Shown here in pieces: positions 1-64,000 of a DNA stretch of 64,000 bases. A program made the position numbers and the translations under genes. Every line of letters starts with the position of its first letter. The first letter of the stretch is position 1. This DNA comes from Streptomyces sp. HmicA12 (GTDB lineage Bacteria > Actinomycetota > Actinomycetes > Streptomycetales > Streptomycetaceae). A model generated the notes under the pieces. That model saw only the letters and a program-made list of their open reading frames with translations, had not been told where the DNA came from and made no database searches. The stretch lies in assembly GCF_000373565.1 (NCBI RefSeq), contig NZ_KB891831.1:1330-65329 (forward strand), read 5' to 3'.

Positions 1-248
1 CCATCGCCGTACGGCTTGTTGGCCTCCAGCCCGAAATCCGTCGAGCGGTGCCGCGCGAACTCGTCCAGCTCCACGAACGAGTCCTCGTCCATCAGCAGAT
101 CGATCCGCTCACGCGCCGTCAACTTGCCCTTCGCATGCTGCTTCTCGACCGCACGCGCCGAACCCGCATGCGTCGCCTCACCGATCCTGCGCCGCAGATC
201 CTCGATCTTCCCAGCGGTCGTGTGAATGTCCGTGTCGATGTCGCTCAC
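1..248 (-). CDS. Acyl-CoA carboxylase beta (carboxyltransferase) subunit, N-terminal part only
   Basis: Only the first ~82 residues are present; the gene runs off the left edge. The visible stretch includes [18 protein letters not shown] followed by an [13 protein letters not shown]-type sequence, the characteristic N-terminus of propionyl/acetyl-CoA carboxylase beta chains (AccD/PccB type). In this family the subunit transfers carboxyl groups from biotin to acetyl- or propionyl-CoA, giving malonyl- or methylmalonyl-CoA in the cytoplasm. The GTG start at 248 overlaps the stop codon of bioY (GTGA), so the two are probably translationally coupled. A biotin importer directly ahead of a biotin-dependent enzyme is a sensible pairing. 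The family call is secure; the acyl-CoA preference cannot be read from this fragment. Confidence 0.9.
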
Positions 249-859
249 CGGTTGTCCGCCGTTCCGTCGATACGTCCCACCAGGCGCCAGGCGGCCGGAA
301 GCAGCCCTGCCGCGAGCACCGCCTTGAGCGCGTCGCCGACCAGGAACGGCACCACGCCCGCCGCGATCGCCGCTCCGGCCGACATGCCCGTACTGATCGC
401 CAGCCAACTCGCGCCCGCGAGGTAGACGGCCGCGGTGGCGAGTGCGTACATCGGCAGCGCCCGCCACGGGGAGCGGTCGGCGCCGAGGCGCGCGCCCTGC
501 CCCACGATCGCTGCGGCGAGCAGGAAGCCCACCAGGTAACCGCCGGTCGCGCCGAACACGACGTGCGCGCCGCCCGCGCCCTGCGCGAAGACCGGCAGCC
601 CGGCGATGCCCAGCGCAAGCAGCAGCGCCTGGGAGGCGAGTGCGCGGGCCGGGCCGAGCGCGGCGGCCGTGAGCAGTACCGCGAAGGACTGCCCGGTCAC
701 GGGTACCGGGGAGCCCGGGACCGGGACGGCGATCTGTGCCGCGACGGCCGTGAGGCCCGTGCCGAGCACCACCAGGAGCGCCGTGCGGGCCGCCGATGCC
801 GTGAGCAGCGCGTCCGCCAGCACCGGATGCCTGCGCGGCGGGGCGTAGGTGAGGGTCAT
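245..859 (-). CDS. bioY: Biotin transporter substrate-binding component BioY
   Basis: A 204-residue hydrophobic protein with about six membrane segments. It carries the BioY signature [10 protein letters not shown] near the middle and a typical [13 protein letters not shown] stretch in the N-terminal third. BioY is the S-component of ECF-type biotin importers in the cytoplasmic membrane and can work with a shared EcfAT module, which is not in this window. The stop codon overlaps the GTG start of the downstream carboxylase gene, so biotin uptake and biotin-dependent carboxylation are coupled. The ATG at 859 sits 29 bp after the mutase stop, so all three genes may form one leftward transcript. 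Confidence 0.95.
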
Positions 860-888
860 GAGGTGTACTCCAGCCTTTCTTGAGACGG

Positions 889-2475
889 TCAGAATGTGTC
901 GACGGGGACGTGCGTGCCCCACACGTCGCGCAGCGCGTGGGCGACCTCGCCGCCCGTCGCGCGCAGCCGCAGCGCTTCGCGCATCGGGAACAGCACGTTG
1001 TCCGTACCACGGGCCGCGGCGCGCAGGGCGTCGAGCGCCCGCTCGACCGCGTCGCTGTCGCGCTCCTTGCGCAGGACCGCGAGCCGCTCGCACTGGTCGG
1101 CCTCGATCCGCGGGTCGACGCGGAGGGGTTCGTAGGGCTCCTCCTCGTCGAGGGCGTACTTGTTGACGCCGACGACGGTCCGTTCCTGGTTGTCGATCTC
1201 CAACGCGACGCTGTAGGCGGAGCGTTCGATCTCGGACTTCTGGAAGCCCTGCTCGATCGCGGCGACGGCGCCGCCGCGGTCCTCGACGGCCTGGATCAGC
1301 TCCATGGCCGCCGCCTCGATGTCGTCGGTCATCGACTCGACGACGTAGGACCCGGCGAACGGGTCGACGGTGCACGTCACGTCGGTCTCGTACGCGATGA
1401 CCTGCTGGGTGCGCAGGGCGAGCCGCGCCGCCTTCTGCGTGGGCAGCGCGATGGCCTCGTCGTAGGAGTTGGTGTGCAGGGACTGCGTACCGCCGAGCAC
1501 CGCGCCGAGGCCCTGGAGTGCGACCCGGACGAGGTTCACCTCGGGCTGCTGCGCGGTCAGTTGTACGCCCGCCGTCTGGGTGTGGAAACGCAGCATCTGC
1601 GACTTGGGGTTCTTCGCCCCGAACTCGTCGCGCATGATGCGCGCCCAAATACGGCGCGCTGCACGGAACTTGGCGACCTCTTCGAGGAGTGTCGTGCGTG
1701 CGACGAAGAAGAACGACAGGCGTGGCGCGAAGTCGTCGACGTCCAGGCCGGCGGCGATCGCCGCCCGCACGTACTCCTTGGCGTTGGCCAGGGTGAAGGC
1801 GATCTCCTGCACGGGCGTGGCCCCGGCCTCCGCCATGTGGTAGCCGGAGATCGAGATGGTGTTCCACCGCGGGAGCTCGCGGTGGCAGTAGGCGAAGATG
1901 TCGCTGATCAGGCGCAGCGACTGCTTCGGCGGGAAGATGTACGTGCCGCGGGCGATGTACTCCTTCAGCACGTCGTTCTGGATCGTGCCGGTCAACTGGG
2001 CGCCGGACACGCCCTGTTCGGCCGCGACGAGCTGGTACATCAGGAGCAGCGTCGAGGCGGGCGCGTTGATGGTCATCGACGTCGAGACCTTGTCCAGCGG
2101 CAGCCCCTGGAACAGGGTGCGCATGTCGTCGAGCGAGTCGATCGCGACACCGACCTTGCCGACCTCGCCCTGCGCCACCGCCTCGTCGGAGTCGTACCCC
2201 ATCTGCGTCGGCAGGTCGAACGCCACACTCAGGCCGCCGGTGCCCGCGTCGACCAGCTCGTGGTAGCGCTCGTTGGACTCCTTGGCCGTGCCGAACCCGG
2301 CGTACTGGCGCATCGTCCAGGGCCGCCCCGTGTACATCGTCGGGTAGACGCCACGGGTGTACGGATACCGGCCGGGCGCGCCGAGGCGGGCGTCGGCGTC
2401 GAAGTCCGCCAGGTCCGAGCCGTCGTACAGCGGCTTGATGGGCAGGCCGGACTCACTGCGCGCAACGGATTCCAC
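889..2475 (-). CDS. Methylmalonyl-CoA mutase family protein, large (substrate-binding) subunit without a B12 domain
   Basis: 528 residues. The N-terminal part has the mutase landmarks [20 protein letters not shown] and [11 protein letters not shown], then [20 protein letters not shown], and later [18 protein letters not shown] and [14 protein letters not shown]. These belong to the TIM-barrel acyl-CoA-binding half of adenosylcobalamin mutases (methylmalonyl-, isobutyryl- or ethylmalonyl-CoA mutases). The protein ends at [11 protein letters not shown] with no DxHxxG cobalamin domain, so a separate small subunit must be supplied from elsewhere, as with IcmA/IcmB-type enzymes. A GTG at 2475 was chosen because a GGGAG ribosome site lies about 8 nt upstream. 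It is divergent from a TetR regulator and probably co-transcribed with bioY and the carboxylase. The exact substrate is uncertain. Confidence 0.88.
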
Positions 2476-2489
2476 GGCGAATCTCCCTC

Positions 2490-2523
2490 GGTACTCGATA
2501 TCGCCTTGACGGTACTCAGTACC
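2490..2523. promoter_or_regulatory. Candidate TetR operator between mutase and tetR
   Basis: The divergent intergenic region holds a perfect inverted repeat GGTACT-C-AGTACC (2511-2523). A second GGTACTC lies at 2490-2496, exactly 21 bp away, or two helical turns. TetR repressors usually bind such sites and control both themselves and the divergent gene; the assignment here is inferred from position. Confidence 0.55.
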
Positions 2524-2577
2524 ATTCCCCTGGGGCAAGTGGCCCTCACATGCCGAGACGAGGAAAGATGGGCGATC

Positions 2578-3261
2578 ATGAGCAAGCCAGCCGCGCGGAC
2601 CCGCCTCGCCGACGCCGCGTTCGCCCTCTTCGACGAGCGTGGATACGAGCAGACCACCGTCGACGACATCGCCGAACGGGCCGGGGTCGGACGTACGACG
2701 TTCTTCCGGCACTACCGGTCCAAGGAAGAAGTGATCTTCCCGGACCACGACCGGCTCCTCGACCTGATCAGGGACCGGCTGAACACGTCGAGCAGCGGCA
2801 CCGCGCTGGTCGCCGTCTCCGACGCGGTCCGCCTCGTACTGCTGCACTACCTGGAGGAGGGCGACCTCGCCCGTCGCCGTTACCGCCTCACCAGCAAGGT
2901 CTCCGCTCTGCGCGACCGGGAGATCGCGAGTGTGGCCCGCTACCAGCGGCTGTTCCGCGAGTTCATCGCCGACTGGATGGGCGACCCGACCGAATCGGCC
3001 TCGCTCCGGGCCGAGCTGATGGCCGCGAACGTGGTCGCCGCCCACAACCACGTACTGCGCCGCTGGCTGCGCGGCGAGTCCGCCGACCCGGTCGCGGAGA
3101 TCGACGAGGCGATGCGGCAGGTGCTGGACCTCTTCCCCGCCCGGTCACCGGAGGCCGGGCCCCTCGGCGACGGCACCACCGTCGTCGCCTTCCGGACCGG
3201 CCAGGACCTCGAAGCCCTCCTCCCTCACCTGCGGCGCTTGGTCGAGGACGGGACGCGATGA
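2578..3261 (+). CDS. TetR family transcriptional regulator
   Basis: 227 residues. The N-terminal helix-turn-helix is clear: [27 protein letters not shown] at about residues 23-49, the usual TetR DNA-binding helix pair. The C-terminal part is a helical ligand pocket without a recognisable subfamily. The ATG at 2578 was chosen over the out-of-frame ATG at 2568; an AGGAAAG ribosome site precedes it. It is transcribed away from the mutase-bioY-carboxylase genes, so it probably regulates them and itself through the palindrome at 2511-2523. The ligand may be an acyl-CoA, which is inferred from neighbours only. Confidence 0.9.
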
Positions 3262-3270
3262 CGTCCGCGC

Positions 3271-3834
3271 TCATTCCGGTCCGGCGCCGAGAGCCTTGGA
3301 CGGCACACTCCGGGTGACCGTGACGGGGCCGCCGGCCTGCGCGGCGCGGCGCGCCGCCGCTTCCCGTGCCGCTTCCCGCGGGTGGCGCCGGCGCCAGTAG
3401 GGGTTGTCGTGCGGCAGCCTGCTGGACACGCGCCCGTACATGCCGAACGTGAGGATGACCAGCCCCATCACGAAGCTGAAGAGGACGTTGGTCATGCCGA
3501 AGTCGAGCACGTTCGCGCCCTTGTCCAGGATGAACAGGTGGACGAAACCGCTGATCAGGAACAGGGCACCCACGGCCATGTTCAGCGTCGAGGCGATGTT
3601 TCCGCCGATGAATCCCCCGGCGACGAGGGCGAGGCCGACGACGACGGAGATGAGGCTCAGCACGCCGTTCGTGCTCAGACCCGCGATCCGGCTGCCGTCG
3701 GTGTTGAAGGGACTCAGCTGGTCGGCGAAACCGAGCAGTCCGAAGACCAGCAGCACGACGCCGCAGAACGCGGCGCCCCAGCGGTACACCTGCGCCAGCT
3801 TGTGGTCGACAGGAAGTTCGTCTTTGAGCTCCAT
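3271..3834 (-). CDS. DUF4383 domain membrane protein
   Basis: 187 residues with four predicted membrane helices (roughly residues 20-40, 58-80, 85-105 and 112-133). A charged Arg/Ala-rich C-terminal tail probably faces the cytoplasm. The order of helices and the FGLLGF and VNxxHLxLG-like region (SGFVHLFILDKG) match the actinobacterial DUF4383 family, which has no assigned function. It converges with tetR with only 9 bp between stops. The ATG at 3834 follows a weak ribosome site. Confidence 0.75.
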   Translation of the reverse strand: MELKDELPVDHKLAQVYRWGAAFCGVVLLVFGLLGFADQLSPFNTDGSRIAGLSTNGVLSLISVVVGLALVAGGFIGGNIASTLNMAVGALFLISGFVHLFILDKGANVLDFGMTNVLFSFVMGLVILTFGMYGRVSSRLPHDNPYWRRRHPREAAREAAARRAAQAGGPVTVTRSVPSKALGAGPE

Positions 3835-3960
3835 GACCTGGGCACCTCTCTGATCGCATGCCGCTCGTTGTGCCCCCTGCCCCCCTGTTCCACTCGACAG
3901 TTCCTTTCGGATGCACTTGTCGCGAAATGTTCTTTTTTTGGCTAGCGGGACCGTACGGAT

Positions 3961-5136
3961 TCAGAACGCGTACCGGATCGTCAGCCAGGGAGCGTGCGTC
4001 GACAGCAGTTCCCGCAGCCTGGCGATCGCCTGCTGCTTGATCTCCCGGGAGTAGCGGACGTTGACGGCACCGTTCTGCGAGCGTTTCGTCTCCTGCGCCG
4101 CGGGCTGCCACAGCACGTCCTCGGCGCGCGGGTGCCAGCCCAGATTGACCTCGTGCAGTCCTTGGTTGTGCGTCAGCATGATCACTTCGGCCGCCGCCTG
4201 CTGTTTCACCCGGTCCGGCAGTACGTCGTCCAGGTGCGTCAGCAGCTCGGCCCAGTCCCGCTGCCAGCCGGGGCGCAGGACGACCGGTGAGAGGTTGAAG
4301 TGCACCTCGTAGCCCGCGTCGACGAAGTCGGCGGCCGCCGCGATACGCCGGGCGACGGGGCTCGTGCGGATGTCCAGCAGCCTCGAATCCTCCCGCGGCA
4401 TCACCGAGAAGCGGATCCGGGTACGGCCTCGCGGGTCGAGCCCCAGCAGGTCGGGGTTGACGAACTTCGTCGCGAACGAGGCCTTGGCGGTGGGCAGTTC
4501 ACGGAACGCGGCGACGAGGTCGGCGGTGTTGTCGCACACGAGGGCGTCGACGGAGCAGTCGCCGTTCTCCCCGATGTCGTAGACCCAGGACCGCGGATCG
4601 CACTGGTTGGGTTCGCGTTTGGGGCCCTGGGCCCGCACGTGGCGGTGGATGTGGGCGACGATGGCCTCGATGTTGGTGAAGAGCGTGATCGGGTTCGCGT
4701 ACCCCTTGCGCCGTGGGACGTAGCAGTACGCACAGGCCATCGCGCAGCCGTTGGAGGGGCCGGGCGCGATCCAGTCCGCCGACCTGCCGTTGGGCCGTGT
4801 CTCCAGCGTGCGTTTCGTGCCCAGCACCAGCGTCTGCGTCTTGACGCGCGTCCAGCGGGCGACGTTGCCGTCGTTGCCGTGCAGGGACGGGATCCGCCAG
4901 TGGCTGGGCACCTCGGTCACAGGGACGTCGGGCAGCCGGGCCATGATCTGCCGGCCGCGCGGGGAGGCGAGGGCGGCGGGTTCGGCGTAGACCTCGCGTA
5001 CGTCGAGCATGCGCCGCGCCTCGGCACTGTGACGGAATCCGGTGTCCGCCGGGGCGGCCGGAGCCGGGTCCTGCCAGTCGAACAGGGCCTGCTGCTCCGG
5101 CGCGTTCGCGGACGGATCGGCCGGTGACCGGGGCAC
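3961..5136 (-). CDS. Spore photoproduct lyase-like radical SAM enzyme
   Basis: 391 residues. A radical-SAM cluster motif CX3CX2C (CAMACAYCY, Cys131/135/138) sits in the first third, followed by family-typical VYDIGENGDCSVDALV. Cys194 in GDCS lies where Bacillus SplB has its hydrogen-donor Cys141, judged by eye. The C-terminal third (SLHVNLG-type region and RYSREIKQQ) is as in actinobacterial SPL-like proteins. SplB reverses the 5-thyminyl-dihydrothymine lesion using S-adenosylmethionine. The GTG at 5136 has a strong GGAAGGA site upstream. The gene follows a photolyase and a LitS-like sigma gene on the same strand, which supports a DNA photodamage role. Lesion specificity in a non-endospore former is inferred, not shown. 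Confidence 0.85.
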   Translation of the reverse strand: MPRSPADPSANAPEQQALFDWQDPAPAAPADTGFRHSAEARRMLDVREVYAEPAALASPRGRQIMARLPDVPVTEVPSHWRIPSLHGNDGNVARWTRVKTQTLVLGTKRTLETRPNGRSADWIAPGPSNGCAMACAYCYVPRRKGYANPITLFTNIEAIVAHIHRHVRAQGPKREPNQCDPRSWVYDIGENGDCSVDALVCDNTADLVAAFRELPTAKASFATKFVNPDLLGLDPRGRTRIRFSVMPREDSRLLDIRTSPVARRIAAAADFVDAGYEVHFNLSPVVLRPGWQRDWAELLTHLDDVLPDRVKQQAAAEVIMLTHNQGLHEVNLGWHPRAEDVLWQPAAQETKRSQNGAVNVRYSREIKQQAIARLRELLSTHAPWLTIRYAF

Positions 5137-5213
5137 GCTTCCTTCCTTTCCGCGCCGCCGTCACCAGCAGGTGACGCGCGCACGATGTCGCTCTTCGCCT
5201 CACCCCAGCACCG

Positions 5214-6725
5214 TCATTGCGACCGGTCGCGCTCCTGCTCGAGGAGTGCTTCCAGGTCGGAGAGGCGGTCGAGGCCCCGTACCGCCTGGCTCATCCGCGC
5301 GTTGCGCGAGAAGCGATCACGATGGCGGTGCAGGAGGTTCCAGTATCCGGCGGTGAACGGGCAGGCCTCCGGACCGACCCGTACGGACGGCTTGAAACGG
5401 CAGTCCCGGCACAGGTCGCTCATGCGGTCGATGTAGGCGCCGCCTGACGTGTACGGCTTCGTGGTCATGCGCCCGCCGTCCGCGTACTGCGACATCCCCA
5501 CCACATTGGGTACCATGACCCAGTCGTACCCGTCGACGAAGCTGCGGTGGAACCAGTCCGTGACGGCGCCCGGCTCCCAGCCCCGTTGCAGCGCATGACT
5601 GCCCAGGACCATCAGGCGCGGAATGTGATGCGTCCAGCCCGTCTCCCTGACCTGTTCCAGCACATGGGCGAGGCAGCGGGCCTCGGTGCCGTCCGGGTCG
5701 AGTTCCGTGAACCAGTCCGGCAGCGGGGCCCGGTGGCCCAGCGCGTTGCCCGCCCGGTACTCCTCGCCGAAGTACCAGTACACGTGCCAGACGAACTCGC
5801 GCCATCCGGCGACCTGGCGAACGAACCCCTCGACGCTGTTGAGGGGCGCGTCACCGGAGCGCCACCGGGCCTGCGCCCGCTCGACGCACTCCGCGGGGTC
5901 CAGCAGGCCCAGGTTGAGCGAGGAGGACAGCAGGCTGTGGCTCATCGTGGGGTCCCCGGCGAGCATGGCGTCCTCGTGCGCGCCGAAGGTGGGGAGCCGG
6001 TGATCGATGAAGCGGCGGAGCGCCGCCAGTGCCTCGCGGCGGGTGGCGGGGAAGCGACGCGGCCCGTCCTCGCCGATGAACTCGACGTCGCCGTCGCGGG
6101 CCCAGCGGTCGAGATCGGCGCGCACTTCGTCGTCGATCTCACTCTCCCGAGGGTGATAGGGCGCCGGGACGCCCAGCTCGGTGGCGCCGCGGGGCGGGGG
6201 CTCGCGGTTGTCGTGGTCCAGATTCCAGCGGCCGCCCGCCGGATGGTCGCCCTCCATGAGCAGGTCGTGCGTCTCCCGCACCCAACGGTAGAAGTCCTCC
6301 TGCCGAAGGCGCTTGCCCGTCCGGTCGTCCGCCCAGCGCTCGAAGGCGTCGTGGGTCACGAGGAAGCCGCGCGCCGGAAGCACCCGCACGGACGGCAGGG
6401 TCCGTACGAAGTCGAGGGCGGCGCGGGAGGTGGGGTGGTGCACCGTGACGGCGCGATCGCCCACGGCCTGCCGCAGCCCCTCGCGGTAGGTGTCGGCCCG
6501 CACGTACCGGACGCGGTCGCCGAGTTCCGCCGCACGGTGCCGCATGGCCGAGAGGATCAGGTGGGCCTTGGCGCGATGGAACCTGCGGCGCCTGAACACG
6601 GCACGGGACTCGATCATCAGCAGCGGGGCGTCGCGCGACGGTCCGCCGCCCGCGGGGTCGGTGAAGTGAGGACCGAGCTGGTCGCCGAACAGCCAGTGAA
6701 CCGCGGCAGCTTGCTGTGCTGTCAT
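5214..6725 (-). CDS. Cryptochrome/photolyase family protein, iron-sulfur (FeS-BCP, PhrB) type
   Basis: 503 residues. It starts with VHWLFGDQLGPHF, the N-terminal Rossmann-like domain of deoxyribodipyrimidine photolyase-related proteins. It continues with the FAD-binding helical domain (THHIPRLMVLGSHAL and PNVVGMSQYADGG). Four cysteines fit C-x87-C-x2-C-x12-C, the [4Fe-4S] ligand spacing of bacterial PhrB-type (6-4) photolyases; the last three are in LCRDCRF...EACPF. It would use blue or UV-A light to repair UV photoproducts. The ATG at 6725 lies 100 bp after the litS-like sigma gene on the same strand, suggesting co-transcription and light control. Confidence 0.92.
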   Translation of the reverse strand: MTAQQAAAVHWLFGDQLGPHFTDPAGGGPSRDAPLLMIESRAVFRRRRFHRAKAHLILSAMRHRAAELGDRVRYVRADTYREGLRQAVGDRAVTVHHPTSRAALDFVRTLPSVRVLPARGFLVTHDAFERWADDRTGKRLRQEDFYRWVRETHDLLMEGDHPAGGRWNLDHDNREPPPRGATELGVPAPYHPRESEIDDEVRADLDRWARDGDVEFIGEDGPRRFPATRREALAALRRFIDHRLPTFGAHEDAMLAGDPTMSHSLLSSSLNLGLLDPAECVERAQARWRSGDAPLNSVEGFVRQVAGWREFVWHVYWYFGEEYRAGNALGHRAPLPDWFTELDPDGTEARCLAHVLEQVRETGWTHHIPRLMVLGSHALQRGWEPGAVTDWFHRSFVDGYDWVMVPNVVGMSQYADGGRMTTKPYTSGGAYIDRMSDLCRDCRFKPSVRVGPEACPFTAGYWNLLHRHRDRFSRNARMSQAVRGLDRLSDLEALLEQERDRSQ

Positions 6726-6825
6726 GTCATGCGCTCCGGGCCGCTGGTGAGTGCCTTGGCCTCCGCGTCGACGGCCGTGCCGCCGAACGAACGCTCCTGC
6801 GAGGTGCCCGGACCTCTCCTCTCTC

Positions 6826-7437
6826 TCATCGGGAGAAGTCGCTGCGCAGAAGCTGCTCACGCAGGCGGTTCATGCCGCGGCGGACATGGCTCTTCACCGT
6901 GCCCAAGGGCCATCCTGTCCGCTCGGCGATCTGGGGCTGGGTCAGGTCGTCGTACAGGGCGAGCTCCAGCACCCGTCGCTGCGGTGCGGGCAGGCGGGTC
7001 AGCTCGTGCTGGACGACGACCCGGTCCAGGACGTGGTTCGCCATGTCCCGGCTCACCACGCCCGTGACGCTCAGCGCGGCGCCGGACGCCGCCACCAACT
7101 CGGCGCGCCGGGTCCGTCCGCTCAGCGCGTCGGCCACTTTCCGGCGGGTGATCCCCACCAGCCATCCGGCGAGCGTCCCGCGTACGGGGTCGAAGCCGTT
7201 GCGACCACGCCAGGCGGCGAGGAAGACCTGCTGGCTGACGTCCTCCGCCTCGCGGGCGTCACCGAGGGAGCGGTAGGCCAGCGTGTGCACGAGCGCGCTC
7301 CAACGCCGGTAGGCGGCCTCGAGGGCCGCTTCCTGTCCGTCGCGCAGGCCGGCGGCCAGCTGCTCATCGGCGAGGGACTCCTCGACCGGAGCCCAGGGAG
7401 TGCGCGCTGAAGCATCGGGGGCGGGTTGAGCAGTCAT
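6826..7437 (-). CDS. litS: ECF sigma factor, LitS-like
   Basis: 203 residues. Sigma region 2 appears at about residues 40-105 (YRSLGDAREAEDVSQQVFLAAW). Region 4 is at about 140-195 (LPAPQRRVLELALYDDLTQPQIAERTGWPLGTVKSHVRRGMNRLRE). Known biology: in Streptomyces coelicolor LitS is an ECF sigma factor encoded divergently from the B12 photoreceptor LitR and drives light-induced genes. Here the gene is divergent from a LitR-type gene and is followed by a photolyase and an SPL homologue, so the same circuit is likely. The ATG at 7437 has GGGGAAG upstream. The name rests on context more than on sequence. Confidence 0.75.
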   Translation of the reverse strand: MTAQPAPDASARTPWAPVEESLADEQLAAGLRDGQEAALEAAYRRWSALVHTLAYRSLGDAREAEDVSQQVFLAAWRGRNGFDPVRGTLAGWLVGITRRKVADALSGRTRRAELVAASGAALSVTGVVSRDMANHVLDRVVVQHELTRLPAPQRRVLELALYDDLTQPQIAERTGWPLGTVKSHVRRGMNRLREQLLRSDFSR

Positions 7438-7509
7438 GGGAGGCTTCCCCTTCGCCGCTGTCTGGTGGCTCCCACCTTCACCAGCCGGACCCCGGCCGTT
7501 CCACTCGCA

Positions 7510-7666
7510 TCGAATCTGCGTTGTTTTCCACGCGGGCGGGAAGGGCGCCCACCATTGCTTCTCTACCGTTCCGCGGATACGGAGGCTGTGGATGCATGCC
7601 GCGCCCGGACCGCCCCCGAGTCCTCGTCCAGGCATGCGCCTTTGTCGTGCGTCGATTCTGCGTCGT
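7510..7666. promoter_or_regulatory. litS/litR intergenic region with a repeated 15-bp motif
   Basis: The 266 bp between the divergent litS and litR genes contain two direct copies of TCGAWTCTGCGTYGT: TCGAATCTGCGTTGT at 7510-7524 and TCGATTCTGCGTCGT at 7652-7666 (13 of 15 identical). One copy lies near each gene, which suits a shared regulator such as LitR or the ECF sigma factor. This is inference from position and repetition. Confidence 0.4.
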
Positions 7667-7703
7667 AAAGTCGGACCATGGACGATCTCTCAGGCGCCTC
7701 GCG

Positions 7704-8708
7704 GTGAACGACCCCGTGGCGAACGATCAGGTGGCGGCCGATCCCGTGGCGCCCGTCGACGGAGCCGGAATCACGACGGGGTCCCTGGCCCGCCGCCTCG
7801 GCGTCTCCCCCACGACGCTGCGCTCCTGGGATCAGCGCTACGGACTCGGCCCGGCCGTTCGTCCCGTCGGCCGGCACCGCCGCTGGTCGGCCGACGACGT
7901 GGCGATGCTCGAGGAGATGTGCCGCCTGACCGCGGCGGGTGCGCCGCCCGGCGAAGCGGCACGGGTGGCAAAGGAACGCGCCCGTGCGGGTCACCCGCAG
8001 CCCGCGGTGGCGGACGCCGCCCTCCCGCTCGCGGCTCCGGGCGGGGCGGCGCTTCCGCTGGGAGTCGTCCGTGCCGAGTGCCGCGGACTCGCCCGCGCCG
8101 CCGTGCGCCTCGACTCCGAAGCGGTGCAGGAACACCTGAACGCCTTCGTGCGCGAGCACGGTGTCGTGGCCGCCTGGGAGGAGGTCATGATGCCGACGCT
8201 GCACGCGGTCGGCCGCAAGTGGGAGACGTCGGGCGACCGCTACGTCGAGGTGGAGCACCTGTTGTCCTGGCACGTGTCGACCACCCTGCGCAACGCCCCT
8301 CTCCTGCTCGGCGGTCGTGCGCGCGTGCACGGGGTGGCGCCGATCCTGCTGGCCTGTGTGCCCGGCGAGCAGCACACGTTGCCCCTGGAAGCGGTGTACG
8401 CGGCCCTTGTGGTGGCCGGTCTGCCCGTGCGCATGCTGGGCGCCGCGGTCCCGGCCGAGGCACTGACGGAGTCCGTCCGCCGCACCGGCCCGTCCGCCGT
8501 GATGCTGTGGTCCCAGTCCCGCTCCTCGGCGAGCACGCCCTTGGCGGCGCATCTGGTCCGCACGGCGTGGGGTCTGAAGGGAGCGCGCCAACGCCCCCTG
8601 GTCCACCTCGCCGGTCCCGGGTGGGGTCCGGCCCCGGTCGAGGGGACGAAACGTCCCGGCGGACTGCGCGAGGCCATGACCGGGCTCGCCGGACCGGCCG
8701 CCCGGTGA
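7704..8708 (+). CDS. litR: MerR-family B12-dependent photoreceptor regulator, LitR/CarH type
   Basis: 334 residues. The N-terminal MerR helix-turn-helix is at about residues 25-75 (GSLARRLGVSPTTLRSWDQRYGLGP and GRHRRWSADDVAMLEEM). The middle carries the cobalamin-cap signature KWETSGDRYVEVEHLLSWH (W-x10-EH). The C-terminal B12-binding fold has PGEQHTLPLEAVYAAL, whose His is the expected lower axial ligand. LitR/CarH proteins bind DNA in the dark and release it when light breaks adenosylcobalamin. The GTG at 7704 gives the expected N-terminus, but its ribosome site is weak, so the start is uncertain. The divergent litS-photolyase-SPL genes are the likely targets. Confidence 0.85.
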   Translation: MNDPVANDQVAADPVAPVDGAGITTGSLARRLGVSPTTLRSWDQRYGLGPAVRPVGRHRRWSADDVAMLEEMCRLTAAGAPPGEAARVAKERARAGHPQPAVADAALPLAAPGGAALPLGVVRAECRGLARAAVRLDSEAVQEHLNAFVREHGVVAAWEEVMMPTLHAVGRKWETSGDRYVEVEHLLSWHVSTTLRNAPLLLGGRARVHGVAPILLACVPGEQHTLPLEAVYAALVVAGLPVRMLGAAVPAEALTESVRRTGPSAVMLWSQSRSSASTPLAAHLVRTAWGLKGARQRPLVHLAGPGWGPAPVEGTKRPGGLREAMTGLAGPAAR

Positions 8709-8795
8709 GCGAAAAATCGGTTCCGCCGTCTGATCGGCCCGGCCTACGCTTCTTCGGCCGATGACATCGCGCATCCGACCCGACGGGGGCTTGAG

Positions 8796-9791
8796 GTGGA
8801 CGTGCACAGCGGGAGCGGCCTCGCGTCGTGGGAACGGTTGCCCGGCTACGTCTTCCGGCCGTACCGCGGTCACGGCGACCCTGACGCGATGGCCGCTGTG
8901 CGGCTGGGCTGTGCGCGGCGGGATCGGGCCGACGCCCGGTCGGTCGTGGAGCGGCTCCCGACGGCGGCCGAGATCGCCGAAGCCTCCGCCGGGCTCGACG
9001 ACCCGTCCCGGGACCAGGTGGTGGTGGAGCACGACGGCGCCGTGGTCGGCTACTCGACGATCAGGTGGTGGCAGGAGCGGGACGGGACGTGGCTGTACCT
9101 GCACCGTGGCCACCTGCTGTCCGGACATCGCGGCCGGGGCGTCGGCTCGGCCATGCTCGCCTGGGCGGAGAGCCGCATCCGTCGGCTGGCGCACCGGCAC
9201 GGAACGGCGCGAACGGCGGTGATCGGCGCGAATGCCACGGCGTCCGAACAGGAGGCGACGGCGCTGCTGCTCGGAGCCGGATACCGGCGTGTCTTCAGCC
9301 TGGTCGAGTTGGAGCTGGCCGACCTCCGGCAGCTCCCCGACGCACGGCCGTTGCCGGCCGGCATCCGCATCGGCGCGATCGATCCCGGCGACTACCGCGC
9401 GGCCTGGAGGACCGTCGTAGATTCGTACGCGGACACCGCCTTCACCCCGATGTGGACGTTCGAGAGCTTCCTCGCCACGGCCGACCCGACCTGCTGGCGG
9501 GCCGCGTGGGACGGGGACAGCATGGCCGGGGTCGCTCTGAGCTCCCTCCACGGTCCCGAGCCGGTCGTGGGGGAAGTCGAGGAGTTGAGCGTCCGGGCAG
9601 GATCGAGGCGTCTGGGTCTCGGGCGGGCCCTGCTGCTGGAGGGGCTGCGCCGGCTTCGCGAACAGGGCGCGAAGAGTGCCCGGTTGTACACCGGGACCGC
9701 GAATCCGCACCGTTCCTACGACCTCTACGAAAGCGTGGGGTTCCGGCGCCGGAGCGAGTACGTCCGCTACCGCAAGCCGATCGCCGCCTGA
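8796..9791 (+). CDS. Tandem-domain GNAT N-acetyltransferase
   Basis: 331 residues with two GNAT folds. The first copy (about residues 15-165) has an acetyl-CoA loop-like stretch SGHRGRGVGSAML. The second (about 185-331) has VRAGSRRLGLGRALLLEGL and ends with YDLYESVGFRRRSEYVRYRK, typical of GNAT C-termini. Tandem GNAT proteins include mycothiol synthase, but no specific substrate can be assigned. The GTG at 8796 follows a G-rich site. It stands alone downstream of litR on the same strand, 87 bp away. Confidence 0.85.
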   Translation: MDVHSGSGLASWERLPGYVFRPYRGHGDPDAMAAVRLGCARRDRADARSVVERLPTAAEIAEASAGLDDPSRDQVVVEHDGAVVGYSTIRWWQERDGTWLYLHRGHLLSGHRGRGVGSAMLAWAESRIRRLAHRHGTARTAVIGANATASEQEATALLLGAGYRRVFSLVELELADLRQLPDARPLPAGIRIGAIDPGDYRAAWRTVVDSYADTAFTPMWTFESFLATADPTCWRAAWDGDSMAGVALSSLHGPEPVVGEVEELSVRAGSRRLGLGRALLLEGLRRLREQGAKSARLYTGTANPHRSYDLYESVGFRRRSEYVRYRKPIAA

Positions 9792-10123
9792 TCCGGCCGA
9801 CCTTCCGACCGCTCTCCCGGCAGAGCTCGGGCACGTCCGACTCGCGCCTGCACCTCCCGGTCGGAAAGCGCTTACGCGGTGACGTCAGGGCGAACCCCGA
9901 CGCAACAGGTGCCGAGCGGGTGCGCACTCGTGCGTCCCAACTCCGCCGCGAGTGGCGTGCGGTGTCCGTGAGAGGTCACGCATGAGGCGCTCGGTGTCGC
10001 CGTTCCAGGGTGCTCCGGGTGGGGGTTGGCGCGAAGTCCCCGGCCCGGTGTGGCGGGCGGCCGAGATCTCCGTTTTCCTTGCGACCGTCTGCAAATCCGA
10101 CGAAGTTCGCGATGGAGGTAGAC
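9792..10123. other. Intergenic region, no feature seen
   Basis: About 330 bp between the GNAT and methyltransferase genes. I see no convincing ORF, tRNA or strong hairpin. It presumably carries the methyltransferase promoter, but no clear -35/-10 pair could be picked. Confidence 0.5.
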
Positions 10124-10864
10124 ATGTCCATACCGAGCACCGCTCGGGACGGGGTGAACCGCGTACTGCGCCCCTTCAACGTGCGGGTGGTCCGTGGGCA
10201 GAGCGACGATCCGGCGATCAAACCCTTCCTGTCCGCCCGGAGGACGTTGGCGGCGGCCCGGCGGGCGGGACTGTCCCTGGAGGACTACATCGACAACTAC
10301 AGCGCCGCTCCGGGCGCGACCGCCGAGACCGTGGACGCGCTGCTGCGGCTGGCGGATCTGGGCGAGCACGTGGAGCGCGTGTGCGAGATCGGTCCGGGGT
10401 CGGGCCGGTACTCGGCCCGGGTGATCGCCGCGACGCACCCGGACACGTACGAGATCTACGAGACCGCGGGCGACTGGCTCCCCCGCCTCAAGGCGCTGCC
10501 GAACGTGGTCGTGCAACCCGCCGACGGGCACACGCTGAGCGCCACCGCCGACAAGTCCGTGGATCTCGTGCACGCCCACAAGGTGTTCGTCTACCTGCCG
10601 CTCGTCGTGACCGTGGGCTATCTCGACGAGATGGCCCGGGTCGTCCGCCCGAAGGGAGTGGTCGCGTTCGACGTCGTGAGCGAGAACTGCCTCGACGACT
10701 CGACCACGAGCGAGTGGGTCTCCAGTGGCTCGACCCTCTACAGCATGATCTCGCGCTCCTGGCTCGTCGATCGTCTCGCCGAGCGCCAACTGTCCTTCCT
10801 GGGCAGCCACTTCGTGCCGCTCAGCGGCGGCCGGACCGAACTGCTCGTGTTCCGGCGGGACTAG
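10124..10864 (+). CDS. SAM-dependent methyltransferase (paralogue of the gene at 49.6-50.4 kb)
   Basis: 246 residues. A class I methyltransferase core is visible: VCEIGPGSGRYSARVI (motif I, about residues 87-102), YEIYETAGDWLPRL, then VDLVHAHKVFVYLPL and MARVVRPKGVVAFDVVSENCLDD. The N-terminus (RVLRPFNVRVVR) resembles small lipid or sugar methyltransferases, but the substrate is unknown. The ATG at 10124 was chosen over 10112 because GGAGG (10115-10119) sits correctly before it. The stop codon TAG (10862-10864) lies across the left end of a repeat element, so the original C-terminus may have been slightly different. It shares the same motifs with the leftward gene at 49638-50408. Confidence 0.85.
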   Translation: MSIPSTARDGVNRVLRPFNVRVVRGQSDDPAIKPFLSARRTLAAARRAGLSLEDYIDNYSAAPGATAETVDALLRLADLGEHVERVCEIGPGSGRYSARVIAATHPDTYEIYETAGDWLPRLKALPNVVVQPADGHTLSATADKSVDLVHAHKVFVYLPLVVTVGYLDEMARVVRPKGVVAFDVVSENCLDDSTTSEWVSSGSTLYSMISRSWLVDRLAERQLSFLGSHFVPLSGGRTELLVFRRD

Positions 10865-10993
10865 GTCGTGTCCGCAAAGTCCCTCCTGCCTCGCGACGCC
10901 TGGCACGCTTCCCCAAGCTCTCCGACAAGCTCCGAGCAGGGGAGACCCCATTCGCCGCACCGGGCGGACGGAGGGACTTTGCGGACACGACCT
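10863..10993. mobile_element. MITE-like repeat A, 131 bp with perfect 24-bp inverted ends
   Basis: Ends are perfect 24-bp inverted repeats (10863-10886 and 10970-10993), beginning AGGTCGTGTCCGCAAAGTCC. The inside (10901-10964) has a hairpin of the form CCCCaaGCTC...GAGCaGGGG. The same core occurs twice in element B. There is no ORF for a transposase, so this is a non-autonomous element. It abuts CTAG on the left and CTGG on the right, which would fit a CTAG target duplication with one later change. Confidence 0.8.
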
Positions 10994-11051
10994 GGCGCCC
11001 GGGGTTCGGCCCCGGACCGAACCGGTCCCGGCGGCGCCGGGGGCCGCGACG

Positions 11052-12185
11052 TCAGGTCCCCGACACCACCGGTGTGTCGGTCCGGTCCGCCACCGATCCC
11101 CGGGTCGCCGTCTTCGGGACGGGCTGATCGTGGCGCAGGGCCTTCCACACGCGGTGCGACGCCTTTTCCAGGGGCAGGACTCGGCCCGCGTCCTGTGCGT
11201 CGTAGGTGACCGGCATCGTCACCATGGTGGTGCGGTCGGGGCTGATGCCCTTCAGTTCCTTGGCGAGTCCGAGCAGTTTGCCGGCGGACGCCAGCTCGGA
11301 GTCCGCGCTGACGCTCTTGGTCGCGGTGTCCGCCAGCGCGTAGGACTTGGCGGGGCTGCCCAGCGGGTCGACCGTGTCGGCGCGGTGGATCAGGGCCTTG
11401 ATGAACGCCTGCTGCAACTGGATGCGCCCCAGGTCGCTGCCGTCGCCGACCGCGTGCCGGGTCCGTACGAGCGCCAGGGCCTCCTTGCCCTTCAGCCGGT
11501 GCTTGCCGCTGTCCAGGGAGAGGCCGCTGCCCCGGTCGTGCAGGGCGGTGCGGGTGGTGATGTCCACGCCGCCGAGTTCGTCGATGAGTTTCTGGAAGCC
11601 CTTGAAGTCGACTTCGAGGTAGTGGTCCATGCGCAGGCCCGACATCTTCTCGACCGTCTTCACGGTGCAGGCGGGCCCGCCCAGCGCGTAGGACGAGTTG
11701 AACATGGCCTGCTCCGGCGGCACGGTGCCGCCGTGCGGCTGATCGCAGCTGGGGCGCTGCACCAGCGTGTCGCGCGGGATGCTGACGACCGACGCCTTCT
11801 TGTGGGTCTTGTCGACGTGCAGGACCATCGCCGTGTCGGCGCGGGCGCCGACGACGCCGCTGCCGTACTGGCCATGGGTCCCGGCCCGCGAGTCGGAGCC
11901 CAGCAGGAGGATGTTCATCGCTCCGTTGTGCTGCTCACCGGGCCGGTCGCTGCCGAGGGCGGCGTTGACGTCCGTCCCCTTGATGTTGCCGTTCAGGTGC
12001 TGCCAGGCGTAGGCCACGCCGCCACCGCCGACCAGGACCGCGCCCAGGGTGCCCCCGGCGATCCAGCGCAGGGCGCGCTTGCGCTTCCTGTGCCGGGACC
12101 GGCGCAGTCGCGCGGGCCCGTAGGCGGGCACCGCGGGCGCGTCGGCCGGGTGCGCCCGGTGCTCGTCCCCGCTCTCGTGCGGCAT
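11052..12185 (-). CDS. LytR-CpsA-Psr (LCP) family cell-envelope ligase
   Basis: 377 residues. A basic cytoplasmic N-terminus (RRSRHRKRKRALRW) is followed by one membrane helix (about residues 40-62) and then an extracellular LCP domain. Landmarks are NILLLGSDSRAG, GARADTAMVLHVDKTHKKASVVSIPRDTLV, and GGVDITT...LKGKEALALVRTRH. The conserved Arg and Asp residues that bind the polyprenyl-phosphate carrier are in these motifs. LCP enzymes attach teichoic-acid-like polymers or arabinogalactan-type glycans to peptidoglycan. The gene is 28 bp downstream of a lytic-transglycosylase-like gene on the same strand, which points to a wall-remodelling pair. Confidence 0.92.
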   Translation of the reverse strand: MPHESGDEHRAHPADAPAVPAYGPARLRRSRHRKRKRALRWIAGGTLGAVLVGGGGVAYAWQHLNGNIKGTDVNAALGSDRPGEQHNGAMNILLLGSDSRAGTHGQYGSGVVGARADTAMVLHVDKTHKKASVVSIPRDTLVQRPSCDQPHGGTVPPEQAMFNSSYALGGPACTVKTVEKMSGLRMDHYLEVDFKGFQKLIDELGGVDITTRTALHDRGSGLSLDSGKHRLKGKEALALVRTRHAVGDGSDLGRIQLQQAFIKALIHRADTVDPLGSPAKSYALADTATKSVSADSELASAGKLLGLAKELKGISPDRTTMVTMPVTYDAQDAGRVLPLEKASHRVWKALRHDQPVPKTATRGSVADRTDTPVVSGT

Positions 12186-12213
12186 GTGCTGCCCTTCCTC
12201 GGTGACCGGCTGC

Positions 12214-12723
12214 TCAGTAGGCGGAGTCGACGTTGTCGATGGAGCCGTAGCGGTCGGCGGCGTAGTTGGCGGCCGCGGTGATGTTGGCGACCGGGTCGGT
12301 CAGGCTCTGGGAGGTGCCCGCGACGTGGTACGTGTCGAACGTGGGCTGGATCATCTGCAGCAGCCCCTTGGACGGGGTGCCGTTCTGGGCGTTGATGTCC
12401 CAGTTGTTCTGGGCGTTCGGGTTGCCGGACGACTCCCGCATGATGTTGCGCTGCAGCCCGTCGTAGGTACCGGGGATGCCCTTGGCCTTCATGATGTCGA
12501 GCGACTGACGGATCCAGCCGTCGAGGTTGTCGGGGTACGACTTCGCCGCCGCGGCGGCCTGTGTCGTCCCGGCGCTCTTGGCAGCGGGCTCGGCGGCCTG
12601 GGCGGACGAGGGAACCAGCGTCAGGATCGCGGCGGCGGCACCTGTCGCGGCGATACCGGCGGCGGAGATCCTGCGGATCCGGGCGGTGCGGCCGGCGCGG
12701 GGCAGTGTCGTGGCGTTGGCCAT
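12214..12723 (-). CDS. Secreted transglycosylase SLT-domain protein
   Basis: 169 residues. A signal peptide covers about residues 1-43 (basic start, hydrophobic AAGIAATGAAAAILTLV, cleavage near AQA-A). The SLT fold follows, with the catalytic-type glutamate in IMRESSGNPNAQNNWDINAQN (Glu97) and the typical GTPSKGLLQMIQPTFDTYHV and TDPVANITAAANYAADRYGS. Such proteins cut peptidoglycan glycan strands outside the cell. The ATG at 12723 follows GGAGAA. It lies ahead of the LCP gene in one apparent operon. Its long leader may contain a riboswitch (see separate entry). Confidence 0.9.
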   Translation of the reverse strand: MANATTLPRAGRTARIRRISAAGIAATGAAAAILTLVPSSAQAAEPAAKSAGTTQAAAAAKSYPDNLDGWIRQSLDIMKAKGIPGTYDGLQRNIMRESSGNPNAQNNWDINAQNGTPSKGLLQMIQPTFDTYHVAGTSQSLTDPVANITAAANYAADRYGSIDNVDSAY

Positions 12724-13138
12724 GGTGGGGGGTTCTCCAATGAAGTACGGCGTTGCGTCATGCGCGGCGAGCCGGTGCCGGGGCATCCGGCCGGTCCCGC
12801 CGCTCGGAACTTCCGTCAGGGTTAGCGGCGCGGAGCGACCCGGCGCAAAGGTGTGACGTACTACCCGAGTACGGAGAAGCGGGACATCGAGCCGGTCCGC
12901 GACGAATCCGGACGGGGCCCTCGCTGGATCTCCCGGCGTGGCGGGATTACTACCGTCGATCGCATGTGCCGCAGCTCATATGGGTGGGCTCACAGGCCGA
13001 CCGGTCGGCGAGCGCCCCGGCGGCACCCCCGGGACGGCCCGGCCCGACCTTCACCCTTAGGGCCTTTAGTCCCGATTTCGTATGTTTCAGGTGGGCACGC
13101 TGGCAGTCAGCACCGCCACCGTCAGAAGCGAGAGGTCC
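12724..13138. other. Long divergent intergenic region
   Basis: 415 bp between the leftward SLT gene and the rightward CitG-like gene. The part nearest the SLT gene is rich in inverted repeats and may be a structured leader. The remainder shows no convincing gene. Confidence 0.5.
12745..12860 (-). ncRNA. Possible structured leader (ydaO/c-di-AMP riboswitch-like)
   Basis: On the minus strand, before the SLT-protein gene, a perfect 7-bp stem CGCCGCT/AGCGGCG encloses AACCCTGACGGAAGTTCCG. This is followed by GGGACC and further GC-rich hairpins. Streptomyces peptidoglycan-hydrolase genes are often preceded by ydaO-type c-di-AMP riboswitches. Only the 5' part resembles that family by eye and the later conserved part is unclear, so this is a candidate. 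Confidence 0.35.
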
Positions 13139-13996
13139 ATGCTCGGCAGCACCCCCGGCCATCCGCACGCCCCCACCCCGCGTCCTGCGGCCCCCGTACC
13201 GCTCGATGCCGTCTCCGTGGACGAGCTGGCGGACGCGGCGACGGCCGCGCTCACGGCGAAGGTCGTTCTGACGCCCAAGCCCGGATTGCCCGACTGCCGC
13301 AGCGTCTCCGCGCGGCAGAGTTCCTTCCACTCCTTCGTCGACTCCGGCGAACGGCTTCACGACGCGTTTCGCGAGGCCGCCGCCGCGGCGTCCGACACCC
13401 GCCGCCTGGCCGCCGCCTGCCGTGCCGCTCAGGCGGAGCTTCCGCACACGGGCGCCTGGGCGGGCCTGGACGCCGCCGCCCGCCTGCTGTGCCTGCTGGC
13501 GGCCGCCTGCGGGTACGGCGCCGCGGACGCCGCCGACGCCTGCCGCATCGCCCTGGATCTGGGCAGGGCCACCGACGAACGGAACCCGCACGACGGCTCC
13601 GGTCCGGCGTGGCCGGCGAAGACCGACGAGGAGGCACTCGCGCTCGTCCAGTCGGCGCTGCCGATGCTCCGGGAGGCGCGCGGGCGCGGCGAACCGGAGG
13701 AAGCCGCCCAACTCGACGTCCTGCTCCATCTGATCGCCTCGTTGGACGACTCCCGGGTGCTGCACGAGCACGGCCCACTGGCTCTCCGCCTGATCCAGCA
13801 GGATGCCGCGGCCACCCTGGACGCGGGCGGAGCGGGCAGTGCCGAAGGCGCCCACCGACTCCGCGAACTGGACGTCCTGGCACGGCGCTACGGCATCTGC
13901 CCCGCGGGGAGCGGAGCACTGCTGGCGGGACTCCTCCTGCTCGACGGCCTCAGCGACACGGCACGCTCGACCGCCCCAACCGCCCCGACCGGCTGA
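13139..13996 (+). CDS. CitG/MdcB-like triphosphoribosyl-dephospho-CoA synthase family protein
   Basis: 285 residues from the ATG at 13139; an in-frame ATG at 13082 would add 19 residues. Family-like features are LTAKVVLTPKPGLPDCRSVSA near the start, an all-helical body, SRVLHEHGPLALRLIQQDA, and the end RYGICPAGSGALLAGLLLLDG. CitG/MdcB makes the prosthetic-group precursor of citrate lyase or malonate decarboxylase. No lyase, decarboxylase or acyl-carrier subunit gene is nearby, and the usual GSHxDM segment is altered to RQSSFHSF. The actual activity is therefore doubtful. It is followed 265 bp later by a sigma factor on the same strand. Confidence 0.7.
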   Translation: MLGSTPGHPHAPTPRPAAPVPLDAVSVDELADAATAALTAKVVLTPKPGLPDCRSVSARQSSFHSFVDSGERLHDAFREAAAAASDTRRLAAACRAAQAELPHTGAWAGLDAAARLLCLLAAACGYGAADAADACRIALDLGRATDERNPHDGSGPAWPAKTDEEALALVQSALPMLREARGRGEPEEAAQLDVLLHLIASLDDSRVLHEHGPLALRLIQQDAAATLDAGGAGSAEGAHRLRELDVLARRYGICPAGSGALLAGLLLLDGLSDTARSTAPTAPTG

Positions 13997-14119
13997 GCCG
14001 TCACGGCTCCGGGAGGAAGGAGGGGAAGGAGGGGAAGGAGCGGTCGACACCCGGTACGGCGCCGCCGGACCCCACGGCTCGGTCGTACCGCCCGATCGCC
14101 TCCACCGAGAAGTCCCCCT

Positions 14120-14144
14120 GTTTGCCCGCCAAGGCGCAGGGCAA
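14120..14144 (+). promoter_or_regulatory. Candidate SigB/F-type promoter
   Basis: GTTT (14120-14123), 15 bases, then GGGCAA (14139-14144). This resembles the GTTT-N15-17-GGGTAT pattern used by SigB/SigF-family sigma factors in actinobacteria. It lies ~120 bp before a sigma gene of that family, so autoregulation is plausible. Confidence 0.45.
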
Positions 14145-14260
14145 GCGGCATTGAGTGCTTGGGACCACAGGCGCAGCTGCGGGAGCAGTGTGCCTGGACA
14201 CCGGTCCTTGTGCTCCTCGCGGTCACATCGTTGACAGCACGTCCTGAGGAGCACCCCCTG

Positions 14261-15055
14261 ATGGCGACTCACCGCTCGCACGACGACGCCCCGGCCACCC
14301 GGCGGACCTTCGAACGTCTCGCCGACACCTCGCCGGGCCCGGAACACGACCTGCTGAGCGCCGAGCTGATCGAGGCATGGCTGCCCATGGCCCACCGCAT
14401 CGCACGCCGCTTCCGCAACAAGGGCGAGAGCCAGGAAGATCTTCAGCAGGTCGCGGCGATGGGCCTGGTCAAGGCCGTCGGCCGCTACCAGCCCGAGCGC
14501 GGCGCGTTCGAGTCGTACGCCGTGCCGACCATCACCGGCGAACTGCGCCGCCACTTCCGCGACCACACCTGGGACGTCCGCGTGCCGCGTCGCGTACAGG
14601 ACCTGCGCAACAAGGTCCGCGGCGCGCGCCGCGACCTGATGAACCGGCCCGGCCACGCCGCCGAGCCCGGGATCGCCGAGATCGCCGCCGGAGCCGGCCT
14701 GACCCTCGACGAGGTGCGGGCCGGGATGGAAGCCCTGGAGAGCTACAAGACGCTCTCCCTCGATGCCGAGGTCACCACGTCGGACGACGGGTTCAGCCTG
14801 TCCGACACCCTGAGCGAGACCGAGTCCGGCTACGACCTCGTCACCGACCGCGAAGCCGCCAAGGAAGGCCTCAAGCACCTCTCGGAACGCGAACGCACCA
14901 TCCTCTACCTCCGGTTCTTCGAGGACATGACCCAGGCGCGCATCGGCGAGCGGATGGGCATCTCCCAGATGCACGTGTCCCGGCTGATCACGCGCAGCTG
15001 CGCACAGATCCGCGACCACGCCAACGGGCCGTCGGTACACCAGGAGGCCGCCTGA
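14261..15055 (+). CDS. RNA polymerase sigma factor, SigB/SigF/SigG family
   Basis: 264 residues with sigma regions 2, 3 and 4 in order. Region 2 is LLSAELIEAWLPMAHRIARRFRNKGESQEDLQQVAAMGLVKAV (about 31-73) and FESYAVPTITGELRRHFRD. Region 3 is at about 125-165. Region 4 is SERERTILYLRFFEDMTQARIGERMGISQMHVSRL (about 208-242). Streptomyces have several such sigma factors, controlled by anti-sigma/anti-anti-sigma partners in stress and development. None is adjacent here. The ATG at 14261 follows GAGGAG. A short purine-rich tract (about 14010-14045) lies in the upstream gap. Confidence 0.93.
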   Translation: MATHRSHDDAPATRRTFERLADTSPGPEHDLLSAELIEAWLPMAHRIARRFRNKGESQEDLQQVAAMGLVKAVGRYQPERGAFESYAVPTITGELRRHFRDHTWDVRVPRRVQDLRNKVRGARRDLMNRPGHAAEPGIAEIAAGAGLTLDEVRAGMEALESYKTLSLDAEVTTSDDGFSLSDTLSETESGYDLVTDREAAKEGLKHLSERERTILYLRFFEDMTQARIGERMGISQMHVSRLITRSCAQIRDHANGPSVHQEAA

Positions 15056-15179
15056 CCGGCCGCCCGCGGTGCGGGACGGCACACTCCAGCGGTCCCGTGC
15101 CGCGGGGGCGGGAACGTGGTCGCCGCGCCTCTTGGCGAGGCCCCGTGCCGGGGTTGCGGGCCCGTTGGGTGCCCCTGAT

Positions 15180-15442
15180 CTAGGGCCTGTCTTCAAACTC
15201 CCGTCTGCCCCGCGACGCCTGGCACGCTTCCCCAAGCTCTCCGACAGGCTCCGAGCAGGGGAGACCCCATTCGCCGCACCGGGCACAAGGCCAAGTACGT
15301 CCGGCCCATCGTGGGTGTCGTGCGCCCGGCACGCCGAGAGCACGCTTCCCCAAGCTCTCAACTCCGTTCGAGCAGGGGAGACCCCATTGACGCCGCGAGG
15401 CCGCCCTCCGGGCGACGACGGGAGTGTGAAGACAGGCCCTAG
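15180..15442. mobile_element. MITE-like repeat B, 263 bp with inverted ends and CTAG flanks
   Basis: The ends are inverted repeats starting GGCCTGTCTTCAAACTCCC, matching the right end with one mismatch. Each side is bordered by CTAG, giving an apparent target duplication. Two copies of the hairpin core found in repeat A lie inside (15220-15283 and about 15341-15388). The end sequences differ completely from repeat A, so the shared core has been carried by two kinds of termini. No transposase ORF is present. Confidence 0.8.
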
Positions 15443-15710
15443 GTGCCGACGGTCGCGCCTCGGGTCGTAGCTCCGCGCTGAGGACGGTGCCTCGCGGGAT
15501 CACGCCCGGGCCGACGCACGATGACTCCTCGTACGCGTAGGGGCGTGCGAAGCCGCCCGGCCCCTCGGCAGCAGGGATCACCGCGATGAAAGGTGTCGCG
15601 TCGGCCGGCCCGCCGAACCCGTCGAGGCGGCGGCCGGCGGGGCTCGGAACCGCGAACCCGCCGGTACGCACCCCCCGAACCGCCGACTCTGTACGCCTCC
15701 CCGTGCGCAC
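15443..15710 (-). pseudogene. Possible gene remnant between repeat B and the ROK gene
   Basis: In one minus-strand frame this stretch reads as plausible protein, for example RRLDGFGGPADATPFIAVI and PYAYEESSCVGPGVIPRGTV, up to the end of repeat B. It then runs into repeat sequence. There is no clear start with a ribosome site and I do not recognise the family. It may be the remainder of a gene cut by the repeat, or a chance frame in GC-rich DNA. Confidence 0.3.
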
Positions 15711-15714
15711 GCTC

Positions 15715-16953
15715 TCACTCCCGTGTCTCCGTCAACATCCGCCACCCCGGCGCATAGCGGCCGTGCAGGACCAGTGACGCGGCGCCCACCGCCCCGGCCG
15801 TCTCGCCGATCAGGCTGCGTTCGACCGTCACTCTGCCCAGTGCGCGGGTCACCGATGTGTTGTTGACGGCGGCGTCGATCTCCTCGCTCAGGACATGCTC
15901 GACGCCGACGAGCGCCTCGCCTCCCAGCACGACCCGGCTCACGTCGAGCAGCGCCACGGCCCCGCGCACCGCCTGCCCCATCCGGCGGCCCGCCAGGCGC
16001 ACCACGTCACAGGCCGCGGGGTCACCGGCGCGCACCGCACGCCGCAGCAACTTCCAGTCGGCGCGCACCGCTTCGGGGCCGCCGCTGAGTCCGATGCGCC
16101 GCGCGGCGGCACGGCCGTGCAGGGTGAACAGGTCGTCGACCAGGGCGGCGGGGTTGCAGTTCGGGCCGAGACAACCGTTGCTCCCGCAATCGCACAGGCG
16201 GCCTCCGGCCTCGATCTGGGCGTGACCGATCTCGCCCGCGTTGCCCGAATCACCGCGCAGGGTCTGGCCGTTGAGCATGATGCCGGCTCCGATGCCCGCA
16301 CCCATGTACAGGAACAGGAAGCCACCGGCGCGCTCCTTGCCGCCGATCCAGCGTTCGCCGATCGCCGCGGCCGTCGCGTCGTTGTCCATCGCGACCGGCA
16401 TGCCGGTCGCCTTCGCGAACATGTCGAGCAGCGGCACGCATGTCCAGCCGTCGAAGTTGGGCGGGTCCACCACCGTTCCGGCCTCTGTGTCGATGGGGCC
16501 CGGCGAGGCGATCCCGAGACCGAGCAGGCGGCCGCGGTCGATGGCGGCGCGTTCGGGCAGCCGCAGCGCGGCACGCGCCACCTTGTCGACCACCTCGCCG
16601 GGGACACTCGGCCGCGGCAGCGCGAGCCGGCGGCTGAGCAGCACCGATCCGGCGAGGTCGACGAGGGCGATGACGGCGGCATCCGGATCGAGGTGCACCC
16701 CGAGGGCGTAGGCGCCGTCGGCACGCGGCACCAGCAGCGTGCGACGTTTGCCGCCGCTCGAGGGGGCGCGCCCGGACTCGGCGATCAGGCCTTCGTCCAG
16801 CAGCCGCCGTACGACGTTGGACACCGTCTGATTGGTGAGCCCGGTGAGCGGCCCCAACTCGACGCGGCTGACAGGCCCCTTGGTGCGGATGGCGTCCAGG
16901 ACGACGGCCTGGTTGTAGCCACCCACTCGGGGCAGATTGGTCCCGCTTCGCAT
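15715..16953 (-). CDS. ROK-family transcriptional regulator
   Basis: 412 residues. The N-terminal winged helix is at about residues 8-70 (YNQAVVLDAIRTKGPVSRVELGPLTGLTNQTVSNVVRRLLDEGLI). The ROK sugar-kinase-like domain follows: GLGIASPGPIDTE, AMDNDATAAAIGERW, and YMGAGIGAGIMLNGQ. The zinc-binding ROK motif CDCGSNGCLGPNC is preceded by GEIGHAQIEAGGR. ROK repressors sense sugars or sugar phosphates. The ATG at 16953 follows GAGGAG; a longer GTG start at 17031 is possible. It diverges from an importer gene whose promoter overlaps a palindrome, so it probably controls the 17.3-28.8 kb genes. Confidence 0.92.
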   Translation of the reverse strand: MRSGTNLPRVGGYNQAVVLDAIRTKGPVSRVELGPLTGLTNQTVSNVVRRLLDEGLIAESGRAPSSGGKRRTLLVPRADGAYALGVHLDPDAAVIALVDLAGSVLLSRRLALPRPSVPGEVVDKVARAALRLPERAAIDRGRLLGLGIASPGPIDTEAGTVVDPPNFDGWTCVPLLDMFAKATGMPVAMDNDATAAAIGERWIGGKERAGGFLFLYMGAGIGAGIMLNGQTLRGDSGNAGEIGHAQIEAGGRLCDCGSNGCLGPNCNPAALVDDLFTLHGRAAARRIGLSGGPEAVRADWKLLRRAVRAGDPAACDVVRLAGRRMGQAVRGAVALLDVSRVVLGGEALVGVEHVLSEEIDAAVNNTSVTRALGRVTVERSLIGETAGAVGAASLVLHGRYAPGWRMLTETRE

Positions 16954-17315
16954 GACGCGGCGCTCCTCGCTCGTGCGGGTCCGTACAGCCGACGGCCAGG
17001 AACTCGGCTCCCGCTGGCGGAACTTGGCCACCGAGATTATGCAGCAGGCGTTGACTTAGTCCATCCATTGGATTTAGGTAATGCGCCAGACGCACCATGC
17101 ACCCCACCAGCACCTGCTGCGCCCTCCGCACCACTCGCCCTGCCCCGTGCACAGCTCCCCCCTTGCACAGCCACCGAGCCGACGCCCTTTTCGTACGCAT
17201 ACGTCCAGCCCCCGTACCCCTCCCGTACGTCCCGTGTCTCCCGCAGCTACGCCCCGCACCCCTCGCAGTCGCGCGCCCGAGCCAGGCGCATGAGCCGCAC
17301 CTTCGGAGGATTCCC
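16954..17315. other. ROK/importer divergent intergenic region
   Basis: About 360 bp with the promoter/operator at 17051-17079 as the only clear feature. The leader of the importer gene after it is C-rich and contains no convincing ORF. Confidence 0.6.
17051..17079 (+). promoter_or_regulatory. Promoter with overlapping palindrome (candidate ROK operator)
   Basis: A good promoter is visible: TTGACT (17051-17056), 17 bases, TTAGGT (17074-17079). Overlapping it is the imperfect palindrome CTTAGTCCA-N5-TGGATTTAG (17055-17063 and 17069-17077, two mismatches). Placement between -35 and -10 suits repression by the divergently encoded ROK protein. Confidence 0.6.
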
Positions 17316-18689
17316 TTGCGCAAGAAACTTCTCGCCGCCCTCGCGATCACCATCGCGACAACGTTGTCAGCCGCAGGCTGCGGCGGCTCCGGGACCGCCG
17401 GCGGCGGCAACACGATCAAGGTCGTGTACTGGCAGCACCTGGACCAGAACGACAAGAAGCAGCAGAAGTTCCTCGGCTCGATGAAGCAGTCCTTCGAAAA
17501 GGCCCACCCCGGCAAGAAGGTCGAGATCGTCCCGGTCACGGCGTCCGAGAACGACTACTACACGAAGATCCAGCTGATGATGCGCTCGCCCTCGACCGCG
17601 CCCGACCTGGTCTACGAGGACACCGCACTGATCAACTCCGACATCACCAGCGGATACCTCAAGCCGATCGACGAGTACGTGGCCAAGTGGTCGGAGTGGG
17701 GCAAGTTCGCCAAGGCCGCCAAGGCCGCCGTCTCCTCGCCCACCGACGGCAAGACGTACGCCGTCCCGGACGACACCGACACCCGGGGTATCTGGTACAA
17801 CCAGGAACTGCTCAAGAAGGCGGGGATCAAGACTCCCTGGCAGCCGAAGACCTGGCAGGACATCCTCGACGTCGCCCGGACGGTCAAGAAGAAGCTGCCG
17901 GGTGTGACGCCGATGAACCTCTACACCGGTCAGGCCGGCGGCGAGCAGTCCACCATGCAGGGCTTCGAGATGCTGCTGTACGGGACCGACGCCGCGGGCG
18001 ACTCCCTGTACGACGCCGAGAGCAAGAAGTGGATCACCGGCTCGCAGGGGTTCAAGGACGCGCTGAAGTTCGTCCACACCGTCTACGGCGAGGACCTGGG
18101 CCTGTCCAGGTCGACCGCGCTCGGTGCCAACGCGGGCACCGAGGTCGGCACGAAGCTGCTTCCCGAGAACAAGCTCGCCATCAACATCGACGGCTCGTGG
18201 ATGGCGAACAACTGGCTGAAGACGGGCCCGCGTCCGTGGCCCGAGTGGACGAAGACGATGGCCTCCGCCGCCATGCCGACGCAGCACGGTCAGGCACCCG
18301 GCAAGGTCAGCATGTCGGGCGGCTGGGCCTGGTCCATCCCGTCGAAGGCCAAGAACCCCGATCTGGCCTGGAAGTTCATGAAGTCGATCAAGAACAAGGC
18401 CCATTCGACGCAGTGGAACATCATCGAGTCGACGACCGCCGTCCGCACCGATGTGGCCGTCGACCCGAAGTACCTCAACGCCACGCCGACCAACAAGTTC
18501 TTCACCGGCCTGGTCAAGTACACCCACTTCCGCCCGGCGCTGCCGAAGTACCCGCAGGTCTCCAACGCCATCACCAAGGCCATGGAGTCCGTCACCACCG
18601 GCCAGAGCTCGGTGGACGAGGCGGCCAAGACGTACGACCAGGAGCTGGCCACGGCCGTCGGCTCCGACAGCACCGCCAAGGGCAACTGA
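17316..18689 (+). CDS. Sugar ABC transporter substrate-binding lipoprotein (CUT1), system 1
   Basis: 457 residues. The lipoprotein signal peptide ends at LSAAGC (Cys ~22), so the mature protein is anchored outside the membrane. It is a cluster-1-type extracellular solute-binding protein: IKVVYWQHLDQ, a long Lys-rich ligand domain, AINIDGSWMANNW, and GGWAWSIPSKAKNPDLAWKFM. CUT1 proteins bind oligosaccharides. The TTG at 17316 is preceded by GGAGGA (17305-17310). The stop overlaps the next permease start (TGATG). The promoter/operator at 17051-17079 drives it. Confidence 0.93.
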   Translation: MRKKLLAALAITIATTLSAAGCGGSGTAGGGNTIKVVYWQHLDQNDKKQQKFLGSMKQSFEKAHPGKKVEIVPVTASENDYYTKIQLMMRSPSTAPDLVYEDTALINSDITSGYLKPIDEYVAKWSEWGKFAKAAKAAVSSPTDGKTYAVPDDTDTRGIWYNQELLKKAGIKTPWQPKTWQDILDVARTVKKKLPGVTPMNLYTGQAGGEQSTMQGFEMLLYGTDAAGDSLYDAESKKWITGSQGFKDALKFVHTVYGEDLGLSRSTALGANAGTEVGTKLLPENKLAINIDGSWMANNWLKTGPRPWPEWTKTMASAAMPTQHGQAPGKVSMSGGWAWSIPSKAKNPDLAWKFMKSIKNKAHSTQWNIIESTTAVRTDVAVDPKYLNATPTNKFFTGLVKYTHFRPALPKYPQVSNAITKAMESVTTGQSSVDEAAKTYDQELATAVGSDSTAKGN

Positions 18690-19612
18690 TGAAATCCGCT
18701 GCCGCAACCGCCGACGCCGCGCCCCTGAGGCGTGCGTCCGGCGGCCGCGCGGCGGGCCAGTCGCTGCTGCGTGGCCTTCCGCTGCTGCCGTCGCTCGTCC
18801 TGCTGGCCGTGTTCCTGGCCGGACCGATCCTGTACTGCGTCTACGACGCGTTCACCGACGCCCAGTTGACCGGCGCCGCCGAGACGCACTTCGTGGGCCT
18901 GGACAACTTCACGCGGGCGCTCGACGACCCGGACTTCCTCAACTCCCTGTGGCTGACGCTGGTGTTCGTCGTGGGTTCCGCCGTCATCGGGCAGAACACG
19001 CTCGGGCTGAGCCTTGCGGTCATGGCCGAGAAGGCGACCCGTCCGGTGCGCTCGATCGTCAACGGCGTGGTGATCGCCGCCTGGGTGCTGCCAGAGGTCG
19101 TCGCCGGCTACCTGATGTACGCGTTCTTCTTCCAGCAGGGATCGCTGAACGACGTACTCGACCTGCTCGGCCTGCCGCGGCAGAACTGGCTGTACACCAT
19201 GCCGATCCTGGCGGTGTGCCTGGCCAACGTGTGGCGGGGCACCGCCTTCTCGATGATGGTCTACTCCGCCGCGCTCAACGAGGTTCCGCGCGAGCTGGTG
19301 GAGGCCGCCGAGATGGACGGCGCGGGCGTGTGGCACCGGCTGTGGCACGTCACGCTGCCGGTCATCCGCCGCACCGTCATGACCAATCTGATGCTGATCA
19401 CCCTGCAGACGCTCTCCGTCTTCGGGCTGATCTACGCCATGACGCGCGGCGGCCCCGGCAACAAGAGCCAGACCCTGCCGGTGTTCATGTACCAGCAGGC
19501 GTTCCAGAACAGCCTGATCGGCTACGGCACGGCGATCGCGCTCGTCCTGCTGGTCGTGGGCGCCCTGTTCTCCGTCGTGTATCTCAAGCTGCTCAAGGTG
19601 GAGGAGGACTGA
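18689..19612 (+). CDS. Sugar ABC transporter permease (MalF-type), system 1
   Basis: 307 residues with six predicted membrane helices after a short cytoplasmic tail. The EAA loop is VEAAEMDGAGVWHRLWHVTLP, which docks the ATPase. The start ATG overlaps the stop of the binding-protein gene and its own stop overlaps the second permease start. Translational coupling would give matched subunits. No ATPase gene lies in the locus; Streptomyces CUT1 importers generally share the MsiK ATPase. Confidence 0.93.
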   Translation: MKSAAATADAAPLRRASGGRAAGQSLLRGLPLLPSLVLLAVFLAGPILYCVYDAFTDAQLTGAAETHFVGLDNFTRALDDPDFLNSLWLTLVFVVGSAVIGQNTLGLSLAVMAEKATRPVRSIVNGVVIAAWVLPEVVAGYLMYAFFFQQGSLNDVLDLLGLPRQNWLYTMPILAVCLANVWRGTAFSMMVYSAALNEVPRELVEAAEMDGAGVWHRLWHVTLPVIRRTVMTNLMLITLQTLSVFGLIYAMTRGGPGNKSQTLPVFMYQQAFQNSLIGYGTAIALVLLVVGALFSVVYLKLLKVEED

Positions 19613-20520
19613 TGGCCACCACCGACCTGAGGCCGACGGCCAAGGCGGGCCACTTTGACGGGAACACCCGCCCCGCACCCGTCGTGGGCACCGCGCGCCG
19701 CCGGATCCGGCCCTCCCGCATCGCGGTCAACCTCGTCCTGCTGGTGATCAGCCTGCTGTTCGTCCTGCCGCTGGTGTGGATGGTGTTCGCGTCCATCAGC
19801 TCCACGGCCAGCTTCGAACTGAGCCTGCCCTCGCCGCCGACGCTGGACAACTTCCACGCGATCCTCAACACCGACACCACCTACCGGCCGATGCTCAACG
19901 GCCTGCTGCTGTGCGGCGGCGCGACGCTGCTGTGCGTGGTCGTCTCGATCCTGGCGGCCTACCCGCTGTCGCGTTACCGCTCCCGGCTGCGCCGCCCGTT
20001 CCTGTACACCGTCCTGTTCACCACCGGGCTGCCCATCACCGCGGTGATGATCCCCGTGTACAGCATGTTCGTACAGGTCGAGCTGATCGACTCGATGGCC
20101 GCGACCACGCTGTTCCTGACGGCGTCCGCGCTGCCGATCGGGATCTGGCTGATGAAGAACTTCATGGACGGTGTGCCCATCGTCCTGGAGGAGGCGGCCC
20201 GGATCGACGGCGCGAACGCCATGCAGTCGCTGACGCGGGTGGTACTGCCGCTGATGTGGCCGGGTGTCACCGTCGTCACCGTGTTCACCTTCATCAGCAT
20301 GTGGGGCAACTTCTTCGTCCCGTTCGTGCTGCTGCTGTCGCCGGAGAAGCTGCCGGCGTCGGTGAGTGTGTTCACCTTCCTCAGCGCCCACGACCAGACG
20401 CAGTACGGGCAACTGGCCGCGTTCTCCCTCGTGTACACGCTGCCCGTGGTGATGCTCTACCTGCTGCTGACCCGCAAGCTGGGCGGCGGATTCGCGCTCG
20501 GCGGCGCCCTGAAGGGCTGA
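19612..20520 (+). CDS. Sugar ABC transporter permease (MalG-type), system 1
   Basis: 302 residues, six membrane helices. The EAA motif is LEEAARIDGANAMQSLTRVVLPL, and it has the MalG-like ending of CUT1 inner permeases. It pairs with the permease encoded just before it. The start overlaps the previous stop (TGATG). A GH38 gene follows after 50 bp, so the importer and enzyme are probably in one transcript. Confidence 0.93.
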   Translation: MATTDLRPTAKAGHFDGNTRPAPVVGTARRRIRPSRIAVNLVLLVISLLFVLPLVWMVFASISSTASFELSLPSPPTLDNFHAILNTDTTYRPMLNGLLLCGGATLLCVVVSILAAYPLSRYRSRLRRPFLYTVLFTTGLPITAVMIPVYSMFVQVELIDSMAATTLFLTASALPIGIWLMKNFMDGVPIVLEEAARIDGANAMQSLTRVVLPLMWPGVTVVTVFTFISMWGNFFVPFVLLLSPEKLPASVSVFTFLSAHDQTQYGQLAAFSLVYTLPVVMLYLLLTRKLGGGFALGGALKG

Positions 20521-20570
20521 ACTCACCTTCCTGCCCCACCTGTTCACGTACGTCCTTCGAAAGGTGTTCT

Positions 20571-23500
20571 GTGCATTCCGACCGCGACATCGTCGAGCGT
20601 CGGCTGCGGCGCGTACTCGACGAACGCATCCGGCCCGCCGTCCACGCCGTTTCCGTCCCGCTCGAGGTGGGCATCTGGCAGGTGCCGGGCGAGCCCGTCC
20701 CGGTGGCGGAAGGCCTGGCCGCCGATTACCGGCCCACCGAACCGGGAGCGCACTGGGGCCCCGCCTGGACCACCAGCTGGTTCAGGCTCAGCGGCCGCGT
20801 CCCCGAGGAGTGGGCGGGGCGCCGGGTCGAGGCCGTCGTCGACCTCGGCTTCGGCACCACCGAACCGGGCTTCTCCGCGGAGGGCCTCGCGTACCGGCCC
20901 GACGGCACTCCCGTGAAGGCGCTCAACCCGCGCAACATCTGGCTGCCGGTCACCGAACGGGCCACGGGCGGCGAGGAGTTCGTCTGCTACGTCGAAGCCG
21001 CGGCGAACCCCCTCGTCATGCACTCCGGGCCCGAGGACCGCAGTTACGCGATCACCCCGATCGGCGGCCGCGCGCCGTGGCTGGACGATCCGAACGCTTC
21101 GGGCGGCGAGCAGATCTACCGGCTGCGCCGGCTCGACCTGGCCCTCTTCGACGCGGAGGTCTACGAGCTCGTACACGACATGGAAGTGCTCGACCAGCTC
21201 ATGCGCGAGCTGCCCGAGCAGTCGCCGCGCCGCTGGCAGATCCTGCGAACGCTGTCCAACGCCCTGGACGCCGTGGACCTGCAGGACATCAGCGGCACCG
21301 CGACCGCGGCCCGCGAGATCCTCGCGCCCGCCCTGGCGCCTTCCGCCACCACGGGTGAGCACCGCATCTCCGCGGTCGGCCACGCCCACATCGACACGGC
21401 CTGGCTGTGGCCCCTGCGCGAGACGGTGCGCAAGGTCGCCCGCACGGTCTCCAACGTCACCCAACTCATGGACGAACACCCGGAGTTCCGCTTCGTGATG
21501 TCCCAGGCGCAGCAGCTCGCCTGGCTCAAGGAGCACCGCCCCGAGGTGTACGAGCGTGCCCAGGAGAAGGCGAAGACGGGGCAGTTCGTGCCGACCGGCA
21601 GCCTGTGGGTGGAGCCGGACACCAACATCACCGGCGGTGAGGCGCTGGCCCGCCAGTTCATCCACGGCAAGCGGTTCTACCTCGAAGAGTTCGGCGTCGA
21701 GACCGAGGACATGTGGCTGCCGGACACCTTCGGCTACAACGCGGCGATGCCGCAGCTGATGAAGCTGGCGGGCGTGCGCTGGTTCCTGACGCAGAAGATC
21801 TCGTGGAACACCACGAACAAGTTCCCCCACCACACGTTCTGGTGGGAGGGCATCGACGGCACCCGGATCTTCAGCCACTTCCCGCCGGTCGACACGTACA
21901 ACAGCGACCTGTCCGGCGCGGAGGTCGCGCACAGCGTCCGCAACTTCCAGGACAAGGGCGCGGCGAACCGATCGCTCGCCCCGTTCGGCTACGGCGACGG
22001 CGGTGGCGGCCCCACCCGCGAGATGCTCGCGCGCGCCGAGCGCCTCGCCGACCTGGAGGGCTCGGCCCGGGTCGAGATCGAGCGGCCGGGGGACTTCTTC
22101 GCCAAGGCGTTGGAGGAGTACCCGGACGCCCCGGTCTGGGTGGGCGAGCTCTACCTGGAGTTCCACCGCGGCACACTCACCAGCCAGATCGCGACCAAGC
22201 AGGGCAACCGGCGCAGCGAACACCTGCTACGCGAGGCGGAGTTGTGGGCGGCGACGGCCGCGCTCCGCACCGGCGCCCCGTACCCCTACGAGGCACTGGA
22301 CCGGCTGTGGAAGACGGTTCTGCTGCACCAGTTCCACGACATCCTGCCGGGCACGTCGATCGCATGGGTGCACCGGGAGGCGGAGGAGACGTACCGTCAG
22401 GTCGCCACTGAATTGGGAGACTTGATCGCATCGGCGCAGACGGCACTGGCCGGACCGGCCGACGCCGACGGCTCCGAGGTCGTCTTCAACGCCGCTCCGC
22501 ACGCCCGTGGCGGCACGGCGGCCCTGGGCGCCGCGCGGCGCGCCCGGCAGGAGTCGGCCACCGTCGTCCCGATCGCGCGCGACGGCGGCTACGTCCTCGA
22601 CAACGGGCTCGTCCGCATCGTCATCGACGAGCGGGGCCTGGTCACCTCCGCGTACGACGTGGAGGCGGACCGTGAGGCGCTGCCGCCCGGCGCGAGCGCC
22701 AACCTGCTCCAGCTCCACCAGGACTTCCCCAACCAGTGGGACGCCTGGGACGTCGACGCCTTCTACCGCAACACCGTCACGGACCTGACGGACGCGGAGT
22801 CGGTGACCGTGGTGGACGGCGCGGTGAAGGTGACGCGCGCCTTCGGGGCCTCCCGCGTCGAGCAGACCCTGAGCCTGGCGCCGGACGCTCGCCGCCTGGA
22901 CGTCGACACGGTCCTGGACTGGCACGAGACGGAGAAGCTGCTCAAGGTGGCGTTCCCGCTGGACGTGCGGGCGGCGCACTCGACGGCGCAGGTCCCGTTC
23001 GGGCACGTCGAGCGGCCCACGCACACCAACACCAGTTGGGACGCGGCGAAGTTCGAGGTGTGCGCGCACCGCTTCCTGCACGTCGGGGAGCGGGACTGGG
23101 GCGCGGCGGTGGTCAACGACTCGACGTACGGCCACGACGTGACGCGTGACGTGCGGGAGGACGGCGGGACCACCACCACGGTCCGTCTGTCCCTGGCCCG
23201 CGCGCCCCGCTTCCCCGACCCCGACACCGACCAGGGCACCCACCGGCTGCGCTACGCCCTGGTGATCGGGGCGGGTGTCGAGGACGCGATCCGCGAGGGG
23301 TACCACCTCAACCTGCCCGAGCGCGTGGTGCCGGGCTCGGCCGAGGTGGCGCCGCTGGTGTCCGTCGACGCCCCGGCCGTCGTGGTCGAGACGGTCAAGC
23401 TCGCCGACGACCGTTCCGGCGATGTCGTGGTCCGCCTCTACGAGGCCCACGGAGCCCGCGCCACGGCACTGCTCACGCCCGGCTTCCGGATCACGTCGGC

Positions 23501-23633
23501 TACCGCCACCGACCTCCTGGAACGCCCGCGCGCCGCCGACGAGTCGTGCTGTGAAGCAACCGATGACGGGGTCAGGCTGCGGCTGCGCCCGTTCCAGATC
23601 CTGACGGTGCGGCTGGTTCCCGAGCAGGGGTGA
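20571..23633 (+). CDS. GH38 alpha-mannosidase
   Basis: 1020 residues. The N-terminal domain (to ~255) leads into the GH38 catalytic barrel. The zinc site is in GHAHIDTAWLWPLRE (His273, Asp275) and the nucleophile Asp385 is in MWLPDTFGYNAAMPQ, by homology to other GH38 enzymes. The C-terminal beta-sandwich ends with RPFQILTVRLVPE. The overall type resembles cytosolic MAN2C1-like mannosidases. No signal peptide is visible, so it would trim imported oligosaccharides in the cytoplasm. The GTG at 20571 was chosen with an AAAGG site ~7 nt upstream. A hairpin at 23643-23678 follows the stop. Confidence 0.93.
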   Translation: MHSDRDIVERRLRRVLDERIRPAVHAVSVPLEVGIWQVPGEPVPVAEGLAADYRPTEPGAHWGPAWTTSWFRLSGRVPEEWAGRRVEAVVDLGFGTTEPGFSAEGLAYRPDGTPVKALNPRNIWLPVTERATGGEEFVCYVEAAANPLVMHSGPEDRSYAITPIGGRAPWLDDPNASGGEQIYRLRRLDLALFDAEVYELVHDMEVLDQLMRELPEQSPRRWQILRTLSNALDAVDLQDISGTATAAREILAPALAPSATTGEHRISAVGHAHIDTAWLWPLRETVRKVARTVSNVTQLMDEHPEFRFVMSQAQQLAWLKEHRPEVYERAQEKAKTGQFVPTGSLWVEPDTNITGGEALARQFIHGKRFYLEEFGVETEDMWLPDTFGYNAAMPQLMKLAGVRWFLTQKISWNTTNKFPHHTFWWEGIDGTRIFSHFPPVDTYNSDLSGAEVAHSVRNFQDKGAANRSLAPFGYGDGGGGPTREMLARAERLADLEGSARVEIERPGDFFAKALEEYPDAPVWVGELYLEFHRGTLTSQIATKQGNRRSEHLLREAELWAATAALRTGAPYPYEALDRLWKTVLLHQFHDILPGTSIAWVHREAEETYRQVATELGDLIASAQTALAGPADADGSEVVFNAAPHARGGTAALGAARRARQESATVVPIARDGGYVLDNGLVRIVIDERGLVTSAYDVEADREALPPGASANLLQLHQDFPNQWDAWDVDAFYRNTVTDLTDAESVTVVDGAVKVTRAFGASRVEQTLSLAPDARRLDVDTVLDWHETEKLLKVAFPLDVRAAHSTAQVPFGHVERPTHTNTSWDAAKFEVCAHRFLHVGERDWGAAVVNDSTYGHDVTRDVREDGGTTTTVRLSLARAPRFPDPDTDQGTHRLRYALVIGAGVEDAIREGYHLNLPERVVPGSAEVAPLVSVDAPAVVVETVKLADDRSGDVVVRLYEAHGARATALLTPGFRITSATATDLLERPRAADESCCEATDDGVRLRLRPFQILTVRLVPEQG

Positions 23634-23642
23634 GACCGCGGT

Positions 23643-23678
23643 GCGGGAGGGGTTCAGCCGGTCATGAGCCCCTCCCGC
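23643..23678. terminator. Stem-loop after the GH38 gene
   Basis: A perfect 10-bp stem GCGGGAGGGG/CCCCTCCCGC with a 16-nt loop, 9 bp after the stop. It may act as a partial terminator or processing site, since the downstream genes face the same way. Confidence 0.5.
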
Positions 23679-23753
23679 GCCTACCCGTCGCGCCCTCTTC
23701 ACCGTCGACCCGGCCGATCTCGCCGACGCTGATCCCCCTCCATGGAGACAACG

Positions 23754-25622
23754 ATGTCAACTGTGTCCGACCAGCGATCTCACCGCGACGGGCAGGCCGG
23801 CGGCCTGCCACGCCCGGAGTACCCACGCCCCGGCTTCGTCCGCGAGGACTGGCTCAACCTCAACGGCACCTGGCAGTTCGCCTTCGACCCGAGTGACAGC
23901 GGCCTCGAACGCGGTCTGCTGCACGCCGAGTTGAGCGGCCGGATCACGGTCCCGTTCTGTCCCGAGTCGGAGCTGTCCGGCATCGGCGACACCGACTTCC
24001 ACCGTGCGGTCTGGTACCGGCGCACGGTGCGGATCCCTCAGGAGTGGCGGGGACGCCGTCCCGTACTGCACTTCGGTGCCGTCGACCACGACGCGACGGT
24101 GTGGGTCAACGGCACCGAAGTGGCCCGGCACAGCGGCGGGTTCACGTCCTTCAGCGCCGACCTCGGCGGTGTGGTGGGCGCGGGTGACGAGGCCGTGATC
24201 GTGGTGCGCGCCCGTGACACCTGGGAGGGACCGCAGGCCCGCGGCAAGCAGTCCCGGCTGTACGCCAACCACACCTGCCTGTACACCCGCACCACCGGGA
24301 TCTGGCAGACCGTGTGGCTGGAGCCGGTGGCCGACACCCATCTCAAGCGTCCCCGGATCACCCCCGATCTCGCCGCGAGCTGCTTCCACCTGGAGCTTCC
24401 ACTGGCGGGCGGCCGCACCGGACGGCGCGTTCGCGCACGGCTCGTCGACGCCGCCGGCACGGTGGCCGAGGCCGAGGTGCCGGCGCATCTGAGCGTGGCC
24501 CCGCGGATCGTGCTGCCCGTGCCCGCGGACCGCCGCCGACCGTGGTCGCCGCAGGACCCGCACCTGTACGAGGTCCACATCGACGTGCTGGACGCCGAGG
24601 GAACCGTCGTCGACGCCACGGTCAGCACCACGGGCCTGCGGTCCGTCTCCGTGGACGGAAAGCGGATCCTCATCAACGGCGAGCCGGTCTTCCAGCGGCT
24701 CGTGCTCGACCAGGGCTACTACCCGGACGGCCTGATGACGGCCCCCGACGACGCCGCCCTGATCCGCGACATCGAACTCTCCCTCGCCGCCGGGTTCAAC
24801 GGCGCCCGCCTGCATCAGAAGGTCTTCGAGGAGCGGTTCCTGCACCACGCCGACCGGATGGGCTATCTGGTCTGGGGCGAGTTCGGTGACTGGGGCTCGA
24901 ACGAAGGGCCGCTCAGCGGCGACAACCAGCAGCCCACCGCCGGGTTCGTCACGCAGTGGCTGGAGGCGGTGGAGCGGGACTACAACCACCCGTCCGTCGT
25001 CGGCTGGTGCCCGCTGAACGAGACGCAGCAACTGCTCACCGACCGCCCTTCCACCCTCGACGACGTCACCCGCGGCATGTTCCTGGCCACCAAGGCCGCC
25101 GACACCACCCGCCCGGTTCTGGACGCCTCCGGCTACGCGCACCGGGTACCGGAGACCGACGTCTACGACTCGCACTGCTACGAGCAGGACCCCGAGGCGT
25201 TCCGGGCCCTGATGGCGGGCCTCGACAAGAACCGCCCCTTCGTGAACCCCGAGGACAACCCGGACGCCGGGATCTGGTCCACCCCCTACGCCGGGCAGCC
25301 CTACTTCTGCAGCGAGTTCGGCGGCATCTGGTGGAATCCGGACGACGCCGTACCCGACGACACGGACCGCAGCACCTCCTGGGGCTACGGCGAACGCCCC
25401 CGCGGCGAGGAGGAGTTCCACCACCGCTTCGCCGGCCTGACCGGCGTCCTGCTCGACGACCCGAACATGTTCGGCTACTGCTACACGCAGCTCACCGACG
25501 TGTTCCAGGAGCAGAACGGCATCTACCGGTTCGACCGCTCGCGGAAGCTGGACGTGGACCGGGTACGGCGGGCCCAGGAGCGCCCGGCCGCCTTCGAGAC
25601 CTCGCCCGTCGGGGAGGTCTGA
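23754..25622 (+). CDS. GH2-family glycosidase, copy 1
   Basis: 622 residues. The sugar-binding N-terminal domain is followed by the Ig-like domain and a TIM barrel. The likely acid/base is Glu423 (GWCPLNETQQ) and the nucleophile Glu521 (FCSEFGGIWW), inferred from GH2 family positions. No signal peptide is visible. GH2 includes beta-mannosidases, beta-galactosidases and beta-glucuronidases; the next-door alpha-mannosidase favours a mannose-linked substrate, but this is an inference. The ATG at 23754 has GGAG upstream. A second GH2 protein with the same motifs is at 36701-38563. The stop overlaps the start of the next binding protein. Confidence 0.88.
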   Translation: MSTVSDQRSHRDGQAGGLPRPEYPRPGFVREDWLNLNGTWQFAFDPSDSGLERGLLHAELSGRITVPFCPESELSGIGDTDFHRAVWYRRTVRIPQEWRGRRPVLHFGAVDHDATVWVNGTEVARHSGGFTSFSADLGGVVGAGDEAVIVVRARDTWEGPQARGKQSRLYANHTCLYTRTTGIWQTVWLEPVADTHLKRPRITPDLAASCFHLELPLAGGRTGRRVRARLVDAAGTVAEAEVPAHLSVAPRIVLPVPADRRRPWSPQDPHLYEVHIDVLDAEGTVVDATVSTTGLRSVSVDGKRILINGEPVFQRLVLDQGYYPDGLMTAPDDAALIRDIELSLAAGFNGARLHQKVFEERFLHHADRMGYLVWGEFGDWGSNEGPLSGDNQQPTAGFVTQWLEAVERDYNHPSVVGWCPLNETQQLLTDRPSTLDDVTRGMFLATKAADTTRPVLDASGYAHRVPETDVYDSHCYEQDPEAFRALMAGLDKNRPFVNPEDNPDAGIWSTPYAGQPYFCSEFGGIWWNPDDAVPDDTDRSTSWGYGERPRGEEEFHHRFAGLTGVLLDDPNMFGYCYTQLTDVFQEQNGIYRFDRSRKLDVDRVRRAQERPAAFETSPVGEV

Positions 25623-26926
25623 TGGCTCTGGCACGGAGGACCCTGCTGCGTGGAGCCCTCTTCGGAGGAGGTGCCGCCGCGCTCGCCCCGGCGCTGAGCG
25701 CGTGCGGAGCGAGCGCGGCAGCGAGCACCGACGCGGTCCAGTACTGGAACCCGTTCACCGGTGGCGACGGCGCCCTGATGAAGGAGATGGTCACCGAGGT
25801 CCAGGGCGCCGCCCCCGGTCTGAAGGTGGACACGACGGTCCTGGACTGGGGGCAGTCGTACTACACCAAGCTGGCGATGGCGTCGGCCGGCGGCCGTGGG
25901 CCCGACGTGGCGATCATGCACGTGTCGCGGTTCGCCGGGTACGCGCCGGGCGGGTTGCTCGATCCCTGGGACATGGATCTGTTCCGGGAGTTCGGGGTGA
26001 CCCTGGACGACATCAACCCGGTCACGGGCAAGCGTGGCCGGTACGACGGCGACCAGTACGCGCTGCCGCTCGACACGCATCCCTTCGTCGTCTTCTACGA
26101 CAAGGACGTGATGGACAGGGCGGGCCTGGTCGACAGCGACGGCAGGCTCATTCCGTTCGGCGGCCCCGACGGCTATCTGGAGGCCGCGGAGAAGCTCCGC
26201 TCCGTCAACAAGGGCGGCCTCGGGCCGGTCTACGGTCACGTCAACGACGCGGCGCAGAACTGGCGGATGTTCTGGTCCCTGTACCGGCAGACGGGCGCCG
26301 AGTTCGTCCTCACCGGCAAGAAGACCCAGGTGGACCGGGACACAGCCGTCAAGGTCCTCACGTTCATGCAGAAGCTGGTCGCGCCCCAGTGCCGGACCAT
26401 GGACCCGACCACGTCCGTCGGCTCCTTCGCCTCGCGCAAGGCTCCGATGATCTTCACCGGTGAGTGGGACTCCGCGGCGTTCAGCCAGATCAAGGGCATC
26501 GAGCTGGGCGCGGCTCCGTTCCCGCAGATCTACGACAGCCCCGCGGGCTGGGCCGACGCCCACATGTTCGTGCTGCCGCACCAGAAGAATCCGGACGAGG
26601 AACGGCGCCGCACCGTGCACCGGATGGTCGCCGAGTTGTTGAAGGCCAGCTTCACCTGGGCCCGGGCCGGACACATTCCCGGCTATCTGCCGATCGTCGA
26701 GTCGCGGAAGTACCGGCAGCTGGAGCCGCAGGTCGAGTACGCGGCCGCCGCGAAGACACCGGCACTCGACCCGCCGGCCTGGTTCATGGGGGCCGGTGCC
26801 GAAGCACAGGTCCAGCTGTGCCAGGCCATGCAGACCGCACTGGTGGGCGCCAACTCCGCGGCCGTCGCCGTCGACAAGATGATCAAGGCGCTCGACTTCT
26901 ACCTCAGCAAGCCGGACCCGGCCTGA
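25622..26926 (+). CDS. Sugar ABC transporter substrate-binding lipoprotein, system 2
   Basis: 434 residues. Signal peptide ARRTLLRGALFGGGAAALAPALSAC ends at a lipobox (LSAC, Cys ~27), with a twin-arginine-like start. The mature part is a CUT1-type solute-binding protein (VQYWNPFTGGDGALMKEM, GEWDSAAFSQIKGIELGAAPFPQI). Its start overlaps the GH2 stop (TGATG), so enzyme and binding protein are coupled. The following two permeases complete a second importer within the first transcription direction. Confidence 0.92.
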   Translation: MALARRTLLRGALFGGGAAALAPALSACGASAAASTDAVQYWNPFTGGDGALMKEMVTEVQGAAPGLKVDTTVLDWGQSYYTKLAMASAGGRGPDVAIMHVSRFAGYAPGGLLDPWDMDLFREFGVTLDDINPVTGKRGRYDGDQYALPLDTHPFVVFYDKDVMDRAGLVDSDGRLIPFGGPDGYLEAAEKLRSVNKGGLGPVYGHVNDAAQNWRMFWSLYRQTGAEFVLTGKKTQVDRDTAVKVLTFMQKLVAPQCRTMDPTTSVGSFASRKAPMIFTGEWDSAAFSQIKGIELGAAPFPQIYDSPAGWADAHMFVLPHQKNPDEERRRTVHRMVAELLKASFTWARAGHIPGYLPIVESRKYRQLEPQVEYAAAAKTPALDPPAWFMGAGAEAQVQLCQAMQTALVGANSAAVAVDKMIKALDFYLSKPDPA

Positions 26927-26949
26927 GCCGCACGAGAGGAATCCGCGTC

Positions 26950-27858
26950 ATGAGTACATGGCAGGCCCGCGGCGGCCGCACCGCCCGCCGCTCGCTCGGC
27001 GGCCGCGCGTCGGGGCCGCTGTTCGTCACCCCGTTCCTGGTGGTCTTCGCACTCTTCCTGGTGGTCCCGCTCGGCTACGGGCTGTGGATGAGCTTCACCG
27101 ACTCCAGCCTCACCGGGCGCGGGGACTCGACGTTCGTCGGCTTCGGCAACTACGCCGAGGCCCTCACGGACCCGAAGATGTGGGAGACACTCGGCCACAC
27201 CGCGCTGTTCACGGTCATGTCAACGGTCCCGTTGGTCGTGTTCGCCCTGGTGATGGCACTCCTCGTCCATATAGGGCTGCCGGGTCAGTGGCTGTGGCGG
27301 CTCGCGTTCTTCGCGCCGTACCTGCTCACCAGCGCGGTCGTCTGGCAGGTCGGGCTCCTGCTGTTCCAGACGGACTCCGGGATGCTCAACACCGTCCTGA
27401 AGGCCGTCGGCCTGGACGGTGTCGGCTGGCTGGTCGAGGAGAAGTACGCGATGTGGTCCGTCGTCCTCATCACCGTGTGGTGGACGGTCGGCTTCAACTT
27501 CCTCCTCTACCTGGCGGCCCTGCAGTCCATCCCCGACCAGTTGTACGAAGCCGCGGCGATCGACGGGGCGGGCGCCTGGCGCCGCCTCTGGTCGATCACA
27601 CTCCCCCAGCTGAACCGGACGACCGCGCTCATCACGGTGTTGCAGGTTCTCGCCTCGCTCAAGGTGTTCGACCAGATCTTCATGCTCACCAAGGGCGGTC
27701 CCGACGGCTCCACCCGGCCGGTCCTCGAGTACATCTTCGACTCCGGCTTCACCGGCTACCGGCTCGGCTACGCCGCCGCGATGTCGTACGTCTTCTTCGC
27801 GCTCCTGCTCATCCTCTCCATCTCCCAGGTGAAGTTCTTCTCGCGCAAGGAGGCGTGA
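26950..27858 (+). CDS. Sugar ABC transporter permease (MalF-type), system 2
   Basis: 302 residues, six membrane helices. EAA motif: YEAAAIDGAGAWRRLWSITLPQLN. The ATG at 26950 has GAGAGGA about 10 nt upstream. It follows the system-2 binding protein by 23 bp and precedes its partner permease. Confidence 0.92.
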   Translation: MSTWQARGGRTARRSLGGRASGPLFVTPFLVVFALFLVVPLGYGLWMSFTDSSLTGRGDSTFVGFGNYAEALTDPKMWETLGHTALFTVMSTVPLVVFALVMALLVHIGLPGQWLWRLAFFAPYLLTSAVVWQVGLLLFQTDSGMLNTVLKAVGLDGVGWLVEEKYAMWSVVLITVWWTVGFNFLLYLAALQSIPDQLYEAAAIDGAGAWRRLWSITLPQLNRTTALITVLQVLASLKVFDQIFMLTKGGPDGSTRPVLEYIFDSGFTGYRLGYAAAMSYVFFALLLILSISQVKFFSRKEA

Positions 27859-27860
27859 CG

Positions 27861-28787
27861 ATGGCTGCCGACACTCTCACTCGCCCGAAGACCCCCTCGA
27901 CCGTCCCGGTCGAGCTGCGCCGGCGTGCCCGGCGCAGCACCCGGCCGCAGATGGTCCTCGGCTCCGGCCCGGCCGCCAAGGTCGGCGCCGCGATCGCCCT
28001 GGTGCTCATGGCGGCCCTCTGGCTCGCCCCGATCGCCTGGGCACTGGTGACCTCGCTCAAGACCGAGCCCGACGCGGCGGCCGTCGGCGACGGCTGGATT
28101 CCCGCGCACGGCTTCACCGGCTCCGCGTACGGCAAGATCTTCAGCCAGGGCAACATCCCGACGTGGGCCCTGAACAGCTTCATCGTGGCGGCGGCGGTGA
28201 CCGTACTGACGGTGACCGTGTCCGCGCTCGCGGCGTACGGGTTCTCCCGCACGCTCTTCCGCGGGCGCAAGGTGCTGTTCGCGGCGACGATCGCGTCGAT
28301 CATGGTGCCGCCGCAGATCCTCATCGTGCCGCTGTTCCGCGAGATGCTCTCGCTGAATCTCGTGGACACCTACGCCGGCATGATCCTGCCGCAGGTCGTG
28401 GCGCCGCCGATGGTGTACATCCTCAAGAAGTTCTTCGACGCCATCCCCCGCGAGCTGGAGGAGGCGGCCCGGCTCGACGGCGCGAGCAACGCCCGCGTCT
28501 TCCTGAGCGTCGTCCTGCCCCTGTCTAGGCCGATCCTCTCGGCTGTGGCGATCTTCGTCTTCATCGGTGCGTGGAACAACTTCCTGTGGCCGTTCATCAG
28601 CACCAGCAAGCAGTACCTGATGACTCTCCCGGTGGGCCTGGCGACGGTGAAGGACTCCTACGGCCTCCAGTACGCCCAACTCGCCGCCTCCGGTCTGCTG
28701 GCCTCCATCCCGCTGATCCTGGTCTTCATGATCTTCCAGCGCCAGATGGTGAAGTCCGTCGCGACGACGGGCCTCGGCGGGCAGTGA
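27861..28787 (+). CDS. Sugar ABC transporter permease (MalG-type), system 2
   Basis: 308 residues, six membrane helices. EAA motif: LEEAARLDGASNARVFLSVVLPLS. It begins two bases after the previous stop (GTGACGATG). It is the last gene of the first rightward cluster and is followed by a strong hairpin at 28793-28825. Confidence 0.92.
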   Translation: MAADTLTRPKTPSTVPVELRRRARRSTRPQMVLGSGPAAKVGAAIALVLMAALWLAPIAWALVTSLKTEPDAAAVGDGWIPAHGFTGSAYGKIFSQGNIPTWALNSFIVAAAVTVLTVTVSALAAYGFSRTLFRGRKVLFAATIASIMVPPQILIVPLFREMLSLNLVDTYAGMILPQVVAPPMVYILKKFFDAIPRELEEAARLDGASNARVFLSVVLPLSRPILSAVAIFVFIGAWNNFLWPFISTSKQYLMTLPVGLATVKDSYGLQYAQLAASGLLASIPLILVFMIFQRQMVKSVATTGLGGQ

Positions 28788-28792
28788 CGCGG

Positions 28793-28825
28793 ACGCCCGG
28801 CACGCACACCGCGTGCCGGGCGTCT
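28793..28825. terminator. Strong bidirectional-type hairpin between convergent genes
   Basis: A perfect 14-bp stem (GACGCCCGGCACGC and its complement) with a 5-nt loop ACACC. It lies between the convergent permease and HIT-domain genes and probably ends transcription from both sides. Confidence 0.75.
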
Positions 28826-28840
28826 CCAACGGTGCTGCGA

Positions 28841-29326
28841 TCAGCCGAGTCGAGCGCGGAGCCGAGCGGCGACGTCCGCACGCTCCTCACCGCTCATCAC
28901 CAGCACACCGTTCTCGGCCATCAGCGCGTGGTACTGCTGCCGCTGGTAGGGCACACCGGGCGGCAGCGCGGCGATGTGCCAGTGCAGGTGGGCGTTGCCC
29001 TGACGGCTGCCGAGCGACAGCAGGTACGTGCGTTCCGGCGCGAAGACCGCCTCCACGGCCAGGGCCACCCTGCGCACGACACGCATCATCCGCTCGAAGC
29101 CCTCGTCGTCGAGGTCCCGGACGACGTGCTCGATGTGTGCCTTCGGCGCGACCAGCACCTTGCCGGGCAACGTCGGATACCTGTCGAGGAAGGCCACGTG
29201 AGCGTCGTCCTCGTAGACGCTCTCGTGCCGGTGTGCGGGATCGCCGGCCACATGGGCGCAGATGTAGCAGGGGCCGTTTCGGGCCCGCTCCGTGTAGGCG
29301 TCCAGATCCATGTCCAGGCGCTTCAC
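28841..29326 (-). CDS. HIT-family nucleotide-binding protein
   Basis: 161 residues. The HIT histidine triad GNAHLHWHIA (HxHxH) is at about residues 110-119, with CYICAHVAG and KVLVAPKAHIEHV before it. HIT proteins hydrolyse or transfer nucleotidyl groups (Ap4A hydrolases, phosphoramidases and others). The GTG at 29326 overlaps the stop of the MazG-like gene (GTGA). It is the last of an apparent leftward four-gene run that starts with the second GH38 gene. Its relation to glycan breakdown is unknown. Confidence 0.9.
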   Translation of the reverse strand: MKRLDMDLDAYTERARNGPCYICAHVAGDPAHRHESVYEDDAHVAFLDRYPTLPGKVLVAPKAHIEHVVRDLDDEGFERMMRVVRRVALAVEAVFAPERTYLLSLGSRQGNAHLHWHIAALPPGVPYQRQQYHALMAENGVLVMSGEERADVAARLRARLG

Positions 29327-29667
29327 GCGCTCTCCTGCCCGTCGGCCGCCACGTCGCGGCCGATCGCCGTCTCCAGCTCGGTCATGGTCCGGCAGAAGGC
29401 ATCTTCCAGGTTCACGTCGTACCGATGGGCGAGGATCAGCACCGACCAGAGGCAGTCGGCGAGTTCGTGTTCGAGCGCGGTGCGCCCGCCGGGGACCTCA
29501 CGTGCGCCCTCCTCGGCCATCACCAGCTTGGCGAGGTCCCCCACATCGCCCACGAAGCCGAGCATGAACTCCTCACGCGTCCACACCCGCCCCCGCTCCC
29601 GCAGGTTGAGCTCGTCGTACAGGTCATGGATCCGCAGCGCCTGGCGCAGCAGTTCGTCGACGTTCAT
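29323..29667 (-). CDS. MazG-like nucleotide pyrophosphohydrolase domain protein
   Basis: 114 residues, mainly helical. EEFMLGFVGDVGDLAKLVMAEEG and ELADCLWSVLILAHRYDVNLEDAF match the all-alpha NTP-pyrophosphohydrolase (MazG) pattern with its EExxE..ExxD-type metal ligands, here partly altered (GDVGDLAKL). It may clean up nucleotides. The ATG at 29667 is used. The stop overlaps the HIT gene start and the gap to the upstream gene is 38 bp. Confidence 0.7.
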   Translation of the reverse strand: MNVDELLRQALRIHDLYDELNLRERGRVWTREEFMLGFVGDVGDLAKLVMAEEGAREVPGGRTALEHELADCLWSVLILAHRYDVNLEDAFCRTMTELETAIGRDVAADGQESA

Positions 29668-29705
29668 TCTGGGCAGCGCCTCCCTGTGTACGTGCGAGGG
29701 CCGGA

Positions 29706-30275
29706 TCAATGCCGGTGCGTCGCGTCCGCGTGTCGTGGGTCCGCCGGGTGTTCGAAGCCCGGCAGCAGGGTCACCGACTCGGCGTGGCGACGCTCCAGCC
29801 ACAGGCCGAAGTGCCGGTCGGCCGCGGCCTGTTGCAGGTCGCGGGCGATCGCGGGGCGGGCCTCGCCGTACGGTCCCGGGTGCAGGTCTCGGTTGCGGTC
29901 GTAGTAGGCGCGGACGTCGGACTCCGGTACCGCGACATCGGCCACGATCCGTGCGCGCACGGCGCGGGCCAGTGGCCGCGCCGCGAGGACGGCCGCCGTG
30001 ACACCACCCGTGCGCAGGGCGTCCGTGAAGCTCAACGGGGCTGGTTCCTGGCCCTGTTGGACGGTCAGGCCGAGGGCGACAGCCTCGTGGGCGACGACCG
30101 CCTCGTACGTCATCACCTGCACCACCCAGCGGCGCAGGTTGCGTGCGTCCGCGGTGCCGGGGCGCGGGAGTCTCGCCGCCAGCGGGCCGCGGCGCAGTTC
30201 GTCCACCCGGGCCTCCACCGCGTCCTCGGTGACGGGCTGTCCGTCGACGAGGGCGGCGACGCGCGGCCCGGTCAC
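29706..30275 (-). CDS. Hypothetical protein with SurA/PpiC-like N-terminus
   Basis: 189 residues. The start VAALVDGQPVTEDAVEARVDELRRG resembles the beginning of SurA/PpiC chaperone-type helical domains. A second stretch VPESDVRAYYDRNRDL also fits that pattern. There is no signal peptide and no rotamase domain. I do not recognise a defined family. The GTG start overlaps the stop of the GH38 gene (GTGA), so it is co-translated with that enzyme and may help fold it or form part of its complex; this is inference. Confidence 0.6.
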   Translation of the reverse strand: MTGPRVAALVDGQPVTEDAVEARVDELRRGPLAARLPRPGTADARNLRRWVVQVMTYEAVVAHEAVALGLTVQQGQEPAPLSFTDALRTGGVTAAVLAARPLARAVRARIVADVAVPESDVRAYYDRNRDLHPGPYGEARPAIARDLQQAAADRHFGLWLERRHAESVTLLPGFEHPADPRHADATHRH

Positions 30276-33200
30276 GCGATCACCTCGACCTCTACCGCCT
30301 CGGTGTAGTGCAGCCGGCCGGCGGCGGCCAGTTTGACCACGGCCCACCAGCGGCCGGGCCGGGCACCGAAGGGTACGGAGACGGGGAAGCGCAGAGTGTG
30401 AGCACCGCGCGCCGGGACCTCGGCGCCCGTGTTCCACTGCGGGAACAGGCCGAAGGTCTGCCAGGGGCTGATAAGCTGGGCCTGGACGGTGACCGGGGTC
30501 AGGACGTCGGACGCGAGGCGGACCTCGATCGTGCCCCGCTCCCCCGCCGCGAGCCTGACCACCGGCGTCAGCAGCTTCGCGGTGGGCTCGGTCACCGACT
30601 CGGCGCCGATCACGGCGCGTGTCACGTCCTCGTAGGTCTGCCCGTCGTGCGTCGTCCGCGCCCGTAGCCAGTACGTGCCGGGCTCCGCGTCGTCGGGCGG
30701 GGCGACCCGCGTCCGGTGGGCGAGGTGGCCGTCGGGTTCGATGGCGTACGGGATCACGGTCGTGTCCGCCGACCAGCCCTCGGGGAGGATCAGGTGGACC
30801 TCGCCGGCCGCCGGGTGTGCGGCCAGGCTCGACGCGACGGTCACCGTCGTCTCGGCGGCGCCGTGCAGCACGGGCGGGTCCAGGTGGACGGCGACGGGGA
30901 GGTTGCCGGTCGGTGCGGGGCCGGTGTTGTGCAGCCAGTAGCGGGTGAAGACCGGCTGGTGGGGTTCGGTGCCGGGTGCGACGCCGCCGCGCGGCCGCGC
31001 GAGCTGTGCGGTGACCGTGGCGATGTCCATGCCGCCGAGGTCGAGCGCGAGGGCGTCGAGCGGCTGGTGCGCGCGCTCCAGCAGGTCGGCGCGGTGGGCG
31101 GCCGTGAGCGGCAGGTCGGTGACGATGCGGGCCCGGGTCGGGCGCCCTTCGGCCTCGTGCAGCCGCAGGGTCAACCCGTCGACGGGCCGGGCGACTTGGC
31201 CTTCGGCCAGCGGGTTGCCGGTCGGCTTGAGGGCGGTCACCACCACCTGTCCCGCCGGCTCCACCGCGAGGTAGGACCGCGTGTCCGGCTGGTCCGCGCG
31301 CTCGCCGCGCACCACCGGACGCAGTGGGTGGTTGACGTCATGGGCACGCGGTACGAGGCGCTGTGCGCGCCAGTCGCCGGGGCCCGCGACCAGGGAGTAG
31401 TCGAACGAGTGGGTCCAGTGCTGCTGCTGGAAGGCGGAGCCGTCGGGGTGGGTGCGGTGCGGCGGGTCGATCCAGATGCCGGACGGCCAGCCCGTGCAGG
31501 AGCGCATCAGCGACAGGTGCAGGGCGCCCGTGCTGTCGACGGCGAAGCCGGGCACACCCCGGTTGACGAGCGCGACCGTGTAGTCGTCGAGCGGGGGCTC
31601 GGTGAGCGGGCCGCTGTCGGCGACCTCGATCGTGGAGTCGTCCAGGTCGGCGACAAGTTCCTCGACGGCTCCCTCCCCCGCCACGACGAGCACCGGCAGG
31701 GCGCGGGCGGACCGCAGATCGGCGCCCGGCACCCACACCTTCTCCAGCGGGCTCTCGGCCGGGATCCACACGCGGGCGCGGCCGGTGGCGGCGAGCTGCG
31801 CCTCGAACGTCTCGGCGTACGCACCGGTCAGCACCTGCGCGGTGAAGGGGTTCTCGTCCGGGCCGCCGATCGCGATGCGGACGTCGGGGAGGTTGGAGTC
31901 CACCGCGAGGTCGCCGTAGCGGGCGCCGGGCGCGGCCGAACAGGTGCTGGTCACACCGGACCTGACCAGGGCCACGGCCAGCTCGCGGGTGCCCGCGCCG
32001 TCGGCGGTGACGATCTCCGCGATGCCGATGGCCCGGTCTCCGTCCGGGAGCCGCACGCGCGCCGTCGACGACAGCGCGAACCAGTTGTTGGCCGGGTTGT
32101 CCAGGGTCCACGGGTGTTCGGCCGAGTCGACGTCGATCAGGCCGAAGCCGCGGCCGACGACGGCGTCGGCGACCTCGCTCACCGGCAGGGCGCCGGGCAC
32201 CCGCACCGGCCAGCGCAGCCGCAGCAGCCGGTCGGCGCCGTCGAAGGTGTCGATGTGGGTGACCCCGTCGAGCCGGTCGAGACCGTGCCAGAGAGTGAGG
32301 GTCTGGGTGTAGGTGACCGGGCCGACCGTCCCCGTGACCGTGATGCGTTCGCCGGCCGCGCACCGTTCCGTGCGCACCGATGTGGCGGGCGATGACGCCG
32401 AGCCGGTCACCGGGCCGGAGGGGACCAGGTGCCAGGGGCCCTCGTGGTAGCGGGGGTGCGCCGAGTACTCGTCGTAGACGAGGAGTTCGTTGCCGACGCG
32501 GCCGGCCTGCAGCAGTTCGCGGCCCTCGACGGTCAGCCGGGAGACACAGCCGCCGCGGCGCGGGTCGATCTCCAGGGTGTGCGTGGCGTTCGCGATGCGG
32601 GTCGCGTCGTCGGCCGGGGCCCAGCGCGACGCCGTACGGGACGGCCGGGGCCGGAAGACGCGGTATCCGAGCGAGGGCACGTCGGCGGCGAGGAAGACGA
32701 CGTCGGCCTCGGCGAGCGTGCCGTCGGCGTGGTGGCGTTCGTGTTCCAGGACGAGCGGGGTGCCGTCCTCGAACTCCCAGCCCTGGAAGCCGGGTTCGGG
32801 AGGGGTGAGGTGTACGCGTACGAGGTCGGTGCGGGGCCATGCGGACGGGTTGAAGACCGTGACGGCGTCGCCGTCGGCGCTGCCCAGACGGCTCAGCGCG
32901 ACGTCGAGGACCTCGCGTCCGGTGTCGTACGCCTCCCGCCAACCGGTGAGCAGGTCGAGGTAGACCTGGTCGGACTCGGAGCCGGTGATGGCGTCGTGGT
33001 GCGCGCCGTAGGCGAGCTGCCGCCAGGCCTTGTCGATCCGGGCGTGGGGATGGTCCGCACCGGTCTCGACCGAGGCGAGCGTCGCGAAGGTCTCGGCCTC
33101 CGTGAGGAGGGTCTCGGCCGCGCGCTGCGCCTGCTTGGTGTCGATGAAGGAGACGTCCTTGCCGGTGTACACCGGGTTCATGTCCCGGGTCTGCGGCGAG

Positions 33201-34345
33201 GGCTCGGGCAGTTCGGCGCGGACCGCCGCGAAGAACTCCGCGGGCAGCGCGCACTTCAGGCGCGGCCAGGTGTAGCGGGCGGCGAAGTCGCGGTGGATCT
33301 CGGTGACCCAGCGGTTGGGCGGGGTGTAGTCGGTTCCGACGGGAAGGAGCAGGTTGCGGGTCGCGGCGACCTTCTTCATCAGGCGGTACAGGTCGAGGAC
33401 GGCATCCTCGGCGTCGGCGAGCGAGGTCGCGGAGTCCATCCACCAGCCCGCGCTGTAGTGCGCCGGCATGTAGTGCGTGAGCACCCCGCGACCGCTGGGC
33501 GAGAGCCACTCGAACTCGGCCGGGAACTGCATCGTCGACGGGTCGCCCCAGCCGTCCTTCTCCCGGTCACGGTCGGTGAGCATCGGGCCCCACTGGTGGT
33601 ACGGGCCGCGCGCCCACGACGAGGAGGTGAGGCCCGCGTCGGCGGCCAGGCCGGGGAACTGCGGGTCGTGCCCGAACACGTCCAACTGCCAGGCGGTCTG
33701 CGGGTCGCCGCCCATGATGCCGCGCTGGAAGCCGATGCCGTACACCAGGTTGCGGACCGTCGACTCGGCCGATGTGAGGTTGGTGTTGGGTTCGTTGTAG
33801 GTGCCGCCCATCAGCTCCACGCGACCCTCGGCGAGCAGTCGGCGCAGGTGGGCGCGGTCCTGCGGGTGCGCGTCCCAGTAGGGCTTGAGGTAGTCGACCT
33901 CGGCGAGCACGAACTTGTAGTCGGGGTCGCGGCGGGCCGTCTCCAGGTGCAGCCGCATCAGCTCGAAGCCGGTGTACTGCCAGTCGATGCGGAACCGCTG
34001 CGCCGTCTCGCCCGCCGTGTCCCACGTGGTGGTGTACGCGGCCTGGGTGTTCCACCAGACGGGGTCGTAGTGGAAGTGCGGGACCATCCACACCGTCCAG
34101 CCGGGCTCCGCCACGGTCAGCTCGGCGTGGGCCGTCGCCCCTCCCGCGGTCACGGTGAGCGGGACGACGGTGCCGGGCGGCGCCGCGCAGCGCACACCGA
34201 TCTCGCCGTCCGCGCCCTCCCCGTGCAGGCCGGGTCCCTCGATGACGACCCGGCCGGGCTCGCTGAGCTCGACGCGGACCACTTGCAGGGGGTCGTCGGC
34301 CGGGCCGGTGAAAAGGTCGGTGGGCCGGACACTGAGGATGCGCAC
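30272..34345 (-). CDS. Large GH38-family glycosidase with extra C-terminal domains
   Basis: 1357 residues from the GTG at 34345, chosen because AAGGGA sits ~6 nt upstream; a GTG at 34360 has a poorer site. GH38 hallmarks: MVPHFHYDPVWW (zinc His92 and Asp94) and TAWQLDVFGHDPQFPG (nucleophile Asp222 by homology). The catalytic region is preceded by ~85 residues and followed by beta domains and a NEW3-like segment (about 1100-1357; TRYWLHNTGPAP, LPEGWSADTTVIPYAIEP). No signal peptide is visible. It is only distantly similar to the other GH38 protein here. A LacI-type operator (34398-34413) lies just upstream. It overlaps the next gene. Confidence 0.88.
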   Translation of the reverse strand: MRILSVRPTDLFTGPADDPLQVVRVELSEPGRVVIEGPGLHGEGADGEIGVRCAAPPGTVVPLTVTAGGATAHAELTVAEPGWTVWMVPHFHYDPVWWNTQAAYTTTWDTAGETAQRFRIDWQYTGFELMRLHLETARRDPDYKFVLAEVDYLKPYWDAHPQDRAHLRRLLAEGRVELMGGTYNEPNTNLTSAESTVRNLVYGIGFQRGIMGGDPQTAWQLDVFGHDPQFPGLAADAGLTSSSWARGPYHQWGPMLTDRDREKDGWGDPSTMQFPAEFEWLSPSGRGVLTHYMPAHYSAGWWMDSATSLADAEDAVLDLYRLMKKVAATRNLLLPVGTDYTPPNRWVTEIHRDFAARYTWPRLKCALPAEFFAAVRAELPEPSPQTRDMNPVYTGKDVSFIDTKQAQRAAETLLTEAETFATLASVETGADHPHARIDKAWRQLAYGAHHDAITGSESDQVYLDLLTGWREAYDTGREVLDVALSRLGSADGDAVTVFNPSAWPRTDLVRVHLTPPEPGFQGWEFEDGTPLVLEHERHHADGTLAEADVVFLAADVPSLGYRVFRPRPSRTASRWAPADDATRIANATHTLEIDPRRGGCVSRLTVEGRELLQAGRVGNELLVYDEYSAHPRYHEGPWHLVPSGPVTGSASSPATSVRTERCAAGERITVTGTVGPVTYTQTLTLWHGLDRLDGVTHIDTFDGADRLLRLRWPVRVPGALPVSEVADAVVGRGFGLIDVDSAEHPWTLDNPANNWFALSSTARVRLPDGDRAIGIAEIVTADGAGTRELAVALVRSGVTSTCSAAPGARYGDLAVDSNLPDVRIAIGGPDENPFTAQVLTGAYAETFEAQLAATGRARVWIPAESPLEKVWVPGADLRSARALPVLVVAGEGAVEELVADLDDSTIEVADSGPLTEPPLDDYTVALVNRGVPGFAVDSTGALHLSLMRSCTGWPSGIWIDPPHRTHPDGSAFQQQHWTHSFDYSLVAGPGDWRAQRLVPRAHDVNHPLRPVVRGERADQPDTRSYLAVEPAGQVVVTALKPTGNPLAEGQVARPVDGLTLRLHEAEGRPTRARIVTDLPLTAAHRADLLERAHQPLDALALDLGGMDIATVTAQLARPRGGVAPGTEPHQPVFTRYWLHNTGPAPTGNLPVAVHLDPPVLHGAAETTVTVASSLAAHPAAGEVHLILPEGWSADTTVIPYAIEPDGHLAHRTRVAPPDDAEPGTYWLRARTTHDGQTYEDVTRAVIGAESVTEPTAKLLTPVVRLAAGERGTIEVRLASDVLTPVTVQAQLISPWQTFGLFPQWNTGAEVPARGAHTLRFPVSVPFGARPGRWWAVVKLAAAGRLHYTEAVEVEVIA

Positions 34346-34397
34346 GTGCTGTCCCTTCACCGATCCGGCCTGCCCGAATCGCTTCGACCGCTACTTT

Positions 34398-34413
34398 TTA
34401 CAGCGCTGAAAAG
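34398..34413. promoter_or_regulatory. LacI-type operator, site 1
   Basis: TTTACAGCGCTGAAAA, one base away from the palindrome TTTACAGCGCTGTAAA. It lies between the divergent GH38 and GxGYxYP genes, 52 bp from the GH38 start. The same motif occurs before GH2 copy 2 and before the third importer. Confidence 0.7.
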
Positions 34414-34636
34414 CCAAGTCCCGCGCAACGTAGGCGACTTGCTCGCACGCAGTCAACACGTTCGGCGGCACCGATGCGCGGCGCGGCGAAGATCGGCCAA
34501 AGATCGACACCAGCACCGGAAGTTTGCGCGCACCCCATGGACAACGGCCCGTCACCTGATTACGTTCGCCGACGGCCGACAACGATGTCAGAGCTGTCGG
34601 GCTCAAGAGCCGCTGAACGAGGAGCCGTGAACGTCG

Positions 34637-36646
34637 ATGGTGACACGAAGAAACCTCCTGCAGACCGGTGGAGCGGCCCTGGCCGCCGGGGCCTTCGGGA
34701 TCTCCCTGCCGGGCCGGGCCTCGGCCGCCGAGCGCACCTCGGCGGCCCGGCTGCTCCCGTCCTTCGGCCGCCCGACCCGGCTCGACGTCGCCGACGTCGG
34801 CGCCCTGAACGGTGACGACCAGCTTCTGCTGACGACCCTCCAGGGGACGGTGAACCGCGGCGGACCGCGCCTGTACTTCAACTTCGACGACGGCGCGGCG
34901 GACCGCCGGTGGCTGTCGAGCACCGGCGCGTCGATCACCCGTCACGACAACGCCCTTGATCTCCTGGGCCGTTACCGTGACCGGGTGCGGGGCGCGATCC
35001 TGGTCGATCCCGATGTGCCCGACTCCGTGAACGTCGCCACCACGCTCGCCGGGCTCAAGGACGGGGTCGCCGCGACCGCCGAACAGGCCGACGCCCACGG
35101 CCTCAAGACCCTGATGGACCTGCGCGGCCGGTTCGACCCCGCCGACGTCGAGGGTGTCTACCGCTGGCAGCTCGACCAGCTCTTCCCGCACTGCAGCCAT
35201 GCGCTGCTGGCCGGCCTGCCACCGACCCGGACCGTCAGCGTGAGCGGCGTCACATGGCGGGAGGTGGCCCGCGAGACCGAACGGATCCGCGACATCTCCA
35301 ACCGCAAGGTGCGCACGCTCGACCTGAGCCCCGAACTGGGCGGTGACAACGATGTCTACGTGCGCTTCCAGGACTCCTTCGGCGACGACGGGTGGGGTGC
35401 GTCCGTCGGATCCGTCAAGGTCACGGCGGACGGCAAGGAGATCGTCGCCTTCACGCCCGGCACGGACGCCGAGAAGCCGTATCTGTTCGACGGTCTCAAC
35501 TCCTCCCTCGGCGACAAGTCGAACCGCTTCGCCGACGGCGGCGGCTACTTCGTCTATCACTTCAAGGCCCCGGCGGGCACCAAGAAACTCACGGTCGACG
35601 TCGACCTGTGGAACCAGTTCCTGGTGACCGCCACCGCCACGGCGCCCACCCGCGTCGAGCCCTTCCCCTACTTCCGGGACTACGTGGTGGCGAGCCGGGC
35701 CATGGTGCTGTGGCTCCCGCCGTCCGGCGACACCGGCAAGCTGCTCGACGAGACCCTCACGCGCCTCGCGCCCACGACCCCGTACACCGGCTGGTTCCCC
35801 AACGACGTGGCCGGCGAGTGGGGCGGAGTGGACCGTGCCTCGCAGCACGGTGTGGAGGTCGTCGCCGCCGACTTCTACATGAACGGCACCGTGCACGCCG
35901 GTGTCCCCGCCAAGATCTCCGATCGGGTGCCGAAGCGGCCGAGGAGCACGCTGCGCAACCGGGTGTACGTCACGTTCACCGTCGGCGAGGGCGACAACAT
36001 CCAGTACTGCCAGCGCCGGATGCGCGACATCTGGGACGACCCCAAGCGCGGAGAGGTGCCGGTCAACTGGACGGTCAGCCCGCTGCTCGCCGACATCGGG
36101 CCGGCCCAACTCGCTTACTACCAGCGCACGGCCACCGCCAACGACCTGCTCGTCTGCGGCCCTTCCGGCGCGGGGTACACGTACCCGGAGTCGTGGCCGA
36201 AGGACGCGCTGGACGCGTACACCGCGCTGACGGGACGCTATATGCGCCGCACGGGCATGGACCTCGCGTACGCCTACAACCCGCGCAACGCCGCCAACGA
36301 CGGCTGGATACCGTTCGACGAGCGCGTCATGGCGTCCTACCGGAAGAACACACCGCTGCGGGGCGTCATCCAGTCCTGGGAGACCGGCGATCTGCAGGCT
36401 CGCCCGGCCGGTATCCCGGTCATCGGCAACTTCTATCCGCAGGGCAAGGGCGCGGACTTCCGCGACGCGCTGCTGGAGCTCGTCGAGGGGCGCGACACCG
36501 ACCGGCCGATGTTCGTGGCCGCCGCGATCAACGCGTGGAGCTGGACCCCGAGCGACATCGCCGATCTGGCGAAGCTGCTGGACGATCCGTTCGAGGTCGT
36601 GCGCGGTGACGTGTTCTTCGACCTGCTCGACCGCAGCTACGACTGA
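34637..36646 (+). CDS. GxGYxYP-family putative glycoside hydrolase, Tat-secreted
   Basis: 669 residues. The N-terminus RRNLLQTGGAALAAGAFG is a twin-arginine signal with a cleavage site near residue 31. The mature protein holds the family motif GAGYTYP (residues 511-517, within LLVCGPSGAGYTYPESW) and an N-terminal domain before it. GxGYxYP proteins are predicted carbohydrate-active enzymes of unknown activity. The ATG at 34637 follows GAGGAG. It is divergent from the GH38 gene and shares its operator region. Being exported, it could make the first cut that feeds the importers. Confidence 0.85.
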   Translation: MVTRRNLLQTGGAALAAGAFGISLPGRASAAERTSAARLLPSFGRPTRLDVADVGALNGDDQLLLTTLQGTVNRGGPRLYFNFDDGAADRRWLSSTGASITRHDNALDLLGRYRDRVRGAILVDPDVPDSVNVATTLAGLKDGVAATAEQADAHGLKTLMDLRGRFDPADVEGVYRWQLDQLFPHCSHALLAGLPPTRTVSVSGVTWREVARETERIRDISNRKVRTLDLSPELGGDNDVYVRFQDSFGDDGWGASVGSVKVTADGKEIVAFTPGTDAEKPYLFDGLNSSLGDKSNRFADGGGYFVYHFKAPAGTKKLTVDVDLWNQFLVTATATAPTRVEPFPYFRDYVVASRAMVLWLPPSGDTGKLLDETLTRLAPTTPYTGWFPNDVAGEWGGVDRASQHGVEVVAADFYMNGTVHAGVPAKISDRVPKRPRSTLRNRVYVTFTVGEGDNIQYCQRRMRDIWDDPKRGEVPVNWTVSPLLADIGPAQLAYYQRTATANDLLVCGPSGAGYTYPESWPKDALDAYTALTGRYMRRTGMDLAYAYNPRNAANDGWIPFDERVMASYRKNTPLRGVIQSWETGDLQARPAGIPVIGNFYPQGKGADFRDALLELVEGRDTDRPMFVAAAINAWSWTPSDIADLAKLLDDPFEVVRGDVFFDLLDRSYD

Positions 36647-36652
36647 GCGGGC

Positions 36653-36696
36653 GGCACGTCCGCGCCGGCGGAGTGTCCCGTCGGCGCGGACGTGCC
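36653..36696. terminator. Strong hairpin between convergent GxGYxYP and GH2 genes
   Basis: A perfect 15-bp stem (GGCACGTCCGCGCCG and its complement) with a 14-nt loop between the two stop codons. Confidence 0.75.
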
Positions 36697-36700
36697 GGGT

Positions 36701-38563
36701 TCAGCGGCCGTCCCCCTCGATGGCGGCGGGCCTGAGCTGGGCGGCGCGGACGCGGGACACGTCGAGCTTCTCGGAACGGTCGAAGCGGTAGATGCCGTTC
36801 TGCTCCTGGAACACGTCGGTCAGCTGCGTGTAGCAGTACCCGAACATGTCCGGGTCGTCCAGGAGCACCCCGGTGAGACCGGCGAAGCGGTGGTGGAACT
36901 CCGCCTCGTCGCGGGGCCGTTGACCGTACCCCCACGAGACGTCGCGGTCCTCGCCCGCGGCCTGTACCTCGTCGGGGTTCCACCAGATGCCGCCGAACTC
37001 GCTGCAGAAATAGGGCTGTCCGCGGTAGGGAACGGACCAGGTGGCGTCCGGTGCCTCGTCCTGCGGGTTGACGAACGGCTTGTCCTCGGCGAGGCCGCTC
37101 ATCAACTTGCCGAAGATTTCCGGGTTCTGCTCGTAGCAGTGCGAGTCGTAGATGTCCGTCTCCGGTACGCGGTGCGCGTAGCCGGAGGTGTCGAGGACGG
37201 GGCGTGTGGTGTCGGCGGCCTTGGTGGCGAGGAACATCGCCCGGGTGACGTCGTCGAGGACGCTCTGCCGGTCCGAGAGTCTCTGGCGAGTCTCGTTGAG
37301 CGGGCACCAGCCGATGATCGACGGGTGGGAGTAGTCGCGTTCGACGGCCTCCAGCCACTGCGCCACGAAGCCGCTGGTCGGCTGCTGGTTGTCCGTGCTC
37401 ACGGGTCCCGTGCTCGCGCCCCAGTCGCCGAACTCACCCCATACGAGGTAGCCGAGGCGGTCGGCGTGGTGCAGGAAGCGCTCCTCGAAGACCTTCTGGT
37501 GCAGGCGGGCTCCGTTGAAGCCCGCGGCGAGGGAGAGTTCGATGTCGCGGACGAGCGCGGCGTCGTCGGGGGCCGTCATCAGGCCGTCCGGGTACCAGCC
37601 CTGGTCCAGGACGAGGCGCTGGAAGACCGGCTCGCCGTTGAGCAGGACCCGCTTGCCGTCGACGGTGACCGAGCGCAGTCCCGCCGTGCACACCGCCGCG
37701 TCGACGACCACGCCGGAGGCGTCCACGACGTCGAGGTGGATCTCGTACAGGTGCGGGTCCCGCGGTGACCAACTCCTGCGCCGGTCCTGCGGAACGGGCA
37801 GGACCAGGCGTGGTGCGAGGTCGAGGTGGGCGGCGACCGAGGCCTCGGCCACGGTGCCCTGTGCGTCGGTGAGGCGGGCACGGACGTGGTGGCCGGTCCG
37901 GCTTCCGGACAGCGGGAGTTCGAGGTGGAAGCAGCCCGCGGCCAGGTCGGGGGTGATGCGGGGGCGTCCGAGGTGGGTGTCGGCCACCGGTTCCATCCAG
38001 ACCGTCTGCCAGATCCCTGTCGTCCGGGTGTACAGGCAGCTGTAGTTGGCGTAGTGGTCCGACTGCTTGCCGCGCGCCTGCGGGCCGGTGGCGCTGTCCC
38101 GGGCGCGTACCACGATCGTGGCGTCCTCGCCGGGCCGCACCACCTCGCCCAGATCGGCGCTGAACGAGGTGAAACCGCCGCTGTGCCGAGCCACTTCGTG
38201 CCCGTCGACCCACACCGTCGCGTCGTGGTCCACGGCACCGAAGTGCAGCACGGGCCTGCGCCCGGCCCACTCGGCGGGCACCCGCACGGTGCGCCGGTAC
38301 CAGACGGCGGCGTGGAAGTCCGTGTCGCCGATGCCGGAGAGCTCCGACTCCGGGCAGAACGGGACGGTGATCCGGTCGGGCAACTCGGCGTCCACCAGGC
38401 CGCGTTCGAGGCCACTGTCGCCGGGATCCCGGGCGAACTGCCACGAGCCGTTGAGGTTGAGCCAGTCCGCGCGGACGAATCCGGGGCGCGGGTACTCCGG
38501 GCGGGGAAGGTCCTGCGCGGCGGTCGGGTCGCCGGGCACGGGCTGCGGACTGGACGAGGCCAT
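36701..38563 (-). CDS. GH2-family glycosidase, copy 2
   Basis: 620 residues, closely matching GH2 copy 1 along its whole length. Shared blocks include LPRPEYPRPGFVRADWLNLN (copy 1 has REDW), DRITVPFCPESELSGIGDTDF and the barrel. The likely catalytic residues are in GWCPLNETRQ and FCSEFGGIWW. There is no signal peptide, so it is cytoplasmic. Unlike copy 1, it sits behind a LacI-type operator (38630-38645) and next to lacI. Two isozymes under different control could let the cell use related substrates under different signals. The ATG at 38563 is used. Confidence 0.88.
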   Translation of the reverse strand: MASSSPQPVPGDPTAAQDLPRPEYPRPGFVRADWLNLNGSWQFARDPGDSGLERGLVDAELPDRITVPFCPESELSGIGDTDFHAAVWYRRTVRVPAEWAGRRPVLHFGAVDHDATVWVDGHEVARHSGGFTSFSADLGEVVRPGEDATIVVRARDSATGPQARGKQSDHYANYSCLYTRTTGIWQTVWMEPVADTHLGRPRITPDLAAGCFHLELPLSGSRTGHHVRARLTDAQGTVAEASVAAHLDLAPRLVLPVPQDRRRSWSPRDPHLYEIHLDVVDASGVVVDAAVCTAGLRSVTVDGKRVLLNGEPVFQRLVLDQGWYPDGLMTAPDDAALVRDIELSLAAGFNGARLHQKVFEERFLHHADRLGYLVWGEFGDWGASTGPVSTDNQQPTSGFVAQWLEAVERDYSHPSIIGWCPLNETRQRLSDRQSVLDDVTRAMFLATKAADTTRPVLDTSGYAHRVPETDIYDSHCYEQNPEIFGKLMSGLAEDKPFVNPQDEAPDATWSVPYRGQPYFCSEFGGIWWNPDEVQAAGEDRDVSWGYGQRPRDEAEFHHRFAGLTGVLLDDPDMFGYCYTQLTDVFQEQNGIYRFDRSEKLDVSRVRAAQLRPAAIEGDGR

Positions 38564-38629
38564 GCGCTCTCCTGGGTCGTCGTGACGGCTGCGTCGGGGT
38601 GTGTGGTGCGCCAGCCATCACAGCATCGA

Positions 38630-38645
38630 TTTACACCGCTGTAAA
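38630..38645. promoter_or_regulatory. LacI-type operator, site 2
   Basis: TTTACACCGCTGTAAA, one base from a perfect palindrome. It lies between lacI and GH2 copy 2, 67 bp before the GH2 start. Confidence 0.75.
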
Positions 38646-38686
38646 CGAGAACCGGCGAACAGCACGGATCCCGGCCCGAACTCCGT

Positions 38687-39703
38687 TCACCCGGTCGGCT
38701 GCGGCGCGCTCTCCCGTACGACCAGCGAGTGCGCGACGATCTCGTGCCGCCCCAGGCCGTCGAAGCCCTCGATGCGCTCGATCAGCAAGTCCAGTGCACG
38801 CCGGGCGAGTTCGGCCTCGTCGGCCCGTACGCAGGTCAGGCTCGGGCGTATCGCCGACGCGAGGGTGCTGTCGTCCCAGCCGGTGACGGCGACGTCCTCC
38901 GGCACCCGCAGGCCCCGCTCCGCCAGGGCGCGCAGGGCGCCCAACGCGGCCAGGTCGTCGCGGCAGAAGACGGCGTCCGGTGCCATCCCGTCGTCGAGGG
39001 CGGCCCCGAGCGCCTGCGCGGCGGAGTGCGCGTTGGCCACCTGGCCGGTGACGATCAGGGAGCTGTCGACCGGAAGTCCACAGGATTCCAGGCCCTGTTG
39101 GTAGCCGATGAGGCGCTGCTGGGACGTCTCGCTCGGCGCCGACGGCTCGGCGCACAGGTAGGCGATGCGGCGGCGCCCCAGGGCCGCGAGATGCTCCACG
39201 ACCTGCACCGCCGCGCCGATGTTGTCGATCCGTACGTGGTCGACGCTGAGCGGCGCGGTGCTCTCGCCCAGGAGCACGACCGGGACCCCCCTGCGGTGCT
39301 GGGCGATCTCCGTGGAGTTCAGCCAGGCGGGCTGCAGGAGCACGCCGTCGACGACGCCCGCCTCCTGCGCCGACAGGAGGGCTCGCTCGACCTCCGGGGC
39401 GCCGCCCGACTCCTCCAGCAGCAGCCGGTATCCGCGCTCCGCCGCTGCCCGCGAAAGGACGTGGGCGAGTTCGGCGAAGTAGGGAATCCGCAGGTCGGGG
39501 AAGGCGAGCGCGATCATGCCGGTGCGGCCGGTGGCGAGGTTGCGGCCGCGCAGGTTGGGCCGGTACCCCAGCTCGTCGATGGCCTGCTGGACACGGGCGC
39601 GCGTGCTCTCGCGGACGTGGACATAGCCGTTGACGACGTTCGAGACCGTCTTCGTCGAGACGCCGGCGTGCTGGGCGACATCGCTCAGGCGGACATTGGG
39701 CAC
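38687..39703 (-). CDS. LacI-family transcriptional regulator
   Basis: 338 residues. The N-terminal LacI HTH is VRLSDVAQHAGVSTKTVSNVVNGYVHVRESTRARV with the hinge ELGYRPNLRGRNLATGRTGMIAL. A periplasmic-binding-like effector domain follows, with AVFCRDDLAALGALRALAERGLRVPEDVAVTGWDD near the end. It binds a sugar and represses its targets. The GTG at 39703 has AGGAGG ~5 nt upstream. The three matching operators at 34398, 38630 and 39837 are the expected targets. Confidence 0.93.
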   Translation of the reverse strand: MPNVRLSDVAQHAGVSTKTVSNVVNGYVHVRESTRARVQQAIDELGYRPNLRGRNLATGRTGMIALAFPDLRIPYFAELAHVLSRAAAERGYRLLLEESGGAPEVERALLSAQEAGVVDGVLLQPAWLNSTEIAQHRRGVPVVLLGESTAPLSVDHVRIDNIGAAVQVVEHLAALGRRRIAYLCAEPSAPSETSQQRLIGYQQGLESCGLPVDSSLIVTGQVANAHSAAQALGAALDDGMAPDAVFCRDDLAALGALRALAERGLRVPEDVAVTGWDDSTLASAIRPSLTCVRADEAELARRALDLLIERIEGFDGLGRHEIVAHSLVVRESAPQPTG

Positions 39704-39824
39704 TTCGCCTCCTGGTGGGGTGACACGGGCTCCGCGCCTGGTGGGACGCTCCGCCGACTGCGCGCCGACCCTACCGCCGGGCAACGGGCCCCGGACAGGC
39801 CGATGGAGAGTGCGTGAAGGGTGG

Positions 39825-39854
39825 TTGACACTCAAATTTACAGCGCTGTAAGTT
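39825..39854 (+). promoter_or_regulatory. Promoter of the third importer with LacI-type operator (site 3)
   Basis: TTGACA (39825-39830), 18 bases, TAAGTT (39849-39854). The operator TTTACAGCGCTGTAAG (39837-39852) fills the spacer and overlaps the -10, the classic place for repression. Confidence 0.75.
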
Positions 39855-39924
39855 CGCCGCGCTCTGCTCGTAACAGGTTCACGCGCCCTGAGGACGCGTG
39901 ACACGAACCTCAGGAGGCGACGAG

Positions 39925-41235
39925 GTGACGATCGGACCAGAGCGTGCCGTGATCCGGGGTGCCCGCGGTCCGAGCCGGCGCGGCGTCGTCGCGGCGGCCG
40001 GAGCCGGAGCCGCGCTCGGCGCGCTGGGACTCACCGGCTGCGGAGGCGCCGCGGCCGGGCAGTCCCGGACCACCATGCGCTTCTATCTGCAGAAACGGGA
40101 GGTCATCGCCTACTTCGACAAGGTGCTGCGGAAGTTCGAGCGCCGTCGGCCCGGAATCCGGGTGGTGCACGACACGACGGACGCCATCGCGCCGCAGTTC
40201 GTCCGCGCCGAACCAGCGGACGTGGGCTGCTTCAACAACAATCTGGAACTGGCCCGGTACGTCGAACGCGGCGTGCTCTCCGACGTGTCGGACCGGCCCG
40301 CGGCCCGCCGCATCACCGGCAGCGTGGCCCGGCTGGCCGAGCAGTACGCGACGTACCCGGGGCGCACGAGCGTCCTGCCGTACTCGCTGGCCGCCGCCGG
40401 GGTCATCTACAACAAGCGGATCTTCGCCGAGCACCGCCTGCCGGTGCCGACGACGTGGTCCGAATTCCTCGACGTATGCAAGGAGTTGCAGGCTGCGAAG
40501 ATCGTTCCGATCTACGCGACCAACAAGGAGGTCTGGACGGTCTGGCAGGGACTGTTCGACTACTGCGCCGGAGGGCTCGTCGACACGGCGTCGTTCTTCC
40601 GCAGACTGCAGGATCAGGGCACCGACGTCGGACCGTCCTCGCCCGTCTCGTTCCAGCAGGACTTCGCCGAGGCCATGGACCGGGCGCGTACGCTCACGAA
40701 GTTCTTCAACCGGGACGCGTCCACCCGCTCGTACCCCGACGGGAACCTCGCCTTCGGCAAGGGTCGCGCGGCCATGTATCTCCAGGGCCCCTGGGCGCTG
40801 ACCCAGATCGCCGCGGTCGATCCGCACCTGGACATCGGCACCTTCCCGCTGCCGGTGACGGAGCGGGCCGCCGACCGCAAGGCACGCGTCAACATCGACC
40901 TGGCCCTGTGGATCCCGACCGACGCCGACCACCCGGACGAGGCCAAGGAGCTGGTCGACTTCCTGATGCGGCCGGAGATCATCGACGCGTACAACCGGGA
41001 CAACCTCGCGTACGGCGTCACCAAGGACGCCCCGGCGGCGAAGGACCCGCGCCTGTCCGGGCTTCAGCCCTATGTCGACTCGGCGGCCTTCTATCTGGGG
41101 GCGGGCACCTTCGTGCCGCCCTCGATCCCGCTCGGCAACTACCTGCAGAGCGCCATCGCCACCGGCGACTTCGACGCGATGCTCCGGCAACTCGACGCCG
41201 ACTGGCGGCGGATCGCGATCCGCACCTCGGCGTAG
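39925..41235 (+). CDS. Sugar ABC transporter substrate-binding lipoprotein, system 3
   Basis: 436 residues. A twin-arginine-type lipoprotein signal (SRRGVVAAAGAGAALGALGLTGC) ends at Cys ~39. The CUT1-type binding protein body includes TMRFYLQKREVIAYFDKVL and MYLQGPWALTQIA. The GTG at 39925 was chosen over 39898 because AGGAGG (39912-39917) sits 7 nt upstream. It starts the LacI-controlled rightward operon of importer plus GH31. Confidence 0.92.
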   Translation: MTIGPERAVIRGARGPSRRGVVAAAGAGAALGALGLTGCGGAAAGQSRTTMRFYLQKREVIAYFDKVLRKFERRRPGIRVVHDTTDAIAPQFVRAEPADVGCFNNNLELARYVERGVLSDVSDRPAARRITGSVARLAEQYATYPGRTSVLPYSLAAAGVIYNKRIFAEHRLPVPTTWSEFLDVCKELQAAKIVPIYATNKEVWTVWQGLFDYCAGGLVDTASFFRRLQDQGTDVGPSSPVSFQQDFAEAMDRARTLTKFFNRDASTRSYPDGNLAFGKGRAAMYLQGPWALTQIAAVDPHLDIGTFPLPVTERAADRKARVNIDLALWIPTDADHPDEAKELVDFLMRPEIIDAYNRDNLAYGVTKDAPAAKDPRLSGLQPYVDSAAFYLGAGTFVPPSIPLGNYLQSAIATGDFDAMLRQLDADWRRIAIRTSA

Positions 41236-41298
41236 CCCCACCGACCCCGCGCGCACCGCTCCGCATCGCGCCGTAGTGCACCGCATCGAGGAGACCTC

Positions 41299-42219
41299 AT
41301 GGCTGTGCCTCACCCTGTCCCATCAGGTGCGTCCGCCGCGCCGCCCGCCCCACGGCGGCGCCGTGTCGAGCCCCTCTACTACTGGTTCCTGCTGCCGACT
41401 CTCCTGCTGTTCACCGCACTTGTGCTGGGCCCTGCCCTGGTCGGCATCTTCTACAGCTTCACCGACTACGTCGGCTTCGGTACCTGGCGGTTCACCGGCC
41501 TGACGAACTACCTGGCGCTCTTCTCCGACCCGTCCATCTGGGACTCGTACAAGTTCACCCTCGGGTTCGCCGTGGTGACCGTGGTCCTCGCGCAGAGTGT
41601 CGCCCTGGGTCTCGCGCTCGGCCTGACGAGCCGCATCCGGTTCCTGACGGCGCTGCGGAGCATCTTCGTCATCCCGATGGTGATCTCCGGGATCGTCGTC
41701 GCGTACGTCTTCAACTACCTCTTCTCCAACTCCCTTCCCGCCCTTGCCTCTTCGATCGGATTCGGGCCGCTGGAGCAGAGCATCCTGGGCAATCCGGATC
41801 TCGCCTGGATCGCCATCGTGATCGTCTCCGCGTGGCAGACGATTCCGGGCGCCCTGCTCATCTACATCGCCGGCCTGCTGTCGATCCCCGGCGAGCTGTA
41901 CGAGGCGGCCGCCATCGACGGGGCATCGGCCTGGCGCAGGTTCCGGTCGATCACGCTGCCCCTGGTCTCCGGGTACCTCGTCATCAACACGATCCTCGGG
42001 GTCAAGGGCTATCTGAACGCCTACGACATCATCGTCGGCCTCACGGACGGCGGGCCCGGAACAGCGACGTACAGCGTCGCCAAGACGATCTTCCTCGGCT
42101 ACACGGGCGGCGACTACGCCTACCAGATGGCCAATGCCACGATCTTCTTCGTGCTCACCGTCGCGGTGTCCCTGCTGCAACTCCTGGCCACCCGAGGAAG
42201 GGGCCTGAGGCTGTCATGA
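41299..42219 (+). CDS. Sugar ABC transporter permease (MalF-type), system 3
   Basis: 306 residues, six membrane helices after a basic N-terminus. EAA motif: YEAAAIDGASAWRRFRSITLPL. It follows the binding protein by 63 bp and its stop overlaps the next permease start (ATGA). Confidence 0.92.
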   Translation: MAVPHPVPSGASAAPPAPRRRRVEPLYYWFLLPTLLLFTALVLGPALVGIFYSFTDYVGFGTWRFTGLTNYLALFSDPSIWDSYKFTLGFAVVTVVLAQSVALGLALGLTSRIRFLTALRSIFVIPMVISGIVVAYVFNYLFSNSLPALASSIGFGPLEQSILGNPDLAWIAIVIVSAWQTIPGALLIYIAGLLSIPGELYEAAAIDGASAWRRFRSITLPLVSGYLVINTILGVKGYLNAYDIIVGLTDGGPGTATYSVAKTIFLGYTGGDYAYQMANATIFFVLTVAVSLLQLLATRGRGLRLS

Positions 42220-43139
42220 CCACCACCCTCCCGCAGACCGAACAGTCCGAGCAGCCTCGGCGCGCACGGCACACACCGCCGCTGCGCCAGGCCGTCACCC
42301 GGGTCCGCCGCCGAAGCGGCGACGCCCCGAACCGGCCGGTCACCCTGCTTCTCATGGTCGCCGCGCTCGCGGTCCTGATTCCGCTGTACGTCACGGTCGC
42401 CATGGCCCTCAAATCGCCCTCCCAGGCAGCGGACGGCAATGCCTTCTCGCTGCCGTGGCCGATCGACCTGAGCAGCTTCGCCGACGCCTGGCGCATCACG
42501 CACTTCCCGGTCTCGTTCACGATCTCCGTGGCCGTCGCGGCGGCCAGTGTCCTCGGGACGCTCGCGCTCAGCTCGCTCGCCGCGTACGCCATCGCCCGCA
42601 ACTGGGACCGGCGCCTGTTCCGCTGGTCGTTCTTCTATCTGCTGGGCGCGATGTTCCTGCCGTTCCCGGTGGTGGCGCTGCCGCAGATCAAGCTCACCGC
42701 GATGCTGAGCATCGACAGTCCGGTGGGGGTCGCTCTGCTGCACATCGTGTTCCAGCTGTCGTTCAGCGTGCTCCTGTACACCGCCTACCTGCGCTCGGTC
42801 CCGATGGAGCTGGAGGAGAGCGCCCGCATGGACGGGGCCACCACCTGGCAGATCTTCCGGCGCATCATCGTCCCGCTGCTCGGGCCGATGAACGCGACCG
42901 TCGGCATCTTCGCGTTCCTCGCCTCGTGGAACGACTTCATGCTGCCCTCGCTGATCACGTCGGATCCGGGGCAGCAGGTCCTGCCGGTCCTGCAGAACAT
43001 CTTCCAGAGCAAGTTCGACACCAACTACAACATCGCCTTCGCCTCGTACCTCATGGCGATGGCGCCGACCGTACTCGTCTACCTGTTCTCCCAGCGCTGG
43101 GTGATCAGCGGAGTGACTCAAGGGGCAGTCAAGCAATGA
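42216..43139 (+). CDS. Sugar ABC transporter permease (MalG-type), system 3
   Basis: 307 residues, six membrane helices. EAA motif: EESARMDGATTWQIFRRIIVPLL. Start and stop overlap both neighbours (ATGA), coupling it to the other permease and to the GH31 enzyme. Confidence 0.92.
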   Translation: MTTTLPQTEQSEQPRRARHTPPLRQAVTRVRRRSGDAPNRPVTLLLMVAALAVLIPLYVTVAMALKSPSQAADGNAFSLPWPIDLSSFADAWRITHFPVSFTISVAVAAASVLGTLALSSLAAYAIARNWDRRLFRWSFFYLLGAMFLPFPVVALPQIKLTAMLSIDSPVGVALLHIVFQLSFSVLLYTAYLRSVPMELEESARMDGATTWQIFRRIIVPLLGPMNATVGIFAFLASWNDFMLPSLITSDPGQQVLPVLQNIFQSKFDTNYNIAFASYLMAMAPTVLVYLFSQRWVISGVTQGAVKQ

Positions 43140-45505
43140 CAGCGGCACCACTCAGCAAGATCCCCTCCCGCCCGCGCGCCCAGGACGCCTCGGTCCTGCG
43201 CGGTGACCGTTGGCGCGTCACCGTGCTCACCGACGGTCTGCTGCGCCTCGAATGGTCCGAGGACGGCGCGTTCGAGGACCGGGCGTCGAGCTTCGCCCTC
43301 CACCGCGACCTGCCCACACCACAGTTCACCGTCCGGGAGAGCGACGACGTTCTGGAGGTGTCCACCGACCGCTTCCATCTCCTGTACGACCGGCGGGAGT
43401 TCAGCGCGAACGGGCTCGTGGTCACGGTGCCCGCGGGTGGCCGCTGGCGGTTCGGCGAGCGCCGCGCGGACAACCTGGGCGGCACCGCCCGCACCCTGGA
43501 CGACGCGGACGGGCGCATCCCCCTGGAGGACGGTGTCGCCGCCCGCGACGGGATCGCCGTCATCGACGACTCGGCGTCGTTCCTCTTCGACGACGAGGGG
43601 TGGGTCGCACCGCGCGAGCCCGGGCGGCGCGACCTGTACGTCTTCGCGTACGGCCACGACTACGGCGAGGCGGTCGCGGCGCTGTACGCGCTGTCGGGGC
43701 GGCCGCCGGTGCTGCCGCGCTGGGCGCTGGGCAACTGGTGGAGCCGCTACCACGCGTACACCGCGGACGCGTACCTGGAGCTGTTCGACCGCTTCGACGC
43801 CGAGCAGCTGCCGTTCTCCGTGGCCGTGATCGACATGGACTGGCACCGCGTCGACTCGGTGCCGCCCCGGTACGGGACCGGGTGGACGGGCTACTCGTGG
43901 GAGCGCCGCCTCATCCCCGACCCGGAGGCGTTCCTGGGCGAACTGCACCGCAGGGGCCTGTGGACCACCCTGAACCTCCATCCCGCCGACGGGGTCCGTC
44001 CGTTCGAGGACGCCTATCCGGAGGTGGCGCGGGCGGTGGGTGTCGATCCCGCGTCGGACGCGACGATCCCGTTCGACCTCACCGACCGCGCGTTCCTGGA
44101 CGCCTACTTCCGCCTCCTGCACCACCCGTTGGAGGACCAGGGCGTCGACTTCTGGTGGATCGACTGGCAGCAGGGCAGCACGTCGCGGATCCCGGACGTG
44201 GACCCGCTCTGGCTCCTCAACCACTTCCACTTCCTCGACTCCGGGCGCGAGGGCCGCCGCCCGATGGCCTTCTCCCGGTACGCCGGCCCCGGCAGCCAGC
44301 GCTACGGCGTCGGCTTCTCCGGCGACGCGGTCGTCTCCTGGGAGTCCCTGGCCTTCCAGCCCGAGTTCACCGCGTCGGCGGCCAACATCGGTTACAGCTG
44401 GTGGAGTCACGACATCGGCGGGCACACGCGCGGCATCCGCGACGACGAACTCGCCACGCGCTGGCTCCAGTTGGGCGTCTTCTCCCCCGTTCTGCGGCTG
44501 CACTCGGCGAGCAATCCGTTCATCCGCAAGGAGCCGTGGCAGTTCCCGGCCGAGCCCCGGCAGGCGATGGGCGAGGCCCTGCGCCTCCGGCACCGGCTCG
44601 TCCCCTATCTGCACACCATGAACCACGTCGCGGCCACCGGTACGCCCCTGGTGCGCCCGATGTACCACGTGGAGCCGGAGCGCGACGAGGCGTACGGGGT
44701 GCCCAACCAGTTCGCCTTCGGCAGCGAACTGGTGGTCGCCCCGATCACCACCCCGCGCGACCCGGTCACCCTGCTCTCCGCCACGTCGGCCTGGCTGCCG
44801 CCCGGCACCTGGACCGACATCTTCACCGGAACCGTGTACGACGGCGACCGCCACATCGAGCTGCACCGCGGCCTCGACGGGGTGCCGGCCCTGCTGCGCG
44901 GCGGTGGCATCCTTCCGCTGGCGGGTCCGGACGACCTGGACGCGACCCGCAACCCCGAGCACCTGGAACTGCTCGTCGCGCCCTCCGACAGCGGCACGTT
45001 CACCCTGATCGAGGACGACGGGCAGGGTGACGGCACCAACCTGCGCACGGTCACCACGGCCCTGGAGTGGGACGCCGCGTCCGGCGTGCTGCGCATCGGC
45101 CCGGCGGAGGGACCCGAGGACCTCGGGGGCACGGTGCCCGCCACCCGCACCTGGACCGTCACCTTCTTCGCGGACCTGCCGACAGGACCAGCCCTGGTCG
45201 ACGGCGAGCCGGTCGAGATCACCGGAGAGGCGGGCCGGTTCAGCGTCACGGTCGAAGCCGCCACCGCGTCCGGTACGCGGATCGAGCTGAAGCTCGCTCC
45301 GCCCCTCGTCGCGGACCGCACCATCGACCATGTCCGGCGCATCCTCGGCGCGGCTCAGTTCGACAACCCCACGAAGCTGGAGATGTGGCGGATCGTCACC
45401 TCCCCCGGCCCCCTGACGTCGAAGCTGTCGGCGCTGCACGCGCTGCGGGTACCGACGGACCTGCTGGGCGCGGTGGTGGAACAGCTGACGGCTCGGCAGG
45501 GGTGA
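43136..45505 (+). CDS. GH31-family glycosidase
   Basis: 789 residues. The GH31 barrel carries the nucleophile motif DFWWIDWQQG (Asp343) and the acid/base segment GFSGDAVVSWESL (Asp397), both by family position. It also has RWALGNWWSRYHAY and YSWWSHDIGGHTRG, typical of alpha-glucosidase/alpha-xylosidase-like enzymes. The C-terminal beta domains end with an extra tail of about 70 residues after residue ~715. No signal peptide is visible. It is co-translated with the third importer, so it probably acts on what that importer brings in. GH31 substrates range widely, so the exact specificity is open. Confidence 0.9.
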   Translation: MTAAPLSKIPSRPRAQDASVLRGDRWRVTVLTDGLLRLEWSEDGAFEDRASSFALHRDLPTPQFTVRESDDVLEVSTDRFHLLYDRREFSANGLVVTVPAGGRWRFGERRADNLGGTARTLDDADGRIPLEDGVAARDGIAVIDDSASFLFDDEGWVAPREPGRRDLYVFAYGHDYGEAVAALYALSGRPPVLPRWALGNWWSRYHAYTADAYLELFDRFDAEQLPFSVAVIDMDWHRVDSVPPRYGTGWTGYSWERRLIPDPEAFLGELHRRGLWTTLNLHPADGVRPFEDAYPEVARAVGVDPASDATIPFDLTDRAFLDAYFRLLHHPLEDQGVDFWWIDWQQGSTSRIPDVDPLWLLNHFHFLDSGREGRRPMAFSRYAGPGSQRYGVGFSGDAVVSWESLAFQPEFTASAANIGYSWWSHDIGGHTRGIRDDELATRWLQLGVFSPVLRLHSASNPFIRKEPWQFPAEPRQAMGEALRLRHRLVPYLHTMNHVAATGTPLVRPMYHVEPERDEAYGVPNQFAFGSELVVAPITTPRDPVTLLSATSAWLPPGTWTDIFTGTVYDGDRHIELHRGLDGVPALLRGGGILPLAGPDDLDATRNPEHLELLVAPSDSGTFTLIEDDGQGDGTNLRTVTTALEWDAASGVLRIGPAEGPEDLGGTVPATRTWTVTFFADLPTGPALVDGEPVEITGEAGRFSVTVEAATASGTRIELKLAPPLVADRTIDHVRRILGAAQFDNPTKLEMWRIVTSPGPLTSKLSALHALRVPTDLLGAVVEQLTARQG

Positions 45506-45515
45506 CGAGGCGGAG

Positions 45516-45562
45516 GGCGCCTACGTGGTGGGCTCGGGCATCGGGTCCACCACGTCGGCGCC
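45516..45562. terminator. Hairpin after the GH31 gene
   Basis: An inverted repeat with stems GGCGCCTACGTGGTGG and CCACCACGTCGGCGCC (one mismatch) and a 15-nt loop, just after the end of the importer-GH31 operon. Confidence 0.65.
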
Positions 45563-45657
45563 TCGCGCTCGCCCACTTCCACCGAAAGCCCACCCCGCAA
45601 CCGGGTGGCCCGCGCCGGTGACGTGATTGACCACGGCGCAGCGAGGTACAGGCAGGT

Positions 45658-45843
45658 ATGCACACCTTGGCTGCTGGAGGCAGCGCCTCCTGGATCTTCA
45701 CCGTCGTCGGCGTCCTGATCGTCGTGGCCCTGCTCGTCCTGCTGTGGACGAGCAGGCGCCGGCTGGCCCGGCGCCCGAACCCGCCGCAGACGCCTCAGCC
45801 ACGACAGGACTCCTGGGAGGAGCCGGACGACCCGAAGCCGTAG
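45658..45843 (+). CDS. Small single-pass membrane protein, DUF6479-like
   Basis: 61 residues. One membrane helix (about residues 11-31, [20 protein letters not shown]) is followed by a basic, proline-rich cytoplasmic tail. Proteins of this size and layout are common in Streptomyces as DUF6479; the function is unknown. AGGCAGGT precedes the ATG. Confidence 0.6.
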
Positions 45844-45932
45844 CGCGGCCGAGGGACGACACCGCCCCACGGCCCTCTCTGCCCTCGGCAAAGCGGATGC
45901 CGCAGGGGCGTCGGCTGTGTTTGGGTCGGCTG

Positions 45933-46925
45933 ATGGAAATCTTGGTATTGGGCGGGACAGCGTGGGTGGGCCGGGAGATTTCGCGGCAGGCGCTGGAGCG
46001 CGGGCATCGGGTGACCTGCCTGGCCCGCGGTGAGAGCGGCGCCGTGGCGGACGGCGCCGACCTGGTCGTCGCGGACCGGCGTGCTCCGTCGGCGTACGAA
46101 GGGCTGACGGGGCGGGACTGGGACGCCGTGTTCGAGGTGTCGTGGCAGCCGGGATTCGTCCGCGGGGCGCTGGCCGCTCTCGGCGGACGTGCGGCCCACT
46201 GGTCGTACGTGTCCTCGATCAGCGCGTACGCCTCGCACCGGCAGCTCGGCGCCGACGAGTCCGCGGAGCTGCTCCCGGCGACCGAGCACGACGAGGTCGA
46301 GCGCGAGCAGTACGGGGAGGCCAAGGTGGCCTGCGAGGCGGCCACGTCGGCCGCGGTCGGCGACCGGCTGCTCATCGCGCGCGCCGGACTGATCGGCGGC
46401 CCCGGTGACCACAGCGGCCGCACCGGATACTGGGTCGGCCGCGCGGCCCGTGAGCCGCGGACGCCCCTGCTGGTACCGGCCTCAACCTCCATGGCGACGC
46501 AGGCGGTCGACGCCCGGGACCTGGCTTCGTGGCTGCTCGACTGCGCGCAGGAGGGGACGACCGGAACGTACGACGCGGTCGGCCCGATCGTGCCGTTCGC
46601 CGAGTGGGTCGCGCTGTCGCGGGAGATCGGCGGGCACACCGGGCCGCTGGTCGAGGCCGGCACCGACTGGCTGCTCGACCGGAAGGTGGGGCAGTTCATG
46701 GGCCCGGAGTCGCTCGCGATGTGGATGGCCGACCCGGACTGGGCCGGCTTCAGCGCCCGCGACGGTTCGGCGGCCGCCGCGGCCGGACTTCGGCACAGGC
46801 CCCGCGCGGAACTGCTGGCCGACGTCCTGCGCTGGGAGCGGGAGCAGGGCCTGGACCGGCCCCGCAGGGCGGGCCTCAGCGGCGAGCGGGAGCGCGAACT
46901 GCTCGCGGCGAAGGGAGATCGCTGA
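45933..46925 (+). CDS. NAD-dependent epimerase/dehydratase-type (extended SDR) protein
   Basis: 330 residues. The Rossmann motif [17 protein letters not shown] (GGxxxxG) opens the protein. [10 protein letters not shown] and the catalytic-type YGEAK (Tyr-x3-Lys) are in place. It resembles nucleoside-diphosphate-sugar epimerases or reductases of the isoflavone-reductase-like group. No substrate can be assigned. The stop is followed after one base by the GTG of a kinase-like gene. Confidence 0.85.
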
Positions 46926-46926
46926 G

Positions 46927-47871
46927 GTGTCGGCCGTCCATCCGTCGACCCTGGCGTGGGTGAGCCGGCACCTCGGCGCCGGCGAACGGATCGTCTCGGT
47001 CGAGGCGCTGCACGGCGGCATCACCGCCGAGATGCGCAGGCTGACCGTCGGCGATCGGGACGGCGTCAGCCGTGAGCTGGTGCTGCGGTCGTTCGTCGAC
47101 CCGTACTACGTGGCGCAGGCCGAGGACGCCCTCGACAGGGAGGCCCGCGCCCTGACGCTGCTCACGGGCACCGAGGTGGCCGCTCCTCGGATGGTCGCGG
47201 TCGATCCGACGGCCGTGCACTGCGCGTATCCATCGCTCCTGATGACCCGTCTGGCAGGCAGGCCGGTCATCGGCGACGCGGGGCTGGAGACCCGCGTCCC
47301 TCTGCTGGCCCGTCAGCTCGCGGCGATCCACGCGGTGCGCCCCGCCGAGCGGCCGCCGAAGTACGAGACGCTGACGACCCCCGACACCGTCGTGACCCCG
47401 CACGACGCGGACGCGGCGGTGTGGGCCGCGGCGATCGACGTGATCCGCGGGCCCGCGCCGTCCGGTGAAGGGCTGTTCCTGCACCGGGACTTCCAGCCCG
47501 GCAACGTGCTGTTCGACGTGTCCCCCACCGGGCAATCGGACGCCCGGATCACCGGTGTCGTCGACTGGGCCCAGGCTTCCTGGGGCCCGGCCGACCTCGA
47601 TGTGGCGCACTGCTCCACCGCCCTCGCGATGCTGCACGGCCCGGCGTGGGGCACACGGTTCGCCGAGGCGTACGTGGAGGCGGGCGGGGTGCTCGCCTCC
47701 TCCCCCGACGAGCGGCTGTACTGGCGGGTGCGGGACGCGCTGGCGTTCTCGGAGGAGGTGGGGGCCGTGGCGCGGCCCTGGCGGGAGGCGGGCAGGACCG
47801 AGCTGACCACACCCGTCGTGGAACGGCGGTTGGACGCCTACGTCACTGCCCTGATGCACGCGTCGGGCTGA
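46927..47871 (+). CDS. Aminoglycoside-phosphotransferase-family (APH) protein
   Basis: 314 residues with a kinase-like fold. The catalytic loop LFLHRDFQPGNVLFD (HxDxxxxN) and the metal site ITGVVDWAQASWGPADLDVA are clear. Such proteins phosphorylate small molecules such as antibiotics, choline or sugars. The GTG at 46927 begins one base after the SDR stop, so the two are coupled. A terminator follows. Confidence 0.88.
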   Translation: MSAVHPSTLAWVSRHLGAGERIVSVEALHGGITAEMRRLTVGDRDGVSRELVLRSFVDPYYVAQAEDALDREARALTLLTGTEVAAPRMVAVDPTAVHCAYPSLLMTRLAGRPVIGDAGLETRVPLLARQLAAIHAVRPAERPPKYETLTTPDTVVTPHDADAAVWAAAIDVIRGPAPSGEGLFLHRDFQPGNVLFDVSPTGQSDARITGVVDWAQASWGPADLDVAHCSTALAMLHGPAWGTRFAEAYVEAGGVLASSPDERLYWRVRDALAFSEEVGAVARPWREAGRTELTTPVVERRLDAYVTALMHASG

Positions 47872-47890
47872 GCCGGGGCAGTGCCCCGGC
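47872..47890. terminator. Hairpin between convergent APH and FG-GAP genes
   Basis: A perfect 8-bp stem GCCGGGGC/GCCCCGGC with loop AGT, directly after the APH stop. Confidence 0.65.
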
Positions 47891-47904
47891 CTCGTCCGTG
47901 GGCG

Positions 47905-49380
47905 CTACGGGATCACCGTTCCGAGCCCGTTGTCACTGCTCAGGTTCTCGCCGAACAGGGCGTTCGCCGCCGGTGCGCCGATGTCCGTCGGGTTCTCCGC
48001 GACCGAGTTCGAGGCCGTCACGCCGGAGGCGCTGCCCCGCAGTTGCCACACCGCGCCACCGTTCACGACGCTGCCCAGGTTCTCGCCCGGCGCCCCCGCG
48101 ATCAGGTCCGCCTTGCCGTCACCGGTCACGTCGAGCAGCCGGAGCGACCCGCCGAACACGTCGCCGGACTCGGCGACCCCGGGCACGCCCGCCGTGTCCT
48201 GGTGGAACGCCTGCGCGCCCGTGCCGGTCAGCCCGTTCTTGCCACCCTTGAGCACCACCACGGCGCCCGCCTTGGCCTTGGAGCCGATCGCCTCGCCGGG
48301 GACGCCCACGGCCAGGTCGGGGTAGCCGTCGCCGTTCACGTCGCCCGTGCTCAGCCGGCCGCCGAACTGGTCGCCCTTCTCGCTCGCCCCGGGCACACCC
48401 GCCGTGCTCTGCGTGATGCTCTGGGTCCGGGTCAGGCTCGGGCCGGACGCCGAACCGTAGTAGATCTTGACGGTGCCGGGGTCGGTCTCGGTGCCCTCGG
48501 TGTCGCCGCCGGGGTAGGTGCGGGTGGCGAGGTCGGCGTAGCCGTCCCGGTCGAAGTCGGCGACGGCGGTGCCGGCCGCGGAGTTGAGGGGCTTCGAGGT
48601 GGTGGACAGCCCGTTCTTGGTGCCGAGCCACAGTTTGCCGCCCTCGGCGTGGTTCTCGTAGACGTAGAAGGTCACGAGGTCCTCGATGCCGTCGCCGTTG
48701 AAGTCGCCCGCGGCGGTGGAGTCGATGAAGTTGTCGCTGCTGTAGACCTGCACCTGCTGCTCGCGGGCGGGGGCGCCGTTCCGGCCGATGGGGCCGTAGA
48801 GCACGTCGTGGTAGTCGTAGTCGTCGCCGTTGCGCATGAACAGGTCGACGTGACCGTCGTCGTCGAAGTCGCCCGCGGTGAGGTCGTCGCCGACCTGGGC
48901 GTTCGCCGGTGCGCCGATGCGGACGGCGTCCTGTCCCGTGAGGCCGGTCTTCCGTCCCCACAGGACGATCACCGATCCGTTGGCGCTGTCCTCCGGCCGG
49001 TAGTCGCGGGCGACCGCCGCCAGGTCGGTGAGGCCGTCGCCGTCCAGGTCGCGGGAGACCATCGCGTAGCCGAAGGCCTGGTTGTCGCCGGCGGTGCCGG
49101 GCACTCCGGGGGTGTCCTGGGTGATGACCGTGGTGCGCGCGGGGTCGATGCCGTGCGCCGAGCCGTAGCTGACGGTGATGTAGCCGGCCCAGAGGTGGCC
49201 GCCGACCTTCGCGCGGGGGGCGGCGACGGCGATGTCCTGGTAGCCGTCGCCGTCGAAGTCCTCGCGCACGGTGGTGGCGCCGGCCTGCGCGGACGCGCTG
49301 CCCGCGACGATCGGTACGCCCAGTGAGCCGATCAGGGCGGCGGCCACGGCGGTCGACAGGGCGGGTCGGCGGATGCCCAC
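47905..49380 (-). CDS. Secreted FG-GAP/integrin-alpha-like repeat protein
   Basis: 491 residues. A signal peptide (to about residue 33, ASAQAG) is followed by about seven FG-GAP blades, with calcium-loop motifs DFDGDGYQDIAVAAP, DLDGDGLTDLAA, DFNGDGIEDLV, DFDRDGYADLA and DVNGDGYPDLAVGVP. These form a beta-propeller outside the cell, used elsewhere for binding. No catalytic domain is attached. The GTG at 49380 is used. It could bind polysaccharide or another ligand, but nothing in the sequence decides this. Confidence 0.9.
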   Translation of the reverse strand: MGIRRPALSTAVAAALIGSLGVPIVAGSASAQAGATTVREDFDGDGYQDIAVAAPRAKVGGHLWAGYITVSYGSAHGIDPARTTVITQDTPGVPGTAGDNQAFGYAMVSRDLDGDGLTDLAAVARDYRPEDSANGSVIVLWGRKTGLTGQDAVRIGAPANAQVGDDLTAGDFDDDGHVDLFMRNGDDYDYHDVLYGPIGRNGAPAREQQVQVYSSDNFIDSTAAGDFNGDGIEDLVTFYVYENHAEGGKLWLGTKNGLSTTSKPLNSAAGTAVADFDRDGYADLATRTYPGGDTEGTETDPGTVKIYYGSASGPSLTRTQSITQSTAGVPGASEKGDQFGGRLSTGDVNGDGYPDLAVGVPGEAIGSKAKAGAVVVLKGGKNGLTGTGAQAFHQDTAGVPGVAESGDVFGGSLRLLDVTGDGKADLIAGAPGENLGSVVNGGAVWQLRGSASGVTASNSVAENPTDIGAPAANALFGENLSSDNGLGTVIP

Positions 49381-49637
49381 GGTTCCTCCTCAAAGCGCGA
49401 GCCGCGAGCGATGTCGAGACGCGTGCGCACGGATGTGATTCGCATGTGGTTCACCTGCGAGACGTCTGGAAACGGCTGATGGTTGCGCACCGAACGACAG
49501 GTGAACGAACGCGGACCCACGGCAAGCTGGGCAATATGCGCGATAAGGGACGATCGGGCTCCGGACGCCGCCGTGCGCCCGGAAGGCGGGTGGTCGGCGA
49601 CCGGACGCTGCCGGCCGCCGAGCTCACCCCCTGAGGG
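49381..49637. other. Intergenic region upstream of the FG-GAP gene
   Basis: About 260 bp between two leftward genes. No convincing gene or strong hairpin; it presumably carries the FG-GAP gene promoter. Confidence 0.5.
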
Positions 49638-50408
49638 TCATCCCCCCTTCGCGAAGACGAGCACCTCGGTGGACCCGACACCCAACGGGGCCCGGAAGCC
49701 CGCCTCCAGGCCGCAGCCGAGGGTCTTGAAGAGGTCCACGCACGTCGTACGGGGCATGGCGGCCGGGAAGGAGTCGTGCCCCGCGCCGCCCTGTGTCGCC
49801 CAGGTGCGGACCGCTGCCGGGTCGAGGCAGGTCTCCGTCATGACGTCGAAGACGATCCGGCCGCCGGGTCGCGTCACGCGCGCCATCTCGAAGAAGTAGC
49901 GGGAGGCGCAGAGAAAGGTCACGGTGTTGAAGACCTTGTGGGCCTGGACGAGATCGACGCTGCTGTCGGGCGTCGCGGCGAGAGAGCTGCCTTTCGTCGG
50001 CTGGGCGACCACACCGAACGTCTCCACCAGGTAGTTGGCCCAGGGCTCCGCCGTCTCGTAGATCTCGTAGCGCCCCGGTGAACACTCCTTCAGCGTCTTC
50101 TCCAGATACCGCCCCGACCCGGGCCCGATCTCGAGCACGGTGTCCGGCCCGGCGGCGAAGACACCGAGGGCGCGCAGCTCGTCGATGGTGGACTGGGTGG
50201 CGCCCGGTGTCCCGTTCATGACCGCGTCGATGTGGTCACCGACCGAAAGGCCGGCCGCCCGTGCGGCCCGCATCGTCGCCTCGAACGGGATGAAGTCGTC
50301 GACACCCCCCAGGTTGTCGGTGCTGCGCACGATGTCGAATCCGGTACGCCGCAAGAGCCTCCTGGCTCCCGATTTCACCACTGATTTCCCCCTGTTCACT
50401 GCCTTCAT
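49638..50408 (-). CDS. SAM-dependent methyltransferase (paralogue of the gene at 10.1-10.9 kb)
   Basis: 256 residues. Motif I TVLEIGPGSGRYLEKTL (about residues 90-106) is followed by YEIYETAEPWANYLVETFG, VDLVQAHKVFN, and FFEMARVTRPGGRIVFDVMTETCLD. These blocks line up with the methyltransferase at 10124-10864. The N-terminus (RRLLRRTGFDIVR) is basic. Substrate unknown. It lies leftward beside an AraC gene with the same direction, 103 bp apart. The ATG at 50408 is used. Confidence 0.85.
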   Translation of the reverse strand: MKAVNRGKSVVKSGARRLLRRTGFDIVRSTDNLGGVDDFIPFEATMRAARAAGLSVGDHIDAVMNGTPGATQSTIDELRALGVFAAGPDTVLEIGPGSGRYLEKTLKECSPGRYEIYETAEPWANYLVETFGVVAQPTKGSSLAATPDSSVDLVQAHKVFNTVTFLCASRYFFEMARVTRPGGRIVFDVMTETCLDPAAVRTWATQGGAGHDSFPAAMPRTTCVDLFKTLGCGLEAGFRAPLGVGSTEVLVFAKGG

Positions 50409-50511
50409 GAGGCATGACCCCCCTGAACGTTTTCTCCCTCGATGTCAGCATAGATTCGCCGACACGGGGTCGTAGGGGGACGCCCAATTCGCCACCCTGT
50501 CGGCGAATTCG

Positions 50512-51408
50512 CTACCCGGCGGGCGGGGAGGAGGAGGCGTCCGTCGCGGTCGCCGTGGCCCGGAACTCGGACGGGGTGCGCGACGAGGCGGCACGGAACC
50601 GCCGCGAGAAATAGAGCGGGTCGGCGAAGCCCGCCTGGACCGCGACCTGGGCGATCGGCAGATCCGTGTGGGTCAGGAGCCGGCGGGCCACGTCCATGCG
50701 ACGGCGTTCCACGTACGCCATCAGGCTGGTGCCGAGCTGCTCGGCGGCCAGGTGCGCAAGACGGGAGGCGGACAGTCCGGCGACCCGGGCCAGGGACGCG
50801 ACCGTGTGCCGTTCCTGCAGCCGCGCGGCGACGTGCTCGAGAACGGCCAACAGGCGTGGATCGAGGACCGGTTCACGCGGGTTGGCGCTGTCGCACCACA
50901 GCAGTGCCTCCTCCAGCGCGTTCATCGCGAACAGCGTCTCGTGGCGCAGACCGCCGCGCCGGGCGAGGATCGCGCGGTCGAGCGCCCGCACGATGCGCGC
51001 GTGGACGGTCTCGTCGACGTCGATCCGGCGTACCCCCGGCGCCACGGACGGCCACTGGAGCAGCGGCAGCCACTCCGGGCGCGGCAGCATGTGCGCCCAC
51101 CGCAGCGACCAGCTGCCGGATTCCTCATCGGGCCCGTAGTCGTGGGGAGTTCGCGGCTCGATGACGGTCACCTGCCGGGGGCCCACCAGTACGTCGGGGG
51201 CGTCGGGCAGCCGCAGCCGGGCACGGCCCTCGACGGTGGCCATCAGCAGCCAGTCGGCGGTTCCGCCGGGTCGTACGGTGCGATGCGCCGCGACCTGCAC
51301 CATGCTGCCCGCGATCACCGGCTCGTCCGGGACGGCGTGCGTGACCGGAGCGCTCGTGGCCGCGCCCGGACGCCTCCCCGCGGGAACCTGCACAGCAGGA
51401 ACGTACAT
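50512..51408 (-). CDS. AraC-family transcriptional regulator
   Basis: 298 residues. An N-terminal cupin-type sensor (GRARLRLPDAPDVLVGPRQVTVIEPRTPHDYG, about residues 60-92) is followed by two C-terminal helix-turn-helix units, SLARVAGLSASRLAHLAAEQLG and PIAQVAVQAGFADPLYFSRRFRAASSRTPSEFR. Such proteins usually activate sugar or metabolite genes. It is divergent from the phytanoyl-CoA-dioxygenase-type gene by 56 bp and most likely controls it. Confidence 0.9.
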   Translation of the reverse strand: MYVPAVQVPAGRRPGAATSAPVTHAVPDEPVIAGSMVQVAAHRTVRPGGTADWLLMATVEGRARLRLPDAPDVLVGPRQVTVIEPRTPHDYGPDEESGSWSLRWAHMLPRPEWLPLLQWPSVAPGVRRIDVDETVHARIVRALDRAILARRGGLRHETLFAMNALEEALLWCDSANPREPVLDPRLLAVLEHVAARLQERHTVASLARVAGLSASRLAHLAAEQLGTSLMAYVERRRMDVARRLLTHTDLPIAQVAVQAGFADPLYFSRRFRAASSRTPSEFRATATATDASSSPPAG

Positions 51409-51464
51409 GGAGCTGGACCGCTCACTCCATACCCACGTGCCCCGTACGACGTGATGCTGGAGCC

Positions 51465-52301
51465 ATGACAGCAGCCACTCCTTCCGTCGTCGCCGAGGAT
51501 CCCGGTTCGCCGGACGCGTTGCGCGAGCGGTACGACCGTGACGGTGTCGTCCAGGTCCGGGGGGTTCTCCCTCCGGGGGAAGTGGACGAGATCCGGACCG
51601 CGTTCATGAACCAGGTGAACGCCGACCCCGCGCGCCTCAGATCCTCCGATGTCGTCGCCGACGACGACGTCCTCGCCCGGTATCCGCGCTTCATGCAGCC
51701 GCACCGCAGCCCCGCGCTCGAAGTGGGGCGCTTCGCCCGGCGGTTGATCCTCGATCCGCGCGTCCTCGAGGTGGTGACGGCGCTCATCGGGCCGGCCCAC
51801 GCCGCTCAGTCGATGTTCTACTTCAAGCCGCCGACGGCCCGCGGCCAGGCGATGCACCAGGACAACTTCTTCCTCCGCGCGCACCCCGAGACGTGTCTCG
51901 CCGCGTGGATCGCGGTCGACGGGTGCGACGCGGCCAACGGCGCGCTGCGGGTGGTGCCCGGCAGTCACACCATGGAGGTGGTGTGCCCGGAGACCGCGGA
52001 CCGCTCCGAGTCCTTCACCGACGGGCTGGTGCGGCCCCCGGAGGGACTGCCCGTCGTGCAGACCGAGATGCGGCCGGGCGATGTGCTGTTCTTCCACGGC
52101 AGCACGGTGCACGGCTCGCTGCCGAACCGGACGGAGGACCGGTTCCGGCGTTCGCTGATCTTCCACTACGTTCCGCGGGCCAGCGTCGAGGTCGCCCACT
52201 ACTACCAGCCGCTGCTCGCCCCGGACGGCCGTGACGTGCGGACCAGCGAGAGCACCGGCGGCGGACCGTGCGGGGACACCTGGGAGGGCGCCGCGCACTG
52301 A
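51465..52301 (+). CDS. Phytanoyl-CoA dioxygenase (PhyH)-family Fe(II)/2-oxoglutarate oxygenase
   Basis: 278 residues. The metal ligands are His131 and Asp133 (MHQDNFF) and His216 (STVHGSLPN). The 2-oxoglutarate-binding arginine is in RFRRSLIFHYVP (Arg ~229). These are the family positions. PhyH-like enzymes hydroxylate small molecules, including lipids and natural-product intermediates. The divergent AraC regulator suggests induction by the substrate. No other biosynthetic gene is adjacent, so the role is catabolic or unknown. Confidence 0.88.
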   Translation: MTAATPSVVAEDPGSPDALRERYDRDGVVQVRGVLPPGEVDEIRTAFMNQVNADPARLRSSDVVADDDVLARYPRFMQPHRSPALEVGRFARRLILDPRVLEVVTALIGPAHAAQSMFYFKPPTARGQAMHQDNFFLRAHPETCLAAWIAVDGCDAANGALRVVPGSHTMEVVCPETADRSESFTDGLVRPPEGLPVVQTEMRPGDVLFFHGSTVHGSLPNRTEDRFRRSLIFHYVPRASVEVAHYYQPLLAPDGRDVRTSESTGGGPCGDTWEGAAH

Positions 52302-52349
52302 CCAACAGGCTGTTCGTGTAGACGACTCGGGGCATCGACCGCTACGGCG

Positions 52350-52673
52350 TCACGCGCACCCGTCCACCGGAAACGCGTGCCGCGGCGCCGGGCGCAGGCG
52401 GTACCAGGCACGGGCCATGACGCACGCCCGCGCCGTCAGGACGGTGAACGGCACGGACCGGGCGCCCGCGTCCGAGGCCGCCTGTTCGAGGTGGTCCCGG
52501 GTCTGCCACACGTCGACCGGGTCGGCGCCCGGCCCGACGTCGAGCAGGCGCAGCAGCCGTTCCGGCGTGAACTCCAGGTCGGCGGCGGCCTCTTGGAGAG
52601 TGCGGCCGCACAGGGCGAGGTCGCTGGTGAGTTCCTCGCCCGTACGGCGGCGTTCGTCGGCGTTCGGACTCAT
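52350..52673 (-). CDS. DUF2316-family protein
   Basis: 107 residues, helical. ELTSDLALCGRTLQEAAADLEFTPERLLRLLDVGPGADPVDVWQTRDHLEQAA resembles the DUF2316 family of small HTH-like actinobacterial and firmicute proteins. Its ATG overlaps the stop of the aldo/keto reductase gene (ATGA), so they are one operon. Function unknown. Confidence 0.75.
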   Translation of the reverse strand: MSPNADERRRTGEELTSDLALCGRTLQEAAADLEFTPERLLRLLDVGPGADPVDVWQTRDHLEQAASDAGARSVPFTVLTARACVMARAWYRLRPAPRHAFPVDGCA

Positions 52674-53614
52674 CGCCGCTCTTCGTCCTCGCCCTCGATC
52701 TCGATGTCGCCCGAGCGGGTCGGTACGGCGTCGAGGCGTGCCAGCGTCTGCGCGTCGAGGGTCAGCCCGCCCGCCGCGACGTTCGCCGCGAGATGGTCGG
52801 GGTTGGCCGTGCCCGGGATCAGGAGCACGTGCGGCGCGTGGTGCAGCAGCCAGGCCAGGCCGACCTGGGCCGGCGTCGCCCCCAGCGCGTCGGCGGCCGC
52901 CACGACGGCGGGCTCGTCGGTGACCTTGGGCATCCCGGGGAAGGCGCTGCCCAGCGGGAAGTAGGGCACCCAGGCGATGTCCTCGGCGAGGCAGAGCCGC
53001 AGCATCTCCTCGTCGTCGCGGGCCACGAGGCTGTAGGCGTTCTGCACACAGGCGATCCCGGCGGGCAGGCCGCGGCGCAGCTCGTCGAGGCCCACGTTGC
53101 TGAGGCCGATGGCGCCGATCTTGCCCTCGTCGCGCAGGGCGGTCATCACGGCGAGCTGGTCGTCGATGCCGACGACCTGGTCGCCCTCGGCGCGCAGGCC
53201 GGGTCCGACCTCGGCGCGGCGCAGGTTGACCAGCGGGACCTGCTCGACGCCGAGGCTCTTGAGGTTGTCCTCGACTCCGGCGCGCAGTTCCTCCGGGCGC
53301 TGGGCGAGTCGGAGCGGCAGCGGGCCGCCCTCGTCGGGGGTGGCGCCTACCTTGCTGACGACGAGGACGTCGTCCTCGGGGCGCAGCGCCTCGCGGATGA
53401 TCTCGTTGGAGAAGCCGTGTCCGTAGAACTGGGCGGTGTCGATGTGATCGACGCCGAGCTCGACGGCGCGGCGCAGCAGGGCGACGGCAGCGGCCCGGTC
53501 CGGGTCCAGGCGGGGCAGCTGCATCGCGCCGAACCCGACCCGCGCGACGTCGCGGCCGAGAAGCCGACCGGTGCCGCCGGGCGTGGGTACGGGAGTGGAG
53601 GTGGAAGAGGTCAT
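52670..53614 (-). CDS. Aldo/keto reductase
   Basis: 314 residues. The AKR barrel is clear: GVDHIDTAQFYGHGFSNE (Asp and Tyr of the tetrad) and VLVVSKVGA (Lys). Near the end, LIPGTANPDHLAANV binds NADP. The usual tetrad histidine (LHRPD-type) is replaced by LVNLRRAEV, so catalysis may differ or be of the subset lacking His. The gene is divergent from a TetR regulator with two perfect operators. The ATG at 53614 has a GGAGGA-type site. Confidence 0.9.
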   Translation of the reverse strand: MTSSTSTPVPTPGGTGRLLGRDVARVGFGAMQLPRLDPDRAAAVALLRRAVELGVDHIDTAQFYGHGFSNEIIREALRPEDDVLVVSKVGATPDEGGPLPLRLAQRPEELRAGVEDNLKSLGVEQVPLVNLRRAEVGPGLRAEGDQVVGIDDQLAVMTALRDEGKIGAIGLSNVGLDELRRGLPAGIACVQNAYSLVARDDEEMLRLCLAEDIAWVPYFPLGSAFPGMPKVTDEPAVVAAADALGATPAQVGLAWLLHHAPHVLLIPGTANPDHLAANVAAGGLTLDAQTLARLDAVPTRSGDIEIEGEDEERR

Positions 53615-53643
53615 GGGAATCCTCCTCGTGCGAGAATGAGGGA

Positions 53644-53694
53644 AACGGAGGTTCCTCCGTTACAACGAAAGTAGCATAACCGGAGGTGCCTCCG
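53644..53694. promoter_or_regulatory. Paired TetR operators
   Basis: Two palindromes: AACGGAGGTTCCTCCGTT (53644-53661, perfect) and CGGAGGTGCCTCCG (53681-53694, perfect), centres 35 bp apart. They share CGGAGG-N2-CCTCCG. The second doubles as the ribosome site of tetR. They probably repress both the reductase and tetR. Confidence 0.75.
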
Positions 53695-53696
53695 CT

Positions 53697-54338
53697 TTGC
53701 CTGCGTCCACATCAGGCCCGACTCCGGCCCCCACCGGGGGCGGCGGCCGTCCCGCCCGCGCGGACGCGCGCCGCAATCGCGACCGGCTCCTCGCCGCCGC
53801 CCTGGCCGCCTTCACCCGGGACGACACGACCGTGCCGCTGGAGACGATCGCCCGCGAGGCGGGGGTCGGCATCGGCACCCTGTACCGGAACTTCCCCACC
53901 CGCGAGGCCCTCGTCGAGGCCGTCTACTCGGCCGAGCTCGACGCCGTCACGGCCGCCGCCGAGACCCTGCTCGGCGAGCTGGCGCCCCAGGTCGCGCTGC
54001 GGGCGTGGATGGACCGGTACGCGGATCTCGTCACGGCCAAGCGCGCCATGGCCGGCACCCTGTCCATCGCCCCGGCCGGCGGGCGCGGCGTCACCGCGAA
54101 CACCCGGGAGCGCCTGACCGCCGCGGTCGGGACGATCCTGGACGCCGGCGCGCGCGAGGGAACGCTGCGCGACGACGTGCCCGCGGACGACGTGATCACC
54201 ATGCTGCTCGGCGTGTTCCTGTCCACGGCGGCGGGCGACCGGCAGGACCGCACCCGCCCGCTCCTCGACCTCGTGGCCGACGCGCTGCGCCCGCACGGGG
54301 ACGGGGGGCCCGGCAGTCCGCCGGACCCCGACGCGTAA
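53697..54338 (+). CDS. TetR-family transcriptional regulator
   Basis: 213 residues. The HTH is ARDARRNRDRLLAAALAAFTRDDTT and VPLETIAREAGVGIGTLYRNFPTREALVEAVY (about residues 22-78, TetR type with the common GIGTLYRNFP). The TTG at 53697 is used: the only in-frame site close enough to the GGAGG at 53682-53686. The regulator lies next to its own operators, divergent from the aldo/keto reductase operon. Confidence 0.88.
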   Translation: MPASTSGPTPAPTGGGGRPARADARRNRDRLLAAALAAFTRDDTTVPLETIAREAGVGIGTLYRNFPTREALVEAVYSAELDAVTAAAETLLGELAPQVALRAWMDRYADLVTAKRAMAGTLSIAPAGGRGVTANTRERLTAAVGTILDAGAREGTLRDDVPADDVITMLLGVFLSTAAGDRQDRTRPLLDLVADALRPHGDGGPGSPPDPDA

Positions 54339-54648
54339 CGGCCGCCCCGCAGGCGACTTCCGACGCATCGGTTCCACGGCGCTGCCGCGACGGGCTACAG
54401 CCCTTCGCGGCAGCCCGCATTCCGGCCACAGTTCCCCGGCCGGACCCGGCTCCGTACCTCGGCGGCGGCCCGCGGGACCCGCCCGCCGCGGGGCTGCCGT
54501 GGAACAACGCCCTCCGCGCACCGTGGCTCATCAACGCCGCATGCCCCACCTCACACGTTTCGGTCCGCGCCCGTCGGCAATGCGCCCCCACGGACGATGA
54601 TCACGGCGCGCGGCCGCCGCACCCGTGCGGCGGCGGACGGGAGGCCAG
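54339..54648. other. Intergenic region before the lipoprotein gene
   Basis: About 310 bp with no gene. A perfect 8-bp hairpin (CCGCCGCA-CCCG-TGCGGCGG, 54614-54633) sits just before the ribosome site of the next gene and may limit its translation. Confidence 0.5.
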
Positions 54649-55689
54649 ATGCGGACGGTCGGCCACAACGACGGCCACGACAACACGGGCCCCGGGGCGG
54701 ACGGTTCACCGCGGCGGCGGCTGCTCGTGGCGGGGGCCACGTCCGCGGCCGCGCTCATCGCCGGGTGCGGCACCACCGGGGCCGACGGCGCGTCCTCCGG
54801 AAGCGGGCGGCAGCCGTCCGGCGCCGGGAAGAGCTCGCCCGATCCCTCCGGGTCGTCGCGGCGCCCGTCGCCGCGGCCCACCCGCCGCCGCCCGGAGCTG
54901 CCGCGCGGTGGACGCCGGATCTTCCCCGAACACCGGCTCGTCGGCTACTGCGGGCTGCCGGGCGCGGCCGCGCTCGGCCGGCTCGGCACGGGTGATCTCG
55001 ACGACCGCGCCGCGGAGATCGAACGGCGCGGGCGCGCCTACGCGGACGGCCGCTCCGTGCTGCCCGTCCTCGAACTGCTCGCCGTCGTCGCCAACGCCGG
55101 CGCGGGCCCCGACGGCACGTACCGCACCCGCACGCCCGACGCGACGATCCGCACCTTCCACGAGGCCGCCCGCCGGCACAAGGCCCTGCTGCTGCTCAAC
55201 ATCCAGCCGGGCCGCGCGGACGTCCTCGACGAGGTGAAGGCGCTGGAGAAGTGGCTCGTCCGGCCGGACGTGGGCATCGCCCTGGATCCGGAGTGGGAGA
55301 TGGGCCCCGGGCAGGTTCCCGGCGACACCTACGGGCACACCAGCGGCGCCGAGCTGACCCGTGTCGCCCGCCATCTCTCCTCGCTCGTGGAGCGCCACGA
55401 CCTGCCGGAGAAGGTGCTCGTCTACCACCAGGTCGCCGAGTCGGTCGTGCACGACGAGCGGCGGCTCGACATCCCCGAGGGCGTCGCCGTGGTCAAGAGC
55501 GCCGACGGGATAGGCAGCCCGCGGCTCAAACGGGACACCTGGGAACAGCTGGTCGACACGATGCCCGAGGGGCTGCTCACCGGCTTCAAGCTCTTCTTCG
55601 ACGAGGACACCGAGGGCGGCGGGAAGCTGATGACCCCCGACGAGGTCCTGGGGCTGCGTCCGCGCCCGTCGTACGTGATGTACGAGTGA
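54649..55689 (+). CDS. Tat-type lipoprotein of unknown function, TIM-barrel-like
   Basis: 346 residues. The start PRRRLLVAGATSAAALIAGCG is a lipoprotein signal with a twin-arginine-like start (Cys ~40), followed by a Ser/Pro/Arg-rich linker to ~90. The remaining domain reads LVGYCGLPGAAALG, VLPVLELLAVVANAG, ALLLLNIQPGRADVLDEVKALEKWL, VGIALDPEWEMG and KVLVYHQVAESVV. These read like successive barrel strands, but I do not recognise a family. The ATG at 54649 follows GGGAGG. Confidence 0.7.
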   Translation: MRTVGHNDGHDNTGPGADGSPRRRLLVAGATSAAALIAGCGTTGADGASSGSGRQPSGAGKSSPDPSGSSRRPSPRPTRRRPELPRGGRRIFPEHRLVGYCGLPGAAALGRLGTGDLDDRAAEIERRGRAYADGRSVLPVLELLAVVANAGAGPDGTYRTRTPDATIRTFHEAARRHKALLLLNIQPGRADVLDEVKALEKWLVRPDVGIALDPEWEMGPGQVPGDTYGHTSGAELTRVARHLSSLVERHDLPEKVLVYHQVAESVVHDERRLDIPEGVAVVKSADGIGSPRLKRDTWEQLVDTMPEGLLTGFKLFFDEDTEGGGKLMTPDEVLGLRPRPSYVMYE

Positions 55690-56042
55690 GGCGGCGCGCG
55701 CCGGACGCACCCCCGGATACGGCGGACGTCTCCATTTCCTGACAACACCCACACGCACACGGACACCCCGCCGCGGGATCGGCGCAGGTGGGCGAGCCAG
55801 GCGCGTCGAGCCCGGTGATCGCTTCGTTCGGGTCCTGAAAAGAAGTCGCTCCCGAGGTCTTGCCGAACAATTGCCTCGACCCTTAAATCAAAGCTCGAAC
55901 TAAGCCGTTTCACAAAGCCGTTCACTCCTTCCGCCCCGCGGCAGGAGTGCGCTCCATCGCGCCCGTCGTCCCAGACGTGCGCTCAGTTGGTGAAGGCTTC
56001 CTCCGGGGCGCCTCGCCCTCACCCCCGCACGGAGTGACACGC
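55690..56042. other. Intergenic region with a short direct repeat
   Basis: About 350 bp. An AT-richer patch at 55870-55930 contains the near-repeat AAGCCGTTTCAC/AAGCCGTTCAC (about 55911-55933). This is the only evident signal and may belong to the promoter of the beta-helix gene. Confidence 0.4.
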
Positions 56043-58592
56043 ATGAGACACAGATCCTTGGGGATCGCGCTCGCCACGGCGGCGGCGCTGCTGACCATCC
56101 CCGCCCAGACCTCGGGGGCGGCCGCCGCCGAGACGCCGCTCTCCCAGGGCAAGACCGCCACGGCCTCCTCCACCGAGAACGGCGGGACACCCGCGTCGTA
56201 CGCCGTCGACGGTGACACCGCCACCCGCTGGTCGTCCGCCGCCACTGACGCGCAGTGGTTCCAGGTCGACCTCGGCGCGTCGGCGAACCTCAGCAAGGTC
56301 GTCCTCAACTGGGAGGCCGCCTACGCCAAGGACTACAAGATCCAGGTCTCCGACAACGGAAGCACCTGGTCCGACCTCAAGTCCGTCACCGGCTCCGACG
56401 GCGGCACCGACACCGTCGACGTCTCCGGCCAGGGCCGGTACGTCCGCATGACCGGCGTCACCCGCGCCACCCAGTACGGCTACTCCCTGTGGGAGTTCCA
56501 GGTCTTCGGCGACTCCGGGACCACCCCGCCGGCCGACGGCTGCGCCACCGCGAACGCCGCCAAGGGCCGCCCGGCGACGGCCTCGTCCACGGAGAACGGC
56601 GGCACCCCGGCCTCGGCCGCCTTCGACGGCGACACCGCCACCCGCTGGGCGAGCGCCGCCGCCGACCCGCAGTGGGTCCAGGTCGACCTCGGTTCGTCGC
56701 AGAGCATCTGCAAGGTGGACCTGAACTGGGAGGCCGCGTACGCCAAGGCCTTCAAGATCCAGGCATCCGCCGACGGCCAGAACTGGACGACCCTGAAGGA
56801 CGTCACCGGCGCCACCGGCGGCACGACCTCGTACGACGTCAGCGGCACCGGCCGCTACCTGCGGATCTACGGGACCACCCGCGCCACCGGCTACGGCTAC
56901 TCGCTGTGGGAGGTCGGGGTGCACACCGGTTCCGGCTCCACCACTCCGCCCGTCGAGGGCGGCGGCGACCTCGGCCCGAACGTCATCGTCGTCGACCCCA
57001 ACACGGCCAATCTGCAAGGCAAGTTCGACCAGGTCTTCGCCCAGCAGGAGTCGAACCAGTTCGGCTCGCAGCGCTACCAGTTCCTGCTGAAGCCGGGCAC
57101 GTACAACAACATCAACGCCCAACTCGGCTTCTACACCTCGATCTCCGGGCTCGGCCTCAACCCGGACGACGTGAAGATCAACGGTGACGTCACCGTCGAC
57201 GCGGGCTGGTTCAACGGCAACGCGACGCAGAACTTCTGGCGCTCCGCCGAGAACCTCTCCCTCAACCCGGTGAACGGCACCGACCGCTGGGCCGTCGCCC
57301 AGGCCGCGCCGTTCCGCCGCATCCACGTCACCGGCGGCCTCAACCTGGCGCCGAACGGCTACGGCTGGGCCTCCGGCGGCTACATCGCCGACTCCAAGAT
57401 CGACGGCACGGTCGGCCCGTACTCGCAGCAGCAGTGGTACACCCGCGACAGTTCGGTGGGCGGCTGGACCAACGGCGTGTGGAACATGACGTTCAGCGGT
57501 GTGCAGGGCGCCCCGGCGACCAACTTCGACACCGGCCCGTACACCACCCTCGACAACACCCCGGTCTCGCGCGAGAAGCCGTTCCTGTACCTGGACGGCA
57601 ACGACTACAAGGTGTTCGTCCCGGCCAAGCGCACCAACGCGCGCGGCGTCTCCTGGCCCGCCAACGCGGGGACCTCGCTCCCGCTGAGCCAGTTCTACGT
57701 CGTCAAGCCCGGCGCGACCGCGGCCACCATCAACCAGGCGCTCTCCCAGGGTCTGAACCTGCTGTTCACGCCCGGCGTCTACCACCTCGACCAGACCATC
57801 AACGTCAACCGCGCCAACACGGTGGTGCTCGGTCTCGGGCTCGCCACGATCGTCCCGGACAACGGCGTCGACGCCCTGCACGTCGCCGACGTCGACGGGG
57901 TGAAGCTGGCCGGCTTCCTGATCGACGCCGGTGCCAAGAAGTCGGACACGCTCCTGCAGATCGGTGGGGCCGGCGCGAGCGCCGACCACGCCGCGAACCC
58001 GACCTCCATGCAGGACGTGTTCGTCCGGATCGGCGGCGCGGGCCCCGGCCTCGCCACCAACTCCGTGGTCGTCAACAGCGACGACGTGATCGTCGACCAC
58101 ACCTGGATCTGGCGGGCCGACCACGGCGACGGCGTCGGCTGGGAGACGAACCGCGCCGACTACGGACTCGTCGTGAACGGTGACGACGTCCTCGCCACCG
58201 GCCTGTTCGTGGAGCACTTCAACAAGTACGACGTGCTCTGGAACGGCGAGCGGGGTCGCACGATCTTCTTCCAGAACGAGAAGGCGTACGACGCTCCGAA
58301 CGCCGCGTCCATCACCCACGACGGCATCGTCGGATACGCGGCGTACAAGGTCGCCGACGGAGTCAACACCCATGAGGCGTGGGGTCTGGGCAGCTACTGC
58401 AACTTCACGTCCGATCCGAGCATCGTGCAGCAGCACGGTTTCCAGGTGCCGGTGAAGTCGGGCGTCAAGCTGCACGACATCCAGGTCATCTCGCTCGGCG
58501 GCAAGGGGCAGTACGCCCACGTCGTCAACAACACCGGCGCCCCGACCTCGGGCACCAGCACCACCCCGTCGAAGATCACGTCGTTCCCGTAG
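56043..58592 (+). CDS. Secreted protein with two F5/8-type (discoidin) domains and a parallel beta-helix
   Basis: 849 residues. Signal peptide to about residue 29. Two tandem F5/8-type domains (about 32-155 and 163-292) share nearly identical starts: TATASSTENGGTPASYAVDGD and PATASSTENGGTPASAAFDGD. The remainder (310-849) is a right-handed beta-helix-like repeat protein (GQTINVNRANTVVLGLGLATI-like strands, DVIVDHTWIWRADHGDGVGWE). The overall form resembles secreted polysaccharide-acting enzymes such as GH55-like or pectate-lyase-like proteins. No catalytic residue can be fixed by eye. The ATG at 56043 follows GGAG. Confidence 0.8.
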   Translation: MRHRSLGIALATAAALLTIPAQTSGAAAAETPLSQGKTATASSTENGGTPASYAVDGDTATRWSSAATDAQWFQVDLGASANLSKVVLNWEAAYAKDYKIQVSDNGSTWSDLKSVTGSDGGTDTVDVSGQGRYVRMTGVTRATQYGYSLWEFQVFGDSGTTPPADGCATANAAKGRPATASSTENGGTPASAAFDGDTATRWASAAADPQWVQVDLGSSQSICKVDLNWEAAYAKAFKIQASADGQNWTTLKDVTGATGGTTSYDVSGTGRYLRIYGTTRATGYGYSLWEVGVHTGSGSTTPPVEGGGDLGPNVIVVDPNTANLQGKFDQVFAQQESNQFGSQRYQFLLKPGTYNNINAQLGFYTSISGLGLNPDDVKINGDVTVDAGWFNGNATQNFWRSAENLSLNPVNGTDRWAVAQAAPFRRIHVTGGLNLAPNGYGWASGGYIADSKIDGTVGPYSQQQWYTRDSSVGGWTNGVWNMTFSGVQGAPATNFDTGPYTTLDNTPVSREKPFLYLDGNDYKVFVPAKRTNARGVSWPANAGTSLPLSQFYVVKPGATAATINQALSQGLNLLFTPGVYHLDQTINVNRANTVVLGLGLATIVPDNGVDALHVADVDGVKLAGFLIDAGAKKSDTLLQIGGAGASADHAANPTSMQDVFVRIGGAGPGLATNSVVVNSDDVIVDHTWIWRADHGDGVGWETNRADYGLVVNGDDVLATGLFVEHFNKYDVLWNGERGRTIFFQNEKAYDAPNAASITHDGIVGYAAYKVADGVNTHEAWGLGSYCNFTSDPSIVQQHGFQVPVKSGVKLHDIQVISLGGKGQYAHVVNNTGAPTSGTSTTPSKITSFP

Positions 58593-58617
58593 CGCGCTGA
58601 TCCCGTGACGGCATGAG

Positions 58618-58651
58618 CTCGGGGGTGGCCTGTGCGCAGGCCACCCCCGAG
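58618..58651. terminator. Strong hairpin between convergent beta-helix and chitinase genes
   Basis: A perfect 15-bp stem (CTCGGGGGTGGCCTG and its complement) with loop TGCG. Confidence 0.75.
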
Positions 58652-58658
58652 TGCCGTG

Positions 58659-59993
58659 TCAGTGCCCGAGGGCGCGGTCCACGGTGCGCACCAACTGCCC
58701 GTCGGGGGTGTCGCCGTCGAGCGACCAGAACATCGCCCCGCCCAGACCCTTGGCCCGTACGTACAGCGACTTCCGCGCCAGCACCTGCGGGTCGTCGTAC
58801 GTCCACAGGGTCGTGCCGTCGAAGAGCCAGGCGTGGCCGCCACGGCGGTCGCGATACAGGTCGTACGTGCCCGAGTCCGCCAGCGTCTTCAACTCCTTGT
58901 GGTCCGCGTACCCGTTGGCCCACTTCGCCGGGGCCGGTGCCGTGGCCGGCTGTCCGAGGCCGTCGCCTCCCCCACTGACGCCGGTCCAGCCCTGACCGTA
59001 GAACGGCATGCCGACGACGAGCTTGCGGGCCGGGGCTCCGCGGCGCAGCCAGGCGTCGACCGTGCCGTCGACGCTGAAGTCGTCCCGGGCGAACAGCGCG
59101 GACTGCTGGGCCGTGGTCTTCTCGCCGCTGACGTGGAAGTCGTAGCCCTGCAGGTTGACGAAGTCGAAGTCCTTCATGATCTTACGGACCTCGAAGCCGG
59201 CATCGATCTTCGCGGGCGCGGTCGGCACGAACGCGGAGAGCTCGTAGTCCTTGTGCCGGGTGCGGCCGTAGGCGTCGAGCTGATGGCGGAACTCCGCGAC
59301 CAGCGCGGTGAAGTTCCGCCTGTCCTCCGGGCGGTACACGGTGTCGGTGTCACCCTCGGAGCCGGGCCACTCCCAGTCCAGGTCGACGCCGTCGAAGACA
59401 CCGGCCGCGGCGCCCGCGCCGCCGCGCGCGCCGTCCTGGGGCAGGTTGCCCTTGAGGTAGAGGTCGATGCAGGAGGACACCAGGGCCTCGCGGGCCGCCG
59501 GGGTGCGTACCGAGTCCGAGAAGTGCGTGGACCAGGACCAGCCGCCGAGCGAGATCATCACCTTGAGACCGGGATGGGCGGCCTTGAGCTCGCGCAGCTG
59601 GTTGAAGTTGCCCGCGAGGGGCTGGGTGTCGGTGTCCGCGACACCGTCCACCGAGTTCTCGGCGTCCAGCGGGCGCTGGTAGTCGGCCCAGGGGTCGGAC
59701 TCGCCCGGGACGTTGCCCATGAGGCACTTGCCGTCCGGGCCGATGTTGCCGAAGGCGTAGTTGATGTGGGTGAGCCGGGCGGCGGCGCCGCTGCGCTCCA
59801 GGTCCTGGACCTGGAAGTCCCGCCCGTAGACGCCCCATTGGGTGAAGTAGCCGACCCGGCGCGGGGTGTCGTGGTGACCGCCGTGGGCGGACGCGGCCGG
59901 CGCGAAGGCGCCGAGGAGGGAGAGCGACGTGACGGCGACGGCCGCCCGGGACAGCAGTCTTCGGCGCAGGCGTGAACGCATGGTGGGGCTCAT
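58659..59993 (-). CDS. Secreted GH18 chitinase
   Basis: 444 residues from ATG 59993; an in-frame ATG at 59981 is also possible. Signal peptide to about residue 36 (ASAHGG). The GH18 catalytic signature FDGVDLDWEWPG (Asp201, Asp204, Asp206, Glu208) is intact, as are GLKVMISLGGWSWS and FVNLQGYDFHV. There is no chitin-binding domain in the gene. It hydrolyses chitin or related glycans outside the cell. A DasR-like site lies at 60053-60068, 60 bp upstream. Confidence 0.93.
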   Translation of the reverse strand: MSPTMRSRLRRRLLSRAAVAVTSLSLLGAFAPAASAHGGHHDTPRRVGYFTQWGVYGRDFQVQDLERSGAAARLTHINYAFGNIGPDGKCLMGNVPGESDPWADYQRPLDAENSVDGVADTDTQPLAGNFNQLRELKAAHPGLKVMISLGGWSWSTHFSDSVRTPAAREALVSSCIDLYLKGNLPQDGARGGAGAAAGVFDGVDLDWEWPGSEGDTDTVYRPEDRRNFTALVAEFRHQLDAYGRTRHKDYELSAFVPTAPAKIDAGFEVRKIMKDFDFVNLQGYDFHVSGEKTTAQQSALFARDDFSVDGTVDAWLRRGAPARKLVVGMPFYGQGWTGVSGGGDGLGQPATAPAPAKWANGYADHKELKTLADSGTYDLYRDRRGGHAWLFDGTTLWTYDDPQVLARKSLYVRAKGLGGAMFWSLDGDTPDGQLVRTVDRALGH

Positions 59994-60052
59994 TCCTGTG
60001 AGGCGGGGTGCAACTGCCGCAGGGGACAACGGACTTGCGCGCACGTGAAGTT

Positions 60053-60068
60053 ATTGGTCTGGACCATC
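60053..60068. promoter_or_regulatory. DasR (dre)-like operator upstream of the chitinase
   Basis: ATTGGTCTGGACCATC matches 12 of 16 bases of the Streptomyces DasR consensus ACTGGTCTAGACCACT and keeps the GGTCT-GACC centre. DasR links chitin-derived N-acetylglucosamine to gene control. Confidence 0.7.
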
Positions 60069-60132
60069 CAGGTCAAGAGTTCGGAAAGCCCGTCCCGCCT
60101 CGAAACGCCGTTCTTGTGTGGTTCCGGATCCC

Positions 60133-60369
60133 CTACCTCAGGTCGATGGAGTCCGCCGCGGTGACCAGGCGCCGCAGCTCCTGCTCGCTCCAGCCCGTCA
60201 GCTCCGACACCCGCGCCCAGTCCCCGGGCGTCGCGTCACCGGCCCGCAGGGCGGCGGCCGCCTCGGACTCCAGATCCGTTCGCGCCGCGTCGAGTGCGGC
60301 GACAGCGTCCTGGTACCTCTGCAGCGCGAGTTCCATCTTGGCCACGTCCATCGCCGCATTGTGCACCAC
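60133..60369 (-). CDS. Small helical hypothetical protein
   Basis: 78 residues (ATG at 60351 would give 72). ALQRYQDAVAALDAARTDLESEAAAALRAG forms a helix, and WARVSELTGWSEQELRRLVTAAD looks like a small HTH end. No strong ribosome site was found, so the start is uncertain. It lies downstream of an SDR gene, same strand, 33 bp away. Confidence 0.5.
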   Translation of the reverse strand: MVHNAAMDVAKMELALQRYQDAVAALDAARTDLESEAAAALRAGDATPGDWARVSELTGWSEQELRRLVTAADSIDLR

Positions 60370-60402
60370 GATCGGCCCGCGCCACGCTCCGTACGGGACC
60401 GG

Positions 60403-61332
60403 TCAGGCGGTCGGTACACGGAAGTAGTGACCCTGTTCGATGTCGGCGAGGAGCGTGGGCTCCGTCGGCCGCCACCCGAGCAGTTCCTGCGTGTGCGCGC
60501 CGGACGCGGGCTGGTCGACGGAGATGATCGCGCCGAGCCAGCCGAAGTGGGCCATCGCGTCCTCCGGGGCGACCGACGCGACGGGCACGTCCAGGTGCCG
60601 GCCGATGACCTCGGCGACGTCCCGCATCGCCACGCCCTCCTCGCCGACGGCGTGCAGCACGGAACCGGCGGGTGCCTTCTCGACCGCGAGGCGGAACACC
60701 CGTGCGGTGTCGAGCCGGTGCGTGGCGGGCCAGCGCTGCGATCCGTCGCCGACACAGGCGGAGACGCCGCGGTCCCGGGCGGTGGCGATCATCATGGCGA
60801 TGAACCCGGCGTCCCCTTCGCCGTGATTGGTCCGCGGCAGGCGCACCACGGCGGAGCGGACCCCCTCGTCGGCCAGGGCGAGGACCATCTCGTCCGTGGC
60901 GGCGCGGGCGGCCGGGTTGTCCGCCGCGGAGGGCGCGTCGGCGGAGACACGACCGTCGGCCTCGGTGGCGACATGGCCGGGGATCGCGGGCGTGCCGCCC
61001 GTGTGGACGAGCGGACGGCCGGTGCCGACGAGCGCCTCGGCCATCGCCGAGACGGCCTTGCGGTCGGCGTCGACGGCGCCCTGGACGTCTCCGCCGAACA
61101 TCAGGTCGTGCCGGAAGGCCAGGTGGACGACGCCGTCCGCGTCGGCCGCGGCCGCGCGCAGTACGGCGAGGTCGTCCAGCGAGCCGCGCACCACCTCCGC
61201 CCCGGCCTCGGTGAGCGCCGCGGCGGCGGCGTCGGACCGGGCCAGGCCGAGCACCTGGTGGCCATGGGTGAGCAGCTCGGGAACGACGGCGGAACCGATC
61301 CAGCCGGAGGCACCGGTGACGAAAACACGCAT
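60403..61332 (-). CDS. NAD-dependent epimerase/dehydratase (SDR) protein
   Basis: 309 residues. RVFVTGASGWIGSAVVPELL (TGAxGxxG) is the NAD(P)-binding motif, and VRLPRTNHGEGD and LGWRPTEPTLLADIEQGHYF are typical of atypical extended SDRs. The expected catalytic Tyr-x3-Lys is not evident. It is divergent from a TetR regulator with clear palindromes in between. The ATG at 61332 follows AGGAC. Confidence 0.88.
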   Translation of the reverse strand: MRVFVTGASGWIGSAVVPELLTHGHQVLGLARSDAAAAALTEAGAEVVRGSLDDLAVLRAAAADADGVVHLAFRHDLMFGGDVQGAVDADRKAVSAMAEALVGTGRPLVHTGGTPAIPGHVATEADGRVSADAPSAADNPAARAATDEMVLALADEGVRSAVVRLPRTNHGEGDAGFIAMMIATARDRGVSACVGDGSQRWPATHRLDTARVFRLAVEKAPAGSVLHAVGEEGVAMRDVAEVIGRHLDVPVASVAPEDAMAHFGWLGAIISVDQPASGAHTQELLGWRPTEPTLLADIEQGHYFRVPTA

Positions 61333-61360
61333 GAGAAGTCCTAAGGGGTCGCGCACACAG

Positions 61361-61413
61361 TGATGTCATTCGCTGACATCACCAGCGTATACCCGATGTC
61401 AGCCACTGTCATC
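61361..61413. promoter_or_regulatory. Paired TetR operators between SDR and tetR
   Basis: TGATGTCA-N5-TGACATCA (61361-61381, perfect) and GATGTCA-N5-TGTCATC (61395-61413, one mismatched pair), centres 33 bp apart. Likely binding sites of the TetR protein encoded just downstream. Confidence 0.75.
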
Positions 61414-61428
61414 TCGTAAGATCGCCTC

Positions 61429-61992
61429 ATGGGCAGATGGGAACCGAACGCACGCGACCGACTCGAGCGGGCCGCATTGGAGCTGTACGCGGAGCTGGGG
61501 TTCGAGCAGACGACGGCCAAGCAGATCGCGCAGCGCGCGGGACTCACCGAGCGGACGTTCTTCCGGCACTTCACGGACAAGCGTGAAGTCCTCTTCCCGG
61601 GCAATGAGCAGCTCGCGACGGCGCTGGAGCAGGCCGTGGCCGACGCACCCCGGGACCTCTCCCCCATCGAGGCGGTGTGCGAGGCGTTCGGGTCGCTGGC
61701 GGACCTGATGGAGGAGCGGCGCGATCTGGCCCGGCAGCGCCAGGCCGTCATCGCCACCCACGTGGACCTGCAGGAACGGGAGCTGGCCAAGGTCAACGCG
61801 TGGTCCCGGGCGCTGGCGCACGCCCTGACGGAGCGCGACGTCGCGCCGACCACCGCCCGGCTCACCGCGGAAGCGGGCCTGGGCGTCTTCAAGGTGGCGT
61901 TCGAGGAGTGGATCACTCCGGAGCAGCCGCCGGCCGGACTGCGTCAGGGCATCACCGACGCGCTCGGGGTCCTGCGGGAGAGCCTGGCCTGA
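61429..61992 (+). CDS. TetR-family transcriptional regulator
   Basis: 187 residues. HTH: RDRLERAALELYAELGFEQTTAKQIAQRAGLTERTFFRHFTDKREVLF (about residues 9-56). The C-terminal helical domain is unassigned. It is divergent from the SDR gene and next to its own candidate operators. It converges with a MASE1 gene, with 21 bp between the stops. Confidence 0.9.
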   Translation: MGRWEPNARDRLERAALELYAELGFEQTTAKQIAQRAGLTERTFFRHFTDKREVLFPGNEQLATALEQAVADAPRDLSPIEAVCEAFGSLADLMEERRDLARQRQAVIATHVDLQERELAKVNAWSRALAHALTERDVAPTTARLTAEAGLGVFKVAFEEWITPEQPPAGLRQGITDALGVLRESLA

Positions 61993-62013
61993 ACCGGCGC
62001 ACAGCCGGGCCGT

Positions 62014-63042
62014 TCACGTCGAGGGCGGCAGCGGCGGGCGCGGTGGCCGTGCAGACGGCGCCGACGGGTGCCCGCCCGCCCCGGGCAGGTCGTCCCCCGC
62101 GGTCAGGTGTTCCAGCACCTCCGCGAGTTCGTCGCAGGCCCGCTGTACCGAGCGGCGAGTGGCGCGCTGTTCCGTGACGAGGGAGGACAGCAGCAGGGCG
62201 GTGAGCGCGGCGGCGCCGTTGAAGGCCTGCAGCTTGGCCATGATCTCGATGTCGGTCTGGTGGACGAACGCCCCGCTCGCCACGTTGGCCTCGAACGTGG
62301 TCAGGACGGACGCGAACAGCGCGCACAGCATGCTGCCGGCCAGCTGGAAGCGGAGCGCGGCCCAGACCAGCAGGGGGAAGACGAGGAAGAGCAGGCTCAT
62401 CGGGCTGAGCGCCGCCAGGGGGACGAGCACGGCGGCCGCGACGACCAGGCACACCGCCTCCTTCCACCGCCGGACCCGGAACCGTCCCATCGGCCGCAGG
62501 AGCAGCAGGAGCAGCGGGGTGACGAGCAGGACGCCCATCGCGTCGCCCACCCACCACGCCAGCCACACGGCCCAGAAATCCCTCGTGGCCAGACCGCCGG
62601 TCAGCACCTGGATGCCGACGCCCGCCGTCGCGCTGACGGCCATCGCGCAGAGTCCGCCGAGGAAGACCAGGGCCATGCCGTCCCGCAGGCGCGAGATGTC
62701 CAGCCGGAACCCGACCCGGCGCAGCAACAGGACGGCACAGAGCGGGGCGGCGGTGTTCCCGGCGACGTTGACCAGGGTGATGGGCTGTGGCGTGGTGAGG
62801 GAGGCGATGACGAGCAGGGACCCGAGGGCGATGCCGGGCCAGACCCGGACGCCGTAGACCAGCAGGGCGGCGACGGCGACGCCGGTGGGCGGCCAGACGG
62901 GCGTCACCACGATGCCCTCGACGTCGAGCCTGCCCAGCAGGCCGAGCCGCCCGGACAGGTAGTACACCGCGGCAACGGCCAGGGTTGTGAGGGCTGCCTG
63001 TACGGGCCGCCCGAACTGTCGGCTGTCCACCACAACTGCCAT
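62014..63042 (-). CDS. MASE1-domain integral membrane sensor protein
   Basis: 342 residues with eight or more membrane helices. VTPVWPPTGVAVAALLVYGVRVWPGIALGSLL and FWAVWLAWWVGDAMGVLLVTPLLLL are MASE1-type segments. MASE1 is normally an N-terminal sensor of kinases or GGDEF proteins; here there is no output domain. The C-terminal tail (about 295-342) is basic and proline-rich. It follows a SpoIIE phosphatase gene by 67 bp, same strand, so the two may act as a split sensor-output pair. Confidence 0.85.
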   Translation of the reverse strand: MAVVVDSRQFGRPVQAALTTLAVAAVYYLSGRLGLLGRLDVEGIVVTPVWPPTGVAVAALLVYGVRVWPGIALGSLLVIASLTTPQPITLVNVAGNTAAPLCAVLLLRRVGFRLDISRLRDGMALVFLGGLCAMAVSATAGVGIQVLTGGLATRDFWAVWLAWWVGDAMGVLLVTPLLLLLLRPMGRFRVRRWKEAVCLVVAAAVLVPLAALSPMSLLFLVFPLLVWAALRFQLAGSMLCALFASVLTTFEANVASGAFVHQTDIEIMAKLQAFNGAAALTALLLSSLVTEQRATRRSVQRACDELAEVLEHLTAGDDLPGAGGHPSAPSARPPRPPLPPST

Positions 63043-63109
63043 CAGACACCGGCCCGGCCGCGTCGGCCACCGGCACCGCGCGCGCTCGGGTGCCGGACGC
63101 CCAGAAATC

Positions 63110-63964
63110 TCAGGTGTCCCCGGTGCCCGTGGGCCGCCGCCAGCGTGTGCCGCCGTCGTGGCCGACCACGAGGACGGCCGCGTCGTCTTCATGCCCCACG
63201 GTGTCCGCCAGTTTCATGACGGCCTGGGCGAGGGCGTCGATGCTCATGCCGGCGACGACGGCGATCTCGGCGAGCCGGGTGACCTGCCGCAGGCCTTCGT
63301 CGAGGCTCAGCGACGGGCCCTCCACCACCCCGTCGGTCAGGAGCACGAAGACACCACCGACCGTGAGCCGGTGCCGCGCGACGGGGTACTCGGCGCCCTT
63401 GAGCACGCCGAGCGGCGGCCCGCCGTCCTCGGCGTCGACGCCGGACCGGCCGTCGGCGGTGGCCCAGATGTGCGGGATGTGCCCGGCCCGCGCGCACTCC
63501 AGGATCCCGGTGGCGGGGTCGAGGCTCATGAAGGTGCAGGTGGCGAAGAGGTCGGAGTCGAGGGAGATCAGCAGGTCGTTCGTGCGGCGGAGCAGCTCTC
63601 CGGGGTCGGCCGTGACGGAGGCGAGGGCCCGCAGCCCGACGCGGATCTGCCCCATGAAGGCGGCCGCCTTGATGTTGTGCCCCTGCACGTCGCCGATGGA
63701 CATGCCGAGCCGGCCGTCCGGGAGGACGAAGGCGTCGTACCAGTCTCCGCCGACGTTGAGCCCGTGCGTGGCCGGCGCGTACCCCACGGCTACCCGGATG
63801 CCCGGCGGATGCGGAAGGACGCCGGGCAGCATGCCTTGCTGCAGTTCCACAGCGAGTTCGACCCGGGAGCGCTGGGTCGCGGCCAGCTCGCGCGCCCGGG
63901 CCGTCATCGTCCCGAGTCTGTTGAGCAGTTCCTCGCCGTCGTCGACCGTCTCGCTGCGGAACAT
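63110..63964 (-). CDS. PP2C/SpoIIE-family serine phosphatase
   Basis: 284 residues. A short N-terminal coiled region (about 1-40, LLNRLGTMTARARELAATQR) precedes the PP2C-type SpoIIE domain. The metal-binding acidic motifs are LNVGGDWYDAF, MSIGDVQGH, LLTDGVVEG and GHEDDAAVLVV. In Streptomyces such phosphatases act on anti-anti-sigma factors and so free SigB/F-type sigma factors. It starts with ATG 63964 after GGAG. The next 36 bases to the window edge have no feature. The MASE1 gene follows. Confidence 0.9.
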   Translation of the reverse strand: MFRSETVDDGEELLNRLGTMTARARELAATQRSRVELAVELQQGMLPGVLPHPPGIRVAVGYAPATHGLNVGGDWYDAFVLPDGRLGMSIGDVQGHNIKAAAFMGQIRVGLRALASVTADPGELLRRTNDLLISLDSDLFATCTFMSLDPATGILECARAGHIPHIWATADGRSGVDAEDGGPPLGVLKGAEYPVARHRLTVGGVFVLLTDGVVEGPSLSLDEGLRQVTRLAEIAVVAGMSIDALAQAVMKLADTVGHEDDAAVLVVGHDGGTRWRRPTGTGDT

Positions 63965-64000
63965 GGGGCGCTCCGGTTCCGCGAGAGCCTCTCGCGTCGC

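Follow-up and report, generated by a model that had tools for sequence, protein, structure and literature searches.

A Tat-signal GxGYxYP protein of Streptomyces, probably a secreted glycosidase of a LacI-controlled GH92 alpha-mannoside regulon

The GxGYxYP protein encoded in the window (the whole 64,000-nt stretch of Streptomyces sp. HmicA12 DNA that was analysed) is probably a Tat-exported, secreted glycosidase acting on alpha-mannose-rich glycans, and its gene would belong to a LacI-controlled regulon of GH92 alpha-mannosidases. A role in the breakdown of mannose-rich glycans is most likely because the same repressor-type site stands before this gene and before four of the genome's five GH92 genes. 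The initial annotation had suggested such a role, and at the level of sequence it is supported by this genome-wide operator, common to GxGYxYP and the GH92 exo-alpha-mannosidases. The relevant features are listed in Table 1.

Table 1. Coordinates (window positions), strand and basis of the features discussed.
Feature	Position	Strand	Basis or remark
Weak candidate site CGACAACGTTGTCA	17356..17369	.	Inside SBP1 signal-peptide coding region
GH38a, Ams1-type GH38	20571..23633	+	7ufs, E = 3.7e-243 over residues 11-1015
Weak candidate site AGACAACGATGTCA	23746..23759	.	Overlaps apparent RBS and start of GH2a
DUF7158/SurA_N-like protein, 189 aa, overlaps GH38b stop codon	29706..30275	-	Conserved 3' of GH38b in G065, G335, G420
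GH38b, large alpha-mannosidase-type protein, 1362 aa	30272..34360	-	PF01074, 193 bits; without signal peptide
Second operator TTTACAGCGCTGAAAA (predicted), by GH38 start	34397..34412	.	Three sites genome-wide, all in cluster
Putative promoter TGGACA-N17-TACGTT, directly 5' of 34577 operator	34534..34566 (approximate)	+	Recurs in most orthologs; by eye
Operator CGACAACGATGTCA of GxGYxYP gene (predicted)	34577..34590	.	46 bp before start; 17/17 loci
GxGYxYP protein, 669 aa	34637..36646	+	ATG start; Pfam domains, 3sgg match, translation; Tat signal residues 1-30
Clade-specific insert, residues about 225-335	35309..35641	+	Predicted all-beta sandwich; AF2
TTTACAGCGCTGAAAA-type palindrome 5' of GH2 gene (36701-38563)	38630..38645	.	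Pattern scan
LacI regulator, presumed reader of TTTACAGCGCTGTAAA	38687..39703	-	PF00356; site adjoins own gene
TTTACAGCGCTGAAAA-type palindrome between divergent LacI gene and SBP-ABC-GH31 genes	39837..39852	.	Pattern scan

Membership of the GxGYxYP family, as initially annotated, is well founded. In the Pfam search, the C-terminal barrel domain PF14323 scored 217.6 bits against a cut-off of 27, the three N-terminal domains of the family (PF16216, PF20957 and PF20958) all exceeded their cut-offs, and residues 511-517 (GAGYTYP) match the sequence motif. The sole relative returned by a PDB search was 3sgg (BT2193 of B. thetaiotaomicron), the only solved member of the family (E = 1.7e-25, or 9.6e-31 with a profile). 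The open-licence literature reports no activity for any member, in agreement with the same annotation, which had also proposed a Tat signal. The N-terminus does read as a twin-arginine signal (MVTRRNLLQTGGAALAAG...RASA-A); judged by eye, the stretch MVTRRNLLQTGGAALAAGAFGISLPGRASAAE carries a twin-arginine motif (TRRNLL), a hydrophobic stretch and an AxA site (RASA-A). An MV(S/T)RR start is common to all nine other complete sequences of alignment A1, and the signal predicts that the protein is probably Tat-exported. The family is rare in these bacteria: the gene is the only PF14323 gene in its own 9.16-Mb genome, full-length copies were found in 6 of 150 sampled Streptomyces genomes, and the single positive among the 396 genomes of a phylum sample was its own genome.

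The best-supported conclusion about the protein itself is that it belongs to an actinobacterial subfamily of its own, set apart by an additional beta-sandwich domain and by a Glu where one of the proposed catalytic Asp residues would be expected. Residues were mapped from the 3sgg alignment and the BT2193 paper (PMC4071793), and Glu272, Asp331, Asp333 and Asn334 of BT2193 correspond to E394, E451, D453 and N454; these four, and G511, G513, Y514 and Y516 of the family-defining motif, do not vary among the 12 A1 orthologs. The catalytic triad proposed for BT2193 (Glu272/Asp331/Asp333) reads Glu, Glu, Asp in the window protein. The Glu at the second position extends across the whole window clade, Kribbella included, while Asp is retained in L015 and L016, two less closely related actinobacterial members; all three positions are acidic in 18 of 18 window-clade sequences. 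By analogy with the BT2193 proposal, the cleft between the domains would be the site of hydrolysis, E394 serving as the acid and E451/D453 as the base. The insert of about 110 residues (225-335) is kept in all 12 close orthologs and is absent from L015 and L016. The AF2 model of the whole protein was poor (pLDDT 52), and that of the insert alone is a beta-sandwich (pLDDT 73, pTM 0.72), which among PDB structures most closely resembles a blood-group-glycan-active enzyme from Akkermansia muciniphila (Z = 10.2, rmsd 3.3 over 117). Foldseek also matched the Akkermansia enzyme (E = 1.6e-3), the other matches being general beta-sandwiches, and searches of Pfam and the PDB with the insert alone found no sequence relatives. 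The modelled fold is at most suggestive of a carbohydrate-enzyme accessory domain.

Two different palindromes lie between the GxGYxYP gene and the divergently oriented gene for the giant GH38 protein, GH38b. The divergent arrangement, the presumably intracellular nature of the GH38 protein (its translation starts without a signal peptide) and the presence of a palindrome, TTTACAGCGCTGAAAA, between the genes were all correctly described in the initial annotation. What did not survive was the claim that the two genes share an operator. When upstream regions were aligned, a palindrome of the form TGACAACGATGTCA was found in each of the 17 GxGYxYP loci, 20-46 bp upstream of the start codon; the element at 34577 thus recurs in all 16 other orthologs, including that of Kribbella (59% identity), in neighbourhoods that are mostly different. 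About 36 bp lie between the 34397 palindrome and the GH38 start, and 224 bp between it and the GxGYxYP start; the upstream regions of the other 16 orthologs contain no match to it with fewer than three mismatches. A common operator at 34397 was rejected on the grounds of this distance, the missing counterparts and the gene's own operator at 34577; since the 34577 operator is conserved and the 34397 palindrome unmatched before the other orthologs, the latter most probably goes with GH38b. The pattern TTTNCAGCGCTGNAAA (up to one mismatch) occurs at only three places in 9.16 Mb, at 34397, 38630 and 39837, all within this cluster, and forms a genome-unique LacI-type operator set that links GH38b, a GH2 enzyme, the LacI gene and the SBP-ABC-GH31 group. 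A further copy of the GxGYxYP operator motif, TGACAACGATGTCT, lies inside the GxGYxYP gene itself (35344-35357), with counterparts in G123, G420 and L049; it is probably not an operator, because it falls within codons.

The operator of the GxGYxYP gene connects it to mannosidase genes elsewhere in the genome. The motif TGACAWCGWTGTCA was defined from GxGYxYP upstream regions alone and then scanned at up to one mismatch, with the reversed motif as control. It has 25 sites in the window's own genome against none for the control, although about half of these lie inside genes and may represent coding chance; 41 Streptomyces genomes have 2-25 sites each, and the controls gave none save one and three in two genomes. 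The four GH92 genes carry the motif 16, 25, 26 and 72 bp before their corrected starts, and in the fifth the motif is intragenic. With a uniform model, at least four of five GH92 genes would have a site by chance with a probability of about 3e-14. Among the proteins under this operator are GH92 enzymes with apparent signal peptides. The other promoter sites include those ahead of two gene copies for a Tat-type protein with F5/8C domains, and one that separates a LacI gene from a ROK kinase gene (L089). The genomes G123 and G209 have the same families under the motif, namely GH92, the LacI/ROK pair, the F5/8C protein and a ThuA protein. Loci from further genomes of the genus sample were selected for a site with identical letters, and can thus tell that the association recurs but not how often; the site accompanies the LacI/ROK pair at each of the nine loci read for this pair (L128, L129, L130, L131, L133, L134, L136, L138 and L140), and a GH92 gene of the L100 type at five loci. 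The conserved position of the autoregulatory site makes it likely that the GxGYxYP operator is read by the L089-type LacI protein.

Several other loci with the motif deserve mention. The two F5/8C genes lie in apparently identical inverted copies (L090 and L091, on G000:C19 near 28000 and 51650), each with a GH2 gene, and both have the motif 18-19 bp upstream. ThuA/GSDH genes carry motif copies at or near their starts in three genomes (L098:675-3017, L105 and L119), an unexpected possible addition to the regulon. At L050, the GxGYxYP gene is divergent from a GH47 alpha-mannosidase gene that has its own motif copy; a search for GH47 in ten other GxGYxYP genomes gave no match anywhere. Within the window, the sites at 17356 and 23746 were downgraded as promoter operators because the first falls within codons for the SBP1 signal peptide and the second overlaps the start of GH2a.

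The proximity of GH38b raises the alternative, which we consider unlikely, that the GxGYxYP protein carries out the first, extracellular step of a giant-GH38 pathway and is dedicated to it, under a common 34397 operator. The two genes adjoin in four of 17 loci (the window, G065, G335 and G420), with at least two changes or origins on the protein tree. In G065 and G335, GH38b lies towards the end of an SBP-permease-permease-GH38b-DUF7158 operon that neighbours ROK and GxGYxYP, and the ROK regulator gene is co-oriented and directly 5' of GxGYxYP. A genus search with a 412-aa fragment as query detected a close GH38b (at least 89% identity) in 2 of 150 Streptomyces genomes, both with GxGYxYP, so that the subtype is confined to GxGYxYP genomes in this sample (formal chance 0.0013, or 0.034 with the window's own genome set aside). 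Yet four of the six GxGYxYP genomes in the sample lack the close subtype, and the nearest ortholog (L049, 88-89%) has neither GH38b nor any of the window's neighbours within 10 kb; for this reason the protein is not dedicated to GH38b. The separate operators described above also argue against the shared control that such a pathway assumes. The tie to GH38 that was originally proposed therefore stands as an adjacency seen in four genomes, with at least two origins, and fails where the subtype is missing: the link is real and recurrent but optional. The DUF7158/SurA_N-like gene follows GH38b in all four genomes that have GH38b, and possibly specifies a dedicated chaperone without a signal peptide. 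A second giant-GH38 subtype (L055-L062), about 68% identical over the catalytic part, is found in about 20 of the 150 Streptomyces genomes, with no GxGYxYP match there.

The points against the mannosidase account include the Glu at the D331 position of the proposed BT2193 triad, and the D-mannonate dehydratase genes that adjoin six orthologs. The latter suggest that the protein could act on another glycan, for example one containing uronic or aldonic acids, with the mannosidase operator reflecting broader co-regulation. The neighbouring gene is a ManD equivalog (682 bits, cut-off 550), the six cases have at least two origins and recurrent ABC neighbours, and a sulfatase gene adjoins the G123 ortholog; however, the ManD gene can be as far as 0.8 kb from GxGYxYP and has no TGACAWCGWTGTCA site (up to one mismatch) upstream in any of the six loci, and we regard this reading as improbable, to about the same degree as a dedicated GH38 pathway. 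Most of the ManD-adjacent loci (L026/L027, L024/L025, L036/L037, L040, L034 and L047) also have ABC and GntR genes. Somewhat less probable again is that the protein is a secreted, non-catalytic glycan-binding protein that uses its insert and cleft to keep mannan in place for GH92 action. The predicted beta-sandwich insert and a family without demonstrated catalysis would fit such a function, but the acidic residues at all three proposed catalytic positions, kept throughout the 18 clade sequences, are not what it would lead one to expect.

On the favoured interpretation, that of a secreted glycosidase in the mannoside regulon, the LacI-family repressor, autoregulated beside a ROK sugar kinase, would bind TGACAACGWTGTCA directly 3' of the -10 box, and its relief by mannosides would induce GxGYxYP together with the GH92 exo-alpha-mannosidases. 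The protein would then act outside the cell on alpha-mannose-rich polymers, which we infer to be fungal mannan or high-mannose N-glycan. The products may be imported by ABC systems and finished by cytosolic GH38 enzymes, in some strains including the GH38 divergent from GxGYxYP. A more far-reaching proposal, which we put forward tentatively and with the odds against it, is that GxGYxYP represents a new family of endo-acting alpha-mannan/N-glycan hydrolases, and that the actinobacterial subfamily (Glu at the Asp331 position, beta-sandwich) is the secreted, repressor-controlled partner of GH92 in an undescribed, genus-wide Streptomyces mannoside regulon. Since 2014, GxGYxYP has ranked as an orphan among putative glycosidase families, and it is over-represented in gut metagenomes. 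A Tat-signal member tied by sequence to GH92 leaves fewer substrates to consider, and offers a genetic handle in the form of one repressor and one operator. The candidate alpha-mannoside regulon, if genus-wide in Streptomyces, would be relevant to fungal cell-wall turnover in soil.

Compared with BT2193 (3sgg; PF14323/PF16216), the window protein has the four Pfam domains, the GAGYTYP motif and the Glu/Asp/Asn cleft residues in common, and differs by the added insert and by the Glu at the Asp331 position. The regulatory arrangement resembles the LacI-family sugar regulons described in PMC4052901, which include ManR for mannosides, in its central-CG palindrome, autoregulated LacI gene, and sugar kinase and GH targets, whereas for the TGACAACGTTGTCA operator no published description in Streptomyces was found in the open-licence literature. 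A mannan link for the GxGYxYP family has already been proposed from Bacteroides, and GxGYxYP genes of Bacteroides and Caldithrix occur in alpha-mannan polysaccharide utilization loci (PULs) or beside GH92, GH38 and ROK genes (PMC4071793). Because the mannan pathway agrees with this earlier context evidence, it is not itself new; the regulon is new in the present analysis, as are the second operator and the features of the subfamily. The Streptomyces genes share with PUL 69 of B. thetaiotaomicron, which is alpha-mannan responsive, and with Caldithrix abyssi (PMC4071793) the linkage to GH92/GH38 alpha-mannosidases and ROK genes, but in Streptomyces this link takes the form of a dispersed regulon with LacI-type operators rather than that of a single polysaccharide utilization locus.
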